The notes beneath the pieces are model-generated. The model saw nothing but the letters and a program-made list of their open reading frames with translations, was not told the DNA's origin and made no database searches. From Pseudomonadota bacterium (lineage in GTDB: Bacteria; Desulfobacterota; Binatia; Binatales; Binataceae): 64,000 nt of DNA. Each line of letters starts with the position of its first letter. Position 1 is the stretch's first letter. A program made the position numbers and the translations under genes. Below are positions 1 to 64,000 of the stretch, in pieces. The stretch covers positions 310,001 through 374,000 of the forward strand of contig JAJPIF010000028.1 in NCBI GenBank assembly GCA_021324885.1, given 5' to 3'.

Positions 1-1
1 G

Positions 2-274
2 GAGCATCCGGCCGACGGCGCCTTCAACGTCGGCACCGGAATCGAGACCGATGTCAATCAGTTGCATGCCGAACTGGCGAACCTGGCAGGGGTCAAAAGC
101 CGGCCGGTGTACGCCGCCCCACGGCCAGGTGAGCAGCGGCGCTCCGTTATCTCGCCGCAACGGATCGCGCTGAGGCTCGGATGGCAACCTAAAATGTCGC
201 TGCGTGCCGGTTTGGCCGAGACTTTCGAGTACTTCAAGCGCCAACCCCCTGGCCCCCGTAGTACGCCATCGTAA
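2..274 (+). CDS. C-terminal end of an NAD-dependent sugar-nucleotide epimerase/dehydratase (partial)
   Basis: The reading frame is open from the left edge and ends with TAA at 272-274. Its start lies outside the window. The visible part contains a Phe-Asn-Val-Gly-Thr-Gly stretch followed by a helix, a Pro-x-Arg-Pro-Gly-Glu-Gln-Arg-Arg motif and a final Leu-Gly-Trp-Gln-Pro segment with a Gly-Leu-Ala-Glu-Thr helix. This is the usual C-terminal layout of extended short-chain dehydrogenases such as UDP-glucose 4-epimerase (nucleotide-binding lid plus last helix). The substrate cannot be told from this end. It lies 62 bp upstream of lepA on the same strand; nothing else links the two. Confidence 0.75.
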   Translation, partial: EHPADGAFNVGTGIETDVNQLHAELANLAGVKSRPVYAAPRPGEQRRSVISPQRIALRLGWQPKMSLRAGLAETFEYFKRQPPGPRSTPS

Positions 275-336
275 ACAGTGCCACAATACTAAATTGACTT
301 ATTCGCTGGGCCCGCGCCGAACAGGCTTGCCGCGCG

Positions 337-2139
337 ATGACCAAGACCGAACTGCTGCGTAATTTTTCGATTATCGCTCACATCGATCACGGCAAGTCCA
401 CCCTCGCCGATCGCCTGCTGGAGCGCACCGGGGCGCTGTCCGCACGTGAAAGCCGCGACCAGTTCCTGGATTCGATGGACCTCGAGCGCGAGCGCGGCAT
501 CACGATCAAGGCCCGCGCCGTGCGGCTCACCTATCATGCTCCCGACCGGCAGGACTATGTTCTCAACCTGATCGACACTCCGGGTCATGTCGATTTCACC
601 TACGAGGTGTCGCGCAGCCTGGCGGCGTGCGAAGGGGCGCTGCTGGTGGTCGATGCCAGTCAGGGGGTCGAAGCTCAGACTCTGGCCAACGTCTACATGG
701 CATTGGACAACGGGCTGGAAATCGTTCCGGTTATCAACAAGATCGACCTGCCCGGCGCCGATATCGAGCGCACCCGGGCGCAAATCGAAGAGGTGATCGG
801 ACTGAGCGCCAGCGACGCGATTCTGACCAGCGCTAAACAGGGGCTTGGGATCGACGAGGTTCTCGAGGCCATCGTCCACCGCTTTCCGCCGCCTCCTCAA
901 ACGCGCGACCGGCCCCTGCGCGCGCTGATTTTCGATAGCTGGTACGACGCCTATGAGGGCGCCATCAGCCTGGTCCGCGTCGTGGACGGGGAGATCCGCC
1001 GCGGGATGAATATCCGGCTGATGAGCACCGGCAAAGTCGGAGAGGTGATGCGGTTGGGCTATTTCACCCCGCATGAGCAGCCGGCCGATTCCCTGGGTCC
1101 GGGCGAAGTCGGATTCGTGGTGGCGGGGATTAAGGCAGTGGCTGATCTGCGAGTGGGCGATACGATTACCGACGACCGCGCACCGGCGGATAAGGCTTTG
1201 GCCGGTTTTAAGGAACTCAAGCCGATGGTGTTCGCGGGGCTTTATCCAACGGAAGCCAATCAATACGGCGCACTGCGCGACGCGGTGGAAAAATTACGGC
1301 TCAATGACGCCAGCCTGGTTTGTGAGCCTGAGACGTCTCAGGCGCTGGGCTTCGGCTTTCGCGCCGGCTTTCTGGGCCTGCTGCATATGGAGATCGCGCA
1401 GGAGCGGCTGGAGCGCGAATTCGGCCTGGACCTGATCGTCACGGCGCCGACGGTCGCCTATCGTGTCCGCACCACCGGCGGCAAGCAGGTAATGGTGGAC
1501 AACCCCTCGCTTTTGCCGCCGGAAAACGAGATCGAGGCGATCGAAGAGCCGTTCATCATGGCGTCGATCCATTCGCCTGAGGAATTTCTGGGACCGCTGT
1601 TCAAGCTGTGCGAGGAAAAGCGCGGCGTCCAGCACGATCTGAAATATCTGGGCAACAAGCGCGTGATCCTGCGCTACGAACTGCCGCTGGCCGAGGTGGT
1701 TTTCGATTTTTACGACCGCCTGAAATCGCTCAGCCGGGGTTACGCCTCGCTGGACTATGACTTTCTGGACTTCCGCGCCGAGGATTTGGTTAAACTCGAC
1801 GTCAGAATCAACGGGGAAGTGGTGGACGCGTTGTCGATCATCGTCCATCGCGAAAAGGCCTATGAGCGGGGGCGAGCGCTGTGCGAAAAGATGCGCCAGT
1901 TGATCCCCCGCCAGATGTTCGAGGTGGCGATTCAGGCTTCGATTGGCGCCAAAATAATCGCGCGCGAGACGGTCAAGCCGCTGCGCAAAAACGTTACCGC
2001 AAAATGCTATGGTGGTGACATCACCCGCAAACGCAAATTGTTGGAAAAGCAGAAGGAAGGGAAAAAACGCATGAAACAGGTCGGGCGGGTGGAAATTCCC
2101 CAGGAAGCCTTTCTCGCGCTGCTTAAGATGGGAGAATAG
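337..2139 (+). CDS. lepA: Elongation factor 4 (back-translocating GTPase LepA)
   Basis: A 600-residue translational GTPase of full family length. G1 (AHIDHGKST) and the switch region sit near the N terminus, followed by [12 protein letters not shown] and SAKQG motifs for GTP binding and guanine recognition. The basic C-terminal domain ([20 protein letters not shown]) is the LepA-specific tail, and domain IV of EF-G is absent. It acts on stalled or mistranslocated ribosomes. The chosen ATG gives the standard start just before [13 protein letters not shown]. Its stop codon is followed directly by the lepB ATG (TAG-ATG), so the two are probably co-transcribed, as in many bacteria. A TTGACT box lies at 293-298, but I see no good -10 partner. 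Confidence 0.97.
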
Positions 2140-2856
2140 ATGGCTGAACCACTGCAAAAGCACCGCCGCGACAAGCCCTCGTCCGCAACCGACTATCCGC
2201 CGGCGCCCGCGAAATCAATCATACGCGAGTATGCCGAAGCCTTCGGCATCGCCATCATACTAGCGCTGATCATCCGGACCTTTTTAATTCAGGCCTACAA
2301 GATTCCGTCAGGCTCGATGGAGCCGACGCTGCTGATCGGTGATCACATACTTGTCAACAAGCTGGATTTCGGGCTGCGGATGCCCGATTCGTTCTTCGGG
2401 GTACGGCCGCTTTCTGGAATTATCCCTTATGGACACTACCTTTTTCATCTCGAACCGATTCAACGGGGCGATGTGGTGGTGTTCGTTTTTCCGCCCGATC
2501 CGACCAAGGATTTCATCAAACGGGTGATCGCGGTGGGTGGCGACACGGTTGAAGTCCGGGGTAAATCCGTCTATGTAAATGGCAATAAAATAGATGATCC
2601 GCACGCCTACTATGACCCCTCCGAAAGCGAGACCACGATCGCTCCGCGCGATCATTATGGGCCCGTTACCGTCCCCAAAGGTGAAGTTTTCGTGATGGGC
2701 GACAACCGCGAGCGCAGCTATGATAGCCGGTTCTGGGGTTTCGTCCCCGACAATAACGTCGAAGGTCGCGCGATGGTTATCTACTGGTCATGGGATTCTG
2801 ACGACAACTCCTTCCTGCATATCCGTTGGAGCCGCTTCGGTCGGATCATACATTAG
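2140..2856 (+). CDS. lepB: Signal peptidase I
   Basis: A 238-residue type I signal peptidase that removes signal peptides from exported proteins at the outer face of the inner membrane. One membrane segment lies at about residues 33-50. It is followed by the catalytic serine in IPSGSMEPT (Ser59), the general-base lysine in DFIKRVIAVGGD (Lys127) and the conserved GEVFVMGDNRERSYDSRFWG block (box E). All catalytic parts are present. It begins immediately after the lepA stop, the classic lepA-lepB pairing. It has a single N-terminal anchor, unlike the two-anchor E. coli enzyme. Confidence 0.96.
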   Translation: MAEPLQKHRRDKPSSATDYPPAPAKSIIREYAEAFGIAIILALIIRTFLIQAYKIPSGSMEPTLLIGDHILVNKLDFGLRMPDSFFGVRPLSGIIPYGHYLFHLEPIQRGDVVVFVFPPDPTKDFIKRVIAVGGDTVEVRGKSVYVNGNKIDDPHAYYDPSESETTIAPRDHYGPVTVPKGEVFVMGDNRERSYDSRFWGFVPDNNVEGRAMVIYWSWDSDDNSFLHIRWSRFGRIIH

Positions 2857-2874
2857 CTGGGGAGAGTAAAACCG

Positions 2875-3516
2875 GTGGCTGAAGAGGTGGTGGACAAGGT
2901 CGCGATGCTGCTTGAGCAGCTCAGTTCGCGCTTCGATTTGGTGGTCGAGGTCGCAGAAGGGTTCAGCGGCAAAATCCAGGCTCTGCACGAGGAAATGGTC
3001 GCGCAGTTCAGCGAGGTCGGTAAACAGATCCGCTTCCTCTCCGATCAGATCGGAGACAATCGAATGCATCTGATGGCGGCGCGCTCCGATTTGTCGGCCG
3101 AAATCGTGCGGCTCAACGAGGCCCTGGGTTCCGCTCGGGTCCAGATTCGCGAGGATATCGCCGGCCTGCAGGACCTCAAAAGCGCTATCGGCCGCCTGGC
3201 CGACGCTCAACCCGCCGCTATCGCGCAGGAACTGGCGCAGCGTGTGGATGAGGCGCAGCGCAGCCTGAGCGCGGAGCTGGATCAACGCGCCAAGGAACTG
3301 CAGCACGAAATTGCCCGGCGTCTGAAGACTCTGGCCGTCGGCGGCGATACCGGCGCTGCGGCGCTCGCGGCCGAAATCCGCGAGGAACTCAAGGCCACGC
3401 ACAAAGCAGTGACCGGGCTGGCCAAAAAATTCGAGCGCTTCGACGACAAGATGACCGTTCAGGTCAAAGACCACGACCAGCGTCTGCGCAAACTCGAACG
3501 CCAGGCCCGCGGCTGA
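2875..3516 (+). CDS. Coiled-coil protein of unknown function
   Basis: A 213-residue acidic/basic helical protein starting at GTG, preceded by GGGGAGA at 2859-2865. Nearly the whole length is heptad-like: Glu/Leu/Ala/Gln/Arg-rich, with no glycine-rich core, cysteine or catalytic motif. I see no signal peptide and no membrane segment. It resembles tropomyosin- or tape-measure-like cytoplasmic coiled coils but is not diagnostic for any named family. It follows lepB by 18 bp on the same strand and is probably the last gene of that operon; the next gene converges on it. Confidence 0.7.
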   Translation: MAEEVVDKVAMLLEQLSSRFDLVVEVAEGFSGKIQALHEEMVAQFSEVGKQIRFLSDQIGDNRMHLMAARSDLSAEIVRLNEALGSARVQIREDIAGLQDLKSAIGRLADAQPAAIAQELAQRVDEAQRSLSAELDQRAKELQHEIARRLKTLAVGGDTGAAALAAEIREELKATHKAVTGLAKKFERFDDKMTVQVKDHDQRLRKLERQARG

Positions 3517-3581
3517 TTGCCATCGTCGGCCGATCTTGACTTGAATAAGCCGCCTCGATGGCAGCGCCGCGCCAGTCTTTC

Positions 3582-4259
3582 TTACCAGTAGCTGTGCCAG
3601 TAATGCCGGTAATAGCGATGGCGATGGTAAGTTGATGGCGGCGGTGGAATTTCCGCGGCGCCCAGCGCCGATGAATGTGCCAGATGCGCTTCGAAATTGT
3701 GTTCGTACTCGGCCGCCAGAGTTGGATCATGAATCACCAGCAGGTTCTCGGCGTTGCGCATCTCCGCCGCCTTGGTGAAATTGAAGCTGCCGGTTATTAC
3801 TGTCGCGTCGTCGATCACCATCACTTTGTTGTGCGCCAGACCGGGCTTGTGGAAACTGTCGACATAAACCGGGATCCCCGCGGCAGCGAGTTCGCCTACT
3901 TTGGACCCGGGTTCCTTGAGCGCGTCGGGATCGAAAACTGCCCTGATCTCGACTCCCCTGCGATGCGCCGCGATCAGCGCCGACTCGATTTGCGGCGAGG
4001 TCATCTCATAGGCCTGAACTGCGATCTGCCGGCGCGCAGCTCTAATCGCGTTAACGATATCCTGGGTGCATCCACCACCAGGCGAAAAACAAACCTGCCA
4101 AGGCCGAGCTAACTCATCGGCGGCAGCCAGACCGGGAATGCGCCAGCAAACGCATACCAACGTCGCGACGAGGACAAGCGTGCAATGAGCACTTCGCGCC
4201 GCCAATCCAATTCTATTTGGTGACCCGGAAAAAGGTGAGGATGTTATGATTTTTTCCAA
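3582..4259 (-). CDS. Exported phospholipase D-family (Nuc-type) nuclease/hydrolase
   Basis: A 225-residue protein with a hydrophobic export segment around residues 25-46 and one HKD domain. The catalytic motif is HNKVMVID (His-x-Lys-x4-Asp) followed by GSFNFTKAAEMRNAEN, as in the single-HKD Nuc endonuclease subfamily, which dimerises to form one active site. It is expected to hydrolyse phosphodiester bonds in the periplasm, probably of nucleic acids. The C terminus after about residue 205 is a proline run and then a tail of Tyr, His, Arg and Trp, which is unusual. The start is uncertain: several in-frame Met/Val codons lie before the export segment. It converges on the coiled-coil gene and diverges from the pyr operon leader. 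Confidence 0.85.
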   Translation of the reverse strand: MEKIITSSPFSGSPNRIGLAARSAHCTLVLVATLVCVCWRIPGLAAADELARPWQVCFSPGGGCTQDIVNAIRAARRQIAVQAYEMTSPQIESALIAAHRRGVEIRAVFDPDALKEPGSKVGELAAAGIPVYVDSFHKPGLAHNKVMVIDDATVITGSFNFTKAAEMRNAENLLVIHDPTLAAEYEHNFEAHLAHSSALGAAEIPPPPSTYHRHRYYRHYWHSYW

Positions 4260-4361
4260 TTATCGCGTCCCCCGGCTCGGCGGCATGAGACTGTCCGTCA
4301 GGCTGGCACAGGCCAGAACCATCACCTGTTTATATTTGAAAGCTGCAAACCGCGCATAGCC

Positions 4362-4390
4362 TTGACTGCGCGTGTTCTGGACCGTTAAGC
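4362..4390 (+). promoter_or_regulatory. Candidate promoter of the pyr operon
   Basis: A TTGACT box at 4362-4367 is followed 17 bp later by TTAAGC at 4385-4390. The -35 box is good and the -10 box is poor. The position is right for a transcript carrying the attenuator hairpins that follow. A small hairpin (CTTTG, TTG loop, CAAAG) lies at 4392-4404. This is a weak call resting on spacing and position. Confidence 0.3.
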
Positions 4391-4436
4391 TCTTTGTTGC
4401 AAAGCCGCGCTTTCTGAAAGCGGCGATGCGATAACG

Positions 4437-4469
4437 CCTTTTAAATTCGTCCCTGCGAGGACGAGAAGG
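4437..4469 (+). promoter_or_regulatory. PyrR-binding hairpin (anti-antiterminator) in the pyr leader RNA
   Basis: The RNA can fold as lower stem CCTTTT (4437-4442) with AGAAGG (4464-4469), a 5'-side AAATT bulge (4443-4447), upper stem CGTCC (4448-4452) with GGACG (4459-4463), and hexaloop CTGCGA (4453-4458). The loop fits the CNGNGA hexaloop known for Bacillus PyrR-binding loops. The asymmetric bulge and the GGxxGAGAAGG 3' side also match that element as I remember it. In the known mechanism, UMP-bound PyrR stabilises this hairpin, which blocks the antiterminator and lets the downstream terminator form. It lies 31 bp before a strong terminator and about 70 bp before pyrR. I could not identify the antiterminator by eye. 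Confidence 0.8.
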
Positions 4470-4500
4470 GTAGATTAAGCGTGAGAGTAGAGTTTTTTTT

Positions 4501-4532
4501 CCCCGACTGCGCGTGCAGCCGGGGTTTTTTTT
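4501..4532 (+). terminator. Intrinsic terminator in the pyrR leader (attenuator)
   Basis: An inverted repeat CCCCG-a-CTGC (4501-4510) and GCAG-c-CGGGG (4515-4524) encloses a GCGT loop and is followed by eight T at 4525-4532. A second run of eight T precedes it (4493-4500). It ends only five bases before the first usable pyrR ATG, so it can only act as a leader attenuator for pyrR and the downstream operon, not as an end-of-gene terminator. Together with the PyrR-binding hairpin it implies UMP/UTP-dependent premature termination. Confidence 0.88.
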
Positions 4533-4536
4533 GGTC

Positions 4537-5088
4537 ATGGTCCAGATGAGCGCCGCCAATCTTACGGTCCTGGACGCGGCGGCGATCGGGCGATGCGTCA
4601 GGCGGCTGGCCCACGAAATCGTCGAGCACAATCCCCAAACCGGCGATCTGGTGCTGGTGGGAATCCTGCGGCGTGGCGCCAACCTGGCCCTGCGCCTGAA
4701 ATCGGCGCTGGCCGAAATCACGGGTGTCGACGTTCCAATGGGCACGCTGGATATTTCGCTCTATCGCGACGATAACCGCTCGGGCAGTGGCGACCCGCGC
4801 CTGCTGGCGCGCGAGGTTGCGTTCTCGCTCGACGGCAAGCGCGTGGTTCTGGTCGATGACGTCCTTTATACCGGGCGCACGGTGCGCGCAGCGCTCGATG
4901 CAATGGCGGATTTGGGGCGGCCGGAGTCGATTCAGCTCGCGGTGCTGGTCGATCGGGGGGAACGCGAACTGCCGATCAAAGCGGATTTTGTCGGCAAGAA
5001 TGTTACCGCGCCCCACGGGCAGAGGGTCTTCGTGCGGCTTGCGGAAACCGATGGAACCGATGCGGTGTTAATGGGAGGGGCAAAGTAA
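4537..5088 (+). CDS. pyrR: PyrR: pyr mRNA-binding attenuation regulator / uracil phosphoribosyltransferase
   Basis: A 183-residue type I phosphoribosyltransferase of the PyrR family. It carries the pyrophosphate loop GILRRG (residues 42-47), the PRPP-binding motif VDDVLYTGRT (106-115) and the family block VDRGERELPIKADFVGKNV. It should bind pyr leader RNA when UMP is high and may also convert uracil plus PRPP to UMP. ATG 4537 was chosen, with ATG 4546 (MSAANL) an equally good alternative. A longer frame starting at GTG 4513 is rejected because it begins inside the terminator hairpin. No clear Shine-Dalgarno lies between terminator and start. It is the first gene of the pyr operon, 7 bp before the pyrB fusion. 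Confidence 0.95.
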   Translation: MVQMSAANLTVLDAAAIGRCVRRLAHEIVEHNPQTGDLVLVGILRRGANLALRLKSALAEITGVDVPMGTLDISLYRDDNRSGSGDPRLLAREVAFSLDGKRVVLVDDVLYTGRTVRAALDAMADLGRPESIQLAVLVDRGERELPIKADFVGKNVTAPHGQRVFVRLAETDGTDAVLMGGAK

Positions 5089-5095
5089 ACCGGGC

Positions 5096-7072
5096 GTGTC
5101 TGCTGCGCCTGGGGCTTCGATCATTACGATGCTGCGGCTGCCCAAAATAGATATCGTCTCGATCGACGACCTGAGCATCGGCGAAATCGAGCGGATCATG
5201 GTCATGGCCGATGGCTTCGCCCAGCGTCTGGAGGCCGGCGAGCGCCTGCACATCGCTGAAGGCATGATCATGGCTACCTTGTTTTACGAGCCTTCCACCC
5301 GCACCCGCCTCAGCTTCGAATCGGCGGCTCATCGGCTGGGCGGCTCCGTGATCAGCTCCGCCTCGATGGACGCCAGTTCGGCTGCCAAAGGCGAGACACT
5401 GGCTGACACCGTGCGGGTGGTGAGCGGCTACGCCGACCTGATCGTGATTCGCCATCCGTATGACGGCGCCGCGCGAGTGGCGGCCGAGTATGCGCGATGC
5501 CCCGTGATCAACGCCGGCGACGGCAGCCGCGAGCATCCCACGCAGACCCTGTGCGACCTGTACATCCTGCGCAAGAAAAAGGGCCATCTGCGGGGGCTTA
5601 CCGTGGCGATTTGCGGCGATCTGAAATTCGGCCGGACCGTCCATTCGCTGATTTATGCGCTGGCGCGCTTCGGCGCCAACGTGGTTGCGGTGCCCAATCG
5701 CGGGATGGAGGTGCCCGATTACGTGCTGGCGCGGCTGGCCGCCGAACGTAATTACAGTTTTTCCAGCATCAGTATCAGCGAGTTGAAAGCGCTGGCCGGC
5801 GGGCTTGACGCGATGTATCTGACGCCCAGCGCGCCGCATCAGATGGCGCTGTTTACCAGCGATATCCCGGTAATTAACCCGGCTCCGCCGTCGCCAGGAC
5901 CGGCTTCGCTCGACGCCTTTTACGTCACCAGGTTTCAACGCGAACGGCGCTCCGAAGCCGAGCGCGATCAGCCCGACTACGTGCGTTTCGACGCGCGCGC
6001 GCTCAAGACCAGCCGCACCCAGGAAGCGGTCGTGATGCATCCGCTGCCGCGCACCGACGAGCTCGCCTACGAGCTGGATACCGACCCGCGCGCGGTTTAC
6101 TTCGAGCAGGCGGCAGCAGGAGTGCCGGTGCGGATGGCTTTGATCGCATGGCTGCTCGAAAACGCCGGCAGGGACACGATAAAGCCCGGAACAGCGCCGC
6201 TGGTATTGAAAGCGGAGAATGCACCGCCCTGTTCCAATCCCAATTGCATCAGCCGGCGTGAAAGCCGCTACCTGCGCTCGCGCTTCAAGCCGGCCCCCGC
6301 CGTCAGCCATCACGAACTCTGCCTGCGATGCGAGTTTTGCGAGCGCGAGTTGAAGGTGCAGTATGTAGGCCATTCACGAAGCCGCCGCTATTACCGCTTC
6401 GACGAAAGCTTGCTCGGCTTCGTCCGGCAGTGGCTGGAAGACGCAACGCTGGTGGTTTTTGAAACCGTCAAACAGGCCGAGGAAGCGGGTTACGAACCGT
6501 ACCGCCGCGGTCCGCAGCGCGAAATCATGAACGCCGAGGAGATCAATCGCGCGGTGGAGACGATGGCGGGGCAGATCATCCGCGACCTTCCGGATTTGGC
6601 GCGCGTCAGTATCGTTGGAATCGTCAGCCACGGCGCGGTTCTCGCGGTTCGCCTGTGCGAGATAATCGAACGCCGGACCAAAGTACGCATCCCCTGCGCC
6701 GCACTCGACGTTTTTCGCGGCTACGACGGTCTGCAGCCGCTGGGCGGCGCGCAGACCTTCGACGTCGAAGACCGAACCATCGTGCTGACCGACGATGTGA
6801 TCAACAGCGGATGGACCGTCCAGCGCGCGATGACCACGCTGTGGAAACTGGGGCGACCCGCCGGGATGCGTCTGGCGGTGCTCGTTGACCGGGGCCATCG
6901 CGCCGTTCCGATCCGCCCCAATTATGTCGGCAAGAACGTGCCAACCGCCCGCAACGAACGGATCCAGGTCCGCCTGGGAGAGGCTGGCGAAGAGGGCGGC
7001 GCGAAACCAGGCGACCGTGTAATGCTCTACTCGATGGTGGAGTCGCTCAAAGAGGCGGGCGAAAGCGCGTGA
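5096..7072 (+). CDS. pyrB: Three-part fusion: aspartate carbamoyltransferase - PyrI-type zinc domain - PyrR-like domain
   Basis: One uninterrupted 658-residue frame. Residues about 12-360 are a catalytic aspartate carbamoyltransferase: STRTR (67-71) for carbamoyl phosphate, HPTQT (147-151), TRFQRER (278-284) and HPLPR (315-319). Residues about 376-422 match the zinc domain of the E. coli regulatory chain PyrI, with Cys379-x4-Cys384 and Cys412-x2-Cys415 in the contexts CSNPNCIS and LRCEFCERELK. The PyrI nucleotide-binding domain that normally precedes it is missing. Residues about 475-658 are a second PyrR-like phosphoribosyltransferase domain with the PRPP motif TDDVINSGWT (565-574) and VDRG...NYVGKNV. 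Its pyrophosphate loop reads GIVSHG rather than GILRRG. The catalytic part carries a proline-rich insert of about 35 residues. The start is GTG 5096 or ATG 5129. A 4-bp GTGA overlap joins it to pyrC. The fused PyrR domain may have replaced the PyrI effector domain; this is inference. Confidence 0.93.
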   Translation: MSAAPGASIITMLRLPKIDIVSIDDLSIGEIERIMVMADGFAQRLEAGERLHIAEGMIMATLFYEPSTRTRLSFESAAHRLGGSVISSASMDASSAAKGETLADTVRVVSGYADLIVIRHPYDGAARVAAEYARCPVINAGDGSREHPTQTLCDLYILRKKKGHLRGLTVAICGDLKFGRTVHSLIYALARFGANVVAVPNRGMEVPDYVLARLAAERNYSFSSISISELKALAGGLDAMYLTPSAPHQMALFTSDIPVINPAPPSPGPASLDAFYVTRFQRERRSEAERDQPDYVRFDARALKTSRTQEAVVMHPLPRTDELAYELDTDPRAVYFEQAAAGVPVRMALIAWLLENAGRDTIKPGTAPLVLKAENAPPCSNPNCISRRESRYLRSRFKPAPAVSHHELCLRCEFCERELKVQYVGHSRSRRYYRFDESLLGFVRQWLEDATLVVFETVKQAEEAGYEPYRRGPQREIMNAEEINRAVETMAGQIIRDLPDLARVSIVGIVSHGAVLAVRLCEIIERRTKVRIPCAALDVFRGYDGLQPLGGAQTFDVEDRTIVLTDDVINSGWTVQRAMTTLWKLGRPAGMRLAVLVDRGHRAVPIRPNYVGKNVPTARNERIQVRLGEAGEEGGAKPGDRVMLYSMVESLKEAGESA

Positions 7073-8442
7073 AGCCGTTGTTCCTGATCGGCGCCGTCGC
7101 TATCGATCCGGCCTCGGGCCTGGAGGCGCAGCGCGATATCCTGCTCAGCGGTTCCACAATCGCGGCTATCGCACCGCCGGGTGCGCTCAAGCCAGAACCC
7201 GCAGTGACAACGATCGATGTGCGCGGATGCTGGGTGGTGCCGGGATTGATCGACGTTCATACCCATCTGCGCGACCCGGGTTTTCCGCAAAAGGAGACGA
7301 TCGAAAGCGGCTTGCGCGCGGCGGCGGCGGGTGGATTCGTCGCGGTCGCTGCGATGGCGAACACCGATCCGGTCAACGACAGTCCGGAGGTAACGAACTA
7401 CATGCTGGCGCGCGCCGCGCAGGTAAAGGCGGCGGCGTTGATCCCGGTCGGCGCGGTCACTCGGGGCCTTAAAGGTGTCGAAGCCGCAGACTACGAAAAG
7501 CTCGCGGCCGCAGGTGTCAGGATGTTTTCCGATGACGGGATGCCGGTGGATGATCCGGCGCTGCTGAGCAATGCGCTTGAGGTGGCGCATCATCTGGGTC
7601 TGCCCGTGTCGCTGCATGAAGAAGATCGAGGCCTGGTCCGCGGCGGCGCAATCAATGCCGGTGCCGTCGCGCAGTCCCTTGGCGTTGCGGGAATTGCGCC
7701 GGCGGCGGAGAGCGAGCGCGTGCGCCGCGACCTCGAACTGGCGCTCAAGGCCGGTGCGCCGATTCATATCGCGCATCTGTCCACCCGCGAATCCATCGAA
7801 TTGGTGCGAGCCGGCCGGCGCCACGGAGCACAAATTACATGCGAGGCGACGCCCCATCATTTTACCCTTGATGTACGCGCCGTCCTGGATTTCGGCACGG
7901 ATGCGAAAATGAATCCTCCGCTGCGCGACACCGCCGACGTCGATGCATTGCGCGACGCGCTGGCGGACGGCACTATCGATATGATTGCGACCGACCACGC
8001 GCCTCATGATCCGGAATCGAAACGGGCATCCGAGTTGGCGGGATGTTTCGGCAGTCCTCATAAACGATGGCCGCTGGATGAAGCGCAGGCGCGGGCTTTT
8101 GCCGCCGCCGCCAATGGAGTCATTGGGCTGGAGACGGCGCTGCCGCTGGCGCTGGATCTGGTCCATCGCGGACTGCTCAAGCCCATGCGCCTGATCGAGT
8201 TGATGTCAACCAATCCGGCGCGCCTGCTCAAGCTGGAAGGCGGCCGGCTGGCTCAAGGCGATCCGGCGGACATAACGATAATCGATCCGAATCTGGAGTG
8301 GACGGTGCCGCCGGCCGGCTTTATCTCGCGCAGCCACAACTCGCCATTCACCGGGAGGCGGCTGAAGGGCCGGGCGGTGGCAACAATCGTGAAAGGAGAG
8401 GTGGTTTATTCACTGTTCCCTCATAGCCGTGCAGCGCGCTAG
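7069..8442 (+). CDS. pyrC: Dihydroorotase
   Basis: A 457-residue class I dihydroorotase that cyclises carbamoyl-aspartate to dihydroorotate, the third step of pyrimidine synthesis. Metal ligands are visible in DVHTHLRDPG (His64, His66), in CEATPHHFTLD and in TDHAPHDPESK. The FSDDGMPV block is typical of class I enzymes. It begins at a GTG that overlaps the stop of the pyrB fusion by four bases, so translation is probably coupled. In several bacteria class I dihydroorotase forms a complex with aspartate carbamoyltransferase, which suits this arrangement. It is slightly longer than the usual 420-430 residues at its C terminus. Confidence 0.95.
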   Translation: MKPLFLIGAVAIDPASGLEAQRDILLSGSTIAAIAPPGALKPEPAVTTIDVRGCWVVPGLIDVHTHLRDPGFPQKETIESGLRAAAAGGFVAVAAMANTDPVNDSPEVTNYMLARAAQVKAAALIPVGAVTRGLKGVEAADYEKLAAAGVRMFSDDGMPVDDPALLSNALEVAHHLGLPVSLHEEDRGLVRGGAINAGAVAQSLGVAGIAPAAESERVRRDLELALKAGAPIHIAHLSTRESIELVRAGRRHGAQITCEATPHHFTLDVRAVLDFGTDAKMNPPLRDTADVDALRDALADGTIDMIATDHAPHDPESKRASELAGCFGSPHKRWPLDEAQARAFAAAANGVIGLETALPLALDLVHRGLLKPMRLIELMSTNPARLLKLEGGRLAQGDPADITIIDPNLEWTVPPAGFISRSHNSPFTGRRLKGRAVATIVKGEVVYSLFPHSRAAR

Positions 8443-8483
8443 TTTGCGATTGCTTGCGCTGCAATTTTCCGTGGAGGAGCCGC

Positions 8484-8516
8484 GTGAGGGTGCCTGATTC
8501 GCTTAAAGCAAAATGA
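8484..8516 (+). CDS. Possible ten-codon upstream reading frame overlapping the carA start
   Basis: A strong Shine-Dalgarno (GGAGGAG, 8473-8479) precedes GTG 8484. From there a ten-codon frame ([10 protein letters not shown]) runs to a TGA that overlaps the carA ATG as ATGA (8513-8516). carA itself has no ribosome-binding site directly upstream. The arrangement therefore looks like translational coupling through a short leader peptide. It could be chance, and no expression evidence is available. Confidence 0.35.
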
Positions 8517-9703
8517 CCAACCAACAAAAACAACCAGCTATCCTGGCTTTGGCCGACGGCCGCATCTTCGAAGGATTCGCCTTGGGCGCGATCGGCGAGA
8601 CCGTGGGTGAGGTGGTGTTCAACACCGCTATGAGCGGCTACCAGGAGGTGCTCACCGACCCGTCGTACAAGGGCCAGTTGGTCTGCATGACCTATCCGGA
8701 GATTGGCAACGTCGGCGTCAATGAGGAAGACACCGAATCGCGGCGCATCTTCGTCGAAGGCTTCATCGTCAAGGACTACTGGCCGCAACCCTCCAATTGG
8801 CGCGCGCAGATGCCGCTGGCTGACTATCTGCGCCAGGCGGGCGTGGTCGGGATTGAGGGAATCGACACGCGCGCGCTGGTCCGCCACATCCGCACCTGCG
8901 GCGCGCAGGAGGCGGTGATCTCCAGCGTCGATCTCAATCGCGATAGCCTGGTGGCCAAAGCCAAGGCGTCACCCGGGCTGGTCGGACGCGACCTGGTCAG
9001 GGAAGTCACCTGTGCCGACGCTTATGACTGGGAAGAGGGCGAATGGGAACCGGGTTGCGGCTACACGCGGCCAAACCTGGAAGGCGCCCCACTGGTGGTG
9101 GCGATGGACTACGGGATTAAGCGCAACATCCTGCGTTCACTGATTTCGCGCGGCTTTCGCGTCCGCGTGCTGCCCGCCACCGCAACCGCCGCGGACATCC
9201 TCGCCTGCGATCCCGACGGCGTATTCCTGTCCAACGGACCGGCGGATCCCGCCGCATTGCCCTACGCGAGCGAAGCCGTGCGCGGAATTCTGGGCAAGAA
9301 GCCTGTGTTCGGCATCTGTTTGGGCCATCAGATCCTGGGCCTCGCGATTGGAGGAAGAACCTACAAACTGAATTTCGGCCATCATGGCGCCAACCATCCG
9401 GTGAAGGATTTGACCAGCGGCCGCGTCGAGATAACCTCGCAGAATCACGGTTTCGCCGTCGATGCTGACTCGGTTGCCGGGCGCGCTGAAATCTCCCATC
9501 TCAATCTCAACGACCGGACTGTGGAAGGATTGCGCGGGCAAGGCGTCCCGTTTTTCTCCGTGCAGTACCATCCCGAAGCGTCACCCGGCCCGCATGACTC
9601 CGGCTACCTGTTCCAACGTTTCCGCCGCCTGATCGAGGCGTTTCCCCGCTACGGCGCGCAAGCGCTCGATCGGGTGCTGTTTGCTGAAAGGGAGAGCGCT
9701 TAA
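8513..9703 (+). CDS. carA: Carbamoyl-phosphate synthase small subunit (glutaminase)
   Basis: A 396-residue class I glutamine amidotransferase subunit. The N-terminal carA domain ([19 protein letters not shown]) is followed by a C-terminal glutaminase domain with the nucleophile in [11 protein letters not shown] (Cys269) and the His/Glu pair in [11 protein letters not shown]. It releases ammonia from glutamine and passes it to CarB to make carbamoyl phosphate. It starts 70 bp after pyrC and ends 6 bp before carB. The ATG lacks its own Shine-Dalgarno, which may lie before the short upstream frame at 8484. Confidence 0.96.
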
Positions 9704-9709
9704 CTCGCC

Positions 9710-12916
<3,207 letters not shown>

Positions 12917-13054
12917 TTGCGCTGGTCAGCCCTGTTTTGTTTCCGAAGTCCCACCCAGGGGAGAGGCGTCTCAGGATCTATCGGCGCGAATTCGTGACAC
13001 GATGCGCTCGCCGGCCTGGATGGCGGTGGGCGCACCGTGCCGAAGTTGCAGATG

Positions 13055-15034
13055 TTATTGCGCTTGGTGCTTCTTTTCGTGCGGCGGCGGGCCGTGCGGC
13101 TCTCCGTGTGGATACGCGCCGTAGGGAGCCGCATGCATCTGAGCCGCGCGCTGCGCTTGTATCGCCTGCTGCTGGCGCGCGCGCTCCTGCATCATGGCTT
13201 GCTGCTGTGCCGCTTTCATTTGCGCGGCGCGCTGGTTGTCGATCATCTGCTGGCGCATCCGCTCCAGCGCGGTCTGCTGTTGGGCCCTGAATTGCGCCGC
13301 CCGCTCCGCCTGGAGGGCTTGCTGCCGGCGCATCTGCTGCTGTTCGGCATTTAGCTGAGCCGCACGCTGTCTGGCCAGCGCCTCCTGCCGCGCGCGTTCC
13401 TCAATCGCCGCCTGCTGTTGGCGCTCCAGCATCTGCTGGCGCTCGCGTTGCTGCGCACCCTGTCGAGCGGCGTTGAGCTGGGCCGCGTGCTGCTCCTCCA
13501 AGGCCTGCTGGCGCGCCCGTTCCTGAGCCGCCTGTTGGGCGGCCCAGCCGGCTTGCTGATGCTCCAACGCCTGTTGATGGGAATTCATTGGCGCCTGCCG
13601 GGCTGCATTGCGCTCCAGCGCGCGCTGATTCATCAACGCCTCCTGGCGCGCGCGCTGGGCGGCCTGCTGCGCCGCCTGCGTGACTCGCTGTTGCTGGGCC
13701 GCGGCCTCCAGTTGGGCCCGCTGGCGCGCGCTGTTCAACTGCGCCAACTGCTGCGCGTTAAGCAGGTTCCTGGCCTGCGCCTGCTGTAGAGCCAGCTGCT
13801 GCATCCGCTGCTGTTGCTGATGCATCGCGGCCAGTTGCTGCTGCAATTGCCGCTGCTGCACCCGCTCGCGCGCGGCCGCCTGCGCCAGGGCCGCATTGCG
13901 TGCAATCACCTGTTGTTGCTGTTGCGCCGTCAGTTCTGCCATGCGCATCGCGCGCTGGCTTTGGATCTGCTGATGAACGATCGCCTGCTGCATCGCGAAC
14001 GTCCACTGCGGATGGCGCTGCTGGATGTATTGAGGGTCACGGGCACCCCACCAGTAAATATCGTGCCAGCGATGGTTGCGGTCGTAGTCGCCGTACCAGT
14101 CCGGATGATGTTGCGCGGCCCAGGCCGGATTGCGCATGTACCACCAGCTATCCGGATGCCAGACCCGCCGGTCATCGTAATCGCCCCACCAATACGGATG
14201 ATTGACGCGAACCCAGTCGGGGTCGTGATGCCACCACCACGGGGCCGGGCGCCAGACGTCGTCGTCGTCATAGTCGCCCCACCAGTCCGGATGGCGGACG
14301 ACCACCCACTGCGGATTCTGCGTCATCCACCATCCGGCCGGGCGCCACACATGCATATCGTCATAATCGCCCCACCAGTCGGGATAGTTTTCCATTACAT
14401 ACTGGGGCTGATTGGCGTACCACCACGACGCTGGATACCAGATCCCTTGGTAAGGAGCACCCCACCAGTCAGGGTAATTGGTCATCACATACTGGGGTTG
14501 ATTGGCGTACCACCAGGAAGCTGGGTACCACGCGCCCTGATAAAATGCGCCCCACCAGTCGGGATGGTATAATCGCACCCAATCCGGGAAATTAGCCACC
14601 CACCATCCAGCCGGGTACCAGGTGCCCTGGTAAAATGCGCCCCACCATTCCGGGTGATGACGATAGACCCAGTTGGGCTGATGCGTCCACCACCAGTCGG
14701 CCGGCCTCCAGATGTGGTTGTCATCCCAATCGCCCCACCATTCGGGATGGTAGCGGCGGACCCAGCCCGGATCGTTTTGCCACCACCAATCCGCCGGGCG
14801 CCAGATACCGCCGCTGTCGGGCGCACCCCACCACGTCGGGTGATGTTGCCGCACCCAGTCGGGATGATTGGCCCACCACCAGGATGCGTCATGCCATTGA
14901 TGGGCGTCGTCATAGTCGCCATAGCCTGGCGGGTTGGCGAATTGGGCAGAAGCCGGAGGACTGCCGTAGATGCAGGCAATCGCAATTATGATACAAAGGA
15001 CGAGCGCCGCGGCTATAATTTGCGTGATCCTCAT
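13055..15034 (-). CDS. Exported protein with ten Trp-rich repeats and a long Gln/Ala coiled coil
   Basis: A 659-residue protein of no family I recognise. The start at 15034 was chosen because GGCGGAGAA lies just upstream; an in-frame ATG at 15100 would put 22 charged residues before the signal peptide. Residues 1-30 are a signal peptide with an ASA-Q cleavage site. Residues 40-344 are ten tandem units of 30-31 residues of the form DYDDxxxWRPAxWWWxxxPxWVxxxHPxWWG, holding about 60 tryptophans. Residues about 345-635 are an uninterrupted Gln/Ala/Arg/Met-rich helix, almost certainly coiled coil. The tail is His/Pro/Gly-rich. A cell-surface, envelope-spanning or ligand-binding structural role is possible, but nothing in the sequence proves a function. 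It converges on carB and diverges from recG. Confidence 0.85.
   Translation of the reverse strand: MRITQIIAAALVLCIIIAIACIYGSPPASAQFANPPGYGDYDDAHQWHDASWWWANHPDWVRQHHPTWWGAPDSGGIWRPADWWWQNDPGWVRRYHPEWWGDWDDNHIWRPADWWWTHQPNWVYRHHPEWWGAFYQGTWYPAGWWVANFPDWVRLYHPDWWGAFYQGAWYPASWWYANQPQYVMTNYPDWWGAPYQGIWYPASWWYANQPQYVMENYPDWWGDYDDMHVWRPAGWWMTQNPQWVVVRHPDWWGDYDDDDVWRPAPWWWHHDPDWVRVNHPYWWGDYDDRRVWHPDSWWYMRNPAWAAQHHPDWYGDYDRNHRWHDIYWWGARDPQYIQQRHPQWTFAMQQAIVHQQIQSQRAMRMAELTAQQQQQVIARNAALAQAAARERVQQRQLQQQLAAMHQQQQRMQQLALQQAQARNLLNAQQLAQLNSARQRAQLEAAAQQQRVTQAAQQAAQRARQEALMNQRALERNAARQAPMNSHQQALEHQQAGWAAQQAAQERARQQALEEQHAAQLNAARQGAQQRERQQMLERQQQAAIEERARQEALARQRAAQLNAEQQQMRRQQALQAERAAQFRAQQQTALERMRQQMIDNQRAAQMKAAQQQAMMQERARQQQAIQAQRAAQMHAAPYGAYPHGEPHGPPPHEKKHQAQ
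14003..14917 (-). repeat. Ten tandem coding repeats of about 90-93 bp (Trp-rich units)
   Basis: Each unit ends in His/Tyr-Pro-x-Trp-Trp-Gly (Trp-Tyr-Gly in unit 9). Units alternate between a DYDD-type start (1, 3, 7-10) and an AFYQG/APDSG-type start (2, 4, 5, 6). Units 5 and 6 are almost identical in protein and DNA, pointing to recent duplication. The repeats stay in frame with no stop, so they are protein repeats and not a CRISPR or non-coding array. The last unit lacks the final WWG and runs into the coiled coil. Confidence 0.9.
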
Positions 15035-15362
15035 AGCTGTTTTCTCCGCCCGCTTTCTTTTAGCTCGTATGGCGTCGAAACTATCCCTTTTGGAAAACAT
15101 TGAAATACCATTTCAGTCGTTGAAGGGAAGCGCTGATGCCGCATGAACAAAAGAAATCCCCGAAAGTAAACGTTAAATTGAAACTCATAGCCTGAAACTG
15201 AATACTTGCACCGGGTCGGATACGCAAATTGCCTGCCGATTCGGTTGTAAGAAAAAGCACGACAATTTGCGCAACATTTCATGATCTTTGTAATTCTGAC
15301 AATCAGAATCCCGCGCTAGGCAAAACCAACGTCCCTGTCCACAAAGGCAAGCCGTCACACTC
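15035..15362. promoter_or_regulatory. Divergent intergenic region between the Trp-repeat gene and recG, with two operator-like dyads
   Basis: A stretch of 328 bp without a gene, clearly more AT-rich than its surroundings. It must hold the promoters of both flanking genes. Two perfect inverted repeats stand out. TGAAAT-ACC-ATTTCA at 15101-15115 lies 67 bp upstream of the Trp-repeat start. ATTCTGA-CAA-TCAGAAT at 15293-15309 lies 54 bp upstream of recG. Both have the arm length and 3-bp spacing of small dimeric repressor sites. I could not assign convincing -35/-10 boxes. Confidence 0.4.
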
Positions 15363-17612
15363 ATGATACTTGCCGCTGATTTGCGCGAGCATGACAATCA
15401 CGAGACAAAGACGATCAGCGTGGGGAGTTCGCTTACGAGTCCAATCAAAATCGCCCGTGTCTCAGCCCGGCCGAAAAGGAAAGATCGGGTCGAGGCCGGT
15501 AAACGTGCGTCGGAGCCGCCTCTGACGCCAGGCAGCCCCCTGTCAACCCTCGCCGGAATTGGCCCCAGGCGTGCGGCCACTCTGGCTGCTCTTGGCCTGA
15601 CCACGGTCGCCGATTTACTGATGGCCTTTCCGGTGCGTTATGTGGACTGGCGAGAAATTAAAGGGGTACATGAAATTGTAGCGGGCGAAATAGTCACGGT
15701 TGCGGGCCGCCTGACCGCGCTCAGCGAGCGTCCGATGCGCGGTTCGCGATGGCGCCGGCTGCTCGCTGGATGGCTTCAGGACGGGCAGGGCAGGCGCCTG
15801 CGCGTCGTCTGGTTCAACGCGCCGCCCCGTTTGCGCCAACGCTTTGCCGCCGCCTCCGAGGTGCTGGTCCAAGGCAAAGCCGTTCGCGGCGCAGACGGTC
15901 AGATCGAGATTGTTCATCCTGAGGTGCATATCCCCGGTCAGGATCCGCCTTTCCTCCTGCAGCCCGTATATCGTGCCGGTGAGCAGGTGGGCCAGCGGCT
16001 GATGAGGGCCGCCGTCGATCGAGCGCTGAGCTGCGCCGATGCTTTGTCTGGCGCCTTGCCTGAGGAGTTTCGCGTAAAGCTTCAATTGCCCACGCTACCG
16101 CAGGCCGTCCGCTATCTGCATCATCCGCCGCCCGACGCCGATCTCGAAGCGTTGCGCGCCGGCGCTACGTCCGCCCATCAGGCGCTCGCCGCCAGCGAAA
16201 TGTTCGCATTTGAACTGGCGCTTGAACTTGATCGCAAATCGGCGCGCGCGCGCACTGGCATTGCCTTTGATGACAGCGCCGCGGCCGATCGGTTTGCCGC
16301 CGATTTGCCTTTCGACCTGACCTCCGCGCAGCACCGCGCGATTGACGAGATCCGCGCCGACATGGCACAGCCGCGGCAGATGAATCGGCTGCTGATCGGC
16401 GAAGTCGGCACGGGTAAGACTGTGGTAGCCCTGTGGGCGGTGATCAACGCAATTGCGCATGGCTGGCAGGCCGCGGTGATGACGCCGACCGAGCTGCTGG
16501 CCGAGCAGCATTATGCAACCTTTAACCGTCTGTGTGAAAAAACCGGCTTGCGGGGCTCCTTGCTTTGCGCCAATCTCCCCGCCCCAGAGCGAAGACGGAC
16601 TCTGGAATGGCTGCGCGGCGGCGCGCCCGGCGTGGTGTTCGGCACCCAGGCTCTGATTCAACGATCGGTTGCGATGCCCAGGCTGGGGCTGGCCGTGATC
16701 GACGAGCAGCATCGTTTCGGCGTGTTCGAGCGCGCGCGCCTGCGCGGCCTCGGCCCCCAATCCGACATGCTGCTGCTGACCGCGACCCCGATCCCTCGAA
16801 GCCTGGCGCGCGTGCTGCTGAGCAATCTCGAAGTATCGATTCTCGATCAGCGCCCGGCGGGACGCCCGCCCGTCACCACCCATCTCATCGGGGAAGGGGA
16901 ACTGCCCTCAGTATGGAAGCACGTTCGCGATGAGGCCGCTAAAGGCAATCGCACCTATTGTATCCTGCCGGTGATCGAAAGCGAGGAACGCCAGGACCTG
17001 GCGGCGACTACAGCCGCGCAACAACTGCGCGACGGCGCGCTGGCGGGGCTGCGGATCGGTCTGCTGCACGGACGGTTGTCAGGCGCGGAGAAGGATTCGG
17101 TGATGCGTAAATTCCGCGACGGCAGACTGCAAGTGCTGGTTTCAACCACGGTGGTCGAGGTCGGGATCGACGTGCCGGAAGCGACGGTGATGGTGATCCT
17201 CGGCGCGCAGCGTTACGGGCTTGCCCAGCTCCATCAGTTGCGCGGCCGTATCGGACGCGGGACGCAGCCGGGTCATTGTTTCCTGGTAATCAGCGGCGCC
17301 GCCAATTCACAAGCCCAAAACCGGCTTAAAGTATTGGTTGAAAAAACCTCGGGAACCGAGATAGCTCAAGCTGACCTTGAAATGCGCGGTCCCGGCGACC
17401 TGTTTGGCGGACGCCAGGCCGGACCGCTCCCCCTGCGCTATGCGCATTGGATGCGCAATGTTGATACAATTTTGCAGCTTCGCGATCTTGCCCGGGAATG
17501 GTTGCGGAGAGACCCTGCGCTTGAAACGGCGCAATCGGCCGGCGCGCGTCAGGCACTGGCTCGCTTGCTTGCCGAAGGCGGCGCAGTAGTCGGTGCGCTG
17601 TCGGCCGGATAA
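15363..17612 (+). CDS. recG: ATP-dependent DNA helicase RecG
   Basis: A 749-residue RecG helicase, which regresses stalled forks and processes Holliday junctions. The N-terminal wedge begins with a helix-hairpin-helix-like LAGIGPRRAATLAALGL (about residues 62-78) and an OB-type domain. The SF2 motor carries Walker A GEVGTGKT, the DEQHRFGV motif, LLTATPIPRSLARVLL and the C-terminal QLRGRIGRG block. About 55 residues precede the hairpin and look unstructured, so a start downstream of ATG 15363 is possible. No clear Shine-Dalgarno lies before it. Walker A has Glu and Thr where GDVGSGKT is usual, a conservative change. The Nudix gene follows by 15 bp. Confidence 0.95.
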   Translation: MILAADLREHDNHETKTISVGSSLTSPIKIARVSARPKRKDRVEAGKRASEPPLTPGSPLSTLAGIGPRRAATLAALGLTTVADLLMAFPVRYVDWREIKGVHEIVAGEIVTVAGRLTALSERPMRGSRWRRLLAGWLQDGQGRRLRVVWFNAPPRLRQRFAAASEVLVQGKAVRGADGQIEIVHPEVHIPGQDPPFLLQPVYRAGEQVGQRLMRAAVDRALSCADALSGALPEEFRVKLQLPTLPQAVRYLHHPPPDADLEALRAGATSAHQALAASEMFAFELALELDRKSARARTGIAFDDSAAADRFAADLPFDLTSAQHRAIDEIRADMAQPRQMNRLLIGEVGTGKTVVALWAVINAIAHGWQAAVMTPTELLAEQHYATFNRLCEKTGLRGSLLCANLPAPERRRTLEWLRGGAPGVVFGTQALIQRSVAMPRLGLAVIDEQHRFGVFERARLRGLGPQSDMLLLTATPIPRSLARVLLSNLEVSILDQRPAGRPPVTTHLIGEGELPSVWKHVRDEAAKGNRTYCILPVIESEERQDLAATTAAQQLRDGALAGLRIGLLHGRLSGAEKDSVMRKFRDGRLQVLVSTTVVEVGIDVPEATVMVILGAQRYGLAQLHQLRGRIGRGTQPGHCFLVISGAANSQAQNRLKVLVEKTSGTEIAQADLEMRGPGDLFGGRQAGPLPLRYAHWMRNVDTILQLRDLAREWLRRDPALETAQSAGARQALARLLAEGGAVVGALSAG

Positions 17613-17627
17613 GATCGCCTGGAAAAC

Positions 17628-18128
17628 ATGGCAACCAGAAAGAAATCTGCAAAATCCAAATCGGCTTTCCGCACGCTGCGCGAGTTCTCCGCCGGCGGCC
17701 TGATCTGGCGCCGCCGGGCCCCGGGCGACAAGGCCGAGGTGGTTCTCGTCAAACCCGCCGGAAAAGCCACCTGGGTATTGCCCAAGGGCGGTGTGGAATC
17801 CAAAGAAACGGTCGAGCAGGCCGCGATGCGTGAATGTGAAGAGGAAACCGGTTTCAAAGTCAGCATCGACCAGCCGCTGGGTCAGGTCACGTATTTTTAC
17901 GCCCGACGCGAATCTCCCAACGGGCCGCTGCTGCGCATCTTCAAGCGGGTCAACTTCTTCCTGATGCGCCATCGCGGAGGCGATTCCAGCCGCCACGACG
18001 ATGAAATCGCAGACGTGCAATGGTTCGGGATTGATGACGCCGTGCGCAAGGCCAGCCATCGCAACGAGCGCGAGCTGATCATCAAAGCGGCGCAGATGCT
18101 CGATCAGGCTGCAAGCGCCGGTACCTGA
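17628..18128 (+). CDS. Nudix hydrolase
   Basis: A 166-residue protein with a complete Nudix box, GGVESKETVEQAAMRECEEE followed by TG (GX5EX7REUXEEXGU), at about residues 54-76. The basic N terminus (KKSAKSKS) looks disordered. Nudix enzymes hydrolyse nucleoside diphosphates linked to another group. The start FSAGGLIWRRR and the tail resemble the diadenosine-polyphosphate/8-oxo-dGTP group, but substrate cannot be decided from sequence. It lies in an operon-like position after recG. Its 3' end overlaps the opposing metalloprotease gene by 25 bp. Confidence 0.9.
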   Translation: MATRKKSAKSKSAFRTLREFSAGGLIWRRRAPGDKAEVVLVKPAGKATWVLPKGGVESKETVEQAAMRECEEETGFKVSIDQPLGQVTYFYARRESPNGPLLRIFKRVNFFLMRHRGGDSSRHDDEIADVQWFGIDDAVRKASHRNERELIIKAAQMLDQAASAGT

Positions 18129-19453
18129 GCGCGCAGCGCCGGCGGCGGTAAGGGCGGATGCGGCGGGGCGGAAAACGTGATCCGCGATTGCTTGAAAACA
18201 TCATTTTCGAACTGCGCAAACCGCCGCGCCGCCTCGCCTATCACCACCAACACCAGATTGGATTGATAGTCCACGCGATGGGGCGTCTGCAGCGTCAGCC
18301 GGCGGTCCAGCGCCTCGCTGTAAGCGGCGGCGAACTGGCTGGCCGCGCGCTCGCTGCTCAAATCGATCAGCCAGATCACGCTCAAGTCCGCGCCGCGCGT
18401 GAGGCTCAGGATCCGATCGCCCTTCCATGACTGGGCCAGCGCGACCTTCGGGCTGTTGGGGCCGAAGGCCTGCTTCAGGACGATGTCAAGTCCGAGTTCG
18501 CCCTCGCAGTTCGCCTCGGCCGTGGACCACCCGCCCAAAGCCTGTTGATAGCCGGCCACGGTGATGTCGGCGGGCGGTGACGGATGCACGAAGTAGAGTT
18601 CCGGATGAAGGATTTGCTGGCTGGATTGCGGTGGGTGGCGGAACAACTTATCGATCGCCGAATATCCGCCGCGATCGTAGGCCTGCGCGACGAACTTCAC
18701 TCCAGCGCTATATTGGAAAACCAGCGGATCGCGCAGGCCCTCGGGTGCGGATTTGGCCTCCTTGGCAAACATCTCGGGCAGCCCCGACAGTTGCGACACC
18801 AGCATCTCGAGCCGGGCGCGGTCGATTCCGCCCACCACGTAGGCAAAACCGGTAATCGTGGCGTCGCCCTCCGCCACGCTCTTGAGCGCCAGCGCGCGAT
18901 CGTCGTTGTCTTTGAGCGCGTCGAGCTTGCCGGCCAGGTCGAAATGCTGGTCCTGCAGTGCGTGGGTCAGTTCATGTGCCAGCACCATTTCGCCCATCAC
19001 GTCGCGCTGCATCAGCATTTGCGCGCCGCTGTCCCAGATGCCGCCCTGGCTGACGCCGCTCACCAGGATCATCCGTTTGGTATCAGGATCGTAAAAGCCG
19101 GCCACCTGGCTGTCGAGCAGCTTCAGCGTCTCCTGTTTGAGCTTGATGCCCTCTGGGTACATTCCGATGAGCGCGCCCGTCTCGCCGTCGATACGAAATT
19201 CACGATCGCTGATCTGATGTGTCACTTGAGCCCGGATATCGCGGTCGGCCTCCGCGCGGTTTTCCACCACCAAAGGCACTGGTTTGAGGAAGGAAAGCTG
19301 GCGCACCTGCTCCAGCCCCGTTTCGATCTTGCCGACCTCGGCGTGATTGACCGAACCGGAGCGGACCAGTTGATAGGCGCATCCGAAAGCGCCCACCGCC
19401 ATCAGCACAGGCAATCCGCGCCGGAGCACCGCCCAGATCTCGCGCCGGTTCAT
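18104..19453 (-). CDS. Lipoprotein-like HExxH zinc metallopeptidase of unknown substrate
   Basis: A 449-residue protein. The N terminus has a basic stretch, a hydrophobic core and AVGAFGCAY, which fits a lipobox, so it is probably a lipoprotein. The zinc-protease motif LAHELTHALQDQHFDL lies at about residues 158-173, followed by a candidate third ligand in SVAEGDATITGF. The pattern (HExxH, then EG[DE]AT) is seen in a conserved family of uncharacterised bacterial metallopeptidases. The C terminus is proline-rich. Its ATG overlaps the rlpA stop (ATGA), so the two are translated from one message, suggesting a cell-envelope or peptidoglycan-related role. Confidence 0.8.
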   Translation of the reverse strand: MNRREIWAVLRRGLPVLMAVGAFGCAYQLVRSGSVNHAEVGKIETGLEQVRQLSFLKPVPLVVENRAEADRDIRAQVTHQISDREFRIDGETGALIGMYPEGIKLKQETLKLLDSQVAGFYDPDTKRMILVSGVSQGGIWDSGAQMLMQRDVMGEMVLAHELTHALQDQHFDLAGKLDALKDNDDRALALKSVAEGDATITGFAYVVGGIDRARLEMLVSQLSGLPEMFAKEAKSAPEGLRDPLVFQYSAGVKFVAQAYDRGGYSAIDKLFRHPPQSSQQILHPELYFVHPSPPADITVAGYQQALGGWSTAEANCEGELGLDIVLKQAFGPNSPKVALAQSWKGDRILSLTRGADLSVIWLIDLSSERAASQFAAAYSEALDRRLTLQTPHRVDYQSNLVLVVIGEAARRFAQFENDVFKQSRITFSAPPHPPLPPPALRAQVPALAA

Positions 19454-20130
19454 TGATGCTCGATGATGGACGGCAATCCGAGCTGCGCGGTCTGATAGGC
19501 CCGGTTCAAGGCGGTCCTGTGATCGGCGAAGGCGCCCATCCGGACGCGGTAATAGGGATGTCCGTCGACGCTCAGATGGTCGACGCGGACGTCGGGAAAG
19601 TACCGGCTCAAACGCATCCCCAGGCGTTGGGCATTGGCGGAATTTGAAAAGGAACCGACCTGGACAAAATAGCCGGGCTCCAGCCGGGGCCCCATATGGA
19701 TCACGTCGATTCGCACGCGCGCCGTGCCGGGATTGACGATTCCGAGCGCGCGCGCAGCGCCATGGGACAGATCGATCTGGCGCCCCTTGACGAACGGACC
19801 GCGGTCGTTGATGCGCACTTCCACGCGGCGCCCGTTTTCCAGGTTAGTCACCAGCGTGCGCGTTCCCAGCGGCAGCGTAGTGGACGCTGCGGTCAGATCT
19901 TCCTGGTCGTAAATCTCGCCGTTGGCGGTGCGTTTCCCGTCGAATCCAGGTCCATACCATGAGGCCACGCCTATCGTGGACGACGGCGGCGGCGCGAGGG
20001 TTGACACCGGGGGCGAAGGCGCCGAACGCGGCGAGGATACCGCGCATCCGCACAGCGCGCCGGCCAGCACGATGACAATCGACAGCCGGCCGGGCCAGCT
20101 ATAACCATCCCCGTCCGTCACAACGTCCAC
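19450..20130 (-). CDS. rlpA: Septal ring lytic transglycosylase RlpA family protein (DPBB plus SPOR)
   Basis: A 226-residue lipoprotein-type protein: hydrophobic leader with LAGALCGCA, a linker, then a double-psi beta-barrel domain (IGVASWYGPGFDGKRTANGE, NDRGPF, IDLSHGAARALG) and a C-terminal SPOR domain (YFVQVGSFSNSANAQRLG). RlpA proteins bind or cleave peptidoglycan lacking stem peptides at the division septum, and SPOR targets them there. The start is GTG 20130, though a second GTG nine bases later would also do. It overlaps the metallopeptidase by 4 bp and diverges from dgt. Confidence 0.92.
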   Translation of the reverse strand: MDVVTDGDGYSWPGRLSIVIVLAGALCGCAVSSPRSAPSPPVSTLAPPPSSTIGVASWYGPGFDGKRTANGEIYDQEDLTAASTTLPLGTRTLVTNLENGRRVEVRINDRGPFVKGRQIDLSHGAARALGIVNPGTARVRIDVIHMGPRLEPGYFVQVGSFSNSANAQRLGMRLSRYFPDVRVDHLSVDGHPYYRVRMGAFADHRTALNRAYQTAQLGLPSIIEHQ

Positions 20131-20283
20131 CGCGCCCGATTATATGCGGTCAACGCCGTCAGGCGCAAAGCCTGTTCAAGAATCTGCCAAGGCTGCTTTT
20201 TGACCGCCGCGCCGCGATATACGATCGGGACGCGGTGCGCATGCAGCGCTAGCGCTCAAGACCCGCGGCGCATCGGTTTGGAT

Positions 20284-21447
20284 ATGCTTAGAACACGTAA
20301 GGAACTCGAGCAGTTCGAGCGCGCCACCCTGGCGCCGTATGCGATGCGCTCGGCCGACAGCCGCGGCCGGCGCTTTGCCCAACCCGAACATCCCTATCGC
20401 ACCGCTTTTCAGCGCGATCGCGACCGCATCATCCATTGCGCCGCTTTCCGCCGCCTGGAGTACAAGACCCAGGTTTTCGTCAATCACGAGGGCGATTACT
20501 ACCGCACCCGCCTCACCCATACGATGGAAGCGGCGCAGATTACCCGCACCGTCGCGCGCGCCCTCGGACTTAACGAGGAATTGGCGGAAGCGGTGGTGCT
20601 CTCGCACGATCTCGGCCACACTCCGTTTGGGCATGCCGGCGAAAAGGTGCTCAACGCCCTGATGCAGCCCTATGGCGGCTTCGATCACAACGCGCAAAGC
20701 CTGCGTACGGTCGATTGGATCGAGGAGCGCTACCCGAATTTTCGCGGGCTTAATCTGACCTTCGAAGTGCGCGAGGGTATCGTCAAGCACTCCGACTTCA
20801 AGCATCGGCCGGCCGCCCAGGAATTCGACGCCTCGCTCTACCCGGCGCTGGAAGCTCAGATTGTCGATCTCGCCGACGAGATCGCCTACCTCGCGCACGA
20901 TGTGGACGACGGGCTGAAATCCGGGATGCTCACGCGCGAGGAACTGGAAGCTGCTGAACTGGTGCGCAGCGCCGGACGGGCCGTGCGCCAGGCCTATCCG
21001 GATATCGAAAGCCGCAGGGGAGGGCGCTACCAGCTCGTCATTCGGATGATCGACATGATGGTTACGGACTTGATCCGCAACATCGACCGCGAGCTGGCTT
21101 CAGCGGGAATCGACAGCGTCGAGGCAGTGCGCAAGGCGGGGCGGCCACTGGCGTCGTTCAGCCCCTTGATGGCAGCGCAGGTCATGGAATTGAAGCGTCT
21201 GATGAATGACAAGCTCTACCACCATTATCGGGTCCTGCGGATGACGCAGAAGGCGGGGCGCGTTTTGACCCAGCTCTTCAACGCCTACATGGCCGAACCC
21301 GCGCAGCTTCCGCCGCATGTCGCGCAGCGCATGGAAACCGACGGTGATTCCACTGCGCGCATGATTGCTGATTACATCGCCGGCATGACCGATCGCTTTG
21401 CGCTGGACGAGTATCGCAAGTTGTTTGACCCTGACGAGCGCGTCTGA
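20284..21447 (+). CDS. dgt: Deoxyguanosinetriphosphate triphosphohydrolase-like protein
   Basis: A 387-residue HD-domain hydrolase. ATG 20284 was chosen because MLRTRKELEQFERATLAPYA is the usual start of this subfamily; the frame stays open upstream without support. Metal and catalytic residues are seen in RTRLTHTMEAAQI, in VVLSHDLGHTPFGHAGE and in a later DEIAYLAHDVDDGL block. Such enzymes cut dNTPs to the nucleoside plus triphosphate, often needing dGTP as activator. It is of the shorter (type 2) class. The TPR gene follows within about 60 bp. Confidence 0.92.
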   Translation: MLRTRKELEQFERATLAPYAMRSADSRGRRFAQPEHPYRTAFQRDRDRIIHCAAFRRLEYKTQVFVNHEGDYYRTRLTHTMEAAQITRTVARALGLNEELAEAVVLSHDLGHTPFGHAGEKVLNALMQPYGGFDHNAQSLRTVDWIEERYPNFRGLNLTFEVREGIVKHSDFKHRPAAQEFDASLYPALEAQIVDLADEIAYLAHDVDDGLKSGMLTREELEAAELVRSAGRAVRQAYPDIESRRGGRYQLVIRMIDMMVTDLIRNIDRELASAGIDSVEAVRKAGRPLASFSPLMAAQVMELKRLMNDKLYHHYRVLRMTQKAGRVLTQLFNAYMAEPAQLPPHVAQRMETDGDSTARMIADYIAGMTDRFALDEYRKLFDPDERV

Positions 21448-21507
21448 GTATTGTTGAGCACTTGGTTGTTTGGATTAATTGTCGGACGGGAGCGGCGGAG
21501 CCAAGCG

Positions 21508-22119
21508 GTGGTGCGAACTCAGGTCCTGACAATCGCGCGCGACGATCATATTGGCGATACCGTCGGCGCGATCTTCCTCGACCTCGAAGGCGGCGAGCAG
21601 GAAGTGGCGCGCCGCGTCCGCGAGTACCTCGGCGGTAAAATCCATATCCTCAAGCTTGAACTCAAGCGCGACCGCGCGATCGTCGAAGTTCAGGCCTCGC
21701 CCTTTCGAGATGAGGCCGCGCGCCTGGGCGACGCCGCCTCGGATTTAGCTCGCAAAGGCGCGCCCCGAAACGCGCTCGCAATGTTCAAACAGGCCCTGGA
21801 ACTCGATCCGCTCAGCGGCCGGACGCTGCACGAGATGGGAATCACGCTGCTTGAACTCAAGCGGCCCGCGGAAGCTTTGCCGATCCTGCGGCGAGCGCGC
21901 GAAATGCTGGGTGACAGCGTCGAGTTGCTGCGTACGCTGGCGCGGGTCTGTGTCGCCATCGAACGCATTCCCACGGCGGTCGGATATCTGGAGCGCGCGC
22001 TGGAAATGGAGCCGCGCAACCGGATGGTCCGGCGCGAGCTGATGGCTTTGGGACGCCGTCCGCCTCCAACCCCGATGCCGCTTCCCGGCTCCGCCACCGT
22101 CCGTCGTCCCCGCCACTAG
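21508..22119 (+). CDS. Tetratricopeptide-repeat protein
   Basis: About 203 residues from GTG 21508 (or 21511), preceded by GGCGGAG at 21494-21500; the frame extends to a TTG at 21451 that adds unlikely residues. After a small alpha/beta N-terminal part (about 70 residues) come at least two TPR units with the pattern A-x3-F-x-QALELDPLSGRTLHEMG, then a third, ending in a Pro-rich tail. TPR proteins are scaffolds for protein contacts. The N-terminal domain is not recognised, and the specific role is unknown. Confidence 0.8.
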   Translation: MVRTQVLTIARDDHIGDTVGAIFLDLEGGEQEVARRVREYLGGKIHILKLELKRDRAIVEVQASPFRDEAARLGDAASDLARKGAPRNALAMFKQALELDPLSGRTLHEMGITLLELKRPAEALPILRRAREMLGDSVELLRTLARVCVAIERIPTAVGYLERALEMEPRNRMVRRELMALGRRPPPTPMPLPGSATVRRPRH

Positions 22120-22192
22120 GCCGGGCCTCCCGCCTTGTCAACGTGAGGGACTGTTCGGTGCTGATTGTGCCACCAGCGTGGCGTGCTTTTCC

Positions 22193-22263
22193 TCAAAGGC
22201 GTTGCAGCCGCTCGGCGAGCTGGTTGAAATCGTAAGCAGGATCGACAGGGATGCGTAGGAAGC
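22193..22263 (-). pseudogene. Possible C-terminal remnant of a degraded gene
   Basis: Read on the minus strand, codons ending at TGA (22193-22195) give GFLRIPVDPAYDFNQLAERL followed by QRL. This has the look of a genuine protein C terminus: balanced composition, amphipathic last helix. The frame upstream loses coding character within about 20 codons in a low-complexity CT-rich stretch. No family is recognised. It may be the tail of a gene lost by deletion, or chance. Confidence 0.25.
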
Positions 22264-22411
22264 CGGAACGAGCGGCTCTCCGTTGCTCCTCTCTCACTCC
22301 TCGCTCTCTTTCCTCAGTTCCCTCTACCCCTTGCCTTGCGGCGTTAGCGGCCGGGGGGATATGGTAAGGGTCAGCGCTGAGCTAATCGGTTCGCCGGAGG
22401 GGAGCACGACG

Positions 22412-22723
22412 ATGGCTCCGAAGCAAACCTCCCACAGCAGCCCTGAGCAGCCGCTGCGTCATCGCTATCATGCGCTGCTTGAACCGCGTCAGAGTCTGAC
22501 CAGTGAACAGCATCTGATGCTCGCCGTTATCGCGGATGCGGTCGCTCTCACGATGCGCGACGAGCCCGCCCACCATCATGCGGCGGCACAAGCATGGGAC
22601 TGGATACTGGGATATGGACACGCCAGCGTTTCATTCGAGGACGCCTGCGACGCGGTCGGCTTGGACTATCGCGCAATCCGCAAGTATCTGCGCCGCCTGC
22701 GCGGCAACCATCGCAGCCATTGA
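22412..22723 (+). CDS. Small conserved-looking helical (HTH-like) protein
   Basis: 103 residues from ATG 22412, preceded by a strong GGAGGGGAG (22397-22405). The frame continues further upstream but without support. After a disordered start the protein is helical. It ends in FEDACDAVGLDYRAIRKYLR, which reads as a helix-turn-helix hairpin of the sort found in short proteins of soil deltaproteobacterial and Methylomirabilota-like genomes. There is no catalytic motif. A nucleic-acid-binding role is possible but unproven. It is isolated, and the next gene converges on it. Confidence 0.6.
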   Translation: MAPKQTSHSSPEQPLRHRYHALLEPRQSLTSEQHLMLAVIADAVALTMRDEPAHHHAAAQAWDWILGYGHASVSFEDACDAVGLDYRAIRKYLRRLRGNHRSH

Positions 22724-22870
22724 TTCGTTATTTTTTGGTGTTCGCTCTCGCAACATTCAGTCGTGCTAAGTGTAGTCGAATTCCGTGGCCTCCCACCGGC
22801 ATTAAAATGAAAGTGCCTCGCCTCCACCCTTTCCCTGACCGGGATTAGGGTGCCTGACATGGTTGGAGCG

Positions 22871-22892
22871 GAAGCCCGGAATCCCAGGCTTC
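22871..22892. repeat. Short hairpin between convergent genes
   Basis: GAAGCC (22871-22876) and GGCTTC (22887-22892) form a 6-bp perfect stem around a 10-nt loop in the 260-bp gap between two convergent genes. It has no T-run, so it is not a standard intrinsic terminator. It could be a REP-like element, an RNA-end hairpin or chance. Confidence 0.3.
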
Positions 22893-22983
22893 GGATTGGG
22901 TCCGTGCCGGTGGAAAGCGGACCAGCAACTCCGTCCTGCGGCGGCGCAGTCGCAGCCTGTAGAGGCGGCATCGGCGCTGGTAC

Positions 22984-23787
22984 TCACGAATCCGCCACAG
23001 GTTCCTTTTGAACTGATAGCTCGACGACGCGTTTGTCGAAGTTGCGCCGTCCACCGTCTTCTCGCGCCTCATAAATATTATCCAATTCCGCAATGGTGGC
23101 CGCCGAAAGCTGGAACAGTCCTTCGCGATTGATCACAAACGCATCCGTCATCTTGCCGACACCGCCGGCAGCTTCGGCGCGCTTTTTGGCCTCGAAAGCC
23201 ACCCACAATGCTTCGTTAAGCCGGAAAGCCTGAGTATAGCGGTACCACGCGAAAACTCCCTCGACGTGCCGGTTGCCCATCCCGGCGTAAGCGTGCGCGA
23301 CCATGTCCCAACTGGTCCAAATTCCCGGGTCCTCGATCACGATCACGTGCCCTGCGCCGTCGTAGCCGCCCAGCAGAAGGGTCAAGCCGAGCGAGAATTC
23401 CGCGATCCTGGCATTCAGCTCCATCAGCACGCCTTCATGCAACGTAGACTGTTTTTGATGGTATTCGGCGAACGATTTGATGCCGGCCAGCGGGCGCAGG
23501 ATTTCGTCCTCGATCCGGCGTTCGCGAATTACCTGGAATTGTTCCTTGAGCACTTCGGCGATGTCGCGGATGCGGTCCTTGCCGCGAATCAATTTGCGCG
23601 CGTCATCGATCAGGTCCGGCTCGTGCATCGTGCCGGAGGTGAGCAGGACCGCGTTGCGGGCGATCGGGATCGCCTTGCTGCGGTCGGGTTCGAAGGTGAG
23701 CGTCATGTCACCGGTCGAGATCATCCGATCCGAAACCGTGATTACCGTCTGACCTCCGTCACAAAGGGCCGCTATAAGCTGAGTCAT
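22984..23787 (-). CDS. Proteasome-like Ntn hydrolase (HslV/beta-subunit-like), substrate unknown
   Basis: A 267-residue protein whose N terminus fits the Ntn-hydrolase pattern of proteasome beta subunits. Met is followed directly by Thr2, which methionine aminopeptidase would expose as Thr1. Then come a SDR motif (Asp20, the Asp17 equivalent) and SKAIPI with Lys38 (the Lys33 equivalent), followed by VLLTSGTMHEPDLI, where proteasome subunits have a similar strand and helix. The rest is alpha/beta with a long helical middle. No HslU, Mpa/ARC ATPase or second subunit is next to it. It diverges from the LLM gene at 23925. The similarity is by motif order and needs a profile search. Confidence 0.7.
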   Translation of the reverse strand: MTQLIAALCDGGQTVITVSDRMISTGDMTLTFEPDRSKAIPIARNAVLLTSGTMHEPDLIDDARKLIRGKDRIRDIAEVLKEQFQVIRERRIEDEILRPLAGIKSFAEYHQKQSTLHEGVLMELNARIAEFSLGLTLLLGGYDGAGHVIVIEDPGIWTSWDMVAHAYAGMGNRHVEGVFAWYRYTQAFRLNEALWVAFEAKKRAEAAGGVGKMTDAFVINREGLFQLSAATIAELDNIYEAREDGGRRNFDKRVVELSVQKEPVADS

Positions 23788-23924
23788 CCGCCTCTCAAGA
23801 CCGCGCGGCCACCACTGCCGCGGTGTAAATCACCGCTATTATCGCACCAGATGGAGCATAATCGAAGCCCAACGCGGTTGACGTACGATTCAGTTCAGAC
23901 ACGGTTCATGTTATTTCGCAAGGC

Positions 23925-24767
23925 ATGAAGTTCGGATTATTCGGAATCAACATGCGTCCCTGCGATAATCCCGCGACTGCGGCCCGGGTCGCGCGTGCCG
24001 CCGAGGAGGCGGGTTTCGACAGCCTGTGGACCGGCGAGCATATCGTGCTGGCCGATCCGCAGACGCCGCCTTCGCCGATGCCGCCCGATGTGGCGTTTGT
24101 CGATTCCGCGGTGGCGCTGGCTTACGCTGCGGCGCACACCAAAAGCATCAAGCTCGCCACCGGCATTATAATTTTGCCGCAACGAAATCCGGTGGTGCTG
24201 GCCAAGCAGCTGGCTTCGGTCGACGTGGTGTCGGGCGGGCGGCTGATCTGCGGCTTCGGCATCGGATCGTTGGCGTTGGAGTACGCTTCGCTGGGCGTGC
24301 CCTTCGCGCACAAGGGCCAGCGCGCCGAGGAGTACATCGGTGCGATGAAAGCGCTATGGACGATGGAAAAGGCGGAATTCCATGGCCGTTTCGTATCTTT
24401 CTCCGGTGTGCGCGCCGAACCGCGTCCGGTACAGAAACCGTGTCCGCCCATTATCTTCGGTGGCAACTCCAAATATGCATTCAGCCGCACCGCGCGTCTG
24501 GGCGACGGATGGTTCGGCTTCGCTCTGGATCACGCTCGTACCGCGAATTATATCGACGCAATTCGTCAGGCTTGTGAACACCATGGCCGCAGCTTCGATC
24601 AGATCGAGATTAGCGTCACCCCGCGCGTCCGCGTCGATTGCGGGATCGTGGAACAATACGCGGAACTCGGAGTGCATCGTATAGTCCTGTACGCGCGCGC
24701 CGGCGATGAAGCCGGGATGCTCGATTTCATCCGCGCGTCGGAGCGCGAAGTGATTGGCCGCCTTTAG
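23925..24767 (+). CDS. LLM-class (luciferase-like) F420- or FMN-dependent oxidoreductase
   Basis: A 280-residue TIM-barrel protein of the luciferase-like monooxygenase family. The typical blocks are FDSLWTGEHIVL near the start, IKLATGIIILPQRNPVVLAKQLASVD, then SGGRLICGFGIGSL and the later PPIIFGGNSKYAF. The length and the TIGR03619-like start (MKFGLFGINMRPCDNP) suit an F420-using member, but the cofactor is not decided by sequence alone. It overlaps no neighbour and stands 137 bp from the divergent Ntn hydrolase. Three more members of the superfamily occur at 44-49 kb. Confidence 0.88.
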   Translation: MKFGLFGINMRPCDNPATAARVARAAEEAGFDSLWTGEHIVLADPQTPPSPMPPDVAFVDSAVALAYAAAHTKSIKLATGIIILPQRNPVVLAKQLASVDVVSGGRLICGFGIGSLALEYASLGVPFAHKGQRAEEYIGAMKALWTMEKAEFHGRFVSFSGVRAEPRPVQKPCPPIIFGGNSKYAFSRTARLGDGWFGFALDHARTANYIDAIRQACEHHGRSFDQIEISVTPRVRVDCGIVEQYAELGVHRIVLYARAGDEAGMLDFIRASEREVIGRL

Positions 24768-24961
24768 CTGCGGCTGCAATACCACCAGGCGGATAGCGCG
24801 ACATAGTGTTGGGTTGCATGATTTGATCGCGGCTTATTCTTATCCTTGGCCGGCATTTTCTGCTATAAATACGGGGTACAAGGCGTTCCCGTGTAAGTTG
24901 GCGAAGGAGCCGCCATTGGTGAATTCGTTCGCAATCTATTATTCGGTTGTGGAGTAAGCCC

Positions 24962-26641
24962 GTGAAAAGATTTCCACCGCTCAATCCGTTCGATTCGAGC
25001 CGCTATGTCGGTGCCGTATTCGAAATAGAACCGGCCTCGGCCAAGGTTGTTCTTTCGACTTTGGACCCGCATCTGGTGGAGGTCGGGAAATTCGTGGTGA
25101 TTGACTGCGGCGACACCGTGCTCTTCGCGCGCATTGCCAGCATCAGCTCGCCCCGGCCCCTGGAAACGGCCGCCCCCGCCAACCACGGTTCAGCAGGCTC
25201 GACTACGGCGACAATTGATCTGCTGACCACTATCGATACCGACGGCGGAAATGCGATGCGGGGAATCCAGGCGTATCCGCATCCGGAAAGCCGCGTCTAT
25301 GCAGCGCCGCCCGAGCTTCTTCAGTGGCTTTTCGAGTGCAACCAGGCGCGCGTCACGGGAGATGAAGACAAACCGATCATGCTGAATCTGATTTCGCTTG
25401 GCGACGGGATCGAGGTCGGGCTGTCTCCCGAGCGCACGTTCGGCCGCCATTGCGCCGTGCTGGGAGCCACCGGGGTTGGCAAGAGCTGGACGCTCGCCAA
25501 GCTGCTGGAGGAAGCAAGCCGCTATTCCTCCAAGATGATCCTGGTCGACAGCAGTGGCGAATATCACACTTTGGCCCTGCCGGGTGTGCGCCACGTGCAT
25601 ATCGGAGCCGACCCTTCGGGCAGAGAGCAGGTCGAGGAAGTGGCGATGCCCTACTTCGACCTGACCGAATCGGACATGTTCGCCCTGTTCAAACCGACCG
25701 GACCGACTCAGCCGGTCAAGCTGCGGGCCGCGATCAAGAGTTTGAAACTGTCCAGGGTTCCGCATCTGTCCACCGGCGGCGTGGTGATGAAAGCGGGAAA
25801 GCTGAAGGCACCATTCGAAGCGGCCATGATCGCCAAGGCGCGCGAGCTCAACGACCCGCGGGCCAACTTCGATATCACCAAGCTGCCGGCGCAGATCGAC
25901 GCTGAATGCGTGTTCCCAGTTGGCGGATTTGCCTCACAACCGGATCCGACCCGTTTTGGCGCACCCAATGAGTTGGAGCGCAGCAACTGTATCAACCTGA
26001 TTACGCGAATCGAGGACATGTTGAACGCGCCCGAACTCGCCTGCGTGTTTCGGCCCGGCAAGACCAGGCCGATCTTCGATGAGATCGACAACTTCATTGA
26101 AGATCCTGAGGCGAAGGTTCTACGCATCTCATTGAAGTTCCTGCCCTTTTCACACGATGCGCGCGAAATCATTGCCAATGCCCTTGGGCGGCGGATGCTG
26201 GACATGGCGCGGCGGGGCAGATTTGATAATTCGCCCGTCGTGCTGGTCTTGGACGAGGCGCATTATTTCCTCAACCGCGAGTTCAACGAAGAAACCTCAA
26301 TTGACGGGCTGAACTCATTTGAATTGATCGCCAAGGAGGGCAGAAAGCTCTCGCTCTGTTTCTGTCTGGCAACTCAGCGTCCTCGCGACATACCGGAAGG
26401 TATTTTGAGCCAGATTGGCACCTTGATTATCCATCGGCTTAACAACCAGATGGACCGCGTGGCGGTCGAGAGCGCTTCCAGCGGCGCTGATCAGTCGGTC
26501 ATGTCGTTTGTGCCGGGCCTGGCTGAAGGTCAGGCCGTGATAATCGGCGCGGACCTTCCTCTTCCCCTACCCGTACGGATCATCCGGCCGACCTATCCGC
26601 CGCATTCACGCGGGGCTGATTATCAGCGGCAGTGGAGGTAA
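24962..26641 (+). CDS. HerA-type FtsK-superfamily ATPase (DUF87)
   Basis: 559 residues from GTG 24962, chosen because GGAG at 24951-24954 is well placed. A HAS-barrel-like beta domain comes first, then Walker A GATGVGKSWTLAKLL, DSSGEYHTL, Walker B VVLVLDEAHYFL, a sensor block CFCLATQRPRDIPEGILSQI and an arginine-finger region IIHRLNNQMDRVAVES. This is the hexameric HerA translocase layout. HerA normally works with the NurA nuclease in end resection, or with Sir2-type and other effectors in phage defence. No such partner lies next to this gene. A TATAAAT at 24864-24870 may be part of its promoter. Confidence 0.88.
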   Translation: MKRFPPLNPFDSSRYVGAVFEIEPASAKVVLSTLDPHLVEVGKFVVIDCGDTVLFARIASISSPRPLETAAPANHGSAGSTTATIDLLTTIDTDGGNAMRGIQAYPHPESRVYAAPPELLQWLFECNQARVTGDEDKPIMLNLISLGDGIEVGLSPERTFGRHCAVLGATGVGKSWTLAKLLEEASRYSSKMILVDSSGEYHTLALPGVRHVHIGADPSGREQVEEVAMPYFDLTESDMFALFKPTGPTQPVKLRAAIKSLKLSRVPHLSTGGVVMKAGKLKAPFEAAMIAKARELNDPRANFDITKLPAQIDAECVFPVGGFASQPDPTRFGAPNELERSNCINLITRIEDMLNAPELACVFRPGKTRPIFDEIDNFIEDPEAKVLRISLKFLPFSHDAREIIANALGRRMLDMARRGRFDNSPVVLVLDEAHYFLNREFNEETSIDGLNSFELIAKEGRKLSLCFCLATQRPRDIPEGILSQIGTLIIHRLNNQMDRVAVESASSGADQSVMSFVPGLAEGQAVIIGADLPLPLPVRIIRPTYPPHSRGADYQRQWR

Positions 26642-26658
26642 CGAGAACATGGCAGCGG

Positions 26659-27375
26659 TCAGCGCCATGGCACCTTGACGGATTCCGTAGCCCCGGTTTC
26701 GTTATTGACCAGGACCATCTCCAGATTGGTGTACGAGCCCTTGGGGAAAAAGACGTACCCGCTTACCGTGAAGTCCTTGCGCACCACGGTGTCGTTCAGG
26801 GCCAATCCGCGGATCTGGGCATCAGCCTGACTCTGCGCTTCGGCCTGTCCGAGCGGGGCGCTCCATAACGCGCCCTGGGTCACGCCGACCGCGGCGCCGA
26901 TTGCCGCGCCCGGTCCAACTCCGCCAGCGGCCAGCCCGGCCAGCGCGCCGACTGCCGATCCGACGGCGCCTTCGGCCGCGCCGCCGAGCGCGCCGCTTTC
27001 AACCGCCGCTTTCAGCTTGTTGGCTCCGCCGGCTTCGCGCGCCGCTTCGATCGGCGGGACCGGCGCGATCCGCTCGCCATATTGGTTCAATGCGAACACC
27101 TGGCTGGGATGGATGGTGCGGCCTTCGTCGCTTCCATTGGCGATCGCGACATAAACCGGAATCAGATTTCCCACCGGTTTGTCAGCTTCATTAACGACCG
27201 TAAGCTCACCGTCGATTGGCGTGGGTACCACTTTGCGTTCGGTTGCGAGCGGCGCCGGCGCGACCGCGCACGCGCACCAAATCAGTGCCGCGGCGCCGGC
27301 AAGCGAGGCGCGCAAAACGCGAGCAAGGCCTCGCGGAAAGCCACAAGCCGGCCAATCGTCCAAGGCATTTTTCAT
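26659..27375 (-). CDS. Envelope protein with glycine-zipper segment
   Basis: About 238 residues from ATG 27375 (an in-frame start at 27438 is possible). The leader RASLAGAAALIWCACAVAP reads as an export or lipoprotein signal. Then follow a beta-rich domain (TPIDGELTVVNEADKPVG), a small-residue run with repeated Gly-x3-Gly at about residues 130-170 (GGAAEGAVGSAVGALAGLAA), and a second beta region. Glycine zippers insert in or pack against membranes. It is probably an outer-membrane or periplasmic structural protein of unknown role. It converges on the HerA gene with a 17-bp gap. Confidence 0.65.
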   Translation of the reverse strand: MKNALDDWPACGFPRGLARVLRASLAGAAALIWCACAVAPAPLATERKVVPTPIDGELTVVNEADKPVGNLIPVYVAIANGSDEGRTIHPSQVFALNQYGERIAPVPPIEAAREAGGANKLKAAVESGALGGAAEGAVGSAVGALAGLAAGGVGPGAAIGAAVGVTQGALWSAPLGQAEAQSQADAQIRGLALNDTVVRKDFTVSGYVFFPKGSYTNLEMVLVNNETGATESVKVPWR

Positions 27376-27502
27376 CCGCCGTCCCACGTCAATGGCATCA
27401 GCATAACGCGGATCAGAGGGCGCCAAAACAGGGTCCACGCAGCGTAAGGCAACCCTTTTAAGCCGCGCCTTTCGTTTTGTGCGGGAGCCAGCCGGGTCCG
27501 AG

Positions 27503-28828
27503 TCAGTAGTAATCGACCGGATCGATTCTGCGCTTGGCGCCGAAGTAGAAAAGCATGTTCTCCGTCAGGCCCTGCCAGGTGAACGGTCCGGGTGGCATCA
27601 GCAGACGTTTGAACATCGACTTGAGCGAATAGAACTCGGTGGTGCAGCGCCAGACGCCCTCTTCGACTTCCTGGGGCGAAAGGTTTTTGGGCACGAACAT
27701 GCACCGGAAATTGTTGGTGTACATGTCGGCGTCGGGAATGATGACTCGCCCCTCGTTTTCCAACTGCGTGCGCATCGGCGTGCCCTTGCGCGGCGTGACG
27801 GTGTTGAAGAACGCTTCAGGCGCCTTGACCTCGTGCAGGAATTTAAGCGTATCGTCGAAGATCCGCGGATGGTCGTTTTCCAGGCCGAAGAGGAAATTGA
27901 GCGAGTAATAGATGCCGTACTTGCGCATCTTGTCGAGCAGTTTCTTGTACTGGTTGGCGTGATTTTGAATCTTGTTCATCGACAGGAGGCTGTCCTGGCT
28001 GATCGATTCCACGCCGATGTTGACATGGAAAATGCCGGCTTTCGCCGCAAGCTCGAGCAGCTCGTCGTCGTGATTGGAGTTGATCGTCCACAGGCAGGAG
28101 AAGCGGATGTTAAGCGGCGCCAGCGCGCGGAACAGCTCGCGCGCGAATTTGTGCTTGCCCGTTATCTGGTCGTCGATGAACTGGAAGCGGCGGATGCCGG
28201 TTATTTTGACCGTCTGCTGAATCTCATCGACGATGTCCTCGATCGGACGGGTGCGATAGGCGCCTTCATAGAAGACCGGGATTTCGCAAAACGAGCACCG
28301 ATAGGGACATCCGCGGCTGGCCTGGATCGGCACTGCCTTGAACAGATAGCGATTGAGTTTGAGCAGTTCATGGCGCGGGCGCGGCAGCTTTTTGAGATCG
28401 TGCAGCTTGTCGGCTTTGTAAACCCGCTTGAGCTTGCCGTCCTGCCAATCGCGCAGAAGCGGTTCCCAGACCAGATCGGCTTCGCCTTGAATGACCGAAT
28501 CGCAGTGCTTGAGCGCCTCTTCGGTCTGGAGCGTAGCATGAAAGCCGCCGAAGACCACGGGAACGCCGCGCTTGCGAAATTCGTCCCCCAGTTGATAAGC
28601 GCGCAGTGACGCGCCGATCGTGGTGGTCATCCCGACCAGGTCCCAGCCGGCATCGAAATCGACGTCTTCCAGCCGTTCGTCGCAAAGCGTCACGTCGAAG
28701 TCGTCGGGTGTAAGCCCGGCCACCAGCGGGATCATCAGTCCCATGATCAGCCGCCATCGCGTCTTATGCGGTGTACCGTCGAGATGAACCGTCGTCGGTT
28801 GGATAAGTAGTATTCGTGGTTTTTTCAT
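27503..28828 (-). CDS. B12-binding-type radical SAM protein
   Basis: 441 residues from ATG 28828, preceded by GGAGAGC; the longer frame to 28903 overlaps the upstream gene and is unlikely. The N-terminal Rossmann domain is of the cobalamin-binding type (KPRILLIQPTT, DLVGMTTTIGASLRAYQL, VVFGGFHAT) without the DxHxxG motif. The radical SAM core has SRGCPYRCSFCE (Cys174, Cys178, Cys181) and DDQITGKHKFARELF, and the C terminus is DUF4070-like. Related enzymes include hopanoid and other lipid or cyclitol methylases and C-C bond formers. Its ATG overlaps the stop of the CDP-alcohol phosphotransferase gene (ATGA), so the two act together. Confidence 0.88.
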   Translation of the reverse strand: MKKPRILLIQPTTVHLDGTPHKTRWRLIMGLMIPLVAGLTPDDFDVTLCDERLEDVDFDAGWDLVGMTTTIGASLRAYQLGDEFRKRGVPVVFGGFHATLQTEEALKHCDSVIQGEADLVWEPLLRDWQDGKLKRVYKADKLHDLKKLPRPRHELLKLNRYLFKAVPIQASRGCPYRCSFCEIPVFYEGAYRTRPIEDIVDEIQQTVKITGIRRFQFIDDQITGKHKFARELFRALAPLNIRFSCLWTINSNHDDELLELAAKAGIFHVNIGVESISQDSLLSMNKIQNHANQYKKLLDKMRKYGIYYSLNFLFGLENDHPRIFDDTLKFLHEVKAPEAFFNTVTPRKGTPMRTQLENEGRVIIPDADMYTNNFRCMFVPKNLSPQEVEEGVWRCTTEFYSLKSMFKRLLMPPGPFTWQGLTENMLFYFGAKRRIDPVDYY

Positions 28829-30048
28829 ATGCTCTCCGCAAGCCGATCCCCACCGTCCCTGAGCGCCGCGCCCGGCCGTTTCCATCCACTGGTCGCTCGC
28901 CACAAAACCAGAGCGAAGATGTAGGTGCCGATAGCCGCGCCCACAATGAAGTAATGAAGCCGATTAATCAAAGCTAAAAGCAAAACCAGGTAGGCGAAAT
29001 CGCGTCCCGTGCGCCGGTCCACTTTGCGGATAAAAGCCTCCGCGCCGCTGCTCGAAACGCTCATCGCCCGATGCACGGCAATCGCGCACAGGCCAAAGCC
29101 GCCCAGCAATGTCCCCAGCACGTAGAAATAGGCCGCGCTATGTGCGGCCCGGTAACATCCAACGCTGATCCCAACGAAAATTGCGACGTGGACCAGGTTA
29201 TCCGTGAGCTGATCGAGGCGCTTTCCCGCCTCGCTCTCGCACATCTTAAGCCGCGCCAGCTCGCCGTCCACGCCGTCGATGGTGATCGAGACCACGAACA
29301 GCAGCGCCGCCAGCACGCGAATCCAGTACCCCGGCTGAGCAAACAGCCAGGCGACGGCTAAGCCCAGCGCGGTGTTGGCCAGCGTTACCTGGTTGGGTGT
29401 GATCGGGGTGTAAGCCAAAAGGTAACTGAGCCGCCAGGACAGTTTGCGGTCGAAAATCCGCGCCATGAAGCCGTCGGTCTGGACCGTATCGTGGCGCATC
29501 GTTTGGGCAAGCACTCGCTCGGCCGCGCTGCGGTCCTCCGGGCGCCCGTCGAGGGCAAAGGGCATTCCGGGAATTTCGCTGGGGATATCGGCGGGCGTCT
29601 CGGCGCCAGCTCCGATAAGATCCGCCAAACTGCCGATCGAGACCGCAGCGCCAGGTTCGCCGTTGGCGCTAGCCAGCCGGAGCGTGCCGGTGCCCGTGCT
29701 CGGTTGCCGCCTGATAAGGGAGCGGAGTTGGGAAAGTGTGAACACAATATTGCCGGTCACGAGGACGCATCGCGCGGAACGGTCCCATCCACCCTGGACG
29801 GTGTCGATATGCTGCAAGGAATCGACGATGCATACGCGGGGATCCCCGTAAAAGCGTCCCAAAGCCTCGCCGACCCGGTCTCGTTCCTGTTCGGGGCAGC
29901 AAATCACGAAGCGGGATACTCCTGCCCTTTCACAGACGCTTATCGCCCTTTCAACCAGGGGCCGATTAAAAATGCGTTCGGAGCCCCGGCTTGGCACTTC
30001 AAGCAACATGACGGTTGGGTCATTTGCCGCTATCGAAGCAGATTCCAA
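28825..30048 (-). CDS. Nucleotidyltransferase-like / CDP-alcohol phosphotransferase fusion
   Basis: 407 residues from TTG 30048 (ATG 30009 is an alternative). Residues about 1-160 look like a nucleotidyltransferase fold without an intact Gly-rich signature, so probably inactive. From about residue 195 comes a CDP-alcohol phosphotransferase with the exact family pattern DGELAR-x8-G-x3-D-x3-D (Asp261, Gly262, Ala265, Arg266, Gly275, Asp279, Asp283) and four to five membrane helices. The same architecture is known from the bifunctional inositol-phosphate cytidylyltransferase/di-inositol-phosphate synthases. It should move a phospho-alcohol from CDP to another alcohol in the membrane. The intact cytidylyltransferase may be the separate protein encoded at 31167. 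Confidence 0.85.
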   Translation of the reverse strand: MESASIAANDPTVMLLEVPSRGSERIFNRPLVERAISVCERAGVSRFVICCPEQERDRVGEALGRFYGDPRVCIVDSLQHIDTVQGGWDRSARCVLVTGNIVFTLSQLRSLIRRQPSTGTGTLRLASANGEPGAAVSIGSLADLIGAGAETPADIPSEIPGMPFALDGRPEDRSAAERVLAQTMRHDTVQTDGFMARIFDRKLSWRLSYLLAYTPITPNQVTLANTALGLAVAWLFAQPGYWIRVLAALLFVVSITIDGVDGELARLKMCESEAGKRLDQLTDNLVHVAIFVGISVGCYRAAHSAAYFYVLGTLLGGFGLCAIAVHRAMSVSSSGAEAFIRKVDRRTGRDFAYLVLLLALINRLHYFIVGAAIGTYIFALVLWRATSGWKRPGAALRDGGDRLAESI

Positions 30049-30415
30049 TTCTCACATGTTTCCTTAGAGCAACGGCAAAGTAACTAGACCAATCGGTCAG
30101 GCGACGCAAGAGAGCAGCGATTTCCCTTGTAAAAAAAAGGAATTTTCAGGGTCCCAACGGGCCGGAGCAAAGAATCTCGTGGGGCCTCGCGGTTGGTTGA
30201 CGAAAAGGATCAAAAAAGGGTTTTAAAGCCGCGCCCTCGCCTGAAGCGGATACGTCGCTTAGATTTTATTGTTAAATCAGACGGTCAGCGACCGCGAAGC
30301 TTAATCGACCCGGAGCGAGGTAGCATCGGCTGGCGCATTGGCCAGCCCTGTGGATAAAAATTGGGCCCATACTTTAAGCGCATGTTTTCAAATTTTGTTA
30401 AACCTGCATGGGTCT
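30049..30415. promoter_or_regulatory. Divergent intergenic region at the centre of the head-group cluster
   Basis: About 367 bp between the minus-strand and plus-strand halves of the cluster. AT-rich patches include an A8 run near 30131 and TTGACG at 30197-30202, 17-18 bp ahead of an AT-rich GTTTTAA. That gives a plausible but weak plus-strand promoter. A second AT-rich stretch near 30261-30277 (GATTTTATTGTTAAATC) could serve either direction. No riboswitch or terminator is recognised. Confidence 0.3.
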
Positions 30416-31180
30416 GTGACGCGGGTTTGGGAGCACACCGCTGATAACTTGGAAACCGGGCTCAAAGGCATTCGTTACCTCCTGTTCGACTTCGGCGGCA
30501 CGCTGGATTTACCGGGCGTGCACTGGCTTGATCGCTTTTTGCGCCATTATCATGACGTCGCGATCGAGCTGACTCGTCCGGAACTGGACCTGGCCTTCGC
30601 CGATGCCACCCGCCGGGGATATCAGGCCGGGGAGCGCATTTATAAGTACGGCCTGAGACCGCTGCTTGACCTCCTGGTCAATTGGCAGATTGATTATCTG
30701 CTCAAGCATCTTTCGGGGCGGGTTCCCCGATCCGTGCGCGATGCTGCCAAGCCGATCGCCGACCGGTTTTGCGCGGAGAGCATGGCCGGCTATATCCACA
30801 GCCGCAGGATTTTGGCCGCGCTCGTCCCACGGTTCAGGATCGGCGTGGTGTCGAATTTTTACGGCAATCTCGAAACTGTGCTGACGGAAGCGGGACTGCG
30901 CCAGTTCATCCACGTCGTCCTGGATTCGTCGCGCTTGGGAATCTTCAAGCCTGATCCATTGATTTTCCAGGCGGCTTTGACAGCACTGCACGCGGACCCC
31001 AGGCAAACCGCAATGGTTGGCGACTCGATTGCCAAGGATTGCATGCCGGCCTGCAAAGTCGGACTTCGAACGGTATGGTTGAATCCCGCCAAAGAGTACA
31101 CTCAGCGCATCGAGGCGGGCGTGGATCTGGTGGTGCGAGACCTCAACGAACTGCTCGAGATTAGCCTTGGAGCCGATTGA
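30416..31180 (+). CDS. HAD-superfamily hydrolase (HAD-IA-like)
   Basis: About 254 residues if GTG 30416 is used. TTG 30338 and TTG 30449 are alternatives, and none has a convincing ribosome-binding site. Motif I is YLLFDFGGTLD, motif II lies in IGVVSNFYGN, the motif III lysine in LGIFKPDPLIF and motif IV in MVGDSIAKDCMPACKVGL, with a helical cap between. The residue two after the nucleophilic Asp is Gly instead of the usual Asp of phosphatases. Its 3' end overlaps the nucleotidyltransferase by 14 bp, so it belongs to the cluster and probably acts on a phosphorylated intermediate. Confidence 0.82.
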   Translation: MTRVWEHTADNLETGLKGIRYLLFDFGGTLDLPGVHWLDRFLRHYHDVAIELTRPELDLAFADATRRGYQAGERIYKYGLRPLLDLLVNWQIDYLLKHLSGRVPRSVRDAAKPIADRFCAESMAGYIHSRRILAALVPRFRIGVVSNFYGNLETVLTEAGLRQFIHVVLDSSRLGIFKPDPLIFQAALTALHADPRQTAMVGDSIAKDCMPACKVGLRTVWLNPAKEYTQRIEAGVDLVVRDLNELLEISLGAD

Positions 31181-31907
31181 AGGAGCAATCCTGGCGGCGG
31201 GATGGGGTGAGCGGCTGCGGACTCAGGCTTCCGATCTTCCCAAACCGCTGGTCGTACTCAACGGAGAAACGCTGCTGGCGCGCCAGACTCGCTTGATGCT
31301 GCAAGCGGGTGCGCACAGGGTTTTTGCCGTGGTCAATTCCGAAACCGCCGCATTAATTGATCGGGATGCTACTGCGCTTCCTCGACAGTTGCATCTGTTC
31401 GTCCGCGACACGCCCAATTCGATGGAGACGCTTTTCGAGCTTGGCCGCCATTTGCAAGGCGAGCGTTTTTTGGCAGCTACGGTGGACACCGTTGTCGCTC
31501 CAGGTGAGATGGGCCGATTCGTGCGCCGTGCGCTGGAACTGACCTCCGGAGACGCGCCGCAAGCCGATGGCGCCTTGGGTGTCGTCAAGTGGCGCGGGGA
31601 TGAGCGTCCGCTGTTCGTGGACGCTGAGGCCGACGGAGGCATCCGGCAGATCGGAGCCGGATCGGGCACCGTAGTCACCGCTGGAATCTATTTCCTGCCC
31701 AGATCGATTTTCGCTTTCCGTGCGCGCGCTAGTGACGCGGGCTTGTCGGCCTTGCGCGAATTTTTGGGCGCCCTGTTATCCTGGGGAGTGCGGCTGAGCG
31801 CGATCGAACTGACTGATGCTATCGATATCGATGTTCCTCGGGATCTCGATGCGGCGCGCGCGATGCTCGGTGGACAGACCACATCCGGTTCGGCGGGCAG
31901 GCGTTAA
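31167..31907 (+). CDS. Sugar-phosphate-type nucleotidyltransferase
   Basis: A 246-residue NTP-transferase with an intact start: GAILAAGWGERLR, then LPKPLVVLNGETLLARQ for nucleotide and metal binding. Position and size fit the cytidylyl-/guanylyl-transferase group (inositol-1-phosphate or mannose-1-phosphate types). It starts at TTG 31167 within the end of the HAD gene. Its stop shares a base with the next start (TAATG). In this cluster it is the likely enzyme that makes the CDP-activated phospho-alcohol for the CDP-alcohol phosphotransferase; this is inference from neighbourhood. Confidence 0.85.
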   Translation: MEPIEGAILAAGWGERLRTQASDLPKPLVVLNGETLLARQTRLMLQAGAHRVFAVVNSETAALIDRDATALPRQLHLFVRDTPNSMETLFELGRHLQGERFLAATVDTVVAPGEMGRFVRRALELTSGDAPQADGALGVVKWRGDERPLFVDAEADGGIRQIGAGSGTVVTAGIYFLPRSIFAFRARASDAGLSALREFLGALLSWGVRLSAIELTDAIDIDVPRDLDAARAMLGGQTTSGSAGRR

Positions 31908-32719
31908 TGGTCCGCGTGCTTGGTGTTTATCGCGAGAATGAGTTCTCGCCGGGCAAGGTCGGCGCCGACGCTGCCATTCTGGACGCAGTTCTCGCCTGCC
32001 TTGCTGCTGAAGGTGTCCACACGTCAGCGCTTCCCGCCGCCGGTTTCGCCCGAACTGCGCGAGCCGATTGCGATCTGATCCTGGCTATGTGCCAAAGCGA
32101 AACGGCGCTTGAGCGCCTTTCCGCATACCAGGACTCGGGCGTGATCACGATCAATTCGCCGCAGTCGATTCGATCCTGTTATCGCGACCGCCTGGGCCAG
32201 GCGCTCAGCCGCTCTGGCGCTCCCGTTCCGGACGGAATCCTGCTTAAGACCAGTGCTAGTTTAAGTCGCAGGTCGCTCGGCGGACTCGATCCGCAGCGCG
32301 GCATCTATGTAAAGCGCGGCGACCTTCACGCGCTGTCGGCCGATGACGTCAAGCTCGTGGATAATGAAGCGTCACTGGCCGGCGTGCTCGACGCTTTTGC
32401 CGCGCGCGGGATCAGGTACGCCTACCTTCAAGCCGCGGTCAAGGGTAGGGTAGTGAAATTCTATGGCGTAACCGGCGGCGGTTACTTCAGTACCGCCGAA
32501 GCCGCGCGCGACCAGCCCGTGATTGCGCGGCTTTCCGACGCGGCGCAGCAGGCGGCGGCGGCACTGGGACTGGAGGTGTGGGGTGGCGATGCGATTGTGG
32601 ATGGCCAACAATTTAAAATCATCGATTTCAACGATTGGCCGAGTTTTGAGCGCGTGCGCATCCCGGCCGCCGCAGCGATCGCGGCGCGCGCGCTTGAACT
32701 TTTGAGAAAAGAGAGATGA
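31907..32719 (+). CDS. ATP-grasp-like protein of unknown substrate
   Basis: 270 residues. The middle and end follow the ATP-grasp order: a lysine in GIYVKRGDL, the linker strand AYLQAAVKGRVVKFYGV, and the metal-binding end FKIIDFNDWPSFE (Asp and Asn ligands, as in RimK-like enzymes). The N-terminal part is a pre-ATP-grasp Rossmann-like domain. ATP-grasp enzymes join a carboxylate to an amine or thiol, or phosphorylate small molecules. It is tightly coupled to the nucleotidyltransferase (TAATG), so it probably modifies the same compound. The identity of the ligand cannot be read. Confidence 0.72.
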   Translation: MVRVLGVYRENEFSPGKVGADAAILDAVLACLAAEGVHTSALPAAGFARTARADCDLILAMCQSETALERLSAYQDSGVITINSPQSIRSCYRDRLGQALSRSGAPVPDGILLKTSASLSRRSLGGLDPQRGIYVKRGDLHALSADDVKLVDNEASLAGVLDAFAARGIRYAYLQAAVKGRVVKFYGVTGGGYFSTAEAARDQPVIARLSDAAQQAAAALGLEVWGGDAIVDGQQFKIIDFNDWPSFERVRIPAAAAIAARALELLRKER

Positions 32720-32774
32720 AAAAATAGAAGGAGGACAGAGCAACTGCTGGTTTTGGTCTGATTCCCTTTTCCCG

Positions 32775-34136
32775 ATGAAAAAATCCAAGAGCAAACTTCC
32801 TGCAATAACAACTCCACCGCCCGGGCCGCGCTCGCGCGCATTGTTTGAACAGGAGCAGCGCTATCTCGCGCCTGGGCGCCAGCGGATTTCCTCGCTGGCC
32901 GGTGTGGCCTTCGATCACGGTGAAGGGGCCACGCTGACCGATGTCGACGGCAACGTGTACCTCGACTTCTTTGCCGGAGTGGCGGTCGCCAGCCTCGGCC
33001 ATGGCCATCCGGCAATGTCCAAAGCGCTGGCCGAGCAGGCTTCGCGGCTGATGGTGGGGACTTTCGCCACGCCCGAGCGCGCCGAATCATTCGAGGAACT
33101 GGCGCAAGCCGCGCCGCAACCGCTCACCCGCTTCCATCTTTACAGCGGCGGCGCGGAGGCGGTCGAAGCCGCATTGCGCGCCGCGCGGTCATTTACCGGA
33201 AAACACGAAGTGGTCGGTTTCTGGGGCGGATTTCACGGCAAGACCGGAGGCGTGATTGGGCTAATCGGCGACGAATCCAAGCAGGGCTACGGCCCGCTTC
33301 AGGGTGGCCAGTACCTCGTGCCCTATGCCGACTGTTACCGCTGCCCTTTCAAGCTGGAGCATCCAGGTTGCGGGATGTTCTGCGTCGATTTCGCGCGCAA
33401 ACAGATCAGGAACAGCTCTGCGGGCGCGGTGGCGGCGGTGCTGGTCGAACCGTTTCAGGGCACGGCCGGAAATGTGATACCGCCCGACGATTTCCTCCCC
33501 GCGGTCAAGCAGATCGCGCGCGAAAATGATGCCGTGCTGATTGCCGATGAAATGATTACAGGGTTCGCACGCACCGGAAAAATGTGGGGCGTCGAACACA
33601 CGGGGGTGCGCCCCGACATCATGACCGTGGGTAAAGGAATGGGATCGGGCTTTCCCGTTTCCGGCGTGTTGATGACCGAGGAGGTCGCGCAGGCCAGACC
33701 GTTTTCCAAGCCGAGCGCATCATCCTCGAGTTACGGCGGAAATCCGCTGGCGGCGGTGGCCGTGGGGCAGACTTTGCGCGCAATCCGTGAGGAAAACCTG
33801 GTCGAGAATTCGCGCAGCACCGGTGCGATTCTGCTGGCGCGCCTGCGCGCACTGCAGGAAAAATTCGAGTTCGTGGGCGACGTGCGCGGACGCGGCCTGA
33901 TGATCGGCATCGACCTGGTGCGCGACCGGCGTACCAAAGAGGAAGTGAGCCGGCGGGTCAGCGAGATCATCTTTCACGAAGCCCTCAAGCGCGGCTTGCT
34001 GGTCATGGGATATTTCCCGCGCATCCGCATCAATCCACCCCTGGTCATCACCGCCGAGCAGGCGGAGACCGGAGCGGCCATCCTGGATGAAGTCTTCACC
34101 TATGTTCGCGACCACGTGAACTGGCGCGAGGCTTGA
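32775..34136 (+). CDS. Class III PLP-dependent aminotransferase
   Basis: A 453-residue protein with FFAGVAVASLGHGHP, the Gly-Gly-Ala-Glu-Ala-Val-Glu-Ala-Ala block, the CYRCPFKLEHPGCGMFC insert common in this class, ADEMITGFARTG and the PLP lysine in VGKGMGSGFPVSG. It should transfer an amino group to an aldehyde or keto group of a small acceptor. It follows the ATP-grasp gene by 55 bp. A good GGAGG at 32729-32733 is too far from the ATG, and the sequence GATGAAAAAAT is repeated at 32715 and 32774. It would supply the amine of the compound made by this cluster. Confidence 0.92.
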   Translation: MKKSKSKLPAITTPPPGPRSRALFEQEQRYLAPGRQRISSLAGVAFDHGEGATLTDVDGNVYLDFFAGVAVASLGHGHPAMSKALAEQASRLMVGTFATPERAESFEELAQAAPQPLTRFHLYSGGAEAVEAALRAARSFTGKHEVVGFWGGFHGKTGGVIGLIGDESKQGYGPLQGGQYLVPYADCYRCPFKLEHPGCGMFCVDFARKQIRNSSAGAVAAVLVEPFQGTAGNVIPPDDFLPAVKQIARENDAVLIADEMITGFARTGKMWGVEHTGVRPDIMTVGKGMGSGFPVSGVLMTEEVAQARPFSKPSASSSSYGGNPLAAVAVGQTLRAIREENLVENSRSTGAILLARLRALQEKFEFVGDVRGRGLMIGIDLVRDRRTKEEVSRRVSEIIFHEALKRGLLVMGYFPRIRINPPLVITAEQAETGAAILDEVFTYVRDHVNWREA

Positions 34137-34142
34137 GCCGCG

Positions 34143-34643
34143 ATGCCGCAAAACCCCGGCAATCCTGGACTGTTCTGCGACCTGGGCGGAACGCTGGTCG
34201 AGCTCGACCACAATCGCGATCTCCCCGCCGACGCGCAAGGAAATATCACGCTTAAGCTGCTGCCCAACGTGGCGCAAACGCTGCGCCCCATCCGCGACCA
34301 TCTGATCTTCATCGTGACCAACCAGCGCGGTATCAAGCGCGGCCGCTTTACTCGCGATCAGGTGGAAGCCGCAATCGAAAAGATGGATCGCGAGCTGGGC
34401 GGAATCCTGACCGGATGGGAAATCTGTCCTCACGGTCCCGAGGATAACTGCGGATGCCGCAAGCCGGCCATCGGAATGGTCGTTCAGTTGGCGGAAACTT
34501 ACGGCGTTGACCTGGCACGCTCGACGATGGTGGGCGATCAGGCAGTGGACGAGCAATGCGCGAAGGCTGCCGGCATCGGACGCTTCGTATACGCCGACCA
34601 GTTCTTCAAGTGGTCAGGTCAACTTCCGATCGGCCGACCGTGA
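34143..34643 (+). CDS. HAD phosphatase-like protein of the HisB/GmhB group
   Basis: 166 residues. Motif I is FCDLGGTLVE, with Gly where the second Asp normally stands (DRDGT in GmhB). It is followed by IVTNQRGIKRG, the Cys-His zinc-loop elements CPHGPEDNCGCRKP and STMVGDQAVDEQCAKAAG. The layout is that of heptose-bisphosphate or histidinol-phosphate phosphatases, including the zinc-loop cysteines. The missing Asp may lower or change activity. It starts 6 bp after the aminotransferase and closes the plus-strand half of the cluster. Confidence 0.85.
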   Translation: MPQNPGNPGLFCDLGGTLVELDHNRDLPADAQGNITLKLLPNVAQTLRPIRDHLIFIVTNQRGIKRGRFTRDQVEAAIEKMDRELGGILTGWEICPHGPEDNCGCRKPAIGMVVQLAETYGVDLARSTMVGDQAVDEQCAKAAGIGRFVYADQFFKWSGQLPIGRP

Positions 34644-34897
34644 AAGAGGTAGCGCGTATCAGGCGCCGTCCGGGTTACTGCTGAGCGCGAGCCGAGCACC
34701 AGGATTTGTTTTGCTGATCGGCCATTGGGCGGTTTGATGTTGGTCGCGCTTGCAGGATGGCATCCGCGCTTGGGCATTGATCTTTCGACCCCGGGTCCGG
34801 TCTGACTACGGCCTTATGGCTGCTGCGTGGCCCTGGGTGCTTCTTCCCACTAAGCATGTTGGTGGGATAAGAAAAAACCTTGACTGGAGGTGTCGCG

Positions 34898-36109
34898 ATG
34901 CCCGATCAGGGACCGCTGAGCGGAATTAGAGTGCTTGATTTGACCCGGCTTGCCCCCGGGCCGCATTGCACCATGATTCTTGGCGATCTGGGTGCCGACG
35001 TAATCAAGATCGAAGAGCCCGGTCCGCCCACCGGACGGCGCGCTGAACAGGCCGGCGGCGCCAGCGTGCGCGGCCCCGGACAGGGCGGTTTCCAGGGCTC
35101 GCCCTTCAACGCTTTGGGGCGCAACAAGAGGTCGATTGGACTTAATCTTAAGTCTCCCGCCGGCAAGCAGGTATTCCTGCGGCTGCATCAGCGGTGCGAC
35201 GTTGTGGTTGAGGAGTTTCGTCCAGGTGTCGCCAAGCGGCTGGGGATCGATTACGAAACGCTTTCCGTGCGCAATCCGCGCTACATCCATTGCGCGATCA
35301 CCGGCTACGGCCAGAATGGACCCTATCGCGATCTCGTCGGCCACGACATCAATTACATCGCGCATGCCGGAGCGCTTTCGATCCTCGGCACCAAGGGACA
35401 GCGTCCCACGATCCCGCACAACCTGATTGCGGATTACGCCGGCGGCGGGATGCATGCGGCGTTGGGCGTGATGGCCGCGCTGATTTCGCGCGCGCAAACT
35501 GGCCGCGGTCAATACGTTGATATCGCGATGATGGACGGGTCGATGCTGCTACTGGCGCAGGCTTTCGCGGTCCACTACTACACCGGCAAGGTGCCGCAAC
35601 GGGGCGAGACGCAGCTTGACGGAGGCGTGCCCTATTACGGCGTTTACCGGACCAAAGACGACAAATGGATTACGATCGGTTCGATGGAGCCGTGGTTTTA
35701 CGCCAATCTGTGCCGCGCGATGGAACTTGAGGAGTTCATCCCGCATCAATACAACCGCGAAAAGCATCCCGAGATGCGCCGCCGTCTGGAGGAGAAATTT
35801 CTCACCCGCACGCGCGATGAATGGTTCGCGCTGCTGAGCAAAACCGACATCTGCGCCGCTCCGATGCTCACTTTGGACGAGGTCGAGAACAACCCGCAAG
35901 TCAAGGCGCGCAACATGATCGTCGAAGTGGATACGCCCACCGGCGAAAAGGCCAAACAGGTTGGTATCTCGATCAAGCTCTCCGCCACGCCCGGGTCAAT
36001 CAGAAACCTGGCGCCCGAACTTGGCCAGCACACGGACGAAATTCTCAGCGAACTCGGCTACAGCCGGGAGACGATCGAGAAATGGCGCCGCGACGGCGCC
36101 GTCAAATAG
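34898..36109 (+). CDS. CaiB/BaiF-family (class III) CoA-transferase
   Basis: 403 residues from ATG 34898, with GGAGGT at 34886-34891. The family start GIRVLDLTRLAPGPHCTMIL is followed by LGADVIKIEEPG, GRNKRSIGLNLKSPAGK and the region with the catalytic aspartate YVDIAMMDGSMLLLAQAF. Such enzymes move CoA between acids such as carnitine, formate, succinate or bile acids. Its own substrate is not predictable. A second member lies at 39822, and both are among likely catabolic genes. The 254 bp before it contain nothing I can name. Confidence 0.92.
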   Translation: MPDQGPLSGIRVLDLTRLAPGPHCTMILGDLGADVIKIEEPGPPTGRRAEQAGGASVRGPGQGGFQGSPFNALGRNKRSIGLNLKSPAGKQVFLRLHQRCDVVVEEFRPGVAKRLGIDYETLSVRNPRYIHCAITGYGQNGPYRDLVGHDINYIAHAGALSILGTKGQRPTIPHNLIADYAGGGMHAALGVMAALISRAQTGRGQYVDIAMMDGSMLLLAQAFAVHYYTGKVPQRGETQLDGGVPYYGVYRTKDDKWITIGSMEPWFYANLCRAMELEEFIPHQYNREKHPEMRRRLEEKFLTRTRDEWFALLSKTDICAAPMLTLDEVENNPQVKARNMIVEVDTPTGEKAKQVGISIKLSATPGSIRNLAPELGQHTDEILSELGYSRETIEKWRRDGAVK

Positions 36110-36147
36110 AACACCGACGCGCCATCATCGCCGCCGCGATTGCCTGG

Positions 36148-37347
36148 TCAGGCGGCGCAGGCGCCGGCCAGGCTTGCCACCGCGACGCTTCTGCGGCCTT
36201 CGCGCAGATCGTTGCGGTCGAAGCCGTTGGTCAGGTAGGCGAAGGAAATTCCGGTCGCCGGATCCGCCCATGCCACCTGGCCGCCGAATCCCGGATGGCC
36301 AAAGGCTTGAGGCGAGTTGGTGCGTCCGAAGCCGCGCAGATTCGCCTTGCCGTCGCCGCCCGCGATCACGATTCCCAACGCCCGATTCGCCGTCATCCCG
36401 CGCGCTGGATCGATCAGATTGCCGCTGCGGATGCGCCGCGCCTCGCGCAGCATTTCCGATTTCCAGATGCGCGTGCCGTCGGATGCGCATCCGTCGTTGA
36501 GCAGGGCCTGGTAAAAGAGGGCGATGTCTCCCGCCGTCGTAATCAGTCCGCCGGCGGGAAAATCCGATTCGCGCACCGCGGGATCGTTCATTTCCAGCAC
36601 GACCGCCTCGCTGATCGATCCCATGTTGGCGCGCGGCGGCGTCACTCCAAGCTTGCGGTACTCCTCTTCCTTCGCCGGCTCGCCGACCCATGTCACGTCG
36701 GCCATCCGCGGCTGCAATTGACGCGGCAAGCCGATGCGCAAGTCCGGCAATCCCAGCGGCCGGGCGATTCGCTCGCAGACAAACTCGCCCAGAGGCTTGC
36801 CCGTGATCCGCTCGATCGCCTCTGCAATCGGCCAGTAGTTGGCGTGGATATGGTAGATGAACTTCTCGCCCGGCGGATGCTCGGGGCGCCATTGCGCGAA
36901 GCGCTCGAGGCGGCGCGCGCGATTGCCCCAATCTTTGAACGATCCCGGCGCGACCGGGATTCCAGCGGTATGAATCAGCAGATGCTCGATGGTGGTGGTC
37001 TCTTTGCCGTTGGTTCCATACTCCGGCACGTATTTCACGACCGTATCGTCAGGACTGATCTTTCCCTCCTGGATCAGCAGCCACAGTGCCGATGAGGTGA
37101 TCGCCTTGGTCGCCGACATGGTAACGAACAGGGTTTCGTCAGTGGCCGGTTTTTCCACGCCGCCCTGAACTGCGCAGCCAAAAGTCCTCATCGCGGCGAT
37201 TTTGCCCTTGCACGCGATTGCGAGCTGGCAGGCGGGCAGGATGCCCTCCTTGATGTCGCGCTCAGCTCGGTCCATCAGGGCCTGCACCTTATCCGGATTA
37301 AGACCAACCTCGGCCGCATTATCGGCAAAAAATCTCAATTCCGGCAT
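36148..37347 (-). CDS. Beta-lactamase-related serine hydrolase / esterase
   Basis: 399 residues from ATG 37347, preceded by CGGGAGAA. The serine-hydrolase motif SATK (Ser-x-x-Lys), a Tyr-x-x-x-Asn-Tyr region (YHIHANYWPIAEAIERITG) and HPGFGG near the C terminus form the class C beta-lactamase/DD-peptidase fold. Proteins of this kind in catabolic clusters are usually esterases rather than antibiotic resistance factors (EstB-type). It has no signal peptide, which also argues for a cytoplasmic esterase. It converges on the CoA-transferase gene. Confidence 0.88.
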   Translation of the reverse strand: MPELRFFADNAAEVGLNPDKVQALMDRAERDIKEGILPACQLAIACKGKIAAMRTFGCAVQGGVEKPATDETLFVTMSATKAITSSALWLLIQEGKISPDDTVVKYVPEYGTNGKETTTIEHLLIHTAGIPVAPGSFKDWGNRARRLERFAQWRPEHPPGEKFIYHIHANYWPIAEAIERITGKPLGEFVCERIARPLGLPDLRIGLPRQLQPRMADVTWVGEPAKEEEYRKLGVTPPRANMGSISEAVVLEMNDPAVRESDFPAGGLITTAGDIALFYQALLNDGCASDGTRIWKSEMLREARRIRSGNLIDPARGMTANRALGIVIAGGDGKANLRGFGRTNSPQAFGHPGFGGQVAWADPATGISFAYLTNGFDRNDLREGRRSVAVASLAGACAA

Positions 37348-37496
37348 CGCTGTTCTCCCGCCTGACTGGTTTCGCGCAAAAATTCGCGCCATCCACTGAT
37401 AGCATCGGGCGAGCTCAACGTCTAAAGGTCATGACGGCTTTGCTGAAAATGGGTATCCTGACGCCGGTGTCACGAACGACTGATGCGGAGGAGCGA

Positions 37497-39026
37497 GTGG
37501 AGCAGTTCGACGAGATAATAGTGGGAGCGGGATCGGCGGGTGCGGTGATTGCCGCGCGATTGAGTGAAGAGCCGGACCGCCGCGTCCTGCTGCTGGAGGC
37601 CGGTCCCGATTATCCCACCCTGGAAGAATTGCCCGGCGACCTCCGCGATCCCTGGATCTCGCTGGTCGCGCACGATTGGGGTTTTAGCGCCAAGGCTACC
37701 GACGCTCACGGGTTTCCCTATCCGCGCGGCAAGGTAACGGGCGGTTGCTCGGCCGTCAACAACGCGGCGGCGACGCGCGGTTTGCCCGTGGATTTCGAGC
37801 GGTGGGTGGAATTGGGCAATCCGCAATGGAGCTTCAGCGCGGTTCTTCCGTATTATCGAAAACTCGAAAATGACGCCGACTTCCACGGTGATTTCCATGG
37901 CCGCAGCGGCCCGATTTTTATCCAGCGTCCGCAGCATCTGCAGCCGCTGAGCCGCGCGTTCATCGACGCGGCCCGCGCGATCGGATGCGCGGAAGTTCGC
38001 GACCTCAACGATCCGGGCGCGATCGGAGCCGGTCCGGTGCCGCACAATATCCGCGACGGCATCCGCCTTTCCACCGCGCTCGCCTACCTGATGCCGGCGC
38101 GCTCGCGGTCCAATCTCACGATCCGCCCTGGCTGCCTGATCAATCGCGTTCTGATCGAACGCAATCGCGCCGTCGGAGTCGAAGCGGTCAGCGGTCCGCG
38201 GTCTGAACGATTTTTCGGCCGCCGCGTGACGGTTTGCGCCGGATCGATCGGCACGCCGGCGATCCTGATGCGCTCGGGGATCGGCGCTCGCGCCGCGCTC
38301 GAGCAAATCGGGGTCAGGGTCGCGGTCGATTCGCCGGGAGTCGGCGCCAACCTGATCGACCATCCTGTTGAAATGGTGATCGCGCGGGGTAAGGTCGGCG
38401 TCGAGCACAATCCCGCGGTGTTCTGGGAAGTCACCCTGCGCGGCAACGCCGGAGGCTCGGCGCGACCGCACGAAATGATGTTTCCGCTGCTCAGCGCATA
38501 CAGCGACAGGATCCTGGCTGACTACTTCGGCGCGCCGCCTTATCCGGTGATCGCGCTGTGTCCGGCTTTGCAGCAACCGCGCTCGCGCGGGACTGTGACT
38601 TTGCACAGCGCCGACCCGCGTCAGCCGCCCACCATTGATCTCAACATGTTGAGCCATCCCGACGACCTGCGGATCGTGGCGGAAGGGATGCATATTGCGC
38701 GCTCGCTGCTGCTGCGTCCGGAACTCTCGCAGTATGTCGAACGGATTGAGGCTCCCGATGAGGAAACGTTCAGCTCGGCGCAGCGGCTCGCCGCCTATCT
38801 GCGCGCGAACTGCTATACCGGGTATCATCCCGTGGGCACGTGCAGGATGGGACCTGACGACGATGGGCAGGCAGTGGTCGATCAACACGGGCGGGTGCGC
38901 GGAGTCGAACAATTGCGAGTCGCCGACGCCTCGATTATGCCCAACATCGTGAGCGCGCCGACCAATCTGACGTGCATCATGATTGGTGAGCGGGTCGCGG
39001 ACTGGATGGGCGAGGAAACGGACTGA
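37497..39026 (+). CDS. GMC-family FAD-dependent oxidoreductase
   Basis: 509 residues from GTG 37497, chosen because GGAGGAG is at 37487-37493; ATG 37431 is an upstream alternative. The FAD dinucleotide fold is EIIVGAGSAGAVIAARLSE followed by LLLEAGP. Other blocks are GKVTGGCSAVNNAAATRG, the GMC signature CAGSIGTPAILMRSGIG and the catalytic His region GYHPVGTCRMG near the C terminus. GMC enzymes oxidise alcohols, including choline and long-chain alcohols. The partner electron acceptor is unknown. Exonuclease III starts one base after it. Confidence 0.93.
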   Translation: MEQFDEIIVGAGSAGAVIAARLSEEPDRRVLLLEAGPDYPTLEELPGDLRDPWISLVAHDWGFSAKATDAHGFPYPRGKVTGGCSAVNNAAATRGLPVDFERWVELGNPQWSFSAVLPYYRKLENDADFHGDFHGRSGPIFIQRPQHLQPLSRAFIDAARAIGCAEVRDLNDPGAIGAGPVPHNIRDGIRLSTALAYLMPARSRSNLTIRPGCLINRVLIERNRAVGVEAVSGPRSERFFGRRVTVCAGSIGTPAILMRSGIGARAALEQIGVRVAVDSPGVGANLIDHPVEMVIARGKVGVEHNPAVFWEVTLRGNAGGSARPHEMMFPLLSAYSDRILADYFGAPPYPVIALCPALQQPRSRGTVTLHSADPRQPPTIDLNMLSHPDDLRIVAEGMHIARSLLLRPELSQYVERIEAPDEETFSSAQRLAAYLRANCYTGYHPVGTCRMGPDDDGQAVVDQHGRVRGVEQLRVADASIMPNIVSAPTNLTCIMIGERVADWMGEETD

Positions 39027-39027
39027 G

Positions 39028-39804
39028 TTGAAGATCGCAACCTTCAATGTGAACGGTATCGGGAGCCGGCTTCCGGTACTCTTGCGCTGGCTGGCCGAAT
39101 TCAAACCCGACATCGCCTGCCTTCAGGAATTGAAGGCGCCGCAGGAAAAATTTCCGGTTGCGGCGATTGCCGAAGCTGGATACCGCGCGATTTGGCATGG
39201 CCAGAAAAGCTTCAACGGCGTGGCAATCCTGGCGCGCGGCATCGACCCGGTCGAACGTCGGCGCGCGCTGCCGGGCGATCCTGAGGACCTTCACAGCCGC
39301 TACATCGAGGCGCAGGTTGGCGAGGTGCTGGTCGGATGTCTTTATCTTCCCAACGGCAATCCCGCTCCCGGACCGAAATTCGACTACAAGCTGCGCTGGC
39401 TCGATCGTTTTGCCAAGCACGCGGGCGATCTGCTCGCCAACGGCGCGTCGGTGATTCTGGCTGGCGACTACAACGTAATCCCGACCGAACTGGACGTGTA
39501 CAAACCCGAAAGCTGGGTGGATGACGCGTTGTTCCGGCCGGAAGTTCGGCAGGCTTTCGCCGATATCCTCGCCAGTGGATGGACCGACGCGCTGCGCAAA
39601 GTCCATCCCCAGGCGCGTATCTACACCTTTTGGGATTATTTTCGAAACCACTGGCAGCGCGATGCCGGCCTGCGCATCGATCATCTGCTGCTGAGTCCGG
39701 CTCTGGCGGCGCGGCTGGTGGCTGCGGGCGTCGATCGCGAAGTCCGCGGATGGGAGAAAGCGAGCGATCATGCGCCGACGTGGGTGGAGATCGCCGGCGC
39801 TTAA
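39028..39804 (+). CDS. xth: Exodeoxyribonuclease III (AP endonuclease)
   Basis: 258 residues from TTG 39028; an ATG at 38983 would overlap the GMC gene by 44 bp. The ExoIII/APE fold is clear: KIATFNVNGIGSRL, the metal ligand Glu in CLQELKAP, GDYNVIPTELDVY, TDALRKVHP, WDYFRNHWQRDAGLRIDHLL and the catalytic His in SDHAPTWVEI. It cleaves DNA at abasic sites and removes blocked 3' ends. It has no functional link to its upstream neighbour beyond co-transcription. Confidence 0.95.
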   Translation: MKIATFNVNGIGSRLPVLLRWLAEFKPDIACLQELKAPQEKFPVAAIAEAGYRAIWHGQKSFNGVAILARGIDPVERRRALPGDPEDLHSRYIEAQVGEVLVGCLYLPNGNPAPGPKFDYKLRWLDRFAKHAGDLLANGASVILAGDYNVIPTELDVYKPESWVDDALFRPEVRQAFADILASGWTDALRKVHPQARIYTFWDYFRNHWQRDAGLRIDHLLLSPALAARLVAAGVDREVRGWEKASDHAPTWVEIAGA

Positions 39805-39821
39805 GATTCGCGCAAACGCCT

Positions 39822-41066
39822 TTAGATCACACCATCGCGCCGCAGTTGCGCGATCTCGCCTTCGCTCAGGCCCAACACCTTGCCATACACCAGGCTGTTG
39901 TCGTGCCCGACCTTGACCGACCCGCGCCACACTTTGCCCGGCGTGCGGCTGAATCGCGGCACCACGCCCATTCCTTTCACGCTGCGCCCGAGTTGCTCGT
40001 CGTGCCATTCGATATGTACGCCGCGGGCCTGGTAATGAGGATCCGAGGCCATCAGATCGCTCGACATGATACGCGAGCAGGGCACCTGCGCTTCATTCAT
40101 CGCCTGTACGACTTCGTCGATGGTGCGTTCATTAACCCATCCCCGGAGTATCGCGTCGAATTCGATGCCCTCGATCGATTCAAGATTGACGCGCGCGCTC
40201 TGCCATTTGGGGTCTTCGGCGTCCAGCCCGATTACCCGGCACAGGCGTTTGTAAACGTCGGCGACGGCACCGATCACCACCCATCCGTCTTTGGCGGCGA
40301 AGGTGTCGAGCGGCTGAAATCCCTGCGCGCGATTGCCGCTGCGCTCGCGCACTATGTGCTGCTCGAAGTACTCGATCATCGTGCCGCCCAAAGTCCGATG
40401 GATCGCTTCGTACTGCGCCAGGTCGATCGATTGCCCCTGGCCGGTGCTGCGCGCATAGGTCAGTCCCGCCAGCGACGACCACAGAGTAAAGAGCGCGGTT
40501 ATATAGTCGGCGGTCCACGGTGCGGCGCGGGTTGGAGGATTCGGATCGGGAAAGCCGGTTTGAAACATCGTGCCGCCGAAGGCCTGCCCTACGATATCGT
40601 AAGAGGCGCGCCTGATGTAATCGGGATGGCCGGTCTGGCCGTATCCGGAGACGTGGGTAATCACCAGTTTGGGGTTGATTTTGAAGACGGTCTGGTCGTC
40701 CAGGCCGAATTTCGGATAGGTGCCCGGTTTGGAGCTTTCCATCCAGATATCGGCGCGCGCGGCGAGCCGCAAAAACAGGTCGCGTCCCTGGGTTTTGCTA
40801 AGATCGAGCGAGATGCAGAAAATATTGCGCCGCTCCTGGATCCAATTGGTAGCCACGGGCGGGCTGCCGTCCGCGGTCGCCAGCCGAATACCCAATGTAC
40901 GCCAGCCGCTGTCTCCCACCCCCGGCCGTTCGATTTGAATGACTTCAGCGCCCATCTCGGAGGCCAATTCCGCCGCCCAAGGCTGGGCAATCAGGGTGCC
41001 GCTGGAAATAATCCGCACTCCCTGGAGGGGACCGAACCGCTCCGGGACCAGGCTATCAATGCTCAT
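39822..41066 (-). CDS. CaiB/BaiF-family (class III) CoA-transferase
   Basis: A 414-residue CoA-transferase with GVRIISSGTLIAQPWAAELA and MGAEVIQIERPGVGD near the start, FCISLDLSKTQGRDLFL and the Asp-containing IDLAQYEAIHRTLGG region. The N-terminal motif SSGTLIAQP departs from the usual DLS.ALAGP form. It converges on exonuclease III and diverges from the FHA gene. It is distantly related to the enzyme at 34898, so they are not a recent duplicate pair. Confidence 0.9.
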   Translation of the reverse strand: MSIDSLVPERFGPLQGVRIISSGTLIAQPWAAELASEMGAEVIQIERPGVGDSGWRTLGIRLATADGSPPVATNWIQERRNIFCISLDLSKTQGRDLFLRLAARADIWMESSKPGTYPKFGLDDQTVFKINPKLVITHVSGYGQTGHPDYIRRASYDIVGQAFGGTMFQTGFPDPNPPTRAAPWTADYITALFTLWSSLAGLTYARSTGQGQSIDLAQYEAIHRTLGGTMIEYFEQHIVRERSGNRAQGFQPLDTFAAKDGWVVIGAVADVYKRLCRVIGLDAEDPKWQSARVNLESIEGIEFDAILRGWVNERTIDEVVQAMNEAQVPCSRIMSSDLMASDPHYQARGVHIEWHDEQLGRSVKGMGVVPRFSRTPGKVWRGSVKVGHDNSLVYGKVLGLSEGEIAQLRRDGVI

Positions 41067-41245
41067 CGCTCGCGCTCCATCTCTGGGTCAGGCCGGCATC
41101 CCAGACTGCGATCCTACCGCTCCAGGACACGGGCAGGATCCGCCCTTCGTGTGCCTGCCTGCTTGTACCCGCTTACCGGCAGGATATGATGTTTTAAAAG
41201 CCACGTGAAAGTCTTGCAACGACCGCGAGTGGCATTTGGTAGCAA

Positions 41246-42499
41246 ATGGAAGGCGTTATCAACCGGCGTGATTTAACATTCAAGGCGCTGGCCGGCCTTA
41301 TCGGAGGCGCCGTGGGATGGCTGCCCGTGGAATTTGCGACTCACGGGCATTCATTGACCGAACAGCCGACAGCGACGGCGTTTTACCTTAATTTTGGCGC
41401 ATTGGCGCTGCTTTCCGGGCTGATCGGAGGTCTTATTAACGCCTCCCAATTGCAGGTTTTGGAGCTGACCCCGCAGGTCAAGCGGCGTTTTCTGCAAGGT
41501 TTTATTATCTGTTTTTTGCTCTCGCTTCCCGCCACCTACTACTCCAACGAGGCTTTTGTCGCGATCCTTAACGCCGGCGGATGGGGCGTCGGGCGCAACG
41601 GCGCGATCGCCTATCTGATCTTTGCCCGTCTGGTCGGATGGGCCCTGATGGGCGCTCTGCTCGGCGCCGGTGTGGGAATTGCGACTTTTTCAGCCCCGAA
41701 TATCCTCAAGGGTGCGGCCGGAGGCGTGGCGGGCGGGTTTTTGGGTGGAGTCACCTTTGACGCTATCAGCGCGTTGTCCGGCGGCGGCCTGCTCTCCCGA
41801 CTGTTCGGGCTGAGCGCAATCGGCTTGATGATCGGTTTGTTTATCGGCCTGGTTCAGGAGTTGACCAAGGCCGCCTGGCTGACGGTAGAGGCGGGACGGC
41901 TGCGCGGACGCGAGTTTCGTCTGGAGAAGCCCATAGCAATCATTGGTCGCGCCGAGGAGAGCGACATCGGATTGTTCGGTGATCCCGCAATCGCACCGCG
42001 TCATGCCCAGCTTCAACGCAGCGGAGCGGAATTTGTGCTCAAGGATCTGACGCGCAACCCTGGTACCTTTGTCAACGGCCAGCGGATCGAAGTCGCACCG
42101 CTCCATCATGGCGACCTGATCGGAATTGGCAGCTACCAGGTGCGATTTAATCTGCGCAATGCGGCTCCTGCTCCCGCGAAGGTCGCGCAACCGACTGCGG
42201 ACAAGGGCGCCGGCATGCCCGGCGGGCCTCATCTGGTCGACAGTTCGGGACGCCGGCTGCAGCTGCGCGCCGACGGATCGACCCGAATCGGACGCTCGCT
42301 GGACAACGATTTGGTGTTGCCCGACCAGTCCATTTCCCGCCATCATGCCAGCATCGAAATGATCGATGGTGCATTTCGGTTAAAGGACCTCAACAGCCAG
42401 AACGGCAGCTATGTCGATGGCAAGCGGATCAGTGAAATCACGCTGCGCGACGGTGACAGGATTCGGCTGGGGGATGCGCAGTTTCAATTCCGGGCCTGA
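41246..42499 (+). CDS. Polytopic membrane protein with two C-terminal FHA domains
   Basis: 417 residues. Residues about 8-215 contain six hydrophobic helices rich in Gly and Ala. Two forkhead-associated domains follow. The first has IIGRAEESDIGLF, the shortened HAQL and NPGTFVNGQRI. The second has RIGRSLDNDLVLPDQSISRH and SQNGSYVDGKRI, the full phosphothreonine-binding set. In the first domain the Ser-Arg-His motif reads Pro-Arg-His, so it may be weaker. It is presumably the membrane receptor or substrate of the kinase encoded two genes downstream; the intervening gene starts one base after its stop. Confidence 0.88.
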   Translation: MEGVINRRDLTFKALAGLIGGAVGWLPVEFATHGHSLTEQPTATAFYLNFGALALLSGLIGGLINASQLQVLELTPQVKRRFLQGFIICFLLSLPATYYSNEAFVAILNAGGWGVGRNGAIAYLIFARLVGWALMGALLGAGVGIATFSAPNILKGAAGGVAGGFLGGVTFDAISALSGGGLLSRLFGLSAIGLMIGLFIGLVQELTKAAWLTVEAGRLRGREFRLEKPIAIIGRAEESDIGLFGDPAIAPRHAQLQRSGAEFVLKDLTRNPGTFVNGQRIEVAPLHHGDLIGIGSYQVRFNLRNAAPAPAKVAQPTADKGAGMPGGPHLVDSSGRRLQLRADGSTRIGRSLDNDLVLPDQSISRHHASIEMIDGAFRLKDLNSQNGSYVDGKRISEITLRDGDRIRLGDAQFQFRA

Positions 42500-42500
42500 G

Positions 42501-42872
42501 GTGGCCACAGTAAGTCCACGTTTTTGTTCCAATTGCGGCCATCCGGTAACGGTCGGCGGTGCACGCTTTTGCAAAAATTGCGGCGCCCCTTTGGGTTCAA
42601 GCCTCCGCTTCAGGGGAGACCTCGATTGGAAGCCGTGGGTGGCCGCGGGGCTGAGCGTAATCCCGGGGTTGGGACATCTGTATAAGGGCCAGCATTTGTA
42701 CGCTGCGCTATGGTTTTTTGGAGTCGCGATTGCGTACTCTGCCGGTCCGATCGGGCCGGTGCTGCATCTGGTGTGCATCGCCAACGCGGCGTTCGGAGGA
42801 GCAATCGATTTTCCCAGGTCCCCGGTCGCGGCCTCCGGGAACGGGGCGAACAAACTGACAAACCGACAATGA
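42501..42872 (+). CDS. Zinc-ribbon membrane protein
   Basis: 123 residues from GTG 42501, one base after the FHA gene. The N terminus is a double CxxC zinc ribbon (FCSNCG and FCKNCG, 14 residues apart) like those at the ends of other bacterial signalling proteins. Two hydrophobic helices (about residues 50-95, VAAGLSVIPGLGHLYKGQ and a second) resemble a small TM2-type hairpin. Its stop overlaps the kinase start as ATGA. It probably acts as an accessory or adaptor in the FHA-kinase unit; this is inference. Confidence 0.8.
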   Translation: MATVSPRFCSNCGHPVTVGGARFCKNCGAPLGSSLRFRGDLDWKPWVAAGLSVIPGLGHLYKGQHLYAALWFFGVAIAYSAGPIGPVLHLVCIANAAFGGAIDFPRSPVAASGNGANKLTNRQ

Positions 42873-44398
42873 TTGCTCCCAATACCATCATTGGCAACCG
42901 CTATCGCATTTCCAGGCTGCTCGGCGGCGGCGGGATGAAGATGGTCTATCTGGCCGAGGATCTGCGTTTGTCGGGCCGTCCCTGCGCCCTGGCCGAGATG
43001 GTTGACGCCATCAGCAATCCCGACTTGCAGCACCAGGCGGTCGTCAGCTTCCAGCGCGAAGCCGATATGCTCGCGCAGCTTAACAACGAGCACATTCCCC
43101 GCATCTACGATCGCTTCAGCGAGCAGAACCGCCATTACCTGGTGATGGAATACGTCGCGGGCCGGACGCTGGAGGAGGAACTCAAGGCGGCGGGCGGCAA
43201 GCTACCTGAGGGGCGCGTTATCGAAATCGCGCTGCAGGTGCTCGATACGCTGGACTATCTGCACCATCGCGAGCCGCCCGTCATCTACCGCGATCTCAAA
43301 CCATCCAACATCATGGTCGCGCCCGACGGGCAGGTGAAGCTGGTCGATTTCGGCATCGCGCGCCATTTTCAGCCGCTGAGCAGCGCCACGATGGTGGGAA
43401 CGCAGGGCTACGCGCCGCCCGAACAGTATCGCGGCAAGGTGGAGACGCGGTCTGATATTTATGCGCTGGGCGCAACGATGCATCATGCGCTGTCGGGACG
43501 CGATCCCACCACCGAAGCGCCGTTCAGTTTTCCGGTCTTGCGCAAGTTCTGCCCGGATCTAAATCCGGCGCTGGCTGAGCTGGTCCGGGAAGCGCTGGAG
43601 TACGACGTCGACAGACGCATCCGCGACGTCGATGAGATGAGGCGGCGCCTGCTGGCGATCAAAAATGGCGCTGGCGCGCAGGCCAACGGCGCTCCCGGTG
43701 CGGCGCCGTCGCCGGGGCCGCCGCAATTGCAACTGCCGCTGAAGTCCGCTCCGTCAACCCCGACCTCATCGCCCGCTGCGCAGCCTTCGGCGTCAGCGCC
43801 GACCTTGCTGACCGTCACCAGCGAGATCGCGTGCCCGTCGTGCACCCGTTCGATTCCCAGTGACTCGCGCTTTTGCAGTTATTGCGCCGCCGATCTGCGC
43901 ACGGTGCTGCAGCCCGCATTCGTGCTGAATGATCCCAACGCGCAAACAATTACCCTGACCCAGCCCGCCCAGCCGCACTACCACCCCGCCGGCGCGCCGG
44001 TCGGACCGGGTCCGCTGGAGCGATGGCGGGGCCGCAAATCGCCGCTGGTCACGTTGGCCGTCATTGCGGTCCTGGTGGTCGCGGTGGTGATGCTGCTTTC
44101 GTTCGTGTCCTCGGTAATTTCGACGATCAAGTCAAACGCTCCACCTCCGTCCGAGCCAGGCAGCATTTCCGGCGACAGCGGATCTTATGAAGATGCGGGC
44201 GATCCGATTCGGACCGCGCTGCTGCGCCAGATGCTCGACGCGCAAGGCTATGGGGCCGTGCGGTTTCAATTGCACGGCTCGCTGCTGTCGCTATGGGGCC
44301 AGGTGCCGACGGAATCGGATCGGGAGACGATCGAAGAAGAGGCTTCGATGATCACCGGCGCGATGAATGTTGACGATCACTTGAAGGTCGCGGATTAG
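42869..44398 (+). CDS. Membrane Ser/Thr protein kinase with relocated lysine (WNK-like), zinc ribbon and BON domain
   Basis: 509 residues from ATG 42869 (ATGA overlap with the previous gene). Residues 11-265 are a Hanks-type kinase with YRDLKPSNIM (Tyr-Arg-Asp for HRD, 140-142), DFG (160-162) and APPEQ. The glycine loop reads LLGGGGMKMVY, placing Lys24 at the third glycine. The strand that normally carries the catalytic lysine (CAVKEM in relatives) reads CALAEM, with Ala42. This is the arrangement of WNK kinases. Then come a Pro/Ala linker, a CxxC...CxxC zinc ribbon (322-339), one membrane helix (392-417) and an external BON-like domain (445-507). It forms an operon with the FHA and zinc-ribbon genes. 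Confidence 0.9.
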   Translation: MIAPNTIIGNRYRISRLLGGGGMKMVYLAEDLRLSGRPCALAEMVDAISNPDLQHQAVVSFQREADMLAQLNNEHIPRIYDRFSEQNRHYLVMEYVAGRTLEEELKAAGGKLPEGRVIEIALQVLDTLDYLHHREPPVIYRDLKPSNIMVAPDGQVKLVDFGIARHFQPLSSATMVGTQGYAPPEQYRGKVETRSDIYALGATMHHALSGRDPTTEAPFSFPVLRKFCPDLNPALAELVREALEYDVDRRIRDVDEMRRRLLAIKNGAGAQANGAPGAAPSPGPPQLQLPLKSAPSTPTSSPAAQPSASAPTLLTVTSEIACPSCTRSIPSDSRFCSYCAADLRTVLQPAFVLNDPNAQTITLTQPAQPHYHPAGAPVGPGPLERWRGRKSPLVTLAVIAVLVVAVVMLLSFVSSVISTIKSNAPPPSEPGSISGDSGSYEDAGDPIRTALLRQMLDAQGYGAVRFQLHGSLLSLWGQVPTESDRETIEEEASMITGAMNVDDHLKVAD

Positions 44399-44465
44399 CC
44401 CCCATTTTTCGATCGCCTGCAAATCGCGTCCGCCTCACGTACAGCTGCCGGCTCACTACGATGTG

Positions 44466-45566
44466 CTACCCGGCCAGTCTGTGTGATGCCGGCGAATTGA
44501 TCGCGGGCGCCACCTCGGTTGCAAACAGCTCGATCGAGCGCATGATCCTGTCGTGCGGCGTGGTGTAGCTCTGCATGAAGAGCATCACTTCGTCCACGCC
44601 GGCGTCGGCCAGCATCTGGACCATCTTTTGGCAGGTCTTGGGACTGCCGATACAGGCGCCCCCTCCTTTGACGATCTCTTCGGCCGTAGCGGTTTTCATC
44701 TGCTCATAGCCGGCGGCGAAGTTCTTCATGTACCATTCGTAGGATTTAGGCGGCTGGCCGTCGATCCAGGGCGCAAACAGCATCCGCACGTCTTCGACAT
44801 AGCGCTTGAGGTTGGGACCCTGGATTGCGATCGCCTCGGCGTCGGTGGGGCAGCACATCGCGGTTACCCACAGGGCAAAACGATTGTTGACGAACGCTCC
44901 GATCGGCCGGCAATTCGCGATCTCGCGGCGATACAGATGGAGCAGGTCGTTGGACTGCTCGGCTGTGATGCCGAAACCGAGCACGCCCAGGCCGTGGCGG
45001 GCGGCGAACTCCACGGTCGAGGGTTGCGTCGCCGATACCCACATCGGCGGATGAGGCTTTTGCAGCGGCTTGGGCACGACCTCGCGCTCGGGAATCGAGA
45101 TCGTTGGACTATCCCACTTAAACGGCTTGCCGCTCCACATCACGGGTAGCATCCGCAGCGCCTCTTCCCATTGTGGCCGCGTGTCATCGGGGTCGACGCC
45201 GAAAGCCGACAACTCGGATTCGGAGATAGCGCGTCCACCGCCGAACTCGACCCGTCCGCCCGAGATCACGTCGAGGGTCGCGATACGCTCGGCCACGCGC
45301 AGCGGATGGTTGATCGCGAAGGGCAGCAGCACAATCGCATGGCCCAGACGAATCCGTGTCGTTCGCGCAGCCGCCAGCGTCAGCATCAGCTCCGGCGCCG
45401 AACTGAAGGAGAAGCCCGGCAGGAAATGATGCTCGGTGAGCCAGACGGCGCGATACCCCAGCCGGTCCGCAAGCTGCACCTGCTCGATAAACTCCCGATA
45501 AGTGCGGCTGATTCCGGCTTCGCTGGTATCGGCTGACGCCAATTCGTAAATCAGACTGAAATCCAC
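44466..45566 (-). CDS. LLM-class (luciferase-like) flavin-dependent oxidoreductase
   Basis: A 366-residue luciferase-like protein: FIEQVQLADRLGYRAVWLTE and HHFLPGFSFSSAPELMLTLA near the start, RIRLGHAIVLLPFAINHPLR, VISGGRVEFGGGRAIS and PHPPMWVSATQPSTV. This is the bacterial-luciferase-like group that usually takes FMNH2 from a separate reductase, though F420 use is possible. It lies 47 bp downstream of the second LLM gene on the same strand, so the two may form one operon. Substrates are unknown. Confidence 0.9.
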   Translation of the reverse strand: MDFSLIYELASADTSEAGISRTYREFIEQVQLADRLGYRAVWLTEHHFLPGFSFSSAPELMLTLAAARTTRIRLGHAIVLLPFAINHPLRVAERIATLDVISGGRVEFGGGRAISESELSAFGVDPDDTRPQWEEALRMLPVMWSGKPFKWDSPTISIPEREVVPKPLQKPHPPMWVSATQPSTVEFAARHGLGVLGFGITAEQSNDLLHLYRREIANCRPIGAFVNNRFALWVTAMCCPTDAEAIAIQGPNLKRYVEDVRMLFAPWIDGQPPKSYEWYMKNFAAGYEQMKTATAEEIVKGGGACIGSPKTCQKMVQMLADAGVDEVMLFMQSYTTPHDRIMRSIELFATEVAPAINSPASHRLAG

Positions 45567-45613
45567 CGAGATGCCTCCGGTTATGAATTTGCCACTGAGG
45601 TCAAGTTGCGCTC

Positions 45614-46726
45614 CTAAGCCGATGTGCGAGCGGAAGGCGACGCCGCCGTGCCGCTGCGCTTTCTGAAATACGGAATGACGTATTTACCAAACAGGCGGAT
45701 CGACTCCATCGCCTGGTGATGGGTAATGCGTCCGGCCTGGACCAAACACATAATCTGGTCTACGCCCAGTTCCTCCCATTGCTTGATAATTGAGATGCAG
45801 CGGTTCGGATCGCCCACGCAGACGGTGCCGCGCTCCACCAGCTTGTTCATCTCGTCCGGGGTAATTTCCGACTCGGTGAAGTATTCGCGCCCGAACCATC
45901 CTTTCCAGCTATCGGCGCTCGCCGACCATTTCGCATAAAGCTGGCGCGCGCCTTCCGCATAGGCCGCCGCCGAAAACGCGCCCACGCGCAGCGCCTCGGC
46001 GTCGTTTTCCAGGCAGACCATCGGAGTAAAGGCGGCGACCTTGTTGTTGACGAAGGCGCCTACCGGTTGCGCGCCGCGAATCGCCTGGCGGTAGACCCGT
46101 ACCGCGTCCTCGGATTGGCCCGGCGCGGTGAGCGAGAAAGCGAGCACGCCCAGGCCCATCCGCCCGGCCAGTTCGAAGGTGGGCGGTGTCGTGGTGGCGA
46201 CCCACATCGGCGGATGCGGCTCCTGGAGCGGCTTGGGGATCACGTTGCGGGGCGGCACCTTGTAAAAACGCCCGTTCCATTCGAAGCGATCCTGAGTCCA
46301 CATCTTCGGGATCATCCGGATCGATTCCTCCCACATCGCGCGCGAGTCTTCGGGCGCGATCCTGAAGCCGCCGAGTTCCGCCTCGGTGGTGCCCCGCGCT
46401 GTGCCGAATTCCAGCCGTCCGTCGCTCAGGATGTCGAGCACGGCGGCACGCTCCGCCACGCGCACCGGATGGTTCATGGTCAGCAGCACGCCGCCGTGCC
46501 CCAACCTGATGGTTTTGGTTTCGCGCGCCACGGCGGTCAGGAACAACTCCGGGGCAGTGGAGTAGGAGAATCGCTCGGTGAAATGATGCTCGGTCTCCCA
46601 GACGTATTCGAACCCCATCTGCTCGGCATATTTGATCTGCTCAAGCGCTTCCCGATAGCAGCGAATGACGGCGGCCTTGTCATGGGGCCGCAAAGCGATC
46701 AGTTCAACGAACAGGCCAAATTGCAT
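45614..46726 (-). CDS. LLM-class (luciferase-like) flavin-dependent oxidoreductase
   Basis: 370 residues from ATG 46726, chosen because GGAGATC precedes it (the frame runs on to 46759). It shares with the gene downstream YAEQMGFEYVWETEHHFTER, IRLGHGGVLLTMNHPVRVAE, SDGRLEFGTARGTTE and PHPPMWVATTTPPTF. The two are paralogues within one minus-strand unit. Upstream lies the broken acyl-CoA dehydrogenase on the same strand, so this may once have been a longer catabolic operon. Confidence 0.9.
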   Translation of the reverse strand: MQFGLFVELIALRPHDKAAVIRCYREALEQIKYAEQMGFEYVWETEHHFTERFSYSTAPELFLTAVARETKTIRLGHGGVLLTMNHPVRVAERAAVLDILSDGRLEFGTARGTTEAELGGFRIAPEDSRAMWEESIRMIPKMWTQDRFEWNGRFYKVPPRNVIPKPLQEPHPPMWVATTTPPTFELAGRMGLGVLAFSLTAPGQSEDAVRVYRQAIRGAQPVGAFVNNKVAAFTPMVCLENDAEALRVGAFSAAAYAEGARQLYAKWSASADSWKGWFGREYFTESEITPDEMNKLVERGTVCVGDPNRCISIIKQWEELGVDQIMCLVQAGRITHHQAMESIRLFGKYVIPYFRKRSGTAASPSARTSA

Positions 46727-46920
46727 GCTGGATCTCCATGGCGCATCCCGCGGGCGCATCTATACCCGCCACTGGTTATCAGCAACATGTGGACCAGCCT
46801 ATGCGCAATGAATTGGGTGTTTTCTTGTCGCCCGAGAATACAGAATGGAACAGTGATGGCTCCCCAAGGGATGCATCAGCCTGGTCCGCAAGCTTCGCCG
46901 GCTGGTGAAGGACCGGAGCG

Positions 46921-47133
46921 CTGGAAGCGTCCGATTGGAAAGGCGAACTGCACGCGCGTGTTGCTGTACTGCACCGACATCTCGAAGGCCGCCTGGCAAC
47001 TCCCGACCTGGTAGGCACACAAAACCGGGAGCGCGCGCTCCATCGCTCGCGTCAGCGCCGCCCATCCAATATTTTCACGATCGCCCAACAAGGCTCCGGC
47101 GGGAACTTCAACGCCGTCGAAGATAACTTCGCC
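46921..47133 (-). pseudogene. Acyl-CoA dehydrogenase remnant, C-terminal half
   Basis: The minus strand encodes GEVIFDGVEVPAGALLGDRE, then GWAALTRAMERALPVLCAYQ and VQYSNTRVQFAFPIGRFQ. This is the typical acyl-CoA dehydrogenase order: substrate-loop strand, first helix of the C-terminal domain and the QFGxPIGxFQ motif. Directly after PIGRFQ the frame is lost. A neighbouring frame resumes with VLHQPAKLAD, recalling the family's QHKLAD. The middle part of the gene lies reversed at 47144-47263. No start or complete C terminus remains, so it is not functional. Confidence 0.75.
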
Positions 47134-47143
47134 CTGCCAGCTT

Positions 47144-47263
47144 AGCGGTGCGGGAGTTGATGGGATTAGCCTGCTGGTGTTGGATAAGCAGACCCGGGGT
47201 ATTTCCGCGCGCAATCTGTCGGGACTGAAAGAAATGCTCCAGCCTGAGGTGAGCGAGAGCTGA
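47144..47263 (+). pseudogene. Acyl-CoA dehydrogenase remnant, middle segment, inverted
   Basis: The plus strand reads SGAGVDGISLLVLDKQTRGI and SARNLSGLKEMLQPEVSES before TGA at 47261-47263. This is the acyl-CoA dehydrogenase strand that normally comes just before GEVIFDGVEVP. Here it points the other way and starts only about 10 bp from the beginning of the minus-strand fragment. Turning about 100 bp around would restore the normal order on the minus strand, so a local inversion is the simplest reading. The N-terminal third of the gene was not found in the adjoining 220 bp. Confidence 0.65.
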
Positions 47264-47486
47264 TAAGGCCTGAGTCTCGGCTAAGCCGTGTCAATTTATG
47301 CGCTAAAATCGTAATGCAGCGCTGAGCGGACCATCAAACCGGAATCGGCACTGGCCAGACATCCATCCCGTAAAGCCTGGGCATGCCTTCCGTCAACTGG
47401 GCAGGGCGGATACATTATCGTCAGGTTTGAGCGGGCGTTCGGGGCAGTCGTTGGCCGGCGCTCGAATCCATCGAAAGAGTCACGAG

Positions 47487-48608
47487 ATGAAAGCAGGAAT
47501 TGCGCTTACTTTGGCAGGACTGGGTCTGGAGCGATCGGATAATGACCTTTACCAGGAGGAACTGCGGCTGATCGACATGGCGGAGCCGCTTGGTTTCGAT
47601 TCGATCTGGAGCCTCGAGCACCATTTCACGGGCTACAACATGGTGCCCAATCCCACCCAGATGCTGAGCTACTTTGCGGCTCGCACGAAGCGTGTTCAGC
47701 TCGGCACCGCCGTAATCGTGCTGCCGTGGCATAATCCGGTGCGGGTCGCCGAGGATATCGCGCTGCTCGACGTTTTGTCGGGCGGGCGCACGATTTTCGG
47801 CTTCGGCCGCGGCACCGCCACGGTCGAGTTCGAGCGTTTGGACAGCCCGCAGGAGCAGTCGCGCGAACGCTTCGCCGAAGCAGCGACGATTATCCGCAAG
47901 GCGCTGACCCAGGAAGTGTTTTCGCACGAGGGCAAGTTCTGGACCATTCCGCCGACGACGATTCGCCCGCGCCCGATCTCCCATCCCGAACGCCGCTTCT
48001 ATGCTTCTACTGTCAGCCCGGAGTCGTCCGAAATGATGGCCCGGATGGGTTTCGGCGTCATGATCATCGCGCAAAGCACATGGGAGAAGGCGGCCGACGA
48101 CTATCATCGGTATTGCGACGTCGCCCGCGCCAACGGCTATACCGTCAAGGCGCCAATCGCGCTGATGACGGTGCTGATGTCGGAAGACGCCAGCGAGGCG
48201 CGCGAGCTTGGCGATATCTATATCGCCAAGGGCTTCGAGCACGTCGATCTCCACTATGGGCTTTCGGACGGCCATCTCGGCAAAATCAAGGGATATGAAT
48301 TCTGGGCGAAGATGGCGAAGACCTACTCGCGGCTGACCTCGCCCGAGGAGCGCGCCAAGGCCGTCGAGTTTTTCAAGAACCTGCAAATGGTGGGGACGCC
48401 CGCGCAGGTGCTGGAGAAGTTCCGTCACGTGTTCAGCCTCACCGGACTTGGCCATGCCGCCGCGCAGTTTTTGCCGGGCGCGATGCCGTACCACCTGGGC
48501 GAGCGCAGCGTGAAGCTGTTCGCGGAGAAAGTTTTGCCAGTGCTGCAAAAGGATCCCGCGTTTCAGCCGAAGGACCCGGAGGAAGCGGAAGTCCGGCCCG
48601 GCGCCTGA
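47487..48608 (+). CDS. LLM-class (luciferase-like) flavin-dependent oxidoreductase
   Basis: 373 residues from ATG 47487; an upstream in-frame start at 47427 adds residues not typical of the family. Family blocks include MAEPLGFDSIWSLEHHF, VQLGTAVIVLPWHNPVRVAE, LSGGRTIFGFGRGTATVEFE and FYASTVSPESSEMMARMGFG. It lies on the opposite strand from the other two LLM genes and is less similar to them. The 197 bp after it, up to lipA, hold nothing I can name. Confidence 0.9.
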   Translation: MKAGIALTLAGLGLERSDNDLYQEELRLIDMAEPLGFDSIWSLEHHFTGYNMVPNPTQMLSYFAARTKRVQLGTAVIVLPWHNPVRVAEDIALLDVLSGGRTIFGFGRGTATVEFERLDSPQEQSRERFAEAATIIRKALTQEVFSHEGKFWTIPPTTIRPRPISHPERRFYASTVSPESSEMMARMGFGVMIIAQSTWEKAADDYHRYCDVARANGYTVKAPIALMTVLMSEDASEARELGDIYIAKGFEHVDLHYGLSDGHLGKIKGYEFWAKMAKTYSRLTSPEERAKAVEFFKNLQMVGTPAQVLEKFRHVFSLTGLGHAAAQFLPGAMPYHLGERSVKLFAEKVLPVLQKDPAFQPKDPEEAEVRPGA

Positions 48609-48805
48609 GTTCGAAAGGCGAACGCTGGGGGGAGGCGGAAAACCCCGATTTTTTGTCTCAGCGCAACGTATGCGGGCCAGGTACGTTGCCTGAGCCTTTG
48701 CGCATTGCAGATTCCGGCCGCGAGTGGACAGGTGCTCCAACTCTCAACGACGGGGTGGAAAGCCTGACCCACGCAGGCGGGACGGATAACCGGAAGAAAA
48801 CCGGA

Positions 48806-49687
48806 TCAGTTGACGTGTTCCCAGGCGTGGTAGGAACTGCGCACCAGCGGGCCCGATTCCACGTGACGAAAGCCCAGCGCCATCGCGCGATCGCGCAAGT
48901 CGGCGAACTCCGAGGGCGGCACGTAACGTACCACTTCGAGATGGTCTTTCGACGGCCTCAGGTACTGGCCCAGCGTGATGATATCGCACTGGACGGCGCG
49001 CAGGTCGCGCAAAACTTCCATCACTTCGCAGTTATCCTCGCCCAGGCCGAGCATGATCCCGGCCTTGGTCAGCAGCTCGCGCGCCAGCCCGCGCGCAGTT
49101 TCCTTGGCGTGGCTGAGCACGTCGAGTGAGCGCTCATAGCGTCCACCGGGACGTACGGTTTTATACAGGCGCGGCACCGTTTCGATATTGTGATTATAAA
49201 TATCGACCGGCGCGCGGACGACTTCTTCGACGCTTTTGTGCGCGCCCTGGAAATCGGGCACCAGCACTTCGACGCGAGTGGCGGGACTCAGTTGCTTGAT
49301 GGCGCGCGCGGTGGCGGCAAAGTGCGCGGCGCCGCCGTCGGGCAAATCGTCGCGATCCACTGACGTCACCACGACGTGAGCCAAACCCAATTGCGCCGCC
49401 GCCTGCGCCACACGGACAGGTTCCTGCGGGTCGAGCGGACGCGCTCTGCCGTGAGTTACGGCGCAGTATGGACAGTTGCGCGTGCACACGTCACCCATCA
49501 GCATGAAAGTCGCGGTGCGATGGGAAAAGCATTCGCCGATATTCGGACAGCCGGCTTCCTGACACACCGTGTGCAGGCGCATGCGCTTGAGCAATTCCCT
49601 GGTCCGGAAGTACTCCGGCGAGGTCGGCGCGCGGACCTTGATCCAGTCGGGATGTTTGCGTTCAGCCACGATCAGCCTCGAAGCCAT
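48806..49687 (-). CDS. lipA: Lipoyl synthase
   Basis: 293 residues from ATG 49687, which lies inside the 3' end of lipB (26-bp overlap); a longer frame to 49768 would overlap further and is unlikely. Both iron-sulphur clusters are visible: CQEAGCPNIGEC for the auxiliary cluster, and CTRNCPYC for the radical SAM cluster. The C-terminal RSSYHA serine motif is present. It inserts two sulphurs into octanoyl groups on lipoyl domains, here presumably those of the pyruvate dehydrogenase E2 encoded in the same operon. Confidence 0.95.
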   Translation of the reverse strand: MASRLIVAERKHPDWIKVRAPTSPEYFRTRELLKRMRLHTVCQEAGCPNIGECFSHRTATFMLMGDVCTRNCPYCAVTHGRARPLDPQEPVRVAQAAAQLGLAHVVVTSVDRDDLPDGGAAHFAATARAIKQLSPATRVEVLVPDFQGAHKSVEEVVRAPVDIYNHNIETVPRLYKTVRPGGRYERSLDVLSHAKETARGLARELLTKAGIMLGLGEDNCEVMEVLRDLRAVQCDIITLGQYLRPSKDHLEVVRYVPPSEFADLRDRAMALGFRHVESGPLVRSSYHAWEHVN

Positions 49688-50372
49688 GATGGTTGGCGGT
49701 GGGAGACACGCGCCAGACCTCGGCGGCGTCGAGCTGCGCGAGCGAGTCATAACCCAGTTCTGCTCCAAGGCAGTCCGCGAGCGCTGCAGCCACCTGCGCC
49801 ACGTCGATGCCCGCCTGCCCTTCGCTTGCCATCGACGTCATCCGGCAACCTTCGATGCCGCACGGTACGATCCAGTCAAAGAAGCGCAAATCGCAGTTGA
49901 CGTTGAGCGCCAATCCATGCAGCGTGACCCATCGCCGGATGCCGACGCCGATCGACGCGATCTTGCGCGCTCCAACCCACACGCCGGTCAGCTTCTCGCG
50001 CCGCGCCGCCTCGATTCCATAACGGCCGAGGGTTTGAACGATGGCCCGTTCCAGCCTGCGCAGATACAGATGCACGTCGCGCTCCGGACCTTCCAGCGCA
50101 ATGATTGGGTAGGCGATCAACTGTCCCGGACCATGATAAGTGACCTGACCGCCGCGCGAAACCCGATACACAGGCACGCCAGGTGGAGGTGCAAGGAGAA
50201 AATCCTTGTTGGCGCCGCGTCCGAGCGTATAGACGTGTGGATGCTCCAGCAGCAGCAGGAGGTCGCCGATCTCTTGCGCCTGGCGCGCCGCAACCAGCGC
50301 GTCCTGGAGACTGCAGGCTCTTTCGTAATCGACGCGTCCGAGCCAGGCCACTGACAGCGTGGGTTGTTCCAT
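49662..50372 (-). CDS. lipB: Octanoyl-[acyl-carrier-protein]:protein N-octanoyltransferase
   Basis: 236 residues with the LipB signature RGGQVTYHGPGQLIAYPII, the catalytic lysine in VGARKIASIGV and the catalytic cysteine in IVPCGIEGC. It transfers octanoate from acyl carrier protein to lipoyl domains, the step before lipA. It is two bases downstream of the lpd stop and overlaps lipA, so the order lpd-lipB-lipA is translationally tight. Confidence 0.95.
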   Translation of the reverse strand: MEQPTLSVAWLGRVDYERACSLQDALVAARQAQEIGDLLLLLEHPHVYTLGRGANKDFLLAPPPGVPVYRVSRGGQVTYHGPGQLIAYPIIALEGPERDVHLYLRRLERAIVQTLGRYGIEAARREKLTGVWVGARKIASIGVGIRRWVTLHGLALNVNCDLRFFDWIVPCGIEGCRMTSMASEGQAGIDVAQVAAALADCLGAELGYDSLAQLDAAEVWRVSPTANHHGFEADRG

Positions 50373-50374
50373 CG

Positions 50375-51784
50375 TCAGAAATTGATTGCTTCGCCCTCCG
50401 CGGCAAGCGCAGCTTCCATCACAGTTTCGGACAAAGTCGGATGGGGATGGACGGTGCGGCCGAACTCCAGGGTGGTGGCTTCCAGCGTTTTTCCCAGCAC
50501 GACTTCCGAAATCAGGTCGGTAGCGCCGTGCCCGATGATCTGGCAGCCAATAACCTCGCCGTATTTTTTTCCTGCCACAAGTTTGACGAAGCCCTCGACG
50601 TGATTAACCGCAACCGCTTTGCCATTGGCGCGGAAGGGGAACTTGCCGATTTTTACTTCGATGCCGGCTGCCCGGGCCGCGGCTTCCGTCATTCCGATAG
50701 TGGCGACTTCGGGTTGGCAGTAAACGCAGGCGGGGATGTTGAGCAGGTCGAAGCCGGGTTCGCGCGCTCCGGCCATGATCTCGACTGCCGCGATACCCTC
50801 GGCCGATGCCTTGTGCGCCAGCAGCGGCGGTCTGATCACATCGCCGATCGCATAAATCTCCGAGCGGGAGGCGCGAAACGAATCGTCGATCCTGATGAAT
50901 CCGCCGGGCGCCAGTTCGACGCCGACTTTGTCCAGACCCAGACCGTCGCTGTTGGGAACGCGTCCGACCGCCACCAGCACCATCTCAGCTTCGACCGTCC
51001 TGCTCTGGCCGTTATTGTCAACCGTCACGGTCCATCGATCGCCGTGGCGTGCCGCCGACTTGTAACCATGACCGAGCAGCAAGTCGATCTTGCGCTTGAG
51101 GAGTGAGCGGCGCAGTTCTTCGGCGATTTCGGCGTCACACCCGGGTAGCACCTGCTTTTCCAGTTCGATGATCGTCACCTTGGCGCCGAAGCAGTGGTAG
51201 AAATAAGCGAACTCAAGCCCTACGGCGCCGGCGCCAATCACCGCGATACTTTCCGGAAGTTGATCATAAACCAGCGCTTCGCGGCTGGTCAGCATCCCAT
51301 CGCCGATCGTCATCCCGGGGAAAAGCCGCTCACGCGAGCCGGTGGCGATTAGTATGCGGTCCGCCTCAATGGTGTTGACCGCAGGCGCCTTGCCGTCGCT
51401 GCGGGAGAGCGTCAGCCGGTCGGGTGCGGCGAAGGCGGCGCTGGCTTCAAACAGGTCGATATTGTTTTTGCGCAACAGAAAACGAACGCCGCGCGAAAGC
51501 TTGTCGGCGGCTTCACGGCTGCGCGCGATTACGCGCGCGAAATCGAAGGTGACGTCGCCGGTCTGGATGCCGTGTTCCCGGCCGGCGGCGGCGATGATCT
51601 CCATCGTCTCGGCCGAATTGAGAAGCGCTTTGGAGGGAATACATCCCCAGTTCAGGCAGACGCCGCCGGGGCGATCGCGCTCGATCACGCAAGTGCGCAT
51701 CTTGAGTTGGCTGGCGCGAATGGCCGCTTCGTAACCCCCCGGTCCTGATCCTATGACTGCAAGGTCGTAGCGATTGTTCGCCAC
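50375..51784 (-). CDS. lpdA: Dihydrolipoyl dehydrogenase (E3)
   Basis: A 469-residue FAD/NAD disulphide oxidoreductase. It has the FAD fold VIGSGPGGYEAAIRA, the redox disulphide GGVCLNWGCIPSKALL, the NAD-binding VIGAGAVGLEFAYFY, the YAIGDV block and the C-terminal HPHPTLSE with the catalytic His-Glu pair. It reoxidises dihydrolipoyl groups of E2 and makes NADH. It lies 22 bp after the E2 gene in the pdh operon. Confidence 0.96.
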   Translation of the reverse strand: MANNRYDLAVIGSGPGGYEAAIRASQLKMRTCVIERDRPGGVCLNWGCIPSKALLNSAETMEIIAAAGREHGIQTGDVTFDFARVIARSREAADKLSRGVRFLLRKNNIDLFEASAAFAAPDRLTLSRSDGKAPAVNTIEADRILIATGSRERLFPGMTIGDGMLTSREALVYDQLPESIAVIGAGAVGLEFAYFYHCFGAKVTIIELEKQVLPGCDAEIAEELRRSLLKRKIDLLLGHGYKSAARHGDRWTVTVDNNGQSRTVEAEMVLVAVGRVPNSDGLGLDKVGVELAPGGFIRIDDSFRASRSEIYAIGDVIRPPLLAHKASAEGIAAVEIMAGAREPGFDLLNIPACVYCQPEVATIGMTEAAARAAGIEVKIGKFPFRANGKAVAVNHVEGFVKLVAGKKYGEVIGCQIIGHGATDLISEVVLGKTLEATTLEFGRTVHPHPTLSETVMEAALAAEGEAINF

Positions 51785-51806
51785 CCTGTGCTCCTTTCCC
51801 GTACGG

Positions 51807-53276
51807 CTAAACCAGAAGACTGGCGGGATTTTCGAGAAATCGCTTCATCTCCTGGAGGAAGCGTCCGGCCACCACGCCGTCGACGATGCGATGGTCGCAC
51901 GACACCGTCAGCATCATGGTGGTTCCGACCGCCACCTGCCCGTTACGCACCACCGGACGTTCCTTGATTGCGCTGACCGCCAGAATCGCGGCTTGCGGCG
52001 GCACGATCACGGCAGAGAAATGCTCGATCCCAAGCATCCCCATATTCGAGATTGAGAAAGTCGCGCCCGATAATTCATCGGCGGTAAATCCGCCCTGTGC
52101 CGCTTTGGCGACCAGCCGATGGGCGGCGCGCGCGATCTCGGGCAGCGTCAGTTGCTGGCATTCCTTGATTACCGGAACTATTAGCCCGTCTTCGACCGCC
52201 ACCGCCATCCCGATATTGATGCTCGGATGGATGCGGATTCCATCGTTTTCGAAACTCGCGTTCATGCGCGGATAGCGTCCCAGCGCCAGCGTGCAGGCCT
52301 TGATCACGATGTCGTTGTAGGTGATGGCTTCGTCGAACAGTTCGGTGGCTTCCAGCGATTTCTTCAGCCGCACCGCTTCTTCCATGTCTATTTCCATGGT
52401 GACATAGAAATGCGGGATCTCACGCTTGGAGGTGGCCATCCGCTGCGCGATAGTGCGCCGCATCTTGGAGAGTTCTTCCCAGGTGCCCGGCAAACCTTCG
52501 CGCGGCGTCACCAGCCGGCGTTGGCGGAACAGTTGCTGCTGGCGCAGGAAATTGTCGATGTCGCGTTTGGTGATGCGGCCCTCCGGACCCGTTCCCTGTA
52601 CCTGAGCGAGATCTACGCCCGCTTCTTCAGCCGCGCGCCGCGCTAATGGCGACGCCTTGATTTTGGCCTGGTCGCCATGCTCATGCGCCGGAGCGGTGGT
52701 CCGAGGTGGCACGCTCGCGGGCCGCATCGCCGCGGTATCCCGCGTTGCGCCAGCCGGTTCGCGTTCAGGCTCTGGACGCGGCATGGCTTTAGGTTCGGGG
52801 CCGTCGCCGCCGGGTTCCGGATGAGACGGCTTGGCGGCTTCCGCTGGCGGTGCGGCGCCGTTGGATGCTTCAGGCTCTTCGGCTTCTTTCAACGAGCGCT
52901 TCCTGACCGCGACCGGACGCGATGCGGCGCGCGGCGGCTGAGCAGCCTGAACCGGTGCACTTTCGGGCTGCTCAGCGGCGGGCGCGAGTTCGGCCAGGGC
53001 TCCGGGGGAAGGTGGCGCCGCTGGTTTGATCTCCTCCCCGGGAGCGGCCAGGCGCGCGATCGGCGCGCCGACCGGAGCGCTTTCACCTTCGGCCAGAAGG
53101 ATTTCCTGCATCACGCCGTCGTCAAACGCTTCCATCACCATGTCGGCCTTGTCGGTTTCCACCTCGGCCAACGGCTCGCCATGAGTGACCTTGTCTCCGG
53201 GATGCTTGAGCCAACGGAGGATTTTTCCTTCCTCCATGGTGTCGGAGAGTTTCGGCATCGTGATATCAATACTCAT
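51807..53276 (-). CDS. pdhC: Dihydrolipoamide acetyltransferase (pyruvate dehydrogenase E2)
   Basis: 489 residues with one N-terminal lipoyl domain (lysine in VETDKADMVMEAF, residue about 43) and a long Ala/Pro/Glu-rich linker (about 85-205). A subunit-binding domain follows (ASPLARRAAEEAGVDLAQVQ, then GTGPEGRITKRDID), and then the catalytic core ending in SCDHRIVDGVVAGRFL (His and Asp of the acetyltransferase). It moves the acetyl group from E1 to CoA. The linker is richer in Pro and Glu than usual. It sits between pdhB and lpdA. Confidence 0.95.
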   Translation of the reverse strand: MSIDITMPKLSDTMEEGKILRWLKHPGDKVTHGEPLAEVETDKADMVMEAFDDGVMQEILLAEGESAPVGAPIARLAAPGEEIKPAAPPSPGALAELAPAAEQPESAPVQAAQPPRAASRPVAVRKRSLKEAEEPEASNGAAPPAEAAKPSHPEPGGDGPEPKAMPRPEPEREPAGATRDTAAMRPASVPPRTTAPAHEHGDQAKIKASPLARRAAEEAGVDLAQVQGTGPEGRITKRDIDNFLRQQQLFRQRRLVTPREGLPGTWEELSKMRRTIAQRMATSKREIPHFYVTMEIDMEEAVRLKKSLEATELFDEAITYNDIVIKACTLALGRYPRMNASFENDGIRIHPSINIGMAVAVEDGLIVPVIKECQQLTLPEIARAAHRLVAKAAQGGFTADELSGATFSISNMGMLGIEHFSAVIVPPQAAILAVSAIKERPVVRNGQVAVGTTMMLTVSCDHRIVDGVVAGRFLQEMKRFLENPASLLV

Positions 53277-53351
53277 TTTTGCCTGCCCTCTTGAGGTTCG
53301 ACAGCGCCGCGGTCTTCACCGTCCAGGATAAAAGGCCGCCCCAGGCGGCGA

Positions 53352-54326
53352 TCATGAGATACGCTCAACCGCTCGGACGATCTTATCCGGCGAAGGCAGG
53401 GCGGCGGCTTCGAGATGGCGATTGTACGGCATCGGGACATCGGCGCTGGCCACGCGCTGGATCGGGGCATCGAGATCATCGAAGGCGGCCTGATAGATTT
53501 GCGCGGCCACCTCAGCTCCCGCGCCGCCGGTCAGCCATCCTTCGTAAACCACCACGGCGCGCGCGGTCTTCCTGACCGATTCGAGGACCGTTGCGATATC
53601 CAACGGATTAAGCGTGCGCAGGTCGATCACTTCGGCGTCCGTGCCCTGGTTCTCCAGAAGATCGGCGGCAATGAGCGCGTCGTGAACCGTTTTGGAGTAG
53701 GCGATGATGGTGACGTCCTTGCCCTCGCGCACCACTTTGGCCTGTCCAAACGGCACCAGGTAGTCCTCGTCCTCCGGAACCTCCCCCTTCATTCCATAAA
53801 GCGATTCATGTTCGAGGAACATCACCGGATCTTCCTGACGGATTGCGTATTTGAGCATGCCCTTGGCGTCGGCAGCGGTGGCTGGAAGGGCGACGCGAAT
53901 GCCCGGGCAATGGACGAAGTATGCTTCGAGGCTTTGACTGTGCTGCGCGCCCAGTTGATGGCCGCCGCCTTGCGGCGCGCGAATCACCAACGGCACCTTG
54001 GTCTGACCGCCGAACATGTAGCGAGCCTTGGCAGCAGTGTTGACGATCTGATCGATCGCGAGCAGGGCAAAGTTGATGGTCATCAGTTCGACCACTGGAC
54101 GCAATCCGCCCATCGCCGCGCCCACGCCGGCGCCGACGATCGTCAGCTCCGAAATCGGAGTGTCGCGCACGCGCTTTTCGCCGTAGGTGGCGATCAATCC
54201 GTCGGTGACTTTGAATGCGCCACCGAAGTAGCCGACCTCTTCACCCATGATGAAGACTCGTTCGTCGCGGTCGAGCTCCTCGCGCAGCGCCTGGTTTAAT
54301 GCTTCACGGTAAGTGATCAGCGCCAT
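53352..54326 (-). CDS. pdhB: Pyruvate dehydrogenase E1 beta subunit
   Basis: 324 residues of the transketolase-like beta subunit: FIMGEEVGYFGGAFKVTDGL, TPISELTIVGAGVGAAMGGL, PLVIRAPQGGGHQLGAQHSQ and a C-terminal domain with VVYEGWLTGGAGAEVAA. With E1 alpha it decarboxylates pyruvate and reductively acetylates lipoyl-E2. Branched-chain 2-oxoacid dehydrogenases share this fold, but the neighbours and motifs favour pyruvate. It follows pdhA by 18 bp and is separated by 75 bp from pdhC. Confidence 0.94.
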   Translation of the reverse strand: MALITYREALNQALREELDRDERVFIMGEEVGYFGGAFKVTDGLIATYGEKRVRDTPISELTIVGAGVGAAMGGLRPVVELMTINFALLAIDQIVNTAAKARYMFGGQTKVPLVIRAPQGGGHQLGAQHSQSLEAYFVHCPGIRVALPATAADAKGMLKYAIRQEDPVMFLEHESLYGMKGEVPEDEDYLVPFGQAKVVREGKDVTIIAYSKTVHDALIAADLLENQGTDAEVIDLRTLNPLDIATVLESVRKTARAVVVYEGWLTGGAGAEVAAQIYQAAFDDLDAPIQRVASADVPMPYNRHLEAAALPSPDKIVRAVERIS

Positions 54327-54344
54327 TGCAGTACCGCTCTCTGG

Positions 54345-55346
54345 TTATTCGACGTAGACATTTTTGGTCAGTTCGGACAGCGGCGGCTCGGGGCTTTCGT
54401 CGGCGAACTTAACGGCGTCGTCCACCACTGCGCTTTCCTCCTGGTCGATCCGGTCGAGCACCGGCGCAGCGATTTTGCGTTCATGCAGCAGCAGGTGACG
54501 GAAGCGTTTGATCGGGTCGCGTTCCTGCCAGATGCGCTCCTCGCGCTTGGAACGATACTCCGCCGGATCGGACATCGAATGGCCGCGGAAGCGGTAAGTG
54601 ATCGCTTCGATCAGCGAGGGGCCTTTGCCTTCACGGGCGCGGGCGGCAGCCTCGCTGACCGCGGCGTAAACCTCGATCACGTCCATTCCGTCCACTCTGA
54701 CTCCAGGAATCTTGTAGGGGTCGGCGAACCGGTAGAGTTCCTCCTGGCAGATCGCGTTCTGAACCAGCGTACCCATACCGTAAAAATTGTTTTCGCAAAC
54801 GAAAATGACCGGCAGCTTCCACAGCGAGGCCATGTTCAGGCTTTCATGAAAGGCGCCTTGAGGCAGCGCGCCGTCGCCGAAAAAGCAGCATACCACTTCG
54901 GGGTCGCCGCGATAGGCGATGGCAAGACCCAGTCCGGTCGCGATCGGCAATCCGCCCCCGACGATCGCGTAACCGCCCATGAAGCGCAGCACCGGGTCGA
55001 ACAGATGCATCGAGCCGCCGCGCCCCTTGGATATGCCGGTCGATTTGCCGAACAACTCCGCCATCACGGCCCGCGCCGAAGCGCCCTTGGCCAGGCAATG
55101 GCCGTGCTCGCGATAGGTGGAGACCACGTAATCCTTGTCATAAAGGCCATGGATTGCGCCGACGGCAATCGCCTCTTCGCCGGCGTAGAGATGGCAGAAA
55201 CCCGTGATTTTGCCGCGGGTGTACATCTCGGCCACTTTATCCTCGAAGCGCCGAATCAGGGTCATCAGCCGGTATATTTCCAGCAACTCCCCCTCGGCCA
55301 GCCGGTACATTGCCCGTTCCGCAATCCGTTCGCGTTCAAGCGCCAT
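54345..55346 (-). CDS. pdhA: Pyruvate dehydrogenase E1 alpha subunit
   Basis: 333 residues with the thiamine-diphosphate motif GDGALPQGAFHESLN...NN, the start LIRRFEDKVAEMYTRGKITG, GRGGSMHLFD and the phosphorylation-loop-like YRFRGHSMSDPAEYR. It binds thiamine diphosphate together with E1 beta. It is the first gene of the minus-strand pdhA-pdhB-pdhC-lpdA-lipB-lipA operon. The 109 bp upstream are AT-rich (TTACCTTCACAATTATTGTA) and probably hold the promoter; I cannot place its boxes with confidence. Confidence 0.94.
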   Translation of the reverse strand: MALERERIAERAMYRLAEGELLEIYRLMTLIRRFEDKVAEMYTRGKITGFCHLYAGEEAIAVGAIHGLYDKDYVVSTYREHGHCLAKGASARAVMAELFGKSTGISKGRGGSMHLFDPVLRFMGGYAIVGGGLPIATGLGLAIAYRGDPEVVCCFFGDGALPQGAFHESLNMASLWKLPVIFVCENNFYGMGTLVQNAICQEELYRFADPYKIPGVRVDGMDVIEVYAAVSEAAARAREGKGPSLIEAITYRFRGHSMSDPAEYRSKREERIWQERDPIKRFRHLLLHERKIAAPVLDRIDQEESAVVDDAVKFADESPEPPLSELTKNVYVE

Positions 55347-55455
55347 AATTCTTTACCTTCACAATTATTGTATCGCGATCCATCCGCGATTATAGGGGGG
55401 AGTTTCCACTTCCGCCGTTAGATGGTCCGCGCGGCTAAATGCAGCCGCTGTGCCA

Positions 55456-56091
55456 TCAATCGATAAACCCCAGATTCATCTGCGCGGCGGCGTTGACCGG
55501 GGCGAACGAGGTGCGATGGATCGGCGACGGACCGAGGCGATCGATCGCTTCCAGATGCTCAGCCGTACAGTAGCCCTTGTGACGGGCAAAACCGTATCCG
55601 GGGTAAATGCTATCGAATTCGCACATCAATCGATCACGAGTCACTTTGGCTAAAATCGAGGCCGCCGCGATGCAGAAGCTCTTGCGGTCACCGCCGACGA
55701 TATGGGTTTGCGGTATCCTGAGATTGCGAATCCGCCGCCCGTCAACCAGCACATGCTCAGGTTTTATGCATAGCGCTTCCACCGCGCGCAAACACGCCAT
55801 CAGCGTCGCATGATAGATGTTGAACCGATCGATCTCCTCGACTTCGGCTCGGCCCACAGCGAAAGCCTGCGCGCGTTCAATGATAATGTCGTAGAGTTCC
55901 TCGCGCCTGGATGGCGGGAGCTGCTTGGAATCGTGAACGCCCTTGATATGGATTTCGGGCGCGAAGATCACGGCGGCGGCGACCACCGGCCCCGCCATCG
56001 GCCCGACACCGGCTTCGTCCACACCGGCGACTGTCAGCAATCCCTCGCGCCACAATTTGCGCTCGTAACGCAGGTCGGCTCGCCGCTTCAC
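55456..56091 (-). CDS. rnhB: Ribonuclease HII
   Basis: 211 residues with the type 2 RNase H layout: VAGVDEAGVGPMAGPVVAAA (first Asp and Glu), ILAKVTRDRLM and the later Asp region EFDSIYPGYGFARHKGY. It removes ribonucleotides from DNA and RNA primers. The usual GRG motif after the first Asp-Glu reads GVG here (Arg to Val). That motif helps recognise the ribose 2'-OH, so specificity may be altered, or backbone contacts may suffice. It lies between pdhA and gntK on the same strand. Confidence 0.93.
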   Translation of the reverse strand: MKRRADLRYERKLWREGLLTVAGVDEAGVGPMAGPVVAAAVIFAPEIHIKGVHDSKQLPPSRREELYDIIIERAQAFAVGRAEVEEIDRFNIYHATLMACLRAVEALCIKPEHVLVDGRRIRNLRIPQTHIVGGDRKSFCIAAASILAKVTRDRLMCEFDSIYPGYGFARHKGYCTAEHLEAIDRLGPSPIHRTSFAPVNAAAQMNLGFID

Positions 56092-56183
56092 TACTGCTCC
56101 TCCGCCTCTCCTGTGGTCTCAGCCATTATGGTGATCTATTCATCGCGCGATCAAACCGGCCGGGCGCGATTTTCGAGATCTGT

Positions 56184-56705
56184 TCACAGATCCAGCCTCG
56201 CGCGTATTGCCGCCACGATTGCCTCCGGAGCCGGCGCGATATCGACTGCGATTGCGTTATCCGGCTCCTCCAGCGTCTGAAACTGGCTCGCCAGGAGCGA
56301 AACGCCGGCATAATGTCCGCTGCGTCGGGCAAGCCGTTGGCGAATCAGTTCGAAATCGCCGCGCAGGTACACGAACGCTTCACGGTTGCGGTCGACCGTC
56401 AGCAGATCTCGATACCGCTGTTTGAGCGCCGAGCATGCCAGCACCGTCCTGCGCCCCGTCGCCAGTCTTTGGCTGATCAACGCGCGCAGCGCATCCAACC
56501 ATAAACGGCGGTCCTCATCGCCAAGGCCTACGCCCCGAGACATTTTGATCCTTGCGTCGGGCGTGTGGAAATCGTCAGCGTCAACGAACTCCCATCCCAG
56601 CTGCTGCGCCAACATCCGTCCGATGGTGGTTTTGCCGGACCCGGCAACGCCCAGTACGATCACGATTTGTACCGAGGGTGTTGCAGTTTTGTCTTTATCC
56701 GACAT
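56184..56705 (-). CDS. gntK: Gluconokinase
   Basis: 173 residues, full length for the family. Walker A is VLGVAGSGKTTIGRML. It is followed by the gluconate-kinase block WEFVDADDFHTPDARIKMSRG, LACSALKQRYRDLL and a C-terminal FQTLEEPDNAI. It phosphorylates gluconate to 6-phosphogluconate. It starts 11 bp inside the end of the beta-helix membrane protein gene; no gluconate transporter or dehydrogenase is nearby. Confidence 0.93.
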   Translation of the reverse strand: MSDKDKTATPSVQIVIVLGVAGSGKTTIGRMLAQQLGWEFVDADDFHTPDARIKMSRGVGLGDEDRRLWLDALRALISQRLATGRRTVLACSALKQRYRDLLTVDRNREAFVYLRGDFELIRQRLARRSGHYAGVSLLASQFQTLEEPDNAIAVDIAPAPEAIVAAIRARLDL

Positions 56706-58275
56706 GGATCAGGCCTGAAAGACCCGCGGCCAGCAGGGGAGTGAGAATCCACCCGGCCAGGATATGAACCCACAGATACCATCGCAGCAACACCCCGCCA
56801 CGCGGACACTTTTTCAACTCCGGGTTCAGATGCGCGCCGTGATACGGATTGGGACGCCAGTACTCGCCCTGATGGAGATCCACCACCGGCAGAAAATTCT
56901 CCAAAGAGTACACGAAGGCGTTAAAGCGCGGATAATGCGCCGGCGTCGTCCCGCTTTTCATAAAGGATTGGTAAGCCGCCTCTTCGGTTGGACTCACCAG
57001 GCGCATCGTGTAGCCCCATTGAAACAGCACCGTCCCCAGCGCGACGAATCCGGTGATCCACCACAGGGCGCGCAGCGGGATAAAGCCGTAACCGATTGTA
57101 TATTGCAGCAGCGCGTTCCAGGCGCGCTCCAGCCGTCCCAGACCGGTCTCACGCCGCTGGGCGACACGTTGCGCGATCTCCACTTTTATGGCGTCGTCGG
57201 TCTCGCCGGCCGCCGTCAACGCCCTGGCCAACTCGGCATAAGGCTGCGCGCGGAATCCGCGAGGCTGGCGTCTGAGCCATATCAACCGACTCCTGGCATC
57301 CGCCGGGCTGTCATCGCCAAAACCTTCGTACTCAAATCCATTGAGCATCAGATTACCGCGTACGGGCCAGCTCGACTGATCGTCCCACAAATCGGTGGCG
57401 CGCGCGTCCGCCAAATCCAGTTGGGTGTTTGGCGTGAGCGATATCGCCACCCAGTAGAGCGATCCCTCAATTCTGGCCCGTTCAGCGACCAGTCCGTTTT
57501 CCTGTGGGCCAAAGAAACTTGCATGATTGAAGCTGAGGGCGTGGCCGACGCGGGCCAGGCGAAAATCGACGATCCCGTTGGTGGCGAAGCCTTGATGGAA
57601 AATCGCGTCACCGCCGATCGACGAGTCTATCGCCGCTACCGCAGGAGAGCCGGGCGATTGTACGCGGGCGGCGCTGAAGTCCAGACTGCCGCCAATCGTG
57701 GCGCGGTAGAACAATACCTGCTGATAATTTCCGAAGGTCAGGCTGACGTCGCCGTCAACTCTGGCCATGTTGCCGACGATCGGACCGGTCGCGCTTGCTC
57801 TCAGGTCGATAGCGCGAATGTGGGCATTGGAAATATCGATTCCGTCCGCAATCGAGCATCGCACAAGCGTTAGCGGAAAGGGCACCGTCAGATACGAGAG
57901 ATCGAGCGGGCCAACAATGCGCGCGGCTTTGATTCCAGCGCCGCTGGGATGGACCAGCGGCGCCGCCGCCGGATCGCTGCCCAGCCATGCGAGCAGCGGC
58001 GCTCGAATCGTGCGCTCCGGTCCCCATGATTGGGCGTGCAGCGGATCGTTGGTGGGATCATCAGGGTCATCCCGCGGACCCGCCCACTGGAGTTCGCGTT
58101 GCGGAGCGCTGCGCACCAACAGCAATTCCGCGCGGCTGAGATTGCCGAACTTCTCCCGCGCCATCCGCTCCAGCAAATCCGCTTTGCTCTCGGCGGCGCC
58201 GGCCGATCGGGCCGCGGAGGCCAAAATCATGGCCATCACCAGGCCAATCGAAATCAGACGCCGTCCTCGTATCAC
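56695..58275 (-). CDS. Exported beta-helix-like protein with C-terminal membrane helices
   Basis: 526 residues. A signal peptide (about 1-27, ending SAGAA) is followed by a helical stretch and, from about residue 115 to 325, a series of short strands with the pattern of a right-handed (pentapeptide-like) beta helix: LDLSYLTVP, IDISNAHIRAIDLRAS, LDFSAARV. After a helical linker (330-385) come two to three membrane helices (near 395-425 and 500-520). Similar beta-helix plus membrane-helix proteins are annotated loosely as membrane-associated oxidoreductases, but no cofactor motif is visible. Function unknown. Confidence 0.7.
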   Translation of the reverse strand: MIRGRRLISIGLVMAMILASAARSAGAAESKADLLERMAREKFGNLSRAELLLVRSAPQRELQWAGPRDDPDDPTNDPLHAQSWGPERTIRAPLLAWLGSDPAAAPLVHPSGAGIKAARIVGPLDLSYLTVPFPLTLVRCSIADGIDISNAHIRAIDLRASATGPIVGNMARVDGDVSLTFGNYQQVLFYRATIGGSLDFSAARVQSPGSPAVAAIDSSIGGDAIFHQGFATNGIVDFRLARVGHALSFNHASFFGPQENGLVAERARIEGSLYWVAISLTPNTQLDLADARATDLWDDQSSWPVRGNLMLNGFEYEGFGDDSPADARSRLIWLRRQPRGFRAQPYAELARALTAAGETDDAIKVEIAQRVAQRRETGLGRLERAWNALLQYTIGYGFIPLRALWWITGFVALGTVLFQWGYTMRLVSPTEEAAYQSFMKSGTTPAHYPRFNAFVYSLENFLPVVDLHQGEYWRPNPYHGAHLNPELKKCPRGGVLLRWYLWVHILAGWILTPLLAAGLSGLIHVG

Positions 58276-58518
58276 TTTCGGAATACCGCTTGATTGTTGA
58301 CCATCAGATGATGCTTCGCCCGCGCTGAGATCAAGGGGCGAGTAATGGCGGAAAAGAGAAAAGAGAAAGTTTAACCGATGGCCCCTTGCTTAAAGGGGAA
58401 GGGGTGATTGTTCGACGGATCGCTGCGATTCCTAAACCTCTCTTTTCTCCTTGCTCTTTTTTTCCGGGACCACGCTGGTAAAGTCGTGCTCGACATAGAT
58501 CCGCAGGGAGTCATCGCT

Positions 58519-59289
58519 ATGAAATTCGAGAACAAAATCGCGATTGTAACCGGAGCGGGGGCTGGCATGGGACGGGCTATCGCACTGCGCTTTGCCACCG
58601 AAGGCGCCCGGGTGGTGCTTGCGGAAGTCAACCAGGAGTCGCTGGACGAAACGCTGGCGGCAACCGGGGGCCGCGGGATGGCGGTTCGGACTGATATCGC
58701 CAACATCGGTGACATCGATGAATTGATCTCGCGCGCGGTCGAAGCGTTCGGACGGATCGATATTCTGGTCAACAATGCGGGCGTCACCAAACCGCTGGGG
58801 TTCTTCGAAGTGACCGAGGCGGACTGGGACTGGATGTATTCGGTCAATGCGCGCGGGCTTTTTTTCTGTATGCAAAGGGCGGCGCGCGAGATGGTCAATC
58901 AGCGGGCGGGGAAAATCGTCAATATCGCGTCGATCGCGGGCAAGGGTTTTCCCGGCACCTCCAATATCGCGTATGCCGGAACCAAGGGCGCGGTCATCGC
59001 CATGACGCGAATCGGAGCCTCGCAACTGGCCCGATACAATATCAACGTCAACGCGATCTGTCCCGGCGCTACCCGCACCAATCTGTTCGAGATGGGTATC
59101 ATGGAGGCGGTCAACAAGCGCAAGATCACGCGCGAGGAAGCGGTGCGCCGAATGGAGGCGACGATTCCACTGGGCCGATCCAATTCGCCCGACGATATCG
59201 CCAACATGGCCGCATTCCTGGCCTCATCGGAGGCCGACAACATCACGGGTCAATCCTTCAACGTTGACGGCGGCCTGATGTGGGATTGA
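58519..59289 (+). CDS. Short-chain dehydrogenase/reductase
   Basis: 256 residues from ATG 58519, preceded by GGGAG; an earlier in-frame ATG at 58408 lies in non-coding-like sequence. Classical SDR: cofactor loop VTGAGAGMGRAIAL, NNAG, catalytic Ser in NIASIAGKG and Tyr-Gly-Thr-Lys-type YAGTKGA (Tyr-x3-Lys), then CPGATRTN. The acidic residue after the second strand (LAEVN) suggests NAD(H) rather than NADP(H). Substrate unknown. A CCCCTT-loop-AAGGGG hairpin lies at 58382-58398 in the divergent gap upstream. Confidence 0.93.
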   Translation: MKFENKIAIVTGAGAGMGRAIALRFATEGARVVLAEVNQESLDETLAATGGRGMAVRTDIANIGDIDELISRAVEAFGRIDILVNNAGVTKPLGFFEVTEADWDWMYSVNARGLFFCMQRAAREMVNQRAGKIVNIASIAGKGFPGTSNIAYAGTKGAVIAMTRIGASQLARYNINVNAICPGATRTNLFEMGIMEAVNKRKITREEAVRRMEATIPLGRSNSPDDIANMAAFLASSEADNITGQSFNVDGGLMWD

Positions 59290-59478
59290 TCGGGTACGCT
59301 GGGCGCCCGCCGCCGCAAACCCGGCGCTGGGCGCGTCGGCTCGAAGATCAACCTCAGCGCGGCTTTTAGCCGGCAGGGAATTGTGTTAAGGGATGGCCAC
59401 GCAAGCAGCGGCGCTGCTGCCTGGGGATAGCCGCATCGCTTGCGCTTCAGGCCTGAACACTTTTGCAGGAGAGAAACG

Positions 59479-60813
59479 ATGACGCGAAGCTTCTGTACGA
59501 TCGCTATCGGGGCGCTTCTGGTGTTGGCGACTGCGGCCTCGGCGCAGCTATTCGATCGCAAGGTTTACGATCAGATGGTGGACGCGTCGTCATCGCAGAC
59601 CATCCCGCCGGGTACGAAAATCACCTGGCAGAACTGGAGCCAGTACAAAAACTTCTTCCCGTACTTTATTCAGCTTGGATACGAGGGGGGCAGGCATTTT
59701 CATGTAATCGACAGTCCGGACTACGTAGTCGAGGTCGGGCCGACCCAGGATTTTCCAATGCCCAAGGCGATGCGTGAGAATACCGAGAAATATGCCGGCC
59801 AGACCAGGTTGGTGCCGGATGCAGCCACCGGAGGTTTTACCTGGACCGGTTACCAGGCGGGAACTCCGTTCCCCAATCCCACCGATCCCGACAAGGCCGC
59901 CAAGATCATGTACAACACGTGGGCCGGCTTTTACATTCCCTTTGCGCTGCATGAATTCAGCCACAACTGGGAGACCGACAGCTTCGGCAATGTCCAACCT
60001 GAAGATACCGACGACACCTTCTACCGCCTGATGCATCTAAGCGATCCGCCTTACCCCATGAACCTTCCCGACGCCGGCGGCAACATCTTTGCCAACAGGT
60101 TCATCCAAATCACTCCCGAGCAGGCCAAATATACAACCGCCCTGGAGCTGTATCCCGACGATCCGGCGCGTCTGACCGAGGAATACGTATTTCTGCCCAG
60201 CCTGCGGCGATCACTGCGGCTTTCGACCTCGTCGCGCTGCACGCCGATATTGGGCACCGACTATCTGGCCGACGACACCGACTGGAAGCCGGCATTCTTC
60301 AGGCCCGAATACATCGGCGAGAAGAAATTACTGGTCCCATTCATGAACCCGAAGATCGCTTACACCGAAGCCGCGCAACAAGGCTACGTCGGCGGCGACT
60401 ACAAGCCGGGGGCGGCTTTCCCGGGCTGGCCCAAACCAGGCTTCAACACGTGGCAATTGCGCAAAGTGTATCTCATCAATCTAAGGGCGACCGAGGCTTT
60501 GGGGCGCGGATACTGCTACACCGACCGCATCTTTTACATCGACGCCCAGACCTGGAACCAGCCCTACCTGGAAAACTATGACCGCAGCGAGAAGCTTTAT
60601 CATATTACCTGGCTGATCCTCGGCCCGGTCATGTACCAGGGTCAGATGACTGTTCAGCCGCGATCGTTCGGGTTCTCGATGGCGATGGACTTGCAGAACA
60701 ATCATGCTTCGCCCGACATCGGCTATGCGCTGACCATTGATAACGACGTACCGGGCGAATACCGCGAGGCGGGCGTGTACACGCCCAGCGGTCTGGACCG
60801 CGTAATGAAGTGA
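59479..60813 (+). CDS. Exported DUF1329-family protein
   Basis: 444 residues from ATG 59479, with GGAGAG just upstream. A clear signal peptide (LLVLATAASA-Q) is followed by a DUF1329 protein: ITWQNWSQYKNFFPYFIQLG region, a central GFTWTGYQAGTPFPNP (typical GGxPFPxP motif), and a long beta-rich C-terminal part with YCYTDRIFYIDAQTW. These proteins have a LolA/LolB-like fold and occur with RND transporters or in steroid and hydrocarbon degradation gene sets, probably handling a hydrophobic ligand. No RND gene is in the window. It converges on the sedolisin gene. Confidence 0.88.
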   Translation: MTRSFCTIAIGALLVLATAASAQLFDRKVYDQMVDASSSQTIPPGTKITWQNWSQYKNFFPYFIQLGYEGGRHFHVIDSPDYVVEVGPTQDFPMPKAMRENTEKYAGQTRLVPDAATGGFTWTGYQAGTPFPNPTDPDKAAKIMYNTWAGFYIPFALHEFSHNWETDSFGNVQPEDTDDTFYRLMHLSDPPYPMNLPDAGGNIFANRFIQITPEQAKYTTALELYPDDPARLTEEYVFLPSLRRSLRLSTSSRCTPILGTDYLADDTDWKPAFFRPEYIGEKKLLVPFMNPKIAYTEAAQQGYVGGDYKPGAAFPGWPKPGFNTWQLRKVYLINLRATEALGRGYCYTDRIFYIDAQTWNQPYLENYDRSEKLYHITWLILGPVMYQGQMTVQPRSFGFSMAMDLQNNHASPDIGYALTIDNDVPGEYREAGVYTPSGLDRVMK

Positions 60814-60864
60814 TATTCGGGGCGCGGCCATCGACCGCGTCCCCGCGTGTTCGCACTCCGGTAA

Positions 60865-63678
60865 TCAGAAAAGCGTGAATGCGCCGCCCGGGCCGCTGCC
60901 GGAACTGGTGTAAGGTACGAATGGCGGATTGAAGGCCTGGACGTAGGACGCGCCGCTCATCGCGGCAGCGGGCCGGCTGAATGTGAACATGGTCGAGGAG
61001 CTGACGGTCAGAGGAATCTTCGGCACCCCACCGGCCGCGAATCCGCCAAGGTTAACCACCGAGCCACCCTGCGTATTGAAGAGGTTGATCACTGTCAGGG
61101 TTGAAAAACCGGTGCCTTTGACCGTGATCGTGCTGCCCGACTGAGTGACCGAGGTTATGGAAATCGTCGCTCCGGCAACCACCGAAACCGCATTGCTGGA
61201 CTTGCTGTAGCCGCCGCCGGGGCCGCTGTTGACCACTACCAATGACAGCGGTCCGGTAGGTGTCGTGGATGGCAAGGTGAAGGTCAACGAGCTGGAGGTA
61301 AAGCCACCTGGGCCGATTAAGATGGTAGGCATCCTACCGCCGGTGCAGGCGCAATAAACCAGCACAGCGACACCATTGGTCGTGTCAAAGCCGCTGCCAC
61401 CCAAGGTCACCGATGACCCCTGGGTAAGGACCGTTTGAACATTATTGGTGGCGTAAGCGGGATTGGAGCTGGTCGGGGCGAGCCCCACTCCGTTGATGCT
61501 GGTGATGGTGGGGATGCCGGCCGCGGCCGACCCCTGCAGCAGCGCTGAAGCCACGTTGGATGCCCGGTAGCCCAAATCGGCATTGACCACCTGAACGCTG
61601 ACGAAGCCGTTGCCTAACGGCACCGTGGCGGGCACGGGCACCGTCAGCAGGGTTGGACTGTAGCTCGAAGGCGTAAGCGGCCCGGCATTAACGGGTCCAC
61701 TGGAAGTGGCGACGAAAAAATTAACCTTGGCGCCGGGGCTGAAGGAATTCCCGGAAATATTAAAGCTTGAGCCAACCTGAATCACCGACGGAATTGAGCT
61801 GATCGCGGGAGTCGCAGGCGGCGAGACCCAGCTATTGCCGAACGTGCTGATATCGACTGAGCCCCATCCGCTGGTCTGGTCGAAGCCGGGACCTGCGCTG
61901 AAGCCGGCCACCCCGTTGAAGTTGTTATTACCCACGGTGACGTCGCGAAATCCCGATGCGGCCGCGGCCGTGTTCGCCAGCGCATAAATGCGTGGATTAA
62001 GCGAGCCGGTGCGCCCGGCGCTTAGCTGGGCGAGCAGCTTGGCGATACCCGCCCACACCGGCGCCGACAAGCTGGTCCCGCCGATACAGCAGCTAATCAC
62101 CGGTGAACCATATGAATCGGTATTTCCCCAGAACACGCCCGGACTATAGGGGCTTGCGATAATCGCCACGTCAGGGAAGTCGCGCATGCCGTCGTTGGGA
62201 ACGCCAGGACCGATTTGATACGAGGGTTTCGAATAGATACCGCTGACTCCGCCGCCGGTCGCACCGCCTCCGGGATGCGCAATCGAATCGTTCCAGGCGG
62301 ATTCCGGCACATCTCCAACGTTATTTCCGCCGACGAAATTGGGCGTAAATGCCGTGCCACCGACGTTGGTTACATTGGGATCGGTCCCCAATTCATTGGG
62401 AGTCCGCGTGCTCGCCACGACACAGCTATTTGTCGTGGCATCGTACGCTAGTCCCGCCGCGCCCCAGTCACCCGAAATAATGAACACCGATTGGCCTTGC
62501 GCGGCAGCCTGGGCGTAAATCGGACTTACCACGGTGGTATAGAAGCTGGAACTGGCTCCGCACATTGCGAAACTGACGCTGATCACACCGCAGGCGTTGT
62601 CGTTGACCGCCCTTTGGATCGAATCGATTATGGAACCGTTGGGTGAAGCGGTGGCGTCGTTGCCCAGGTAAAAGCGGTGGGTCGCTCCCGGCGCCACCGC
62701 GTGGGACCATTCCAGGTCGAGAAAGGCTTCGTTTTCCGCCCCGTTGGCGCCGGGATCGACGCCGTCGGTCAGAATGGTCGTGATGCTTGAGGCGGGCAAG
62801 TCGAAAGTGCTGTTAAACAGGCTTACAGCCGACGCGGAAAAATTCGAGGTGCCGACAATCGCCAGGCAATCGCCGCCGGCTCCGGTAGCCCCACTGCCAA
62901 TTAAAGGATTCTCGTCGTAAAACGACCGGAAATCCGAGGGTCCGAAAGAGATGACGCCACCAATGTCCACCCCCGGGGTGGCGATGGCCGGACCGCTTTC
63001 CGGCACCGAAGATGCCGGTCCCGGGTCAAGCAACCCCGGCGGATTGAGCAGTTCGGCGTCGCCCTGGCCTGACGGATTGGGCGGCGCCACGGACGCCGGC
63101 ATCGAATGGATGAAGTTATCCAGGCCGGTCACCGAACCAACCACGCCGGCGAGTCCCGCCGGAATCAGCGGGTCGGTGATGTTGGAATACGAAGTGCCGT
63201 CGCCGAAGGCCATGATGCTGGTGGAAAAGGCCCGTTCGGCATCGGCCACCGTCGCGGTGAAGCGCACATAACGTTGGGCCAGACTCGTGGCGGTTACCTG
63301 AAAGCCCTGCGCCTTGAGCCACTGCGACACCGCATTAACGTCCTGCTGCGAAGGACCAAAGCGCGCGTCAAACTGTGCCGGCGTAAGCCATCTATGGTAG
63401 TCAGGCGAGGCGGGGTTCTGTTGATTTCGGAGTAATTGGTCAAGTGCGCTGCGATTGCGCAGGGCCAGATTTACCTGGAGATTGAGTTGCGCGACCGGGT
63501 TGGCGCGGCCCACCGGCTGCAAACCGCTGATTTCCCTGGGATGGTTTCCGGACAGCGCGACGACGGAGCCGCTTTGCGCGCCGGCGCTCTCTACCAAAAA
63601 GCACATTACTATAATTGCGAGTAGGGGAAAGACCGTCACGGGCGTCGTCGCCCACATTCTTGCTGAGTACACTTTCAC
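60865..63678 (-). CDS. Secreted sedolisin (S53) protease with pro-domain and C-terminal Ig-like (IPT/TIG) repeats
   Basis: 937 residues. A signal peptide (about 1-35) is followed by an activation domain (PVGRANPVAQLNLQVNLALR, then DYHRWLTPAQFDARFGPS) typical of pro-kumamolisin. The catalytic region holds Glu317-x3-Asp321 (ENEAFLDLEW), the oxyanion Asp404 in ISGDWG and Ser535 in GGTSLSAPVWAG. A calcium-site region (RDVTVGNN...GWGSVD) closes the catalytic domain near residue 630. About 300 residues of beta-sandwich repeats follow (INGVGLAP, VTQSGSTITVKGTGFS), resembling IPT/TIG domains. It is an acid-active, self-processing extracellular peptidase. The start is GTG 63678; ATG 63657 is an alternative. 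Confidence 0.92.
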   Translation of the reverse strand: MKVYSARMWATTPVTVFPLLAIIVMCFLVESAGAQSGSVVALSGNHPREISGLQPVGRANPVAQLNLQVNLALRNRSALDQLLRNQQNPASPDYHRWLTPAQFDARFGPSQQDVNAVSQWLKAQGFQVTATSLAQRYVRFTATVADAERAFSTSIMAFGDGTSYSNITDPLIPAGLAGVVGSVTGLDNFIHSMPASVAPPNPSGQGDAELLNPPGLLDPGPASSVPESGPAIATPGVDIGGVISFGPSDFRSFYDENPLIGSGATGAGGDCLAIVGTSNFSASAVSLFNSTFDLPASSITTILTDGVDPGANGAENEAFLDLEWSHAVAPGATHRFYLGNDATASPNGSIIDSIQRAVNDNACGVISVSFAMCGASSSFYTTVVSPIYAQAAAQGQSVFIISGDWGAAGLAYDATTNSCVVASTRTPNELGTDPNVTNVGGTAFTPNFVGGNNVGDVPESAWNDSIAHPGGGATGGGVSGIYSKPSYQIGPGVPNDGMRDFPDVAIIASPYSPGVFWGNTDSYGSPVISCCIGGTSLSAPVWAGIAKLLAQLSAGRTGSLNPRIYALANTAAAASGFRDVTVGNNNFNGVAGFSAGPGFDQTSGWGSVDISTFGNSWVSPPATPAISSIPSVIQVGSSFNISGNSFSPGAKVNFFVATSSGPVNAGPLTPSSYSPTLLTVPVPATVPLGNGFVSVQVVNADLGYRASNVASALLQGSAAAGIPTITSINGVGLAPTSSNPAYATNNVQTVLTQGSSVTLGGSGFDTTNGVAVLVYCACTGGRMPTILIGPGGFTSSSLTFTLPSTTPTGPLSLVVVNSGPGGGYSKSSNAVSVVAGATISITSVTQSGSTITVKGTGFSTLTVINLFNTQGGSVVNLGGFAAGGVPKIPLTVSSSTMFTFSRPAAAMSGASYVQAFNPPFVPYTSSGSGPGGAFTLF

Positions 63679-64000
63679 TCCATCACGCCGGTAAACACAC
63701 GGGTCGCATGCTACGCGAGTTCCGAGCCCTTCAAGCTAATCGGATTCGCCCTAAGTCGCTAGTATCTACGTCGGTCTTACTTCTTCAAGCTTTATTAATC
63801 GATACAAGGCTAATCTTCAAAAAGTCCGAGTACAAGTCTTTTCTTGCTTTTGTGAACCGCAAATTTCGCGGAAATTGTTAATTCTTGAGGTTTTATTATC
63901 CGAAGGAGGACGTGCGCTGGTCTTGCGGCGGAGGCCGGCAACTTCCCAGTTGCCCGGATTGCGAAAGTAAGGGACCTGCTAACCCTGGGCCTTCTGGATA
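63679..64000. other. Gene-free right end with an AT-rich dyad and a possible start of a gene or structured leader
   Basis: 322 bp to the window edge. The first 220 bp are AT-rich, with the dyad AATTTC-GCG-GAAATT at 63862-63876, an operator-like site upstream of the divergent protease gene. GGAGGA (63905-63910) precedes a GTG at 63912 from which a frame stays open to the edge, but its composition is not convincing. CCGGCAACT (63934-63942) and AGTTGCCCGG (63947-63956) form a strong hairpin, so a structured leader RNA is also possible. Confidence 0.3.

Follow-up and report, generated by a model that had tools for sequence, protein, structure and literature searches.

The tryptophan-rich repeat gene and its locus

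The minus strand of the 64,000-nucleotide stretch of DNA analyzed here (hereinafter the window) encodes a protein with a Sec signal peptide read by eye, a head of ten contiguous tryptophan-rich units and a long Gln/Ala/Arg-rich tail. Two kinds of unit are distinguished: the D type, with a nine-letter, mostly acidic start before Trp9, and the Y type, with a YQG...WYP start. Three species of the genus, namely that of the window (G000), G001 and G002, carry the gene, and all ten units align gap-free among them. The features of the locus are as follows:

9710..12916, plus strand: carB-like neighbor (by eye), convergent; a homologous frame adjoins the gene in G001 and was not seen in G002
13055..15034, minus strand: whole gene, 659 codons plus stop, with the stop at 13055 and the likelier ATG at 15034
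13058..14002, minus strand: Gln/Ala/Arg-rich tail (composition and AlphaFold)
14003..14920, minus strand: head, ten contiguous units of 30-31 residues in the order D D D Y Y Y D D D D (unit HMM)
14003..14092, minus strand: unit 10, the closing unit, with Asp11 and without Trp16 or Trp31 (sequence comparison)
14372..14641, minus strand: units 4-6, of the central YQG...WYP type without an acidic start (sequence comparison)
14828..14920, minus strand: unit 1, the entry unit, with WHDA replacing WRPA (sequence comparison)
14945..15034, minus strand: Sec signal peptide ending PPASA/Q (by eye; the slash marks its end)
15363..17612, plus strand: recG-like neighbor (by eye), divergent; homologous frames adjoin the gene in G001 and G002

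The first in-frame ATG lies at 15100, giving a minus-strand frame (15100-13055) of 681 residues. We favor the ATG at 15034 because a GGAG lies upstream of it and the signal peptide MRITQ...PPASA/Q begins there, aligning with the signal peptides of the two orthologs, which end APAAA/Q and PSVSA/Q (alignment, by eye). The export that had been proposed from the window sequence holds on this reading by eye. An Rfam scan of positions 12500-15800 returned no matches, and the sites called by promoter and terminator scans were no more numerous than in shuffled sequences.

Architecture of the head and the tail

Each of the ten head units is detected by the unit HMM with 35.7-48.5 bits. Tryptophan makes up 60 of the 306 head residues (19.6%), about six per unit, against a background of 0.88% in 13 long frames of the window; the binomial log10 p for 60 tryptophans in 318 residues is about -59. 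The sequence-only reading, which had described ten units of 30-31 residues with about 60 tryptophans, is thereby confirmed in its counts. Its two unit hallmarks apply to most units and fail in particular ones: the Asp-Tyr-Asp-Asp start is absent from unit 2 (GAPDSG) and from units 4-6 (GAFYQG or GAPYQG), and the His-Pro-x-Trp-Trp-Gly end from unit 9, which ends WYG, and unit 10, which ends QWT.

An AlphaFold model of the head, built with four sequences, has a mean pLDDT of 78.5 and a pTM of 0.58, with 285 of 311 residues at pLDDT 70-90, and shows the same hairpin and two seven-residue helices in all ten units, mostly with a short additional turn. The model of the whole mature protein has a pLDDT of 67.9 and a pTM of 0.32; with four sequences and these pTM values, the models do not fix the geometry of stacking between units.

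Beyond the last HMM unit the tail runs for 315 residues, and Gln and Ala make up 165 of these. AlphaFold folds it into two long helices separated by a break, at residues 313-450 (138 residues) and 458-603 (146 residues) of the 630-residue mature protein, with low confidence at the far end. If straight, these helices are predicted to span about 43 nm (284 residues at a rise of 0.15 nm); their prediction is less certain than that of the head because long Gln/Ala-rich stretches are readily called helix. A heptad check of the tail found no 3.5-residue hydrophobic periodicity, so that of the Gln/Ala-rich coiled coil proposed earlier the composition and the predicted helix stand and the coiled coil finds no support.

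Conservation within the genus and distribution of the family

Comparison of the three ortholog pairs by the Nei-Gojobori method yielded head dN/dS values of 0.046, 0.057, and 0.052 over 315 gap-free head codons, ratios that are rough because dS is near saturation (1.8-2.5) and clear in direction; the corresponding tail values are 0.13, 0.33, and 0.18. By this codon comparison, the Trp-rich array is under purifying selection. Head values of about 0.05 in three orthologs, together with the ordered array and its position-specific end units (see below), argue against a low-complexity or chance open frame without function, which we find hardly credible even though genus g15 has two seemingly broken or misassembled copies, the split one of G058 and the two-unit one of G027.

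Searches with a family profile built from 24 units matched 27 of the 41 genomes of the host's taxonomic family; the unit family is dispensable, or was missed, in the other 14, since these show no match. Across the class, the same 27 of 148 genomes matched, leaving none among the 107 that lie outside the host's family; a phylum sample of 395 genomes gave 6 matches, every one within that family (20 best candidates scored per genome). A scan of exact 8-residue peptides against 84,980 species, one genome each, recovered three loci, all in metagenome-assembled genomes from Centralia. Such a scan reaches close relatives only, and the range beyond the phylum is judged from it together with searches of phage, plasmid, and viral sequences: plasmid and phage records held no relatives of the head, the plasmids also none of two small proteins, and a degenerate unit pattern had zero exact matches in viral contigs. 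Going by these profile and peptide matches, the Trp-unit family was found in one bacterial family only within the genomes searched. Its nearest named records are metagenome-assembled genomes, whose envelope proteins are, to our knowledge, mostly undescribed.

At the fetched loci we recovered at least 59 matching frames, 54 once contained fragments were dropped. Among these 54 are 11 large members from seven genera, with 8-11 units and a tail (that of G023 ends at a contig end), at least 27 proteins with two or three units, and at least 14 with one. The head of the large members is acidic throughout, with a net charge of -17 to -31 in 11 of 11. Several one-unit relatives look like lipoproteins, with a lipobox recognized by eye. 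The G058 copy of the large gene (L100:5830-7567) consists of two overlapping frames of one gene, with six and four units, reflecting a broken gene or an assembly error.

Many of the two- to three-unit proteins bear an N-terminal domain with an HP...NP...HP motif. This is a second undescribed motif domain, almost confined to the same bacterial family: a profile of 18 HP/NP segments matched 7 of 297 genomes of the phylum, six from that family and the seventh from outside it (E 6e-4, with a stop inside the match). Profile comparison of the HP/NP domain with the Trp unit detected no similarity.

Weak matches of this domain and of the small relatives bear on one rival explanation, by which the protein would carry an aromatic or lipid-like small ligand in a groove lined by stacked tryptophans. 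Besides the roughly six tryptophans available in each unit, it can draw on matches of the haemophore family PF16525 to 11 of the 18 HP/NP segments within an E limit of 1 (the best at 0.0099) and of TIGR04529 to one protein (0.0057). However, where bit scores were given these lie under the curated cut-offs (12-16 vs 27.4 for PF16525; 17.5 vs 32 for TIGR04529), and unrelated families score equally well or better, likewise below cut-off (DUF7503, 2e-05, 24.5 vs 27 bits; LRV_2, 0.0017). Moreover, the HP/NP domain is missing from the window protein, and the core tryptophans are equally frequent in small proteins and arrays, as expected for a packed core. A ligand carrier is thus quite improbable.

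Array-specific residues and the order of units

The order of units in the array is shared across genera. In all 11 unbroken large members, units of the acidic type follow a central block of the YQG/WYP type, and W[RH]D marks the closing unit; 10 of the 11 (all but G026) also begin with an acidic-type unit. This layout was read by eye, and some units are hybrids. For a residue comparison we aligned 177 units: the large arrays contribute 91 internal and 11 last units and the small proteins 75, with G058 and the contig-cut L013 left out. Gly1, Trp9, Trp14, Trp15, Trp22, His27, Pro28, and Trp30 occur often in each of the three classes, with Trp22 often replaced by another aromatic residue in last units. 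The window protein carries this eight-residue core within 31 residues; as it helped to define the core, its membership holds by construction.

Internal units add Pro11 (80%), Ala12 (86%), Trp16 (58%), and Trp31 (83%) to this core, whereas all 11 last units carry Asp11 and none has Trp16 or Trp31. A separate count put Trp at position 31 in 76 of 91 internal units and in none of the 11 final ones; of the 63 units of small relatives that could be parsed, 4 have it (13 of the 178 units entering this count could not be parsed). The Fisher p of 5e-26 for internal units against the rest is overstated, as the sequences are related. Internal units of the arrays abut, with a projected gap of 0 or -1 in 91 of 91, and in the small proteins 22 of 35 pairs of successive units are spaced by 9-10 residues. 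From the distribution of Trp31 among internal units, final units, and small relatives, we infer that it probably packs neighboring units; together with the regular AlphaFold model, the array-specific Trp16 and Trp31 lend support to the stacking, though not to the surface location, in the earlier suggestion of a stacked surface fiber. The residues in contact with the next unit would be Trp31 and, probably, Trp16 along with the Pro-Ala pair.

The same alignment allows an alternative reading to be weighed, namely a metal-binding envelope protein in which an Asp2-Asp4-His7-Asp11-His27 set would bind a divalent metal, with the arrays acting as multi-site stores or sensors. Small-protein and final units do keep much of this set (Asp4 in 92% and 100%, His7 in 70% and 90%, His27 in 88% and 100%, and Asp11 in 54% and 100%, respectively), and several one-unit relatives end in His-rich stretches such as HDHDHDHHS. 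Yet the set is mostly broken in the large arrays, where 80% of internal units carry Pro11 and 40% His7; in the window protein, Asp2 and Asp4 are missing from units 4-6. Nor does the transporter-like neighbor of the large-member gene in G016 (L092:4219-5091) strengthen it, since its product, with an RHATDPDH stretch that presumably recalls nickel/cobalt transporters, has no Pfam match. We consider a metal-binding role unlikely.

Gene neighborhoods and turnover

The flanks of the large members, several of which are cut by contig ends, share a single homologous frame across genera (G016 and G020, 45% identical and a few kb off). At 6 of the 26 loci of small members (G057, G059, G032, G011, G020, and G058), a lipoprotein-like gene follows downstream in the same orientation. 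Pfam detected the OmpA domain (PF00691) in all five of these neighbors tested, the sixth being assigned by eye, and the OmpA-like gene of G058 is split between frames. A uvrB-like gene lies on the other side at all six OmpA loci (by eye, with Pfam run on one). Thus, at L101, L103, L110, L113, L116, and L120, relatives with two or three units sit between uvrB-like and OmpA-type genes, and G057 and G059 hold three and two tandem paralogs, respectively, at this locus. The genome that contains the window also has a lipoprotein-like relative with one unit beside an MreB gene (L111:4559-6254), and in G002 a one-unit gene adjoins a gene similar to MreB (by eye). The OmpA and MreB neighbors of the small relatives suggest an envelope role for the family, and the OmpA links may also be mere old gene order, sitting as they do at a uvrB-like anchor.

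G016 (L092, 11 units) and G027 (L097, two units) carry the gene at the same locus, their flanking frames being mostly 80-95% identical; the two-unit frame of G027, which has no visible signal peptide, either lost units recently or is a copy damaged by decay or misassembly. The large member of G057 (L099) lies near genes for a phage terminase, a DUF5681 protein, a ParB/methylase, and a transposase-type integrase. Although G057 belongs to genus g15, its protein groups with those of genus g1 with a support of 100/100, in a tree in which five of eight inner branches are unresolved, and is 64-66% identical to the g1 proteins versus 52% to that of G016. Given this grouping and the terminase/DUF5681/integrase setting, the gene was probably transferred from a relative of genus g1.

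This probable acquisition, the variation of unit number between species (8-11), and the combination of a head with long predicted helices would all suit an adhesin, secreted or on the cell surface, that touches other cells or surfaces with its repeats and has the tail as its stalk. Against this, no surface anchor was seen by eye, and the head is strongly conserved in the genus, unlike a fast-varying adhesin; we therefore doubt that the protein acts as one.

A putative stacked scaffold of the cell envelope

We tentatively prefer to read the window protein as a structural protein of the cell envelope, with the stacked head as a scaffold or binding face and the tail as a spacer. Sec export and removal of the signal peptide would leave an acidic stacked head joined to a helical tail. 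In the head, Trp16 and Trp31 would pack successive units together; unit 10 has neither residue and would close the stack. The head would then offer a rigid scaffold or a binding face, most likely to a glycan of the envelope (peptidoglycan or a surface polysaccharide) or to a partner protein there, with the helical tail spacing it from its holding point. The OmpA-type and MreB neighbors and the lipoboxes of the small relatives back the envelope reading; it is weakened in that the OmpA and MreB links concern the small relatives, and no neighbor ties the window protein to a partner.

Comparison with known families

The sequence-only reading had recognized no family, and every search we made agrees. 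The whole protein matched no Pfam or NCBIfam family up to E = 10 (HMMER filters drop most weak matches), and all matches listed for ten relatives in these libraries lay below cut-off. Searches of PDB sequences gave nothing credible (best E 0.72 with phmmer and 0.13 with the unit profile); a Foldseek search of the PDB found nothing at E <= 0.001, a search of viral folds nothing at that level either, and none of the 14 chains aligned by VIA-align reached Z 2. A literature search for six peptide strings turned up none of them in any paper. The Trp units form a real, conserved repeat family described by no library searched. Possibly, they also represent a new fold, a closed-ended hairpin/two-helix stack held together by array-specific tryptophans, which would have grown in tandem from a free-standing module within one bacterial family and kept the free-standing residue set at its closing end. 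If so, the single module, the short chain, and the long closed stack would be found side by side among the living members of this undescribed repeat family, and the residues that make a free module stackable could be read off and tested. With 20% tryptophan over 300 residues, the head is an unusual biophysical object that may serve repeat-protein design.

Three known domains invite comparison. The EAGR box (PF16713) of Mycoplasma terminal-organelle proteins is a short motif with many aromatic residues and glycines. The structure 4dcz, titled as a domain of a terminal organelle protein of M. genitalium and which we take to be an EAGR box, ranks fifth in the Foldseek search with E 7.5, a probability of 0.04, and a TM of 0.30 of the target; it is absent from the unit-profile search of the PDB up to E 10. 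A PF16713 search of the window's own genome was negative, as it was in the control genomes. We do not file the protein under the EAGR box. The haem-binding haemophore family (MHB, PF16525) weakly resembles the HP/NP domain of the relatives, a domain that the window protein lacks. Finally, the OmpA family domain (PF00691) is encoded by a gene beside the small relatives and not within the window protein, its link to the Trp-unit family being one of gene order only.
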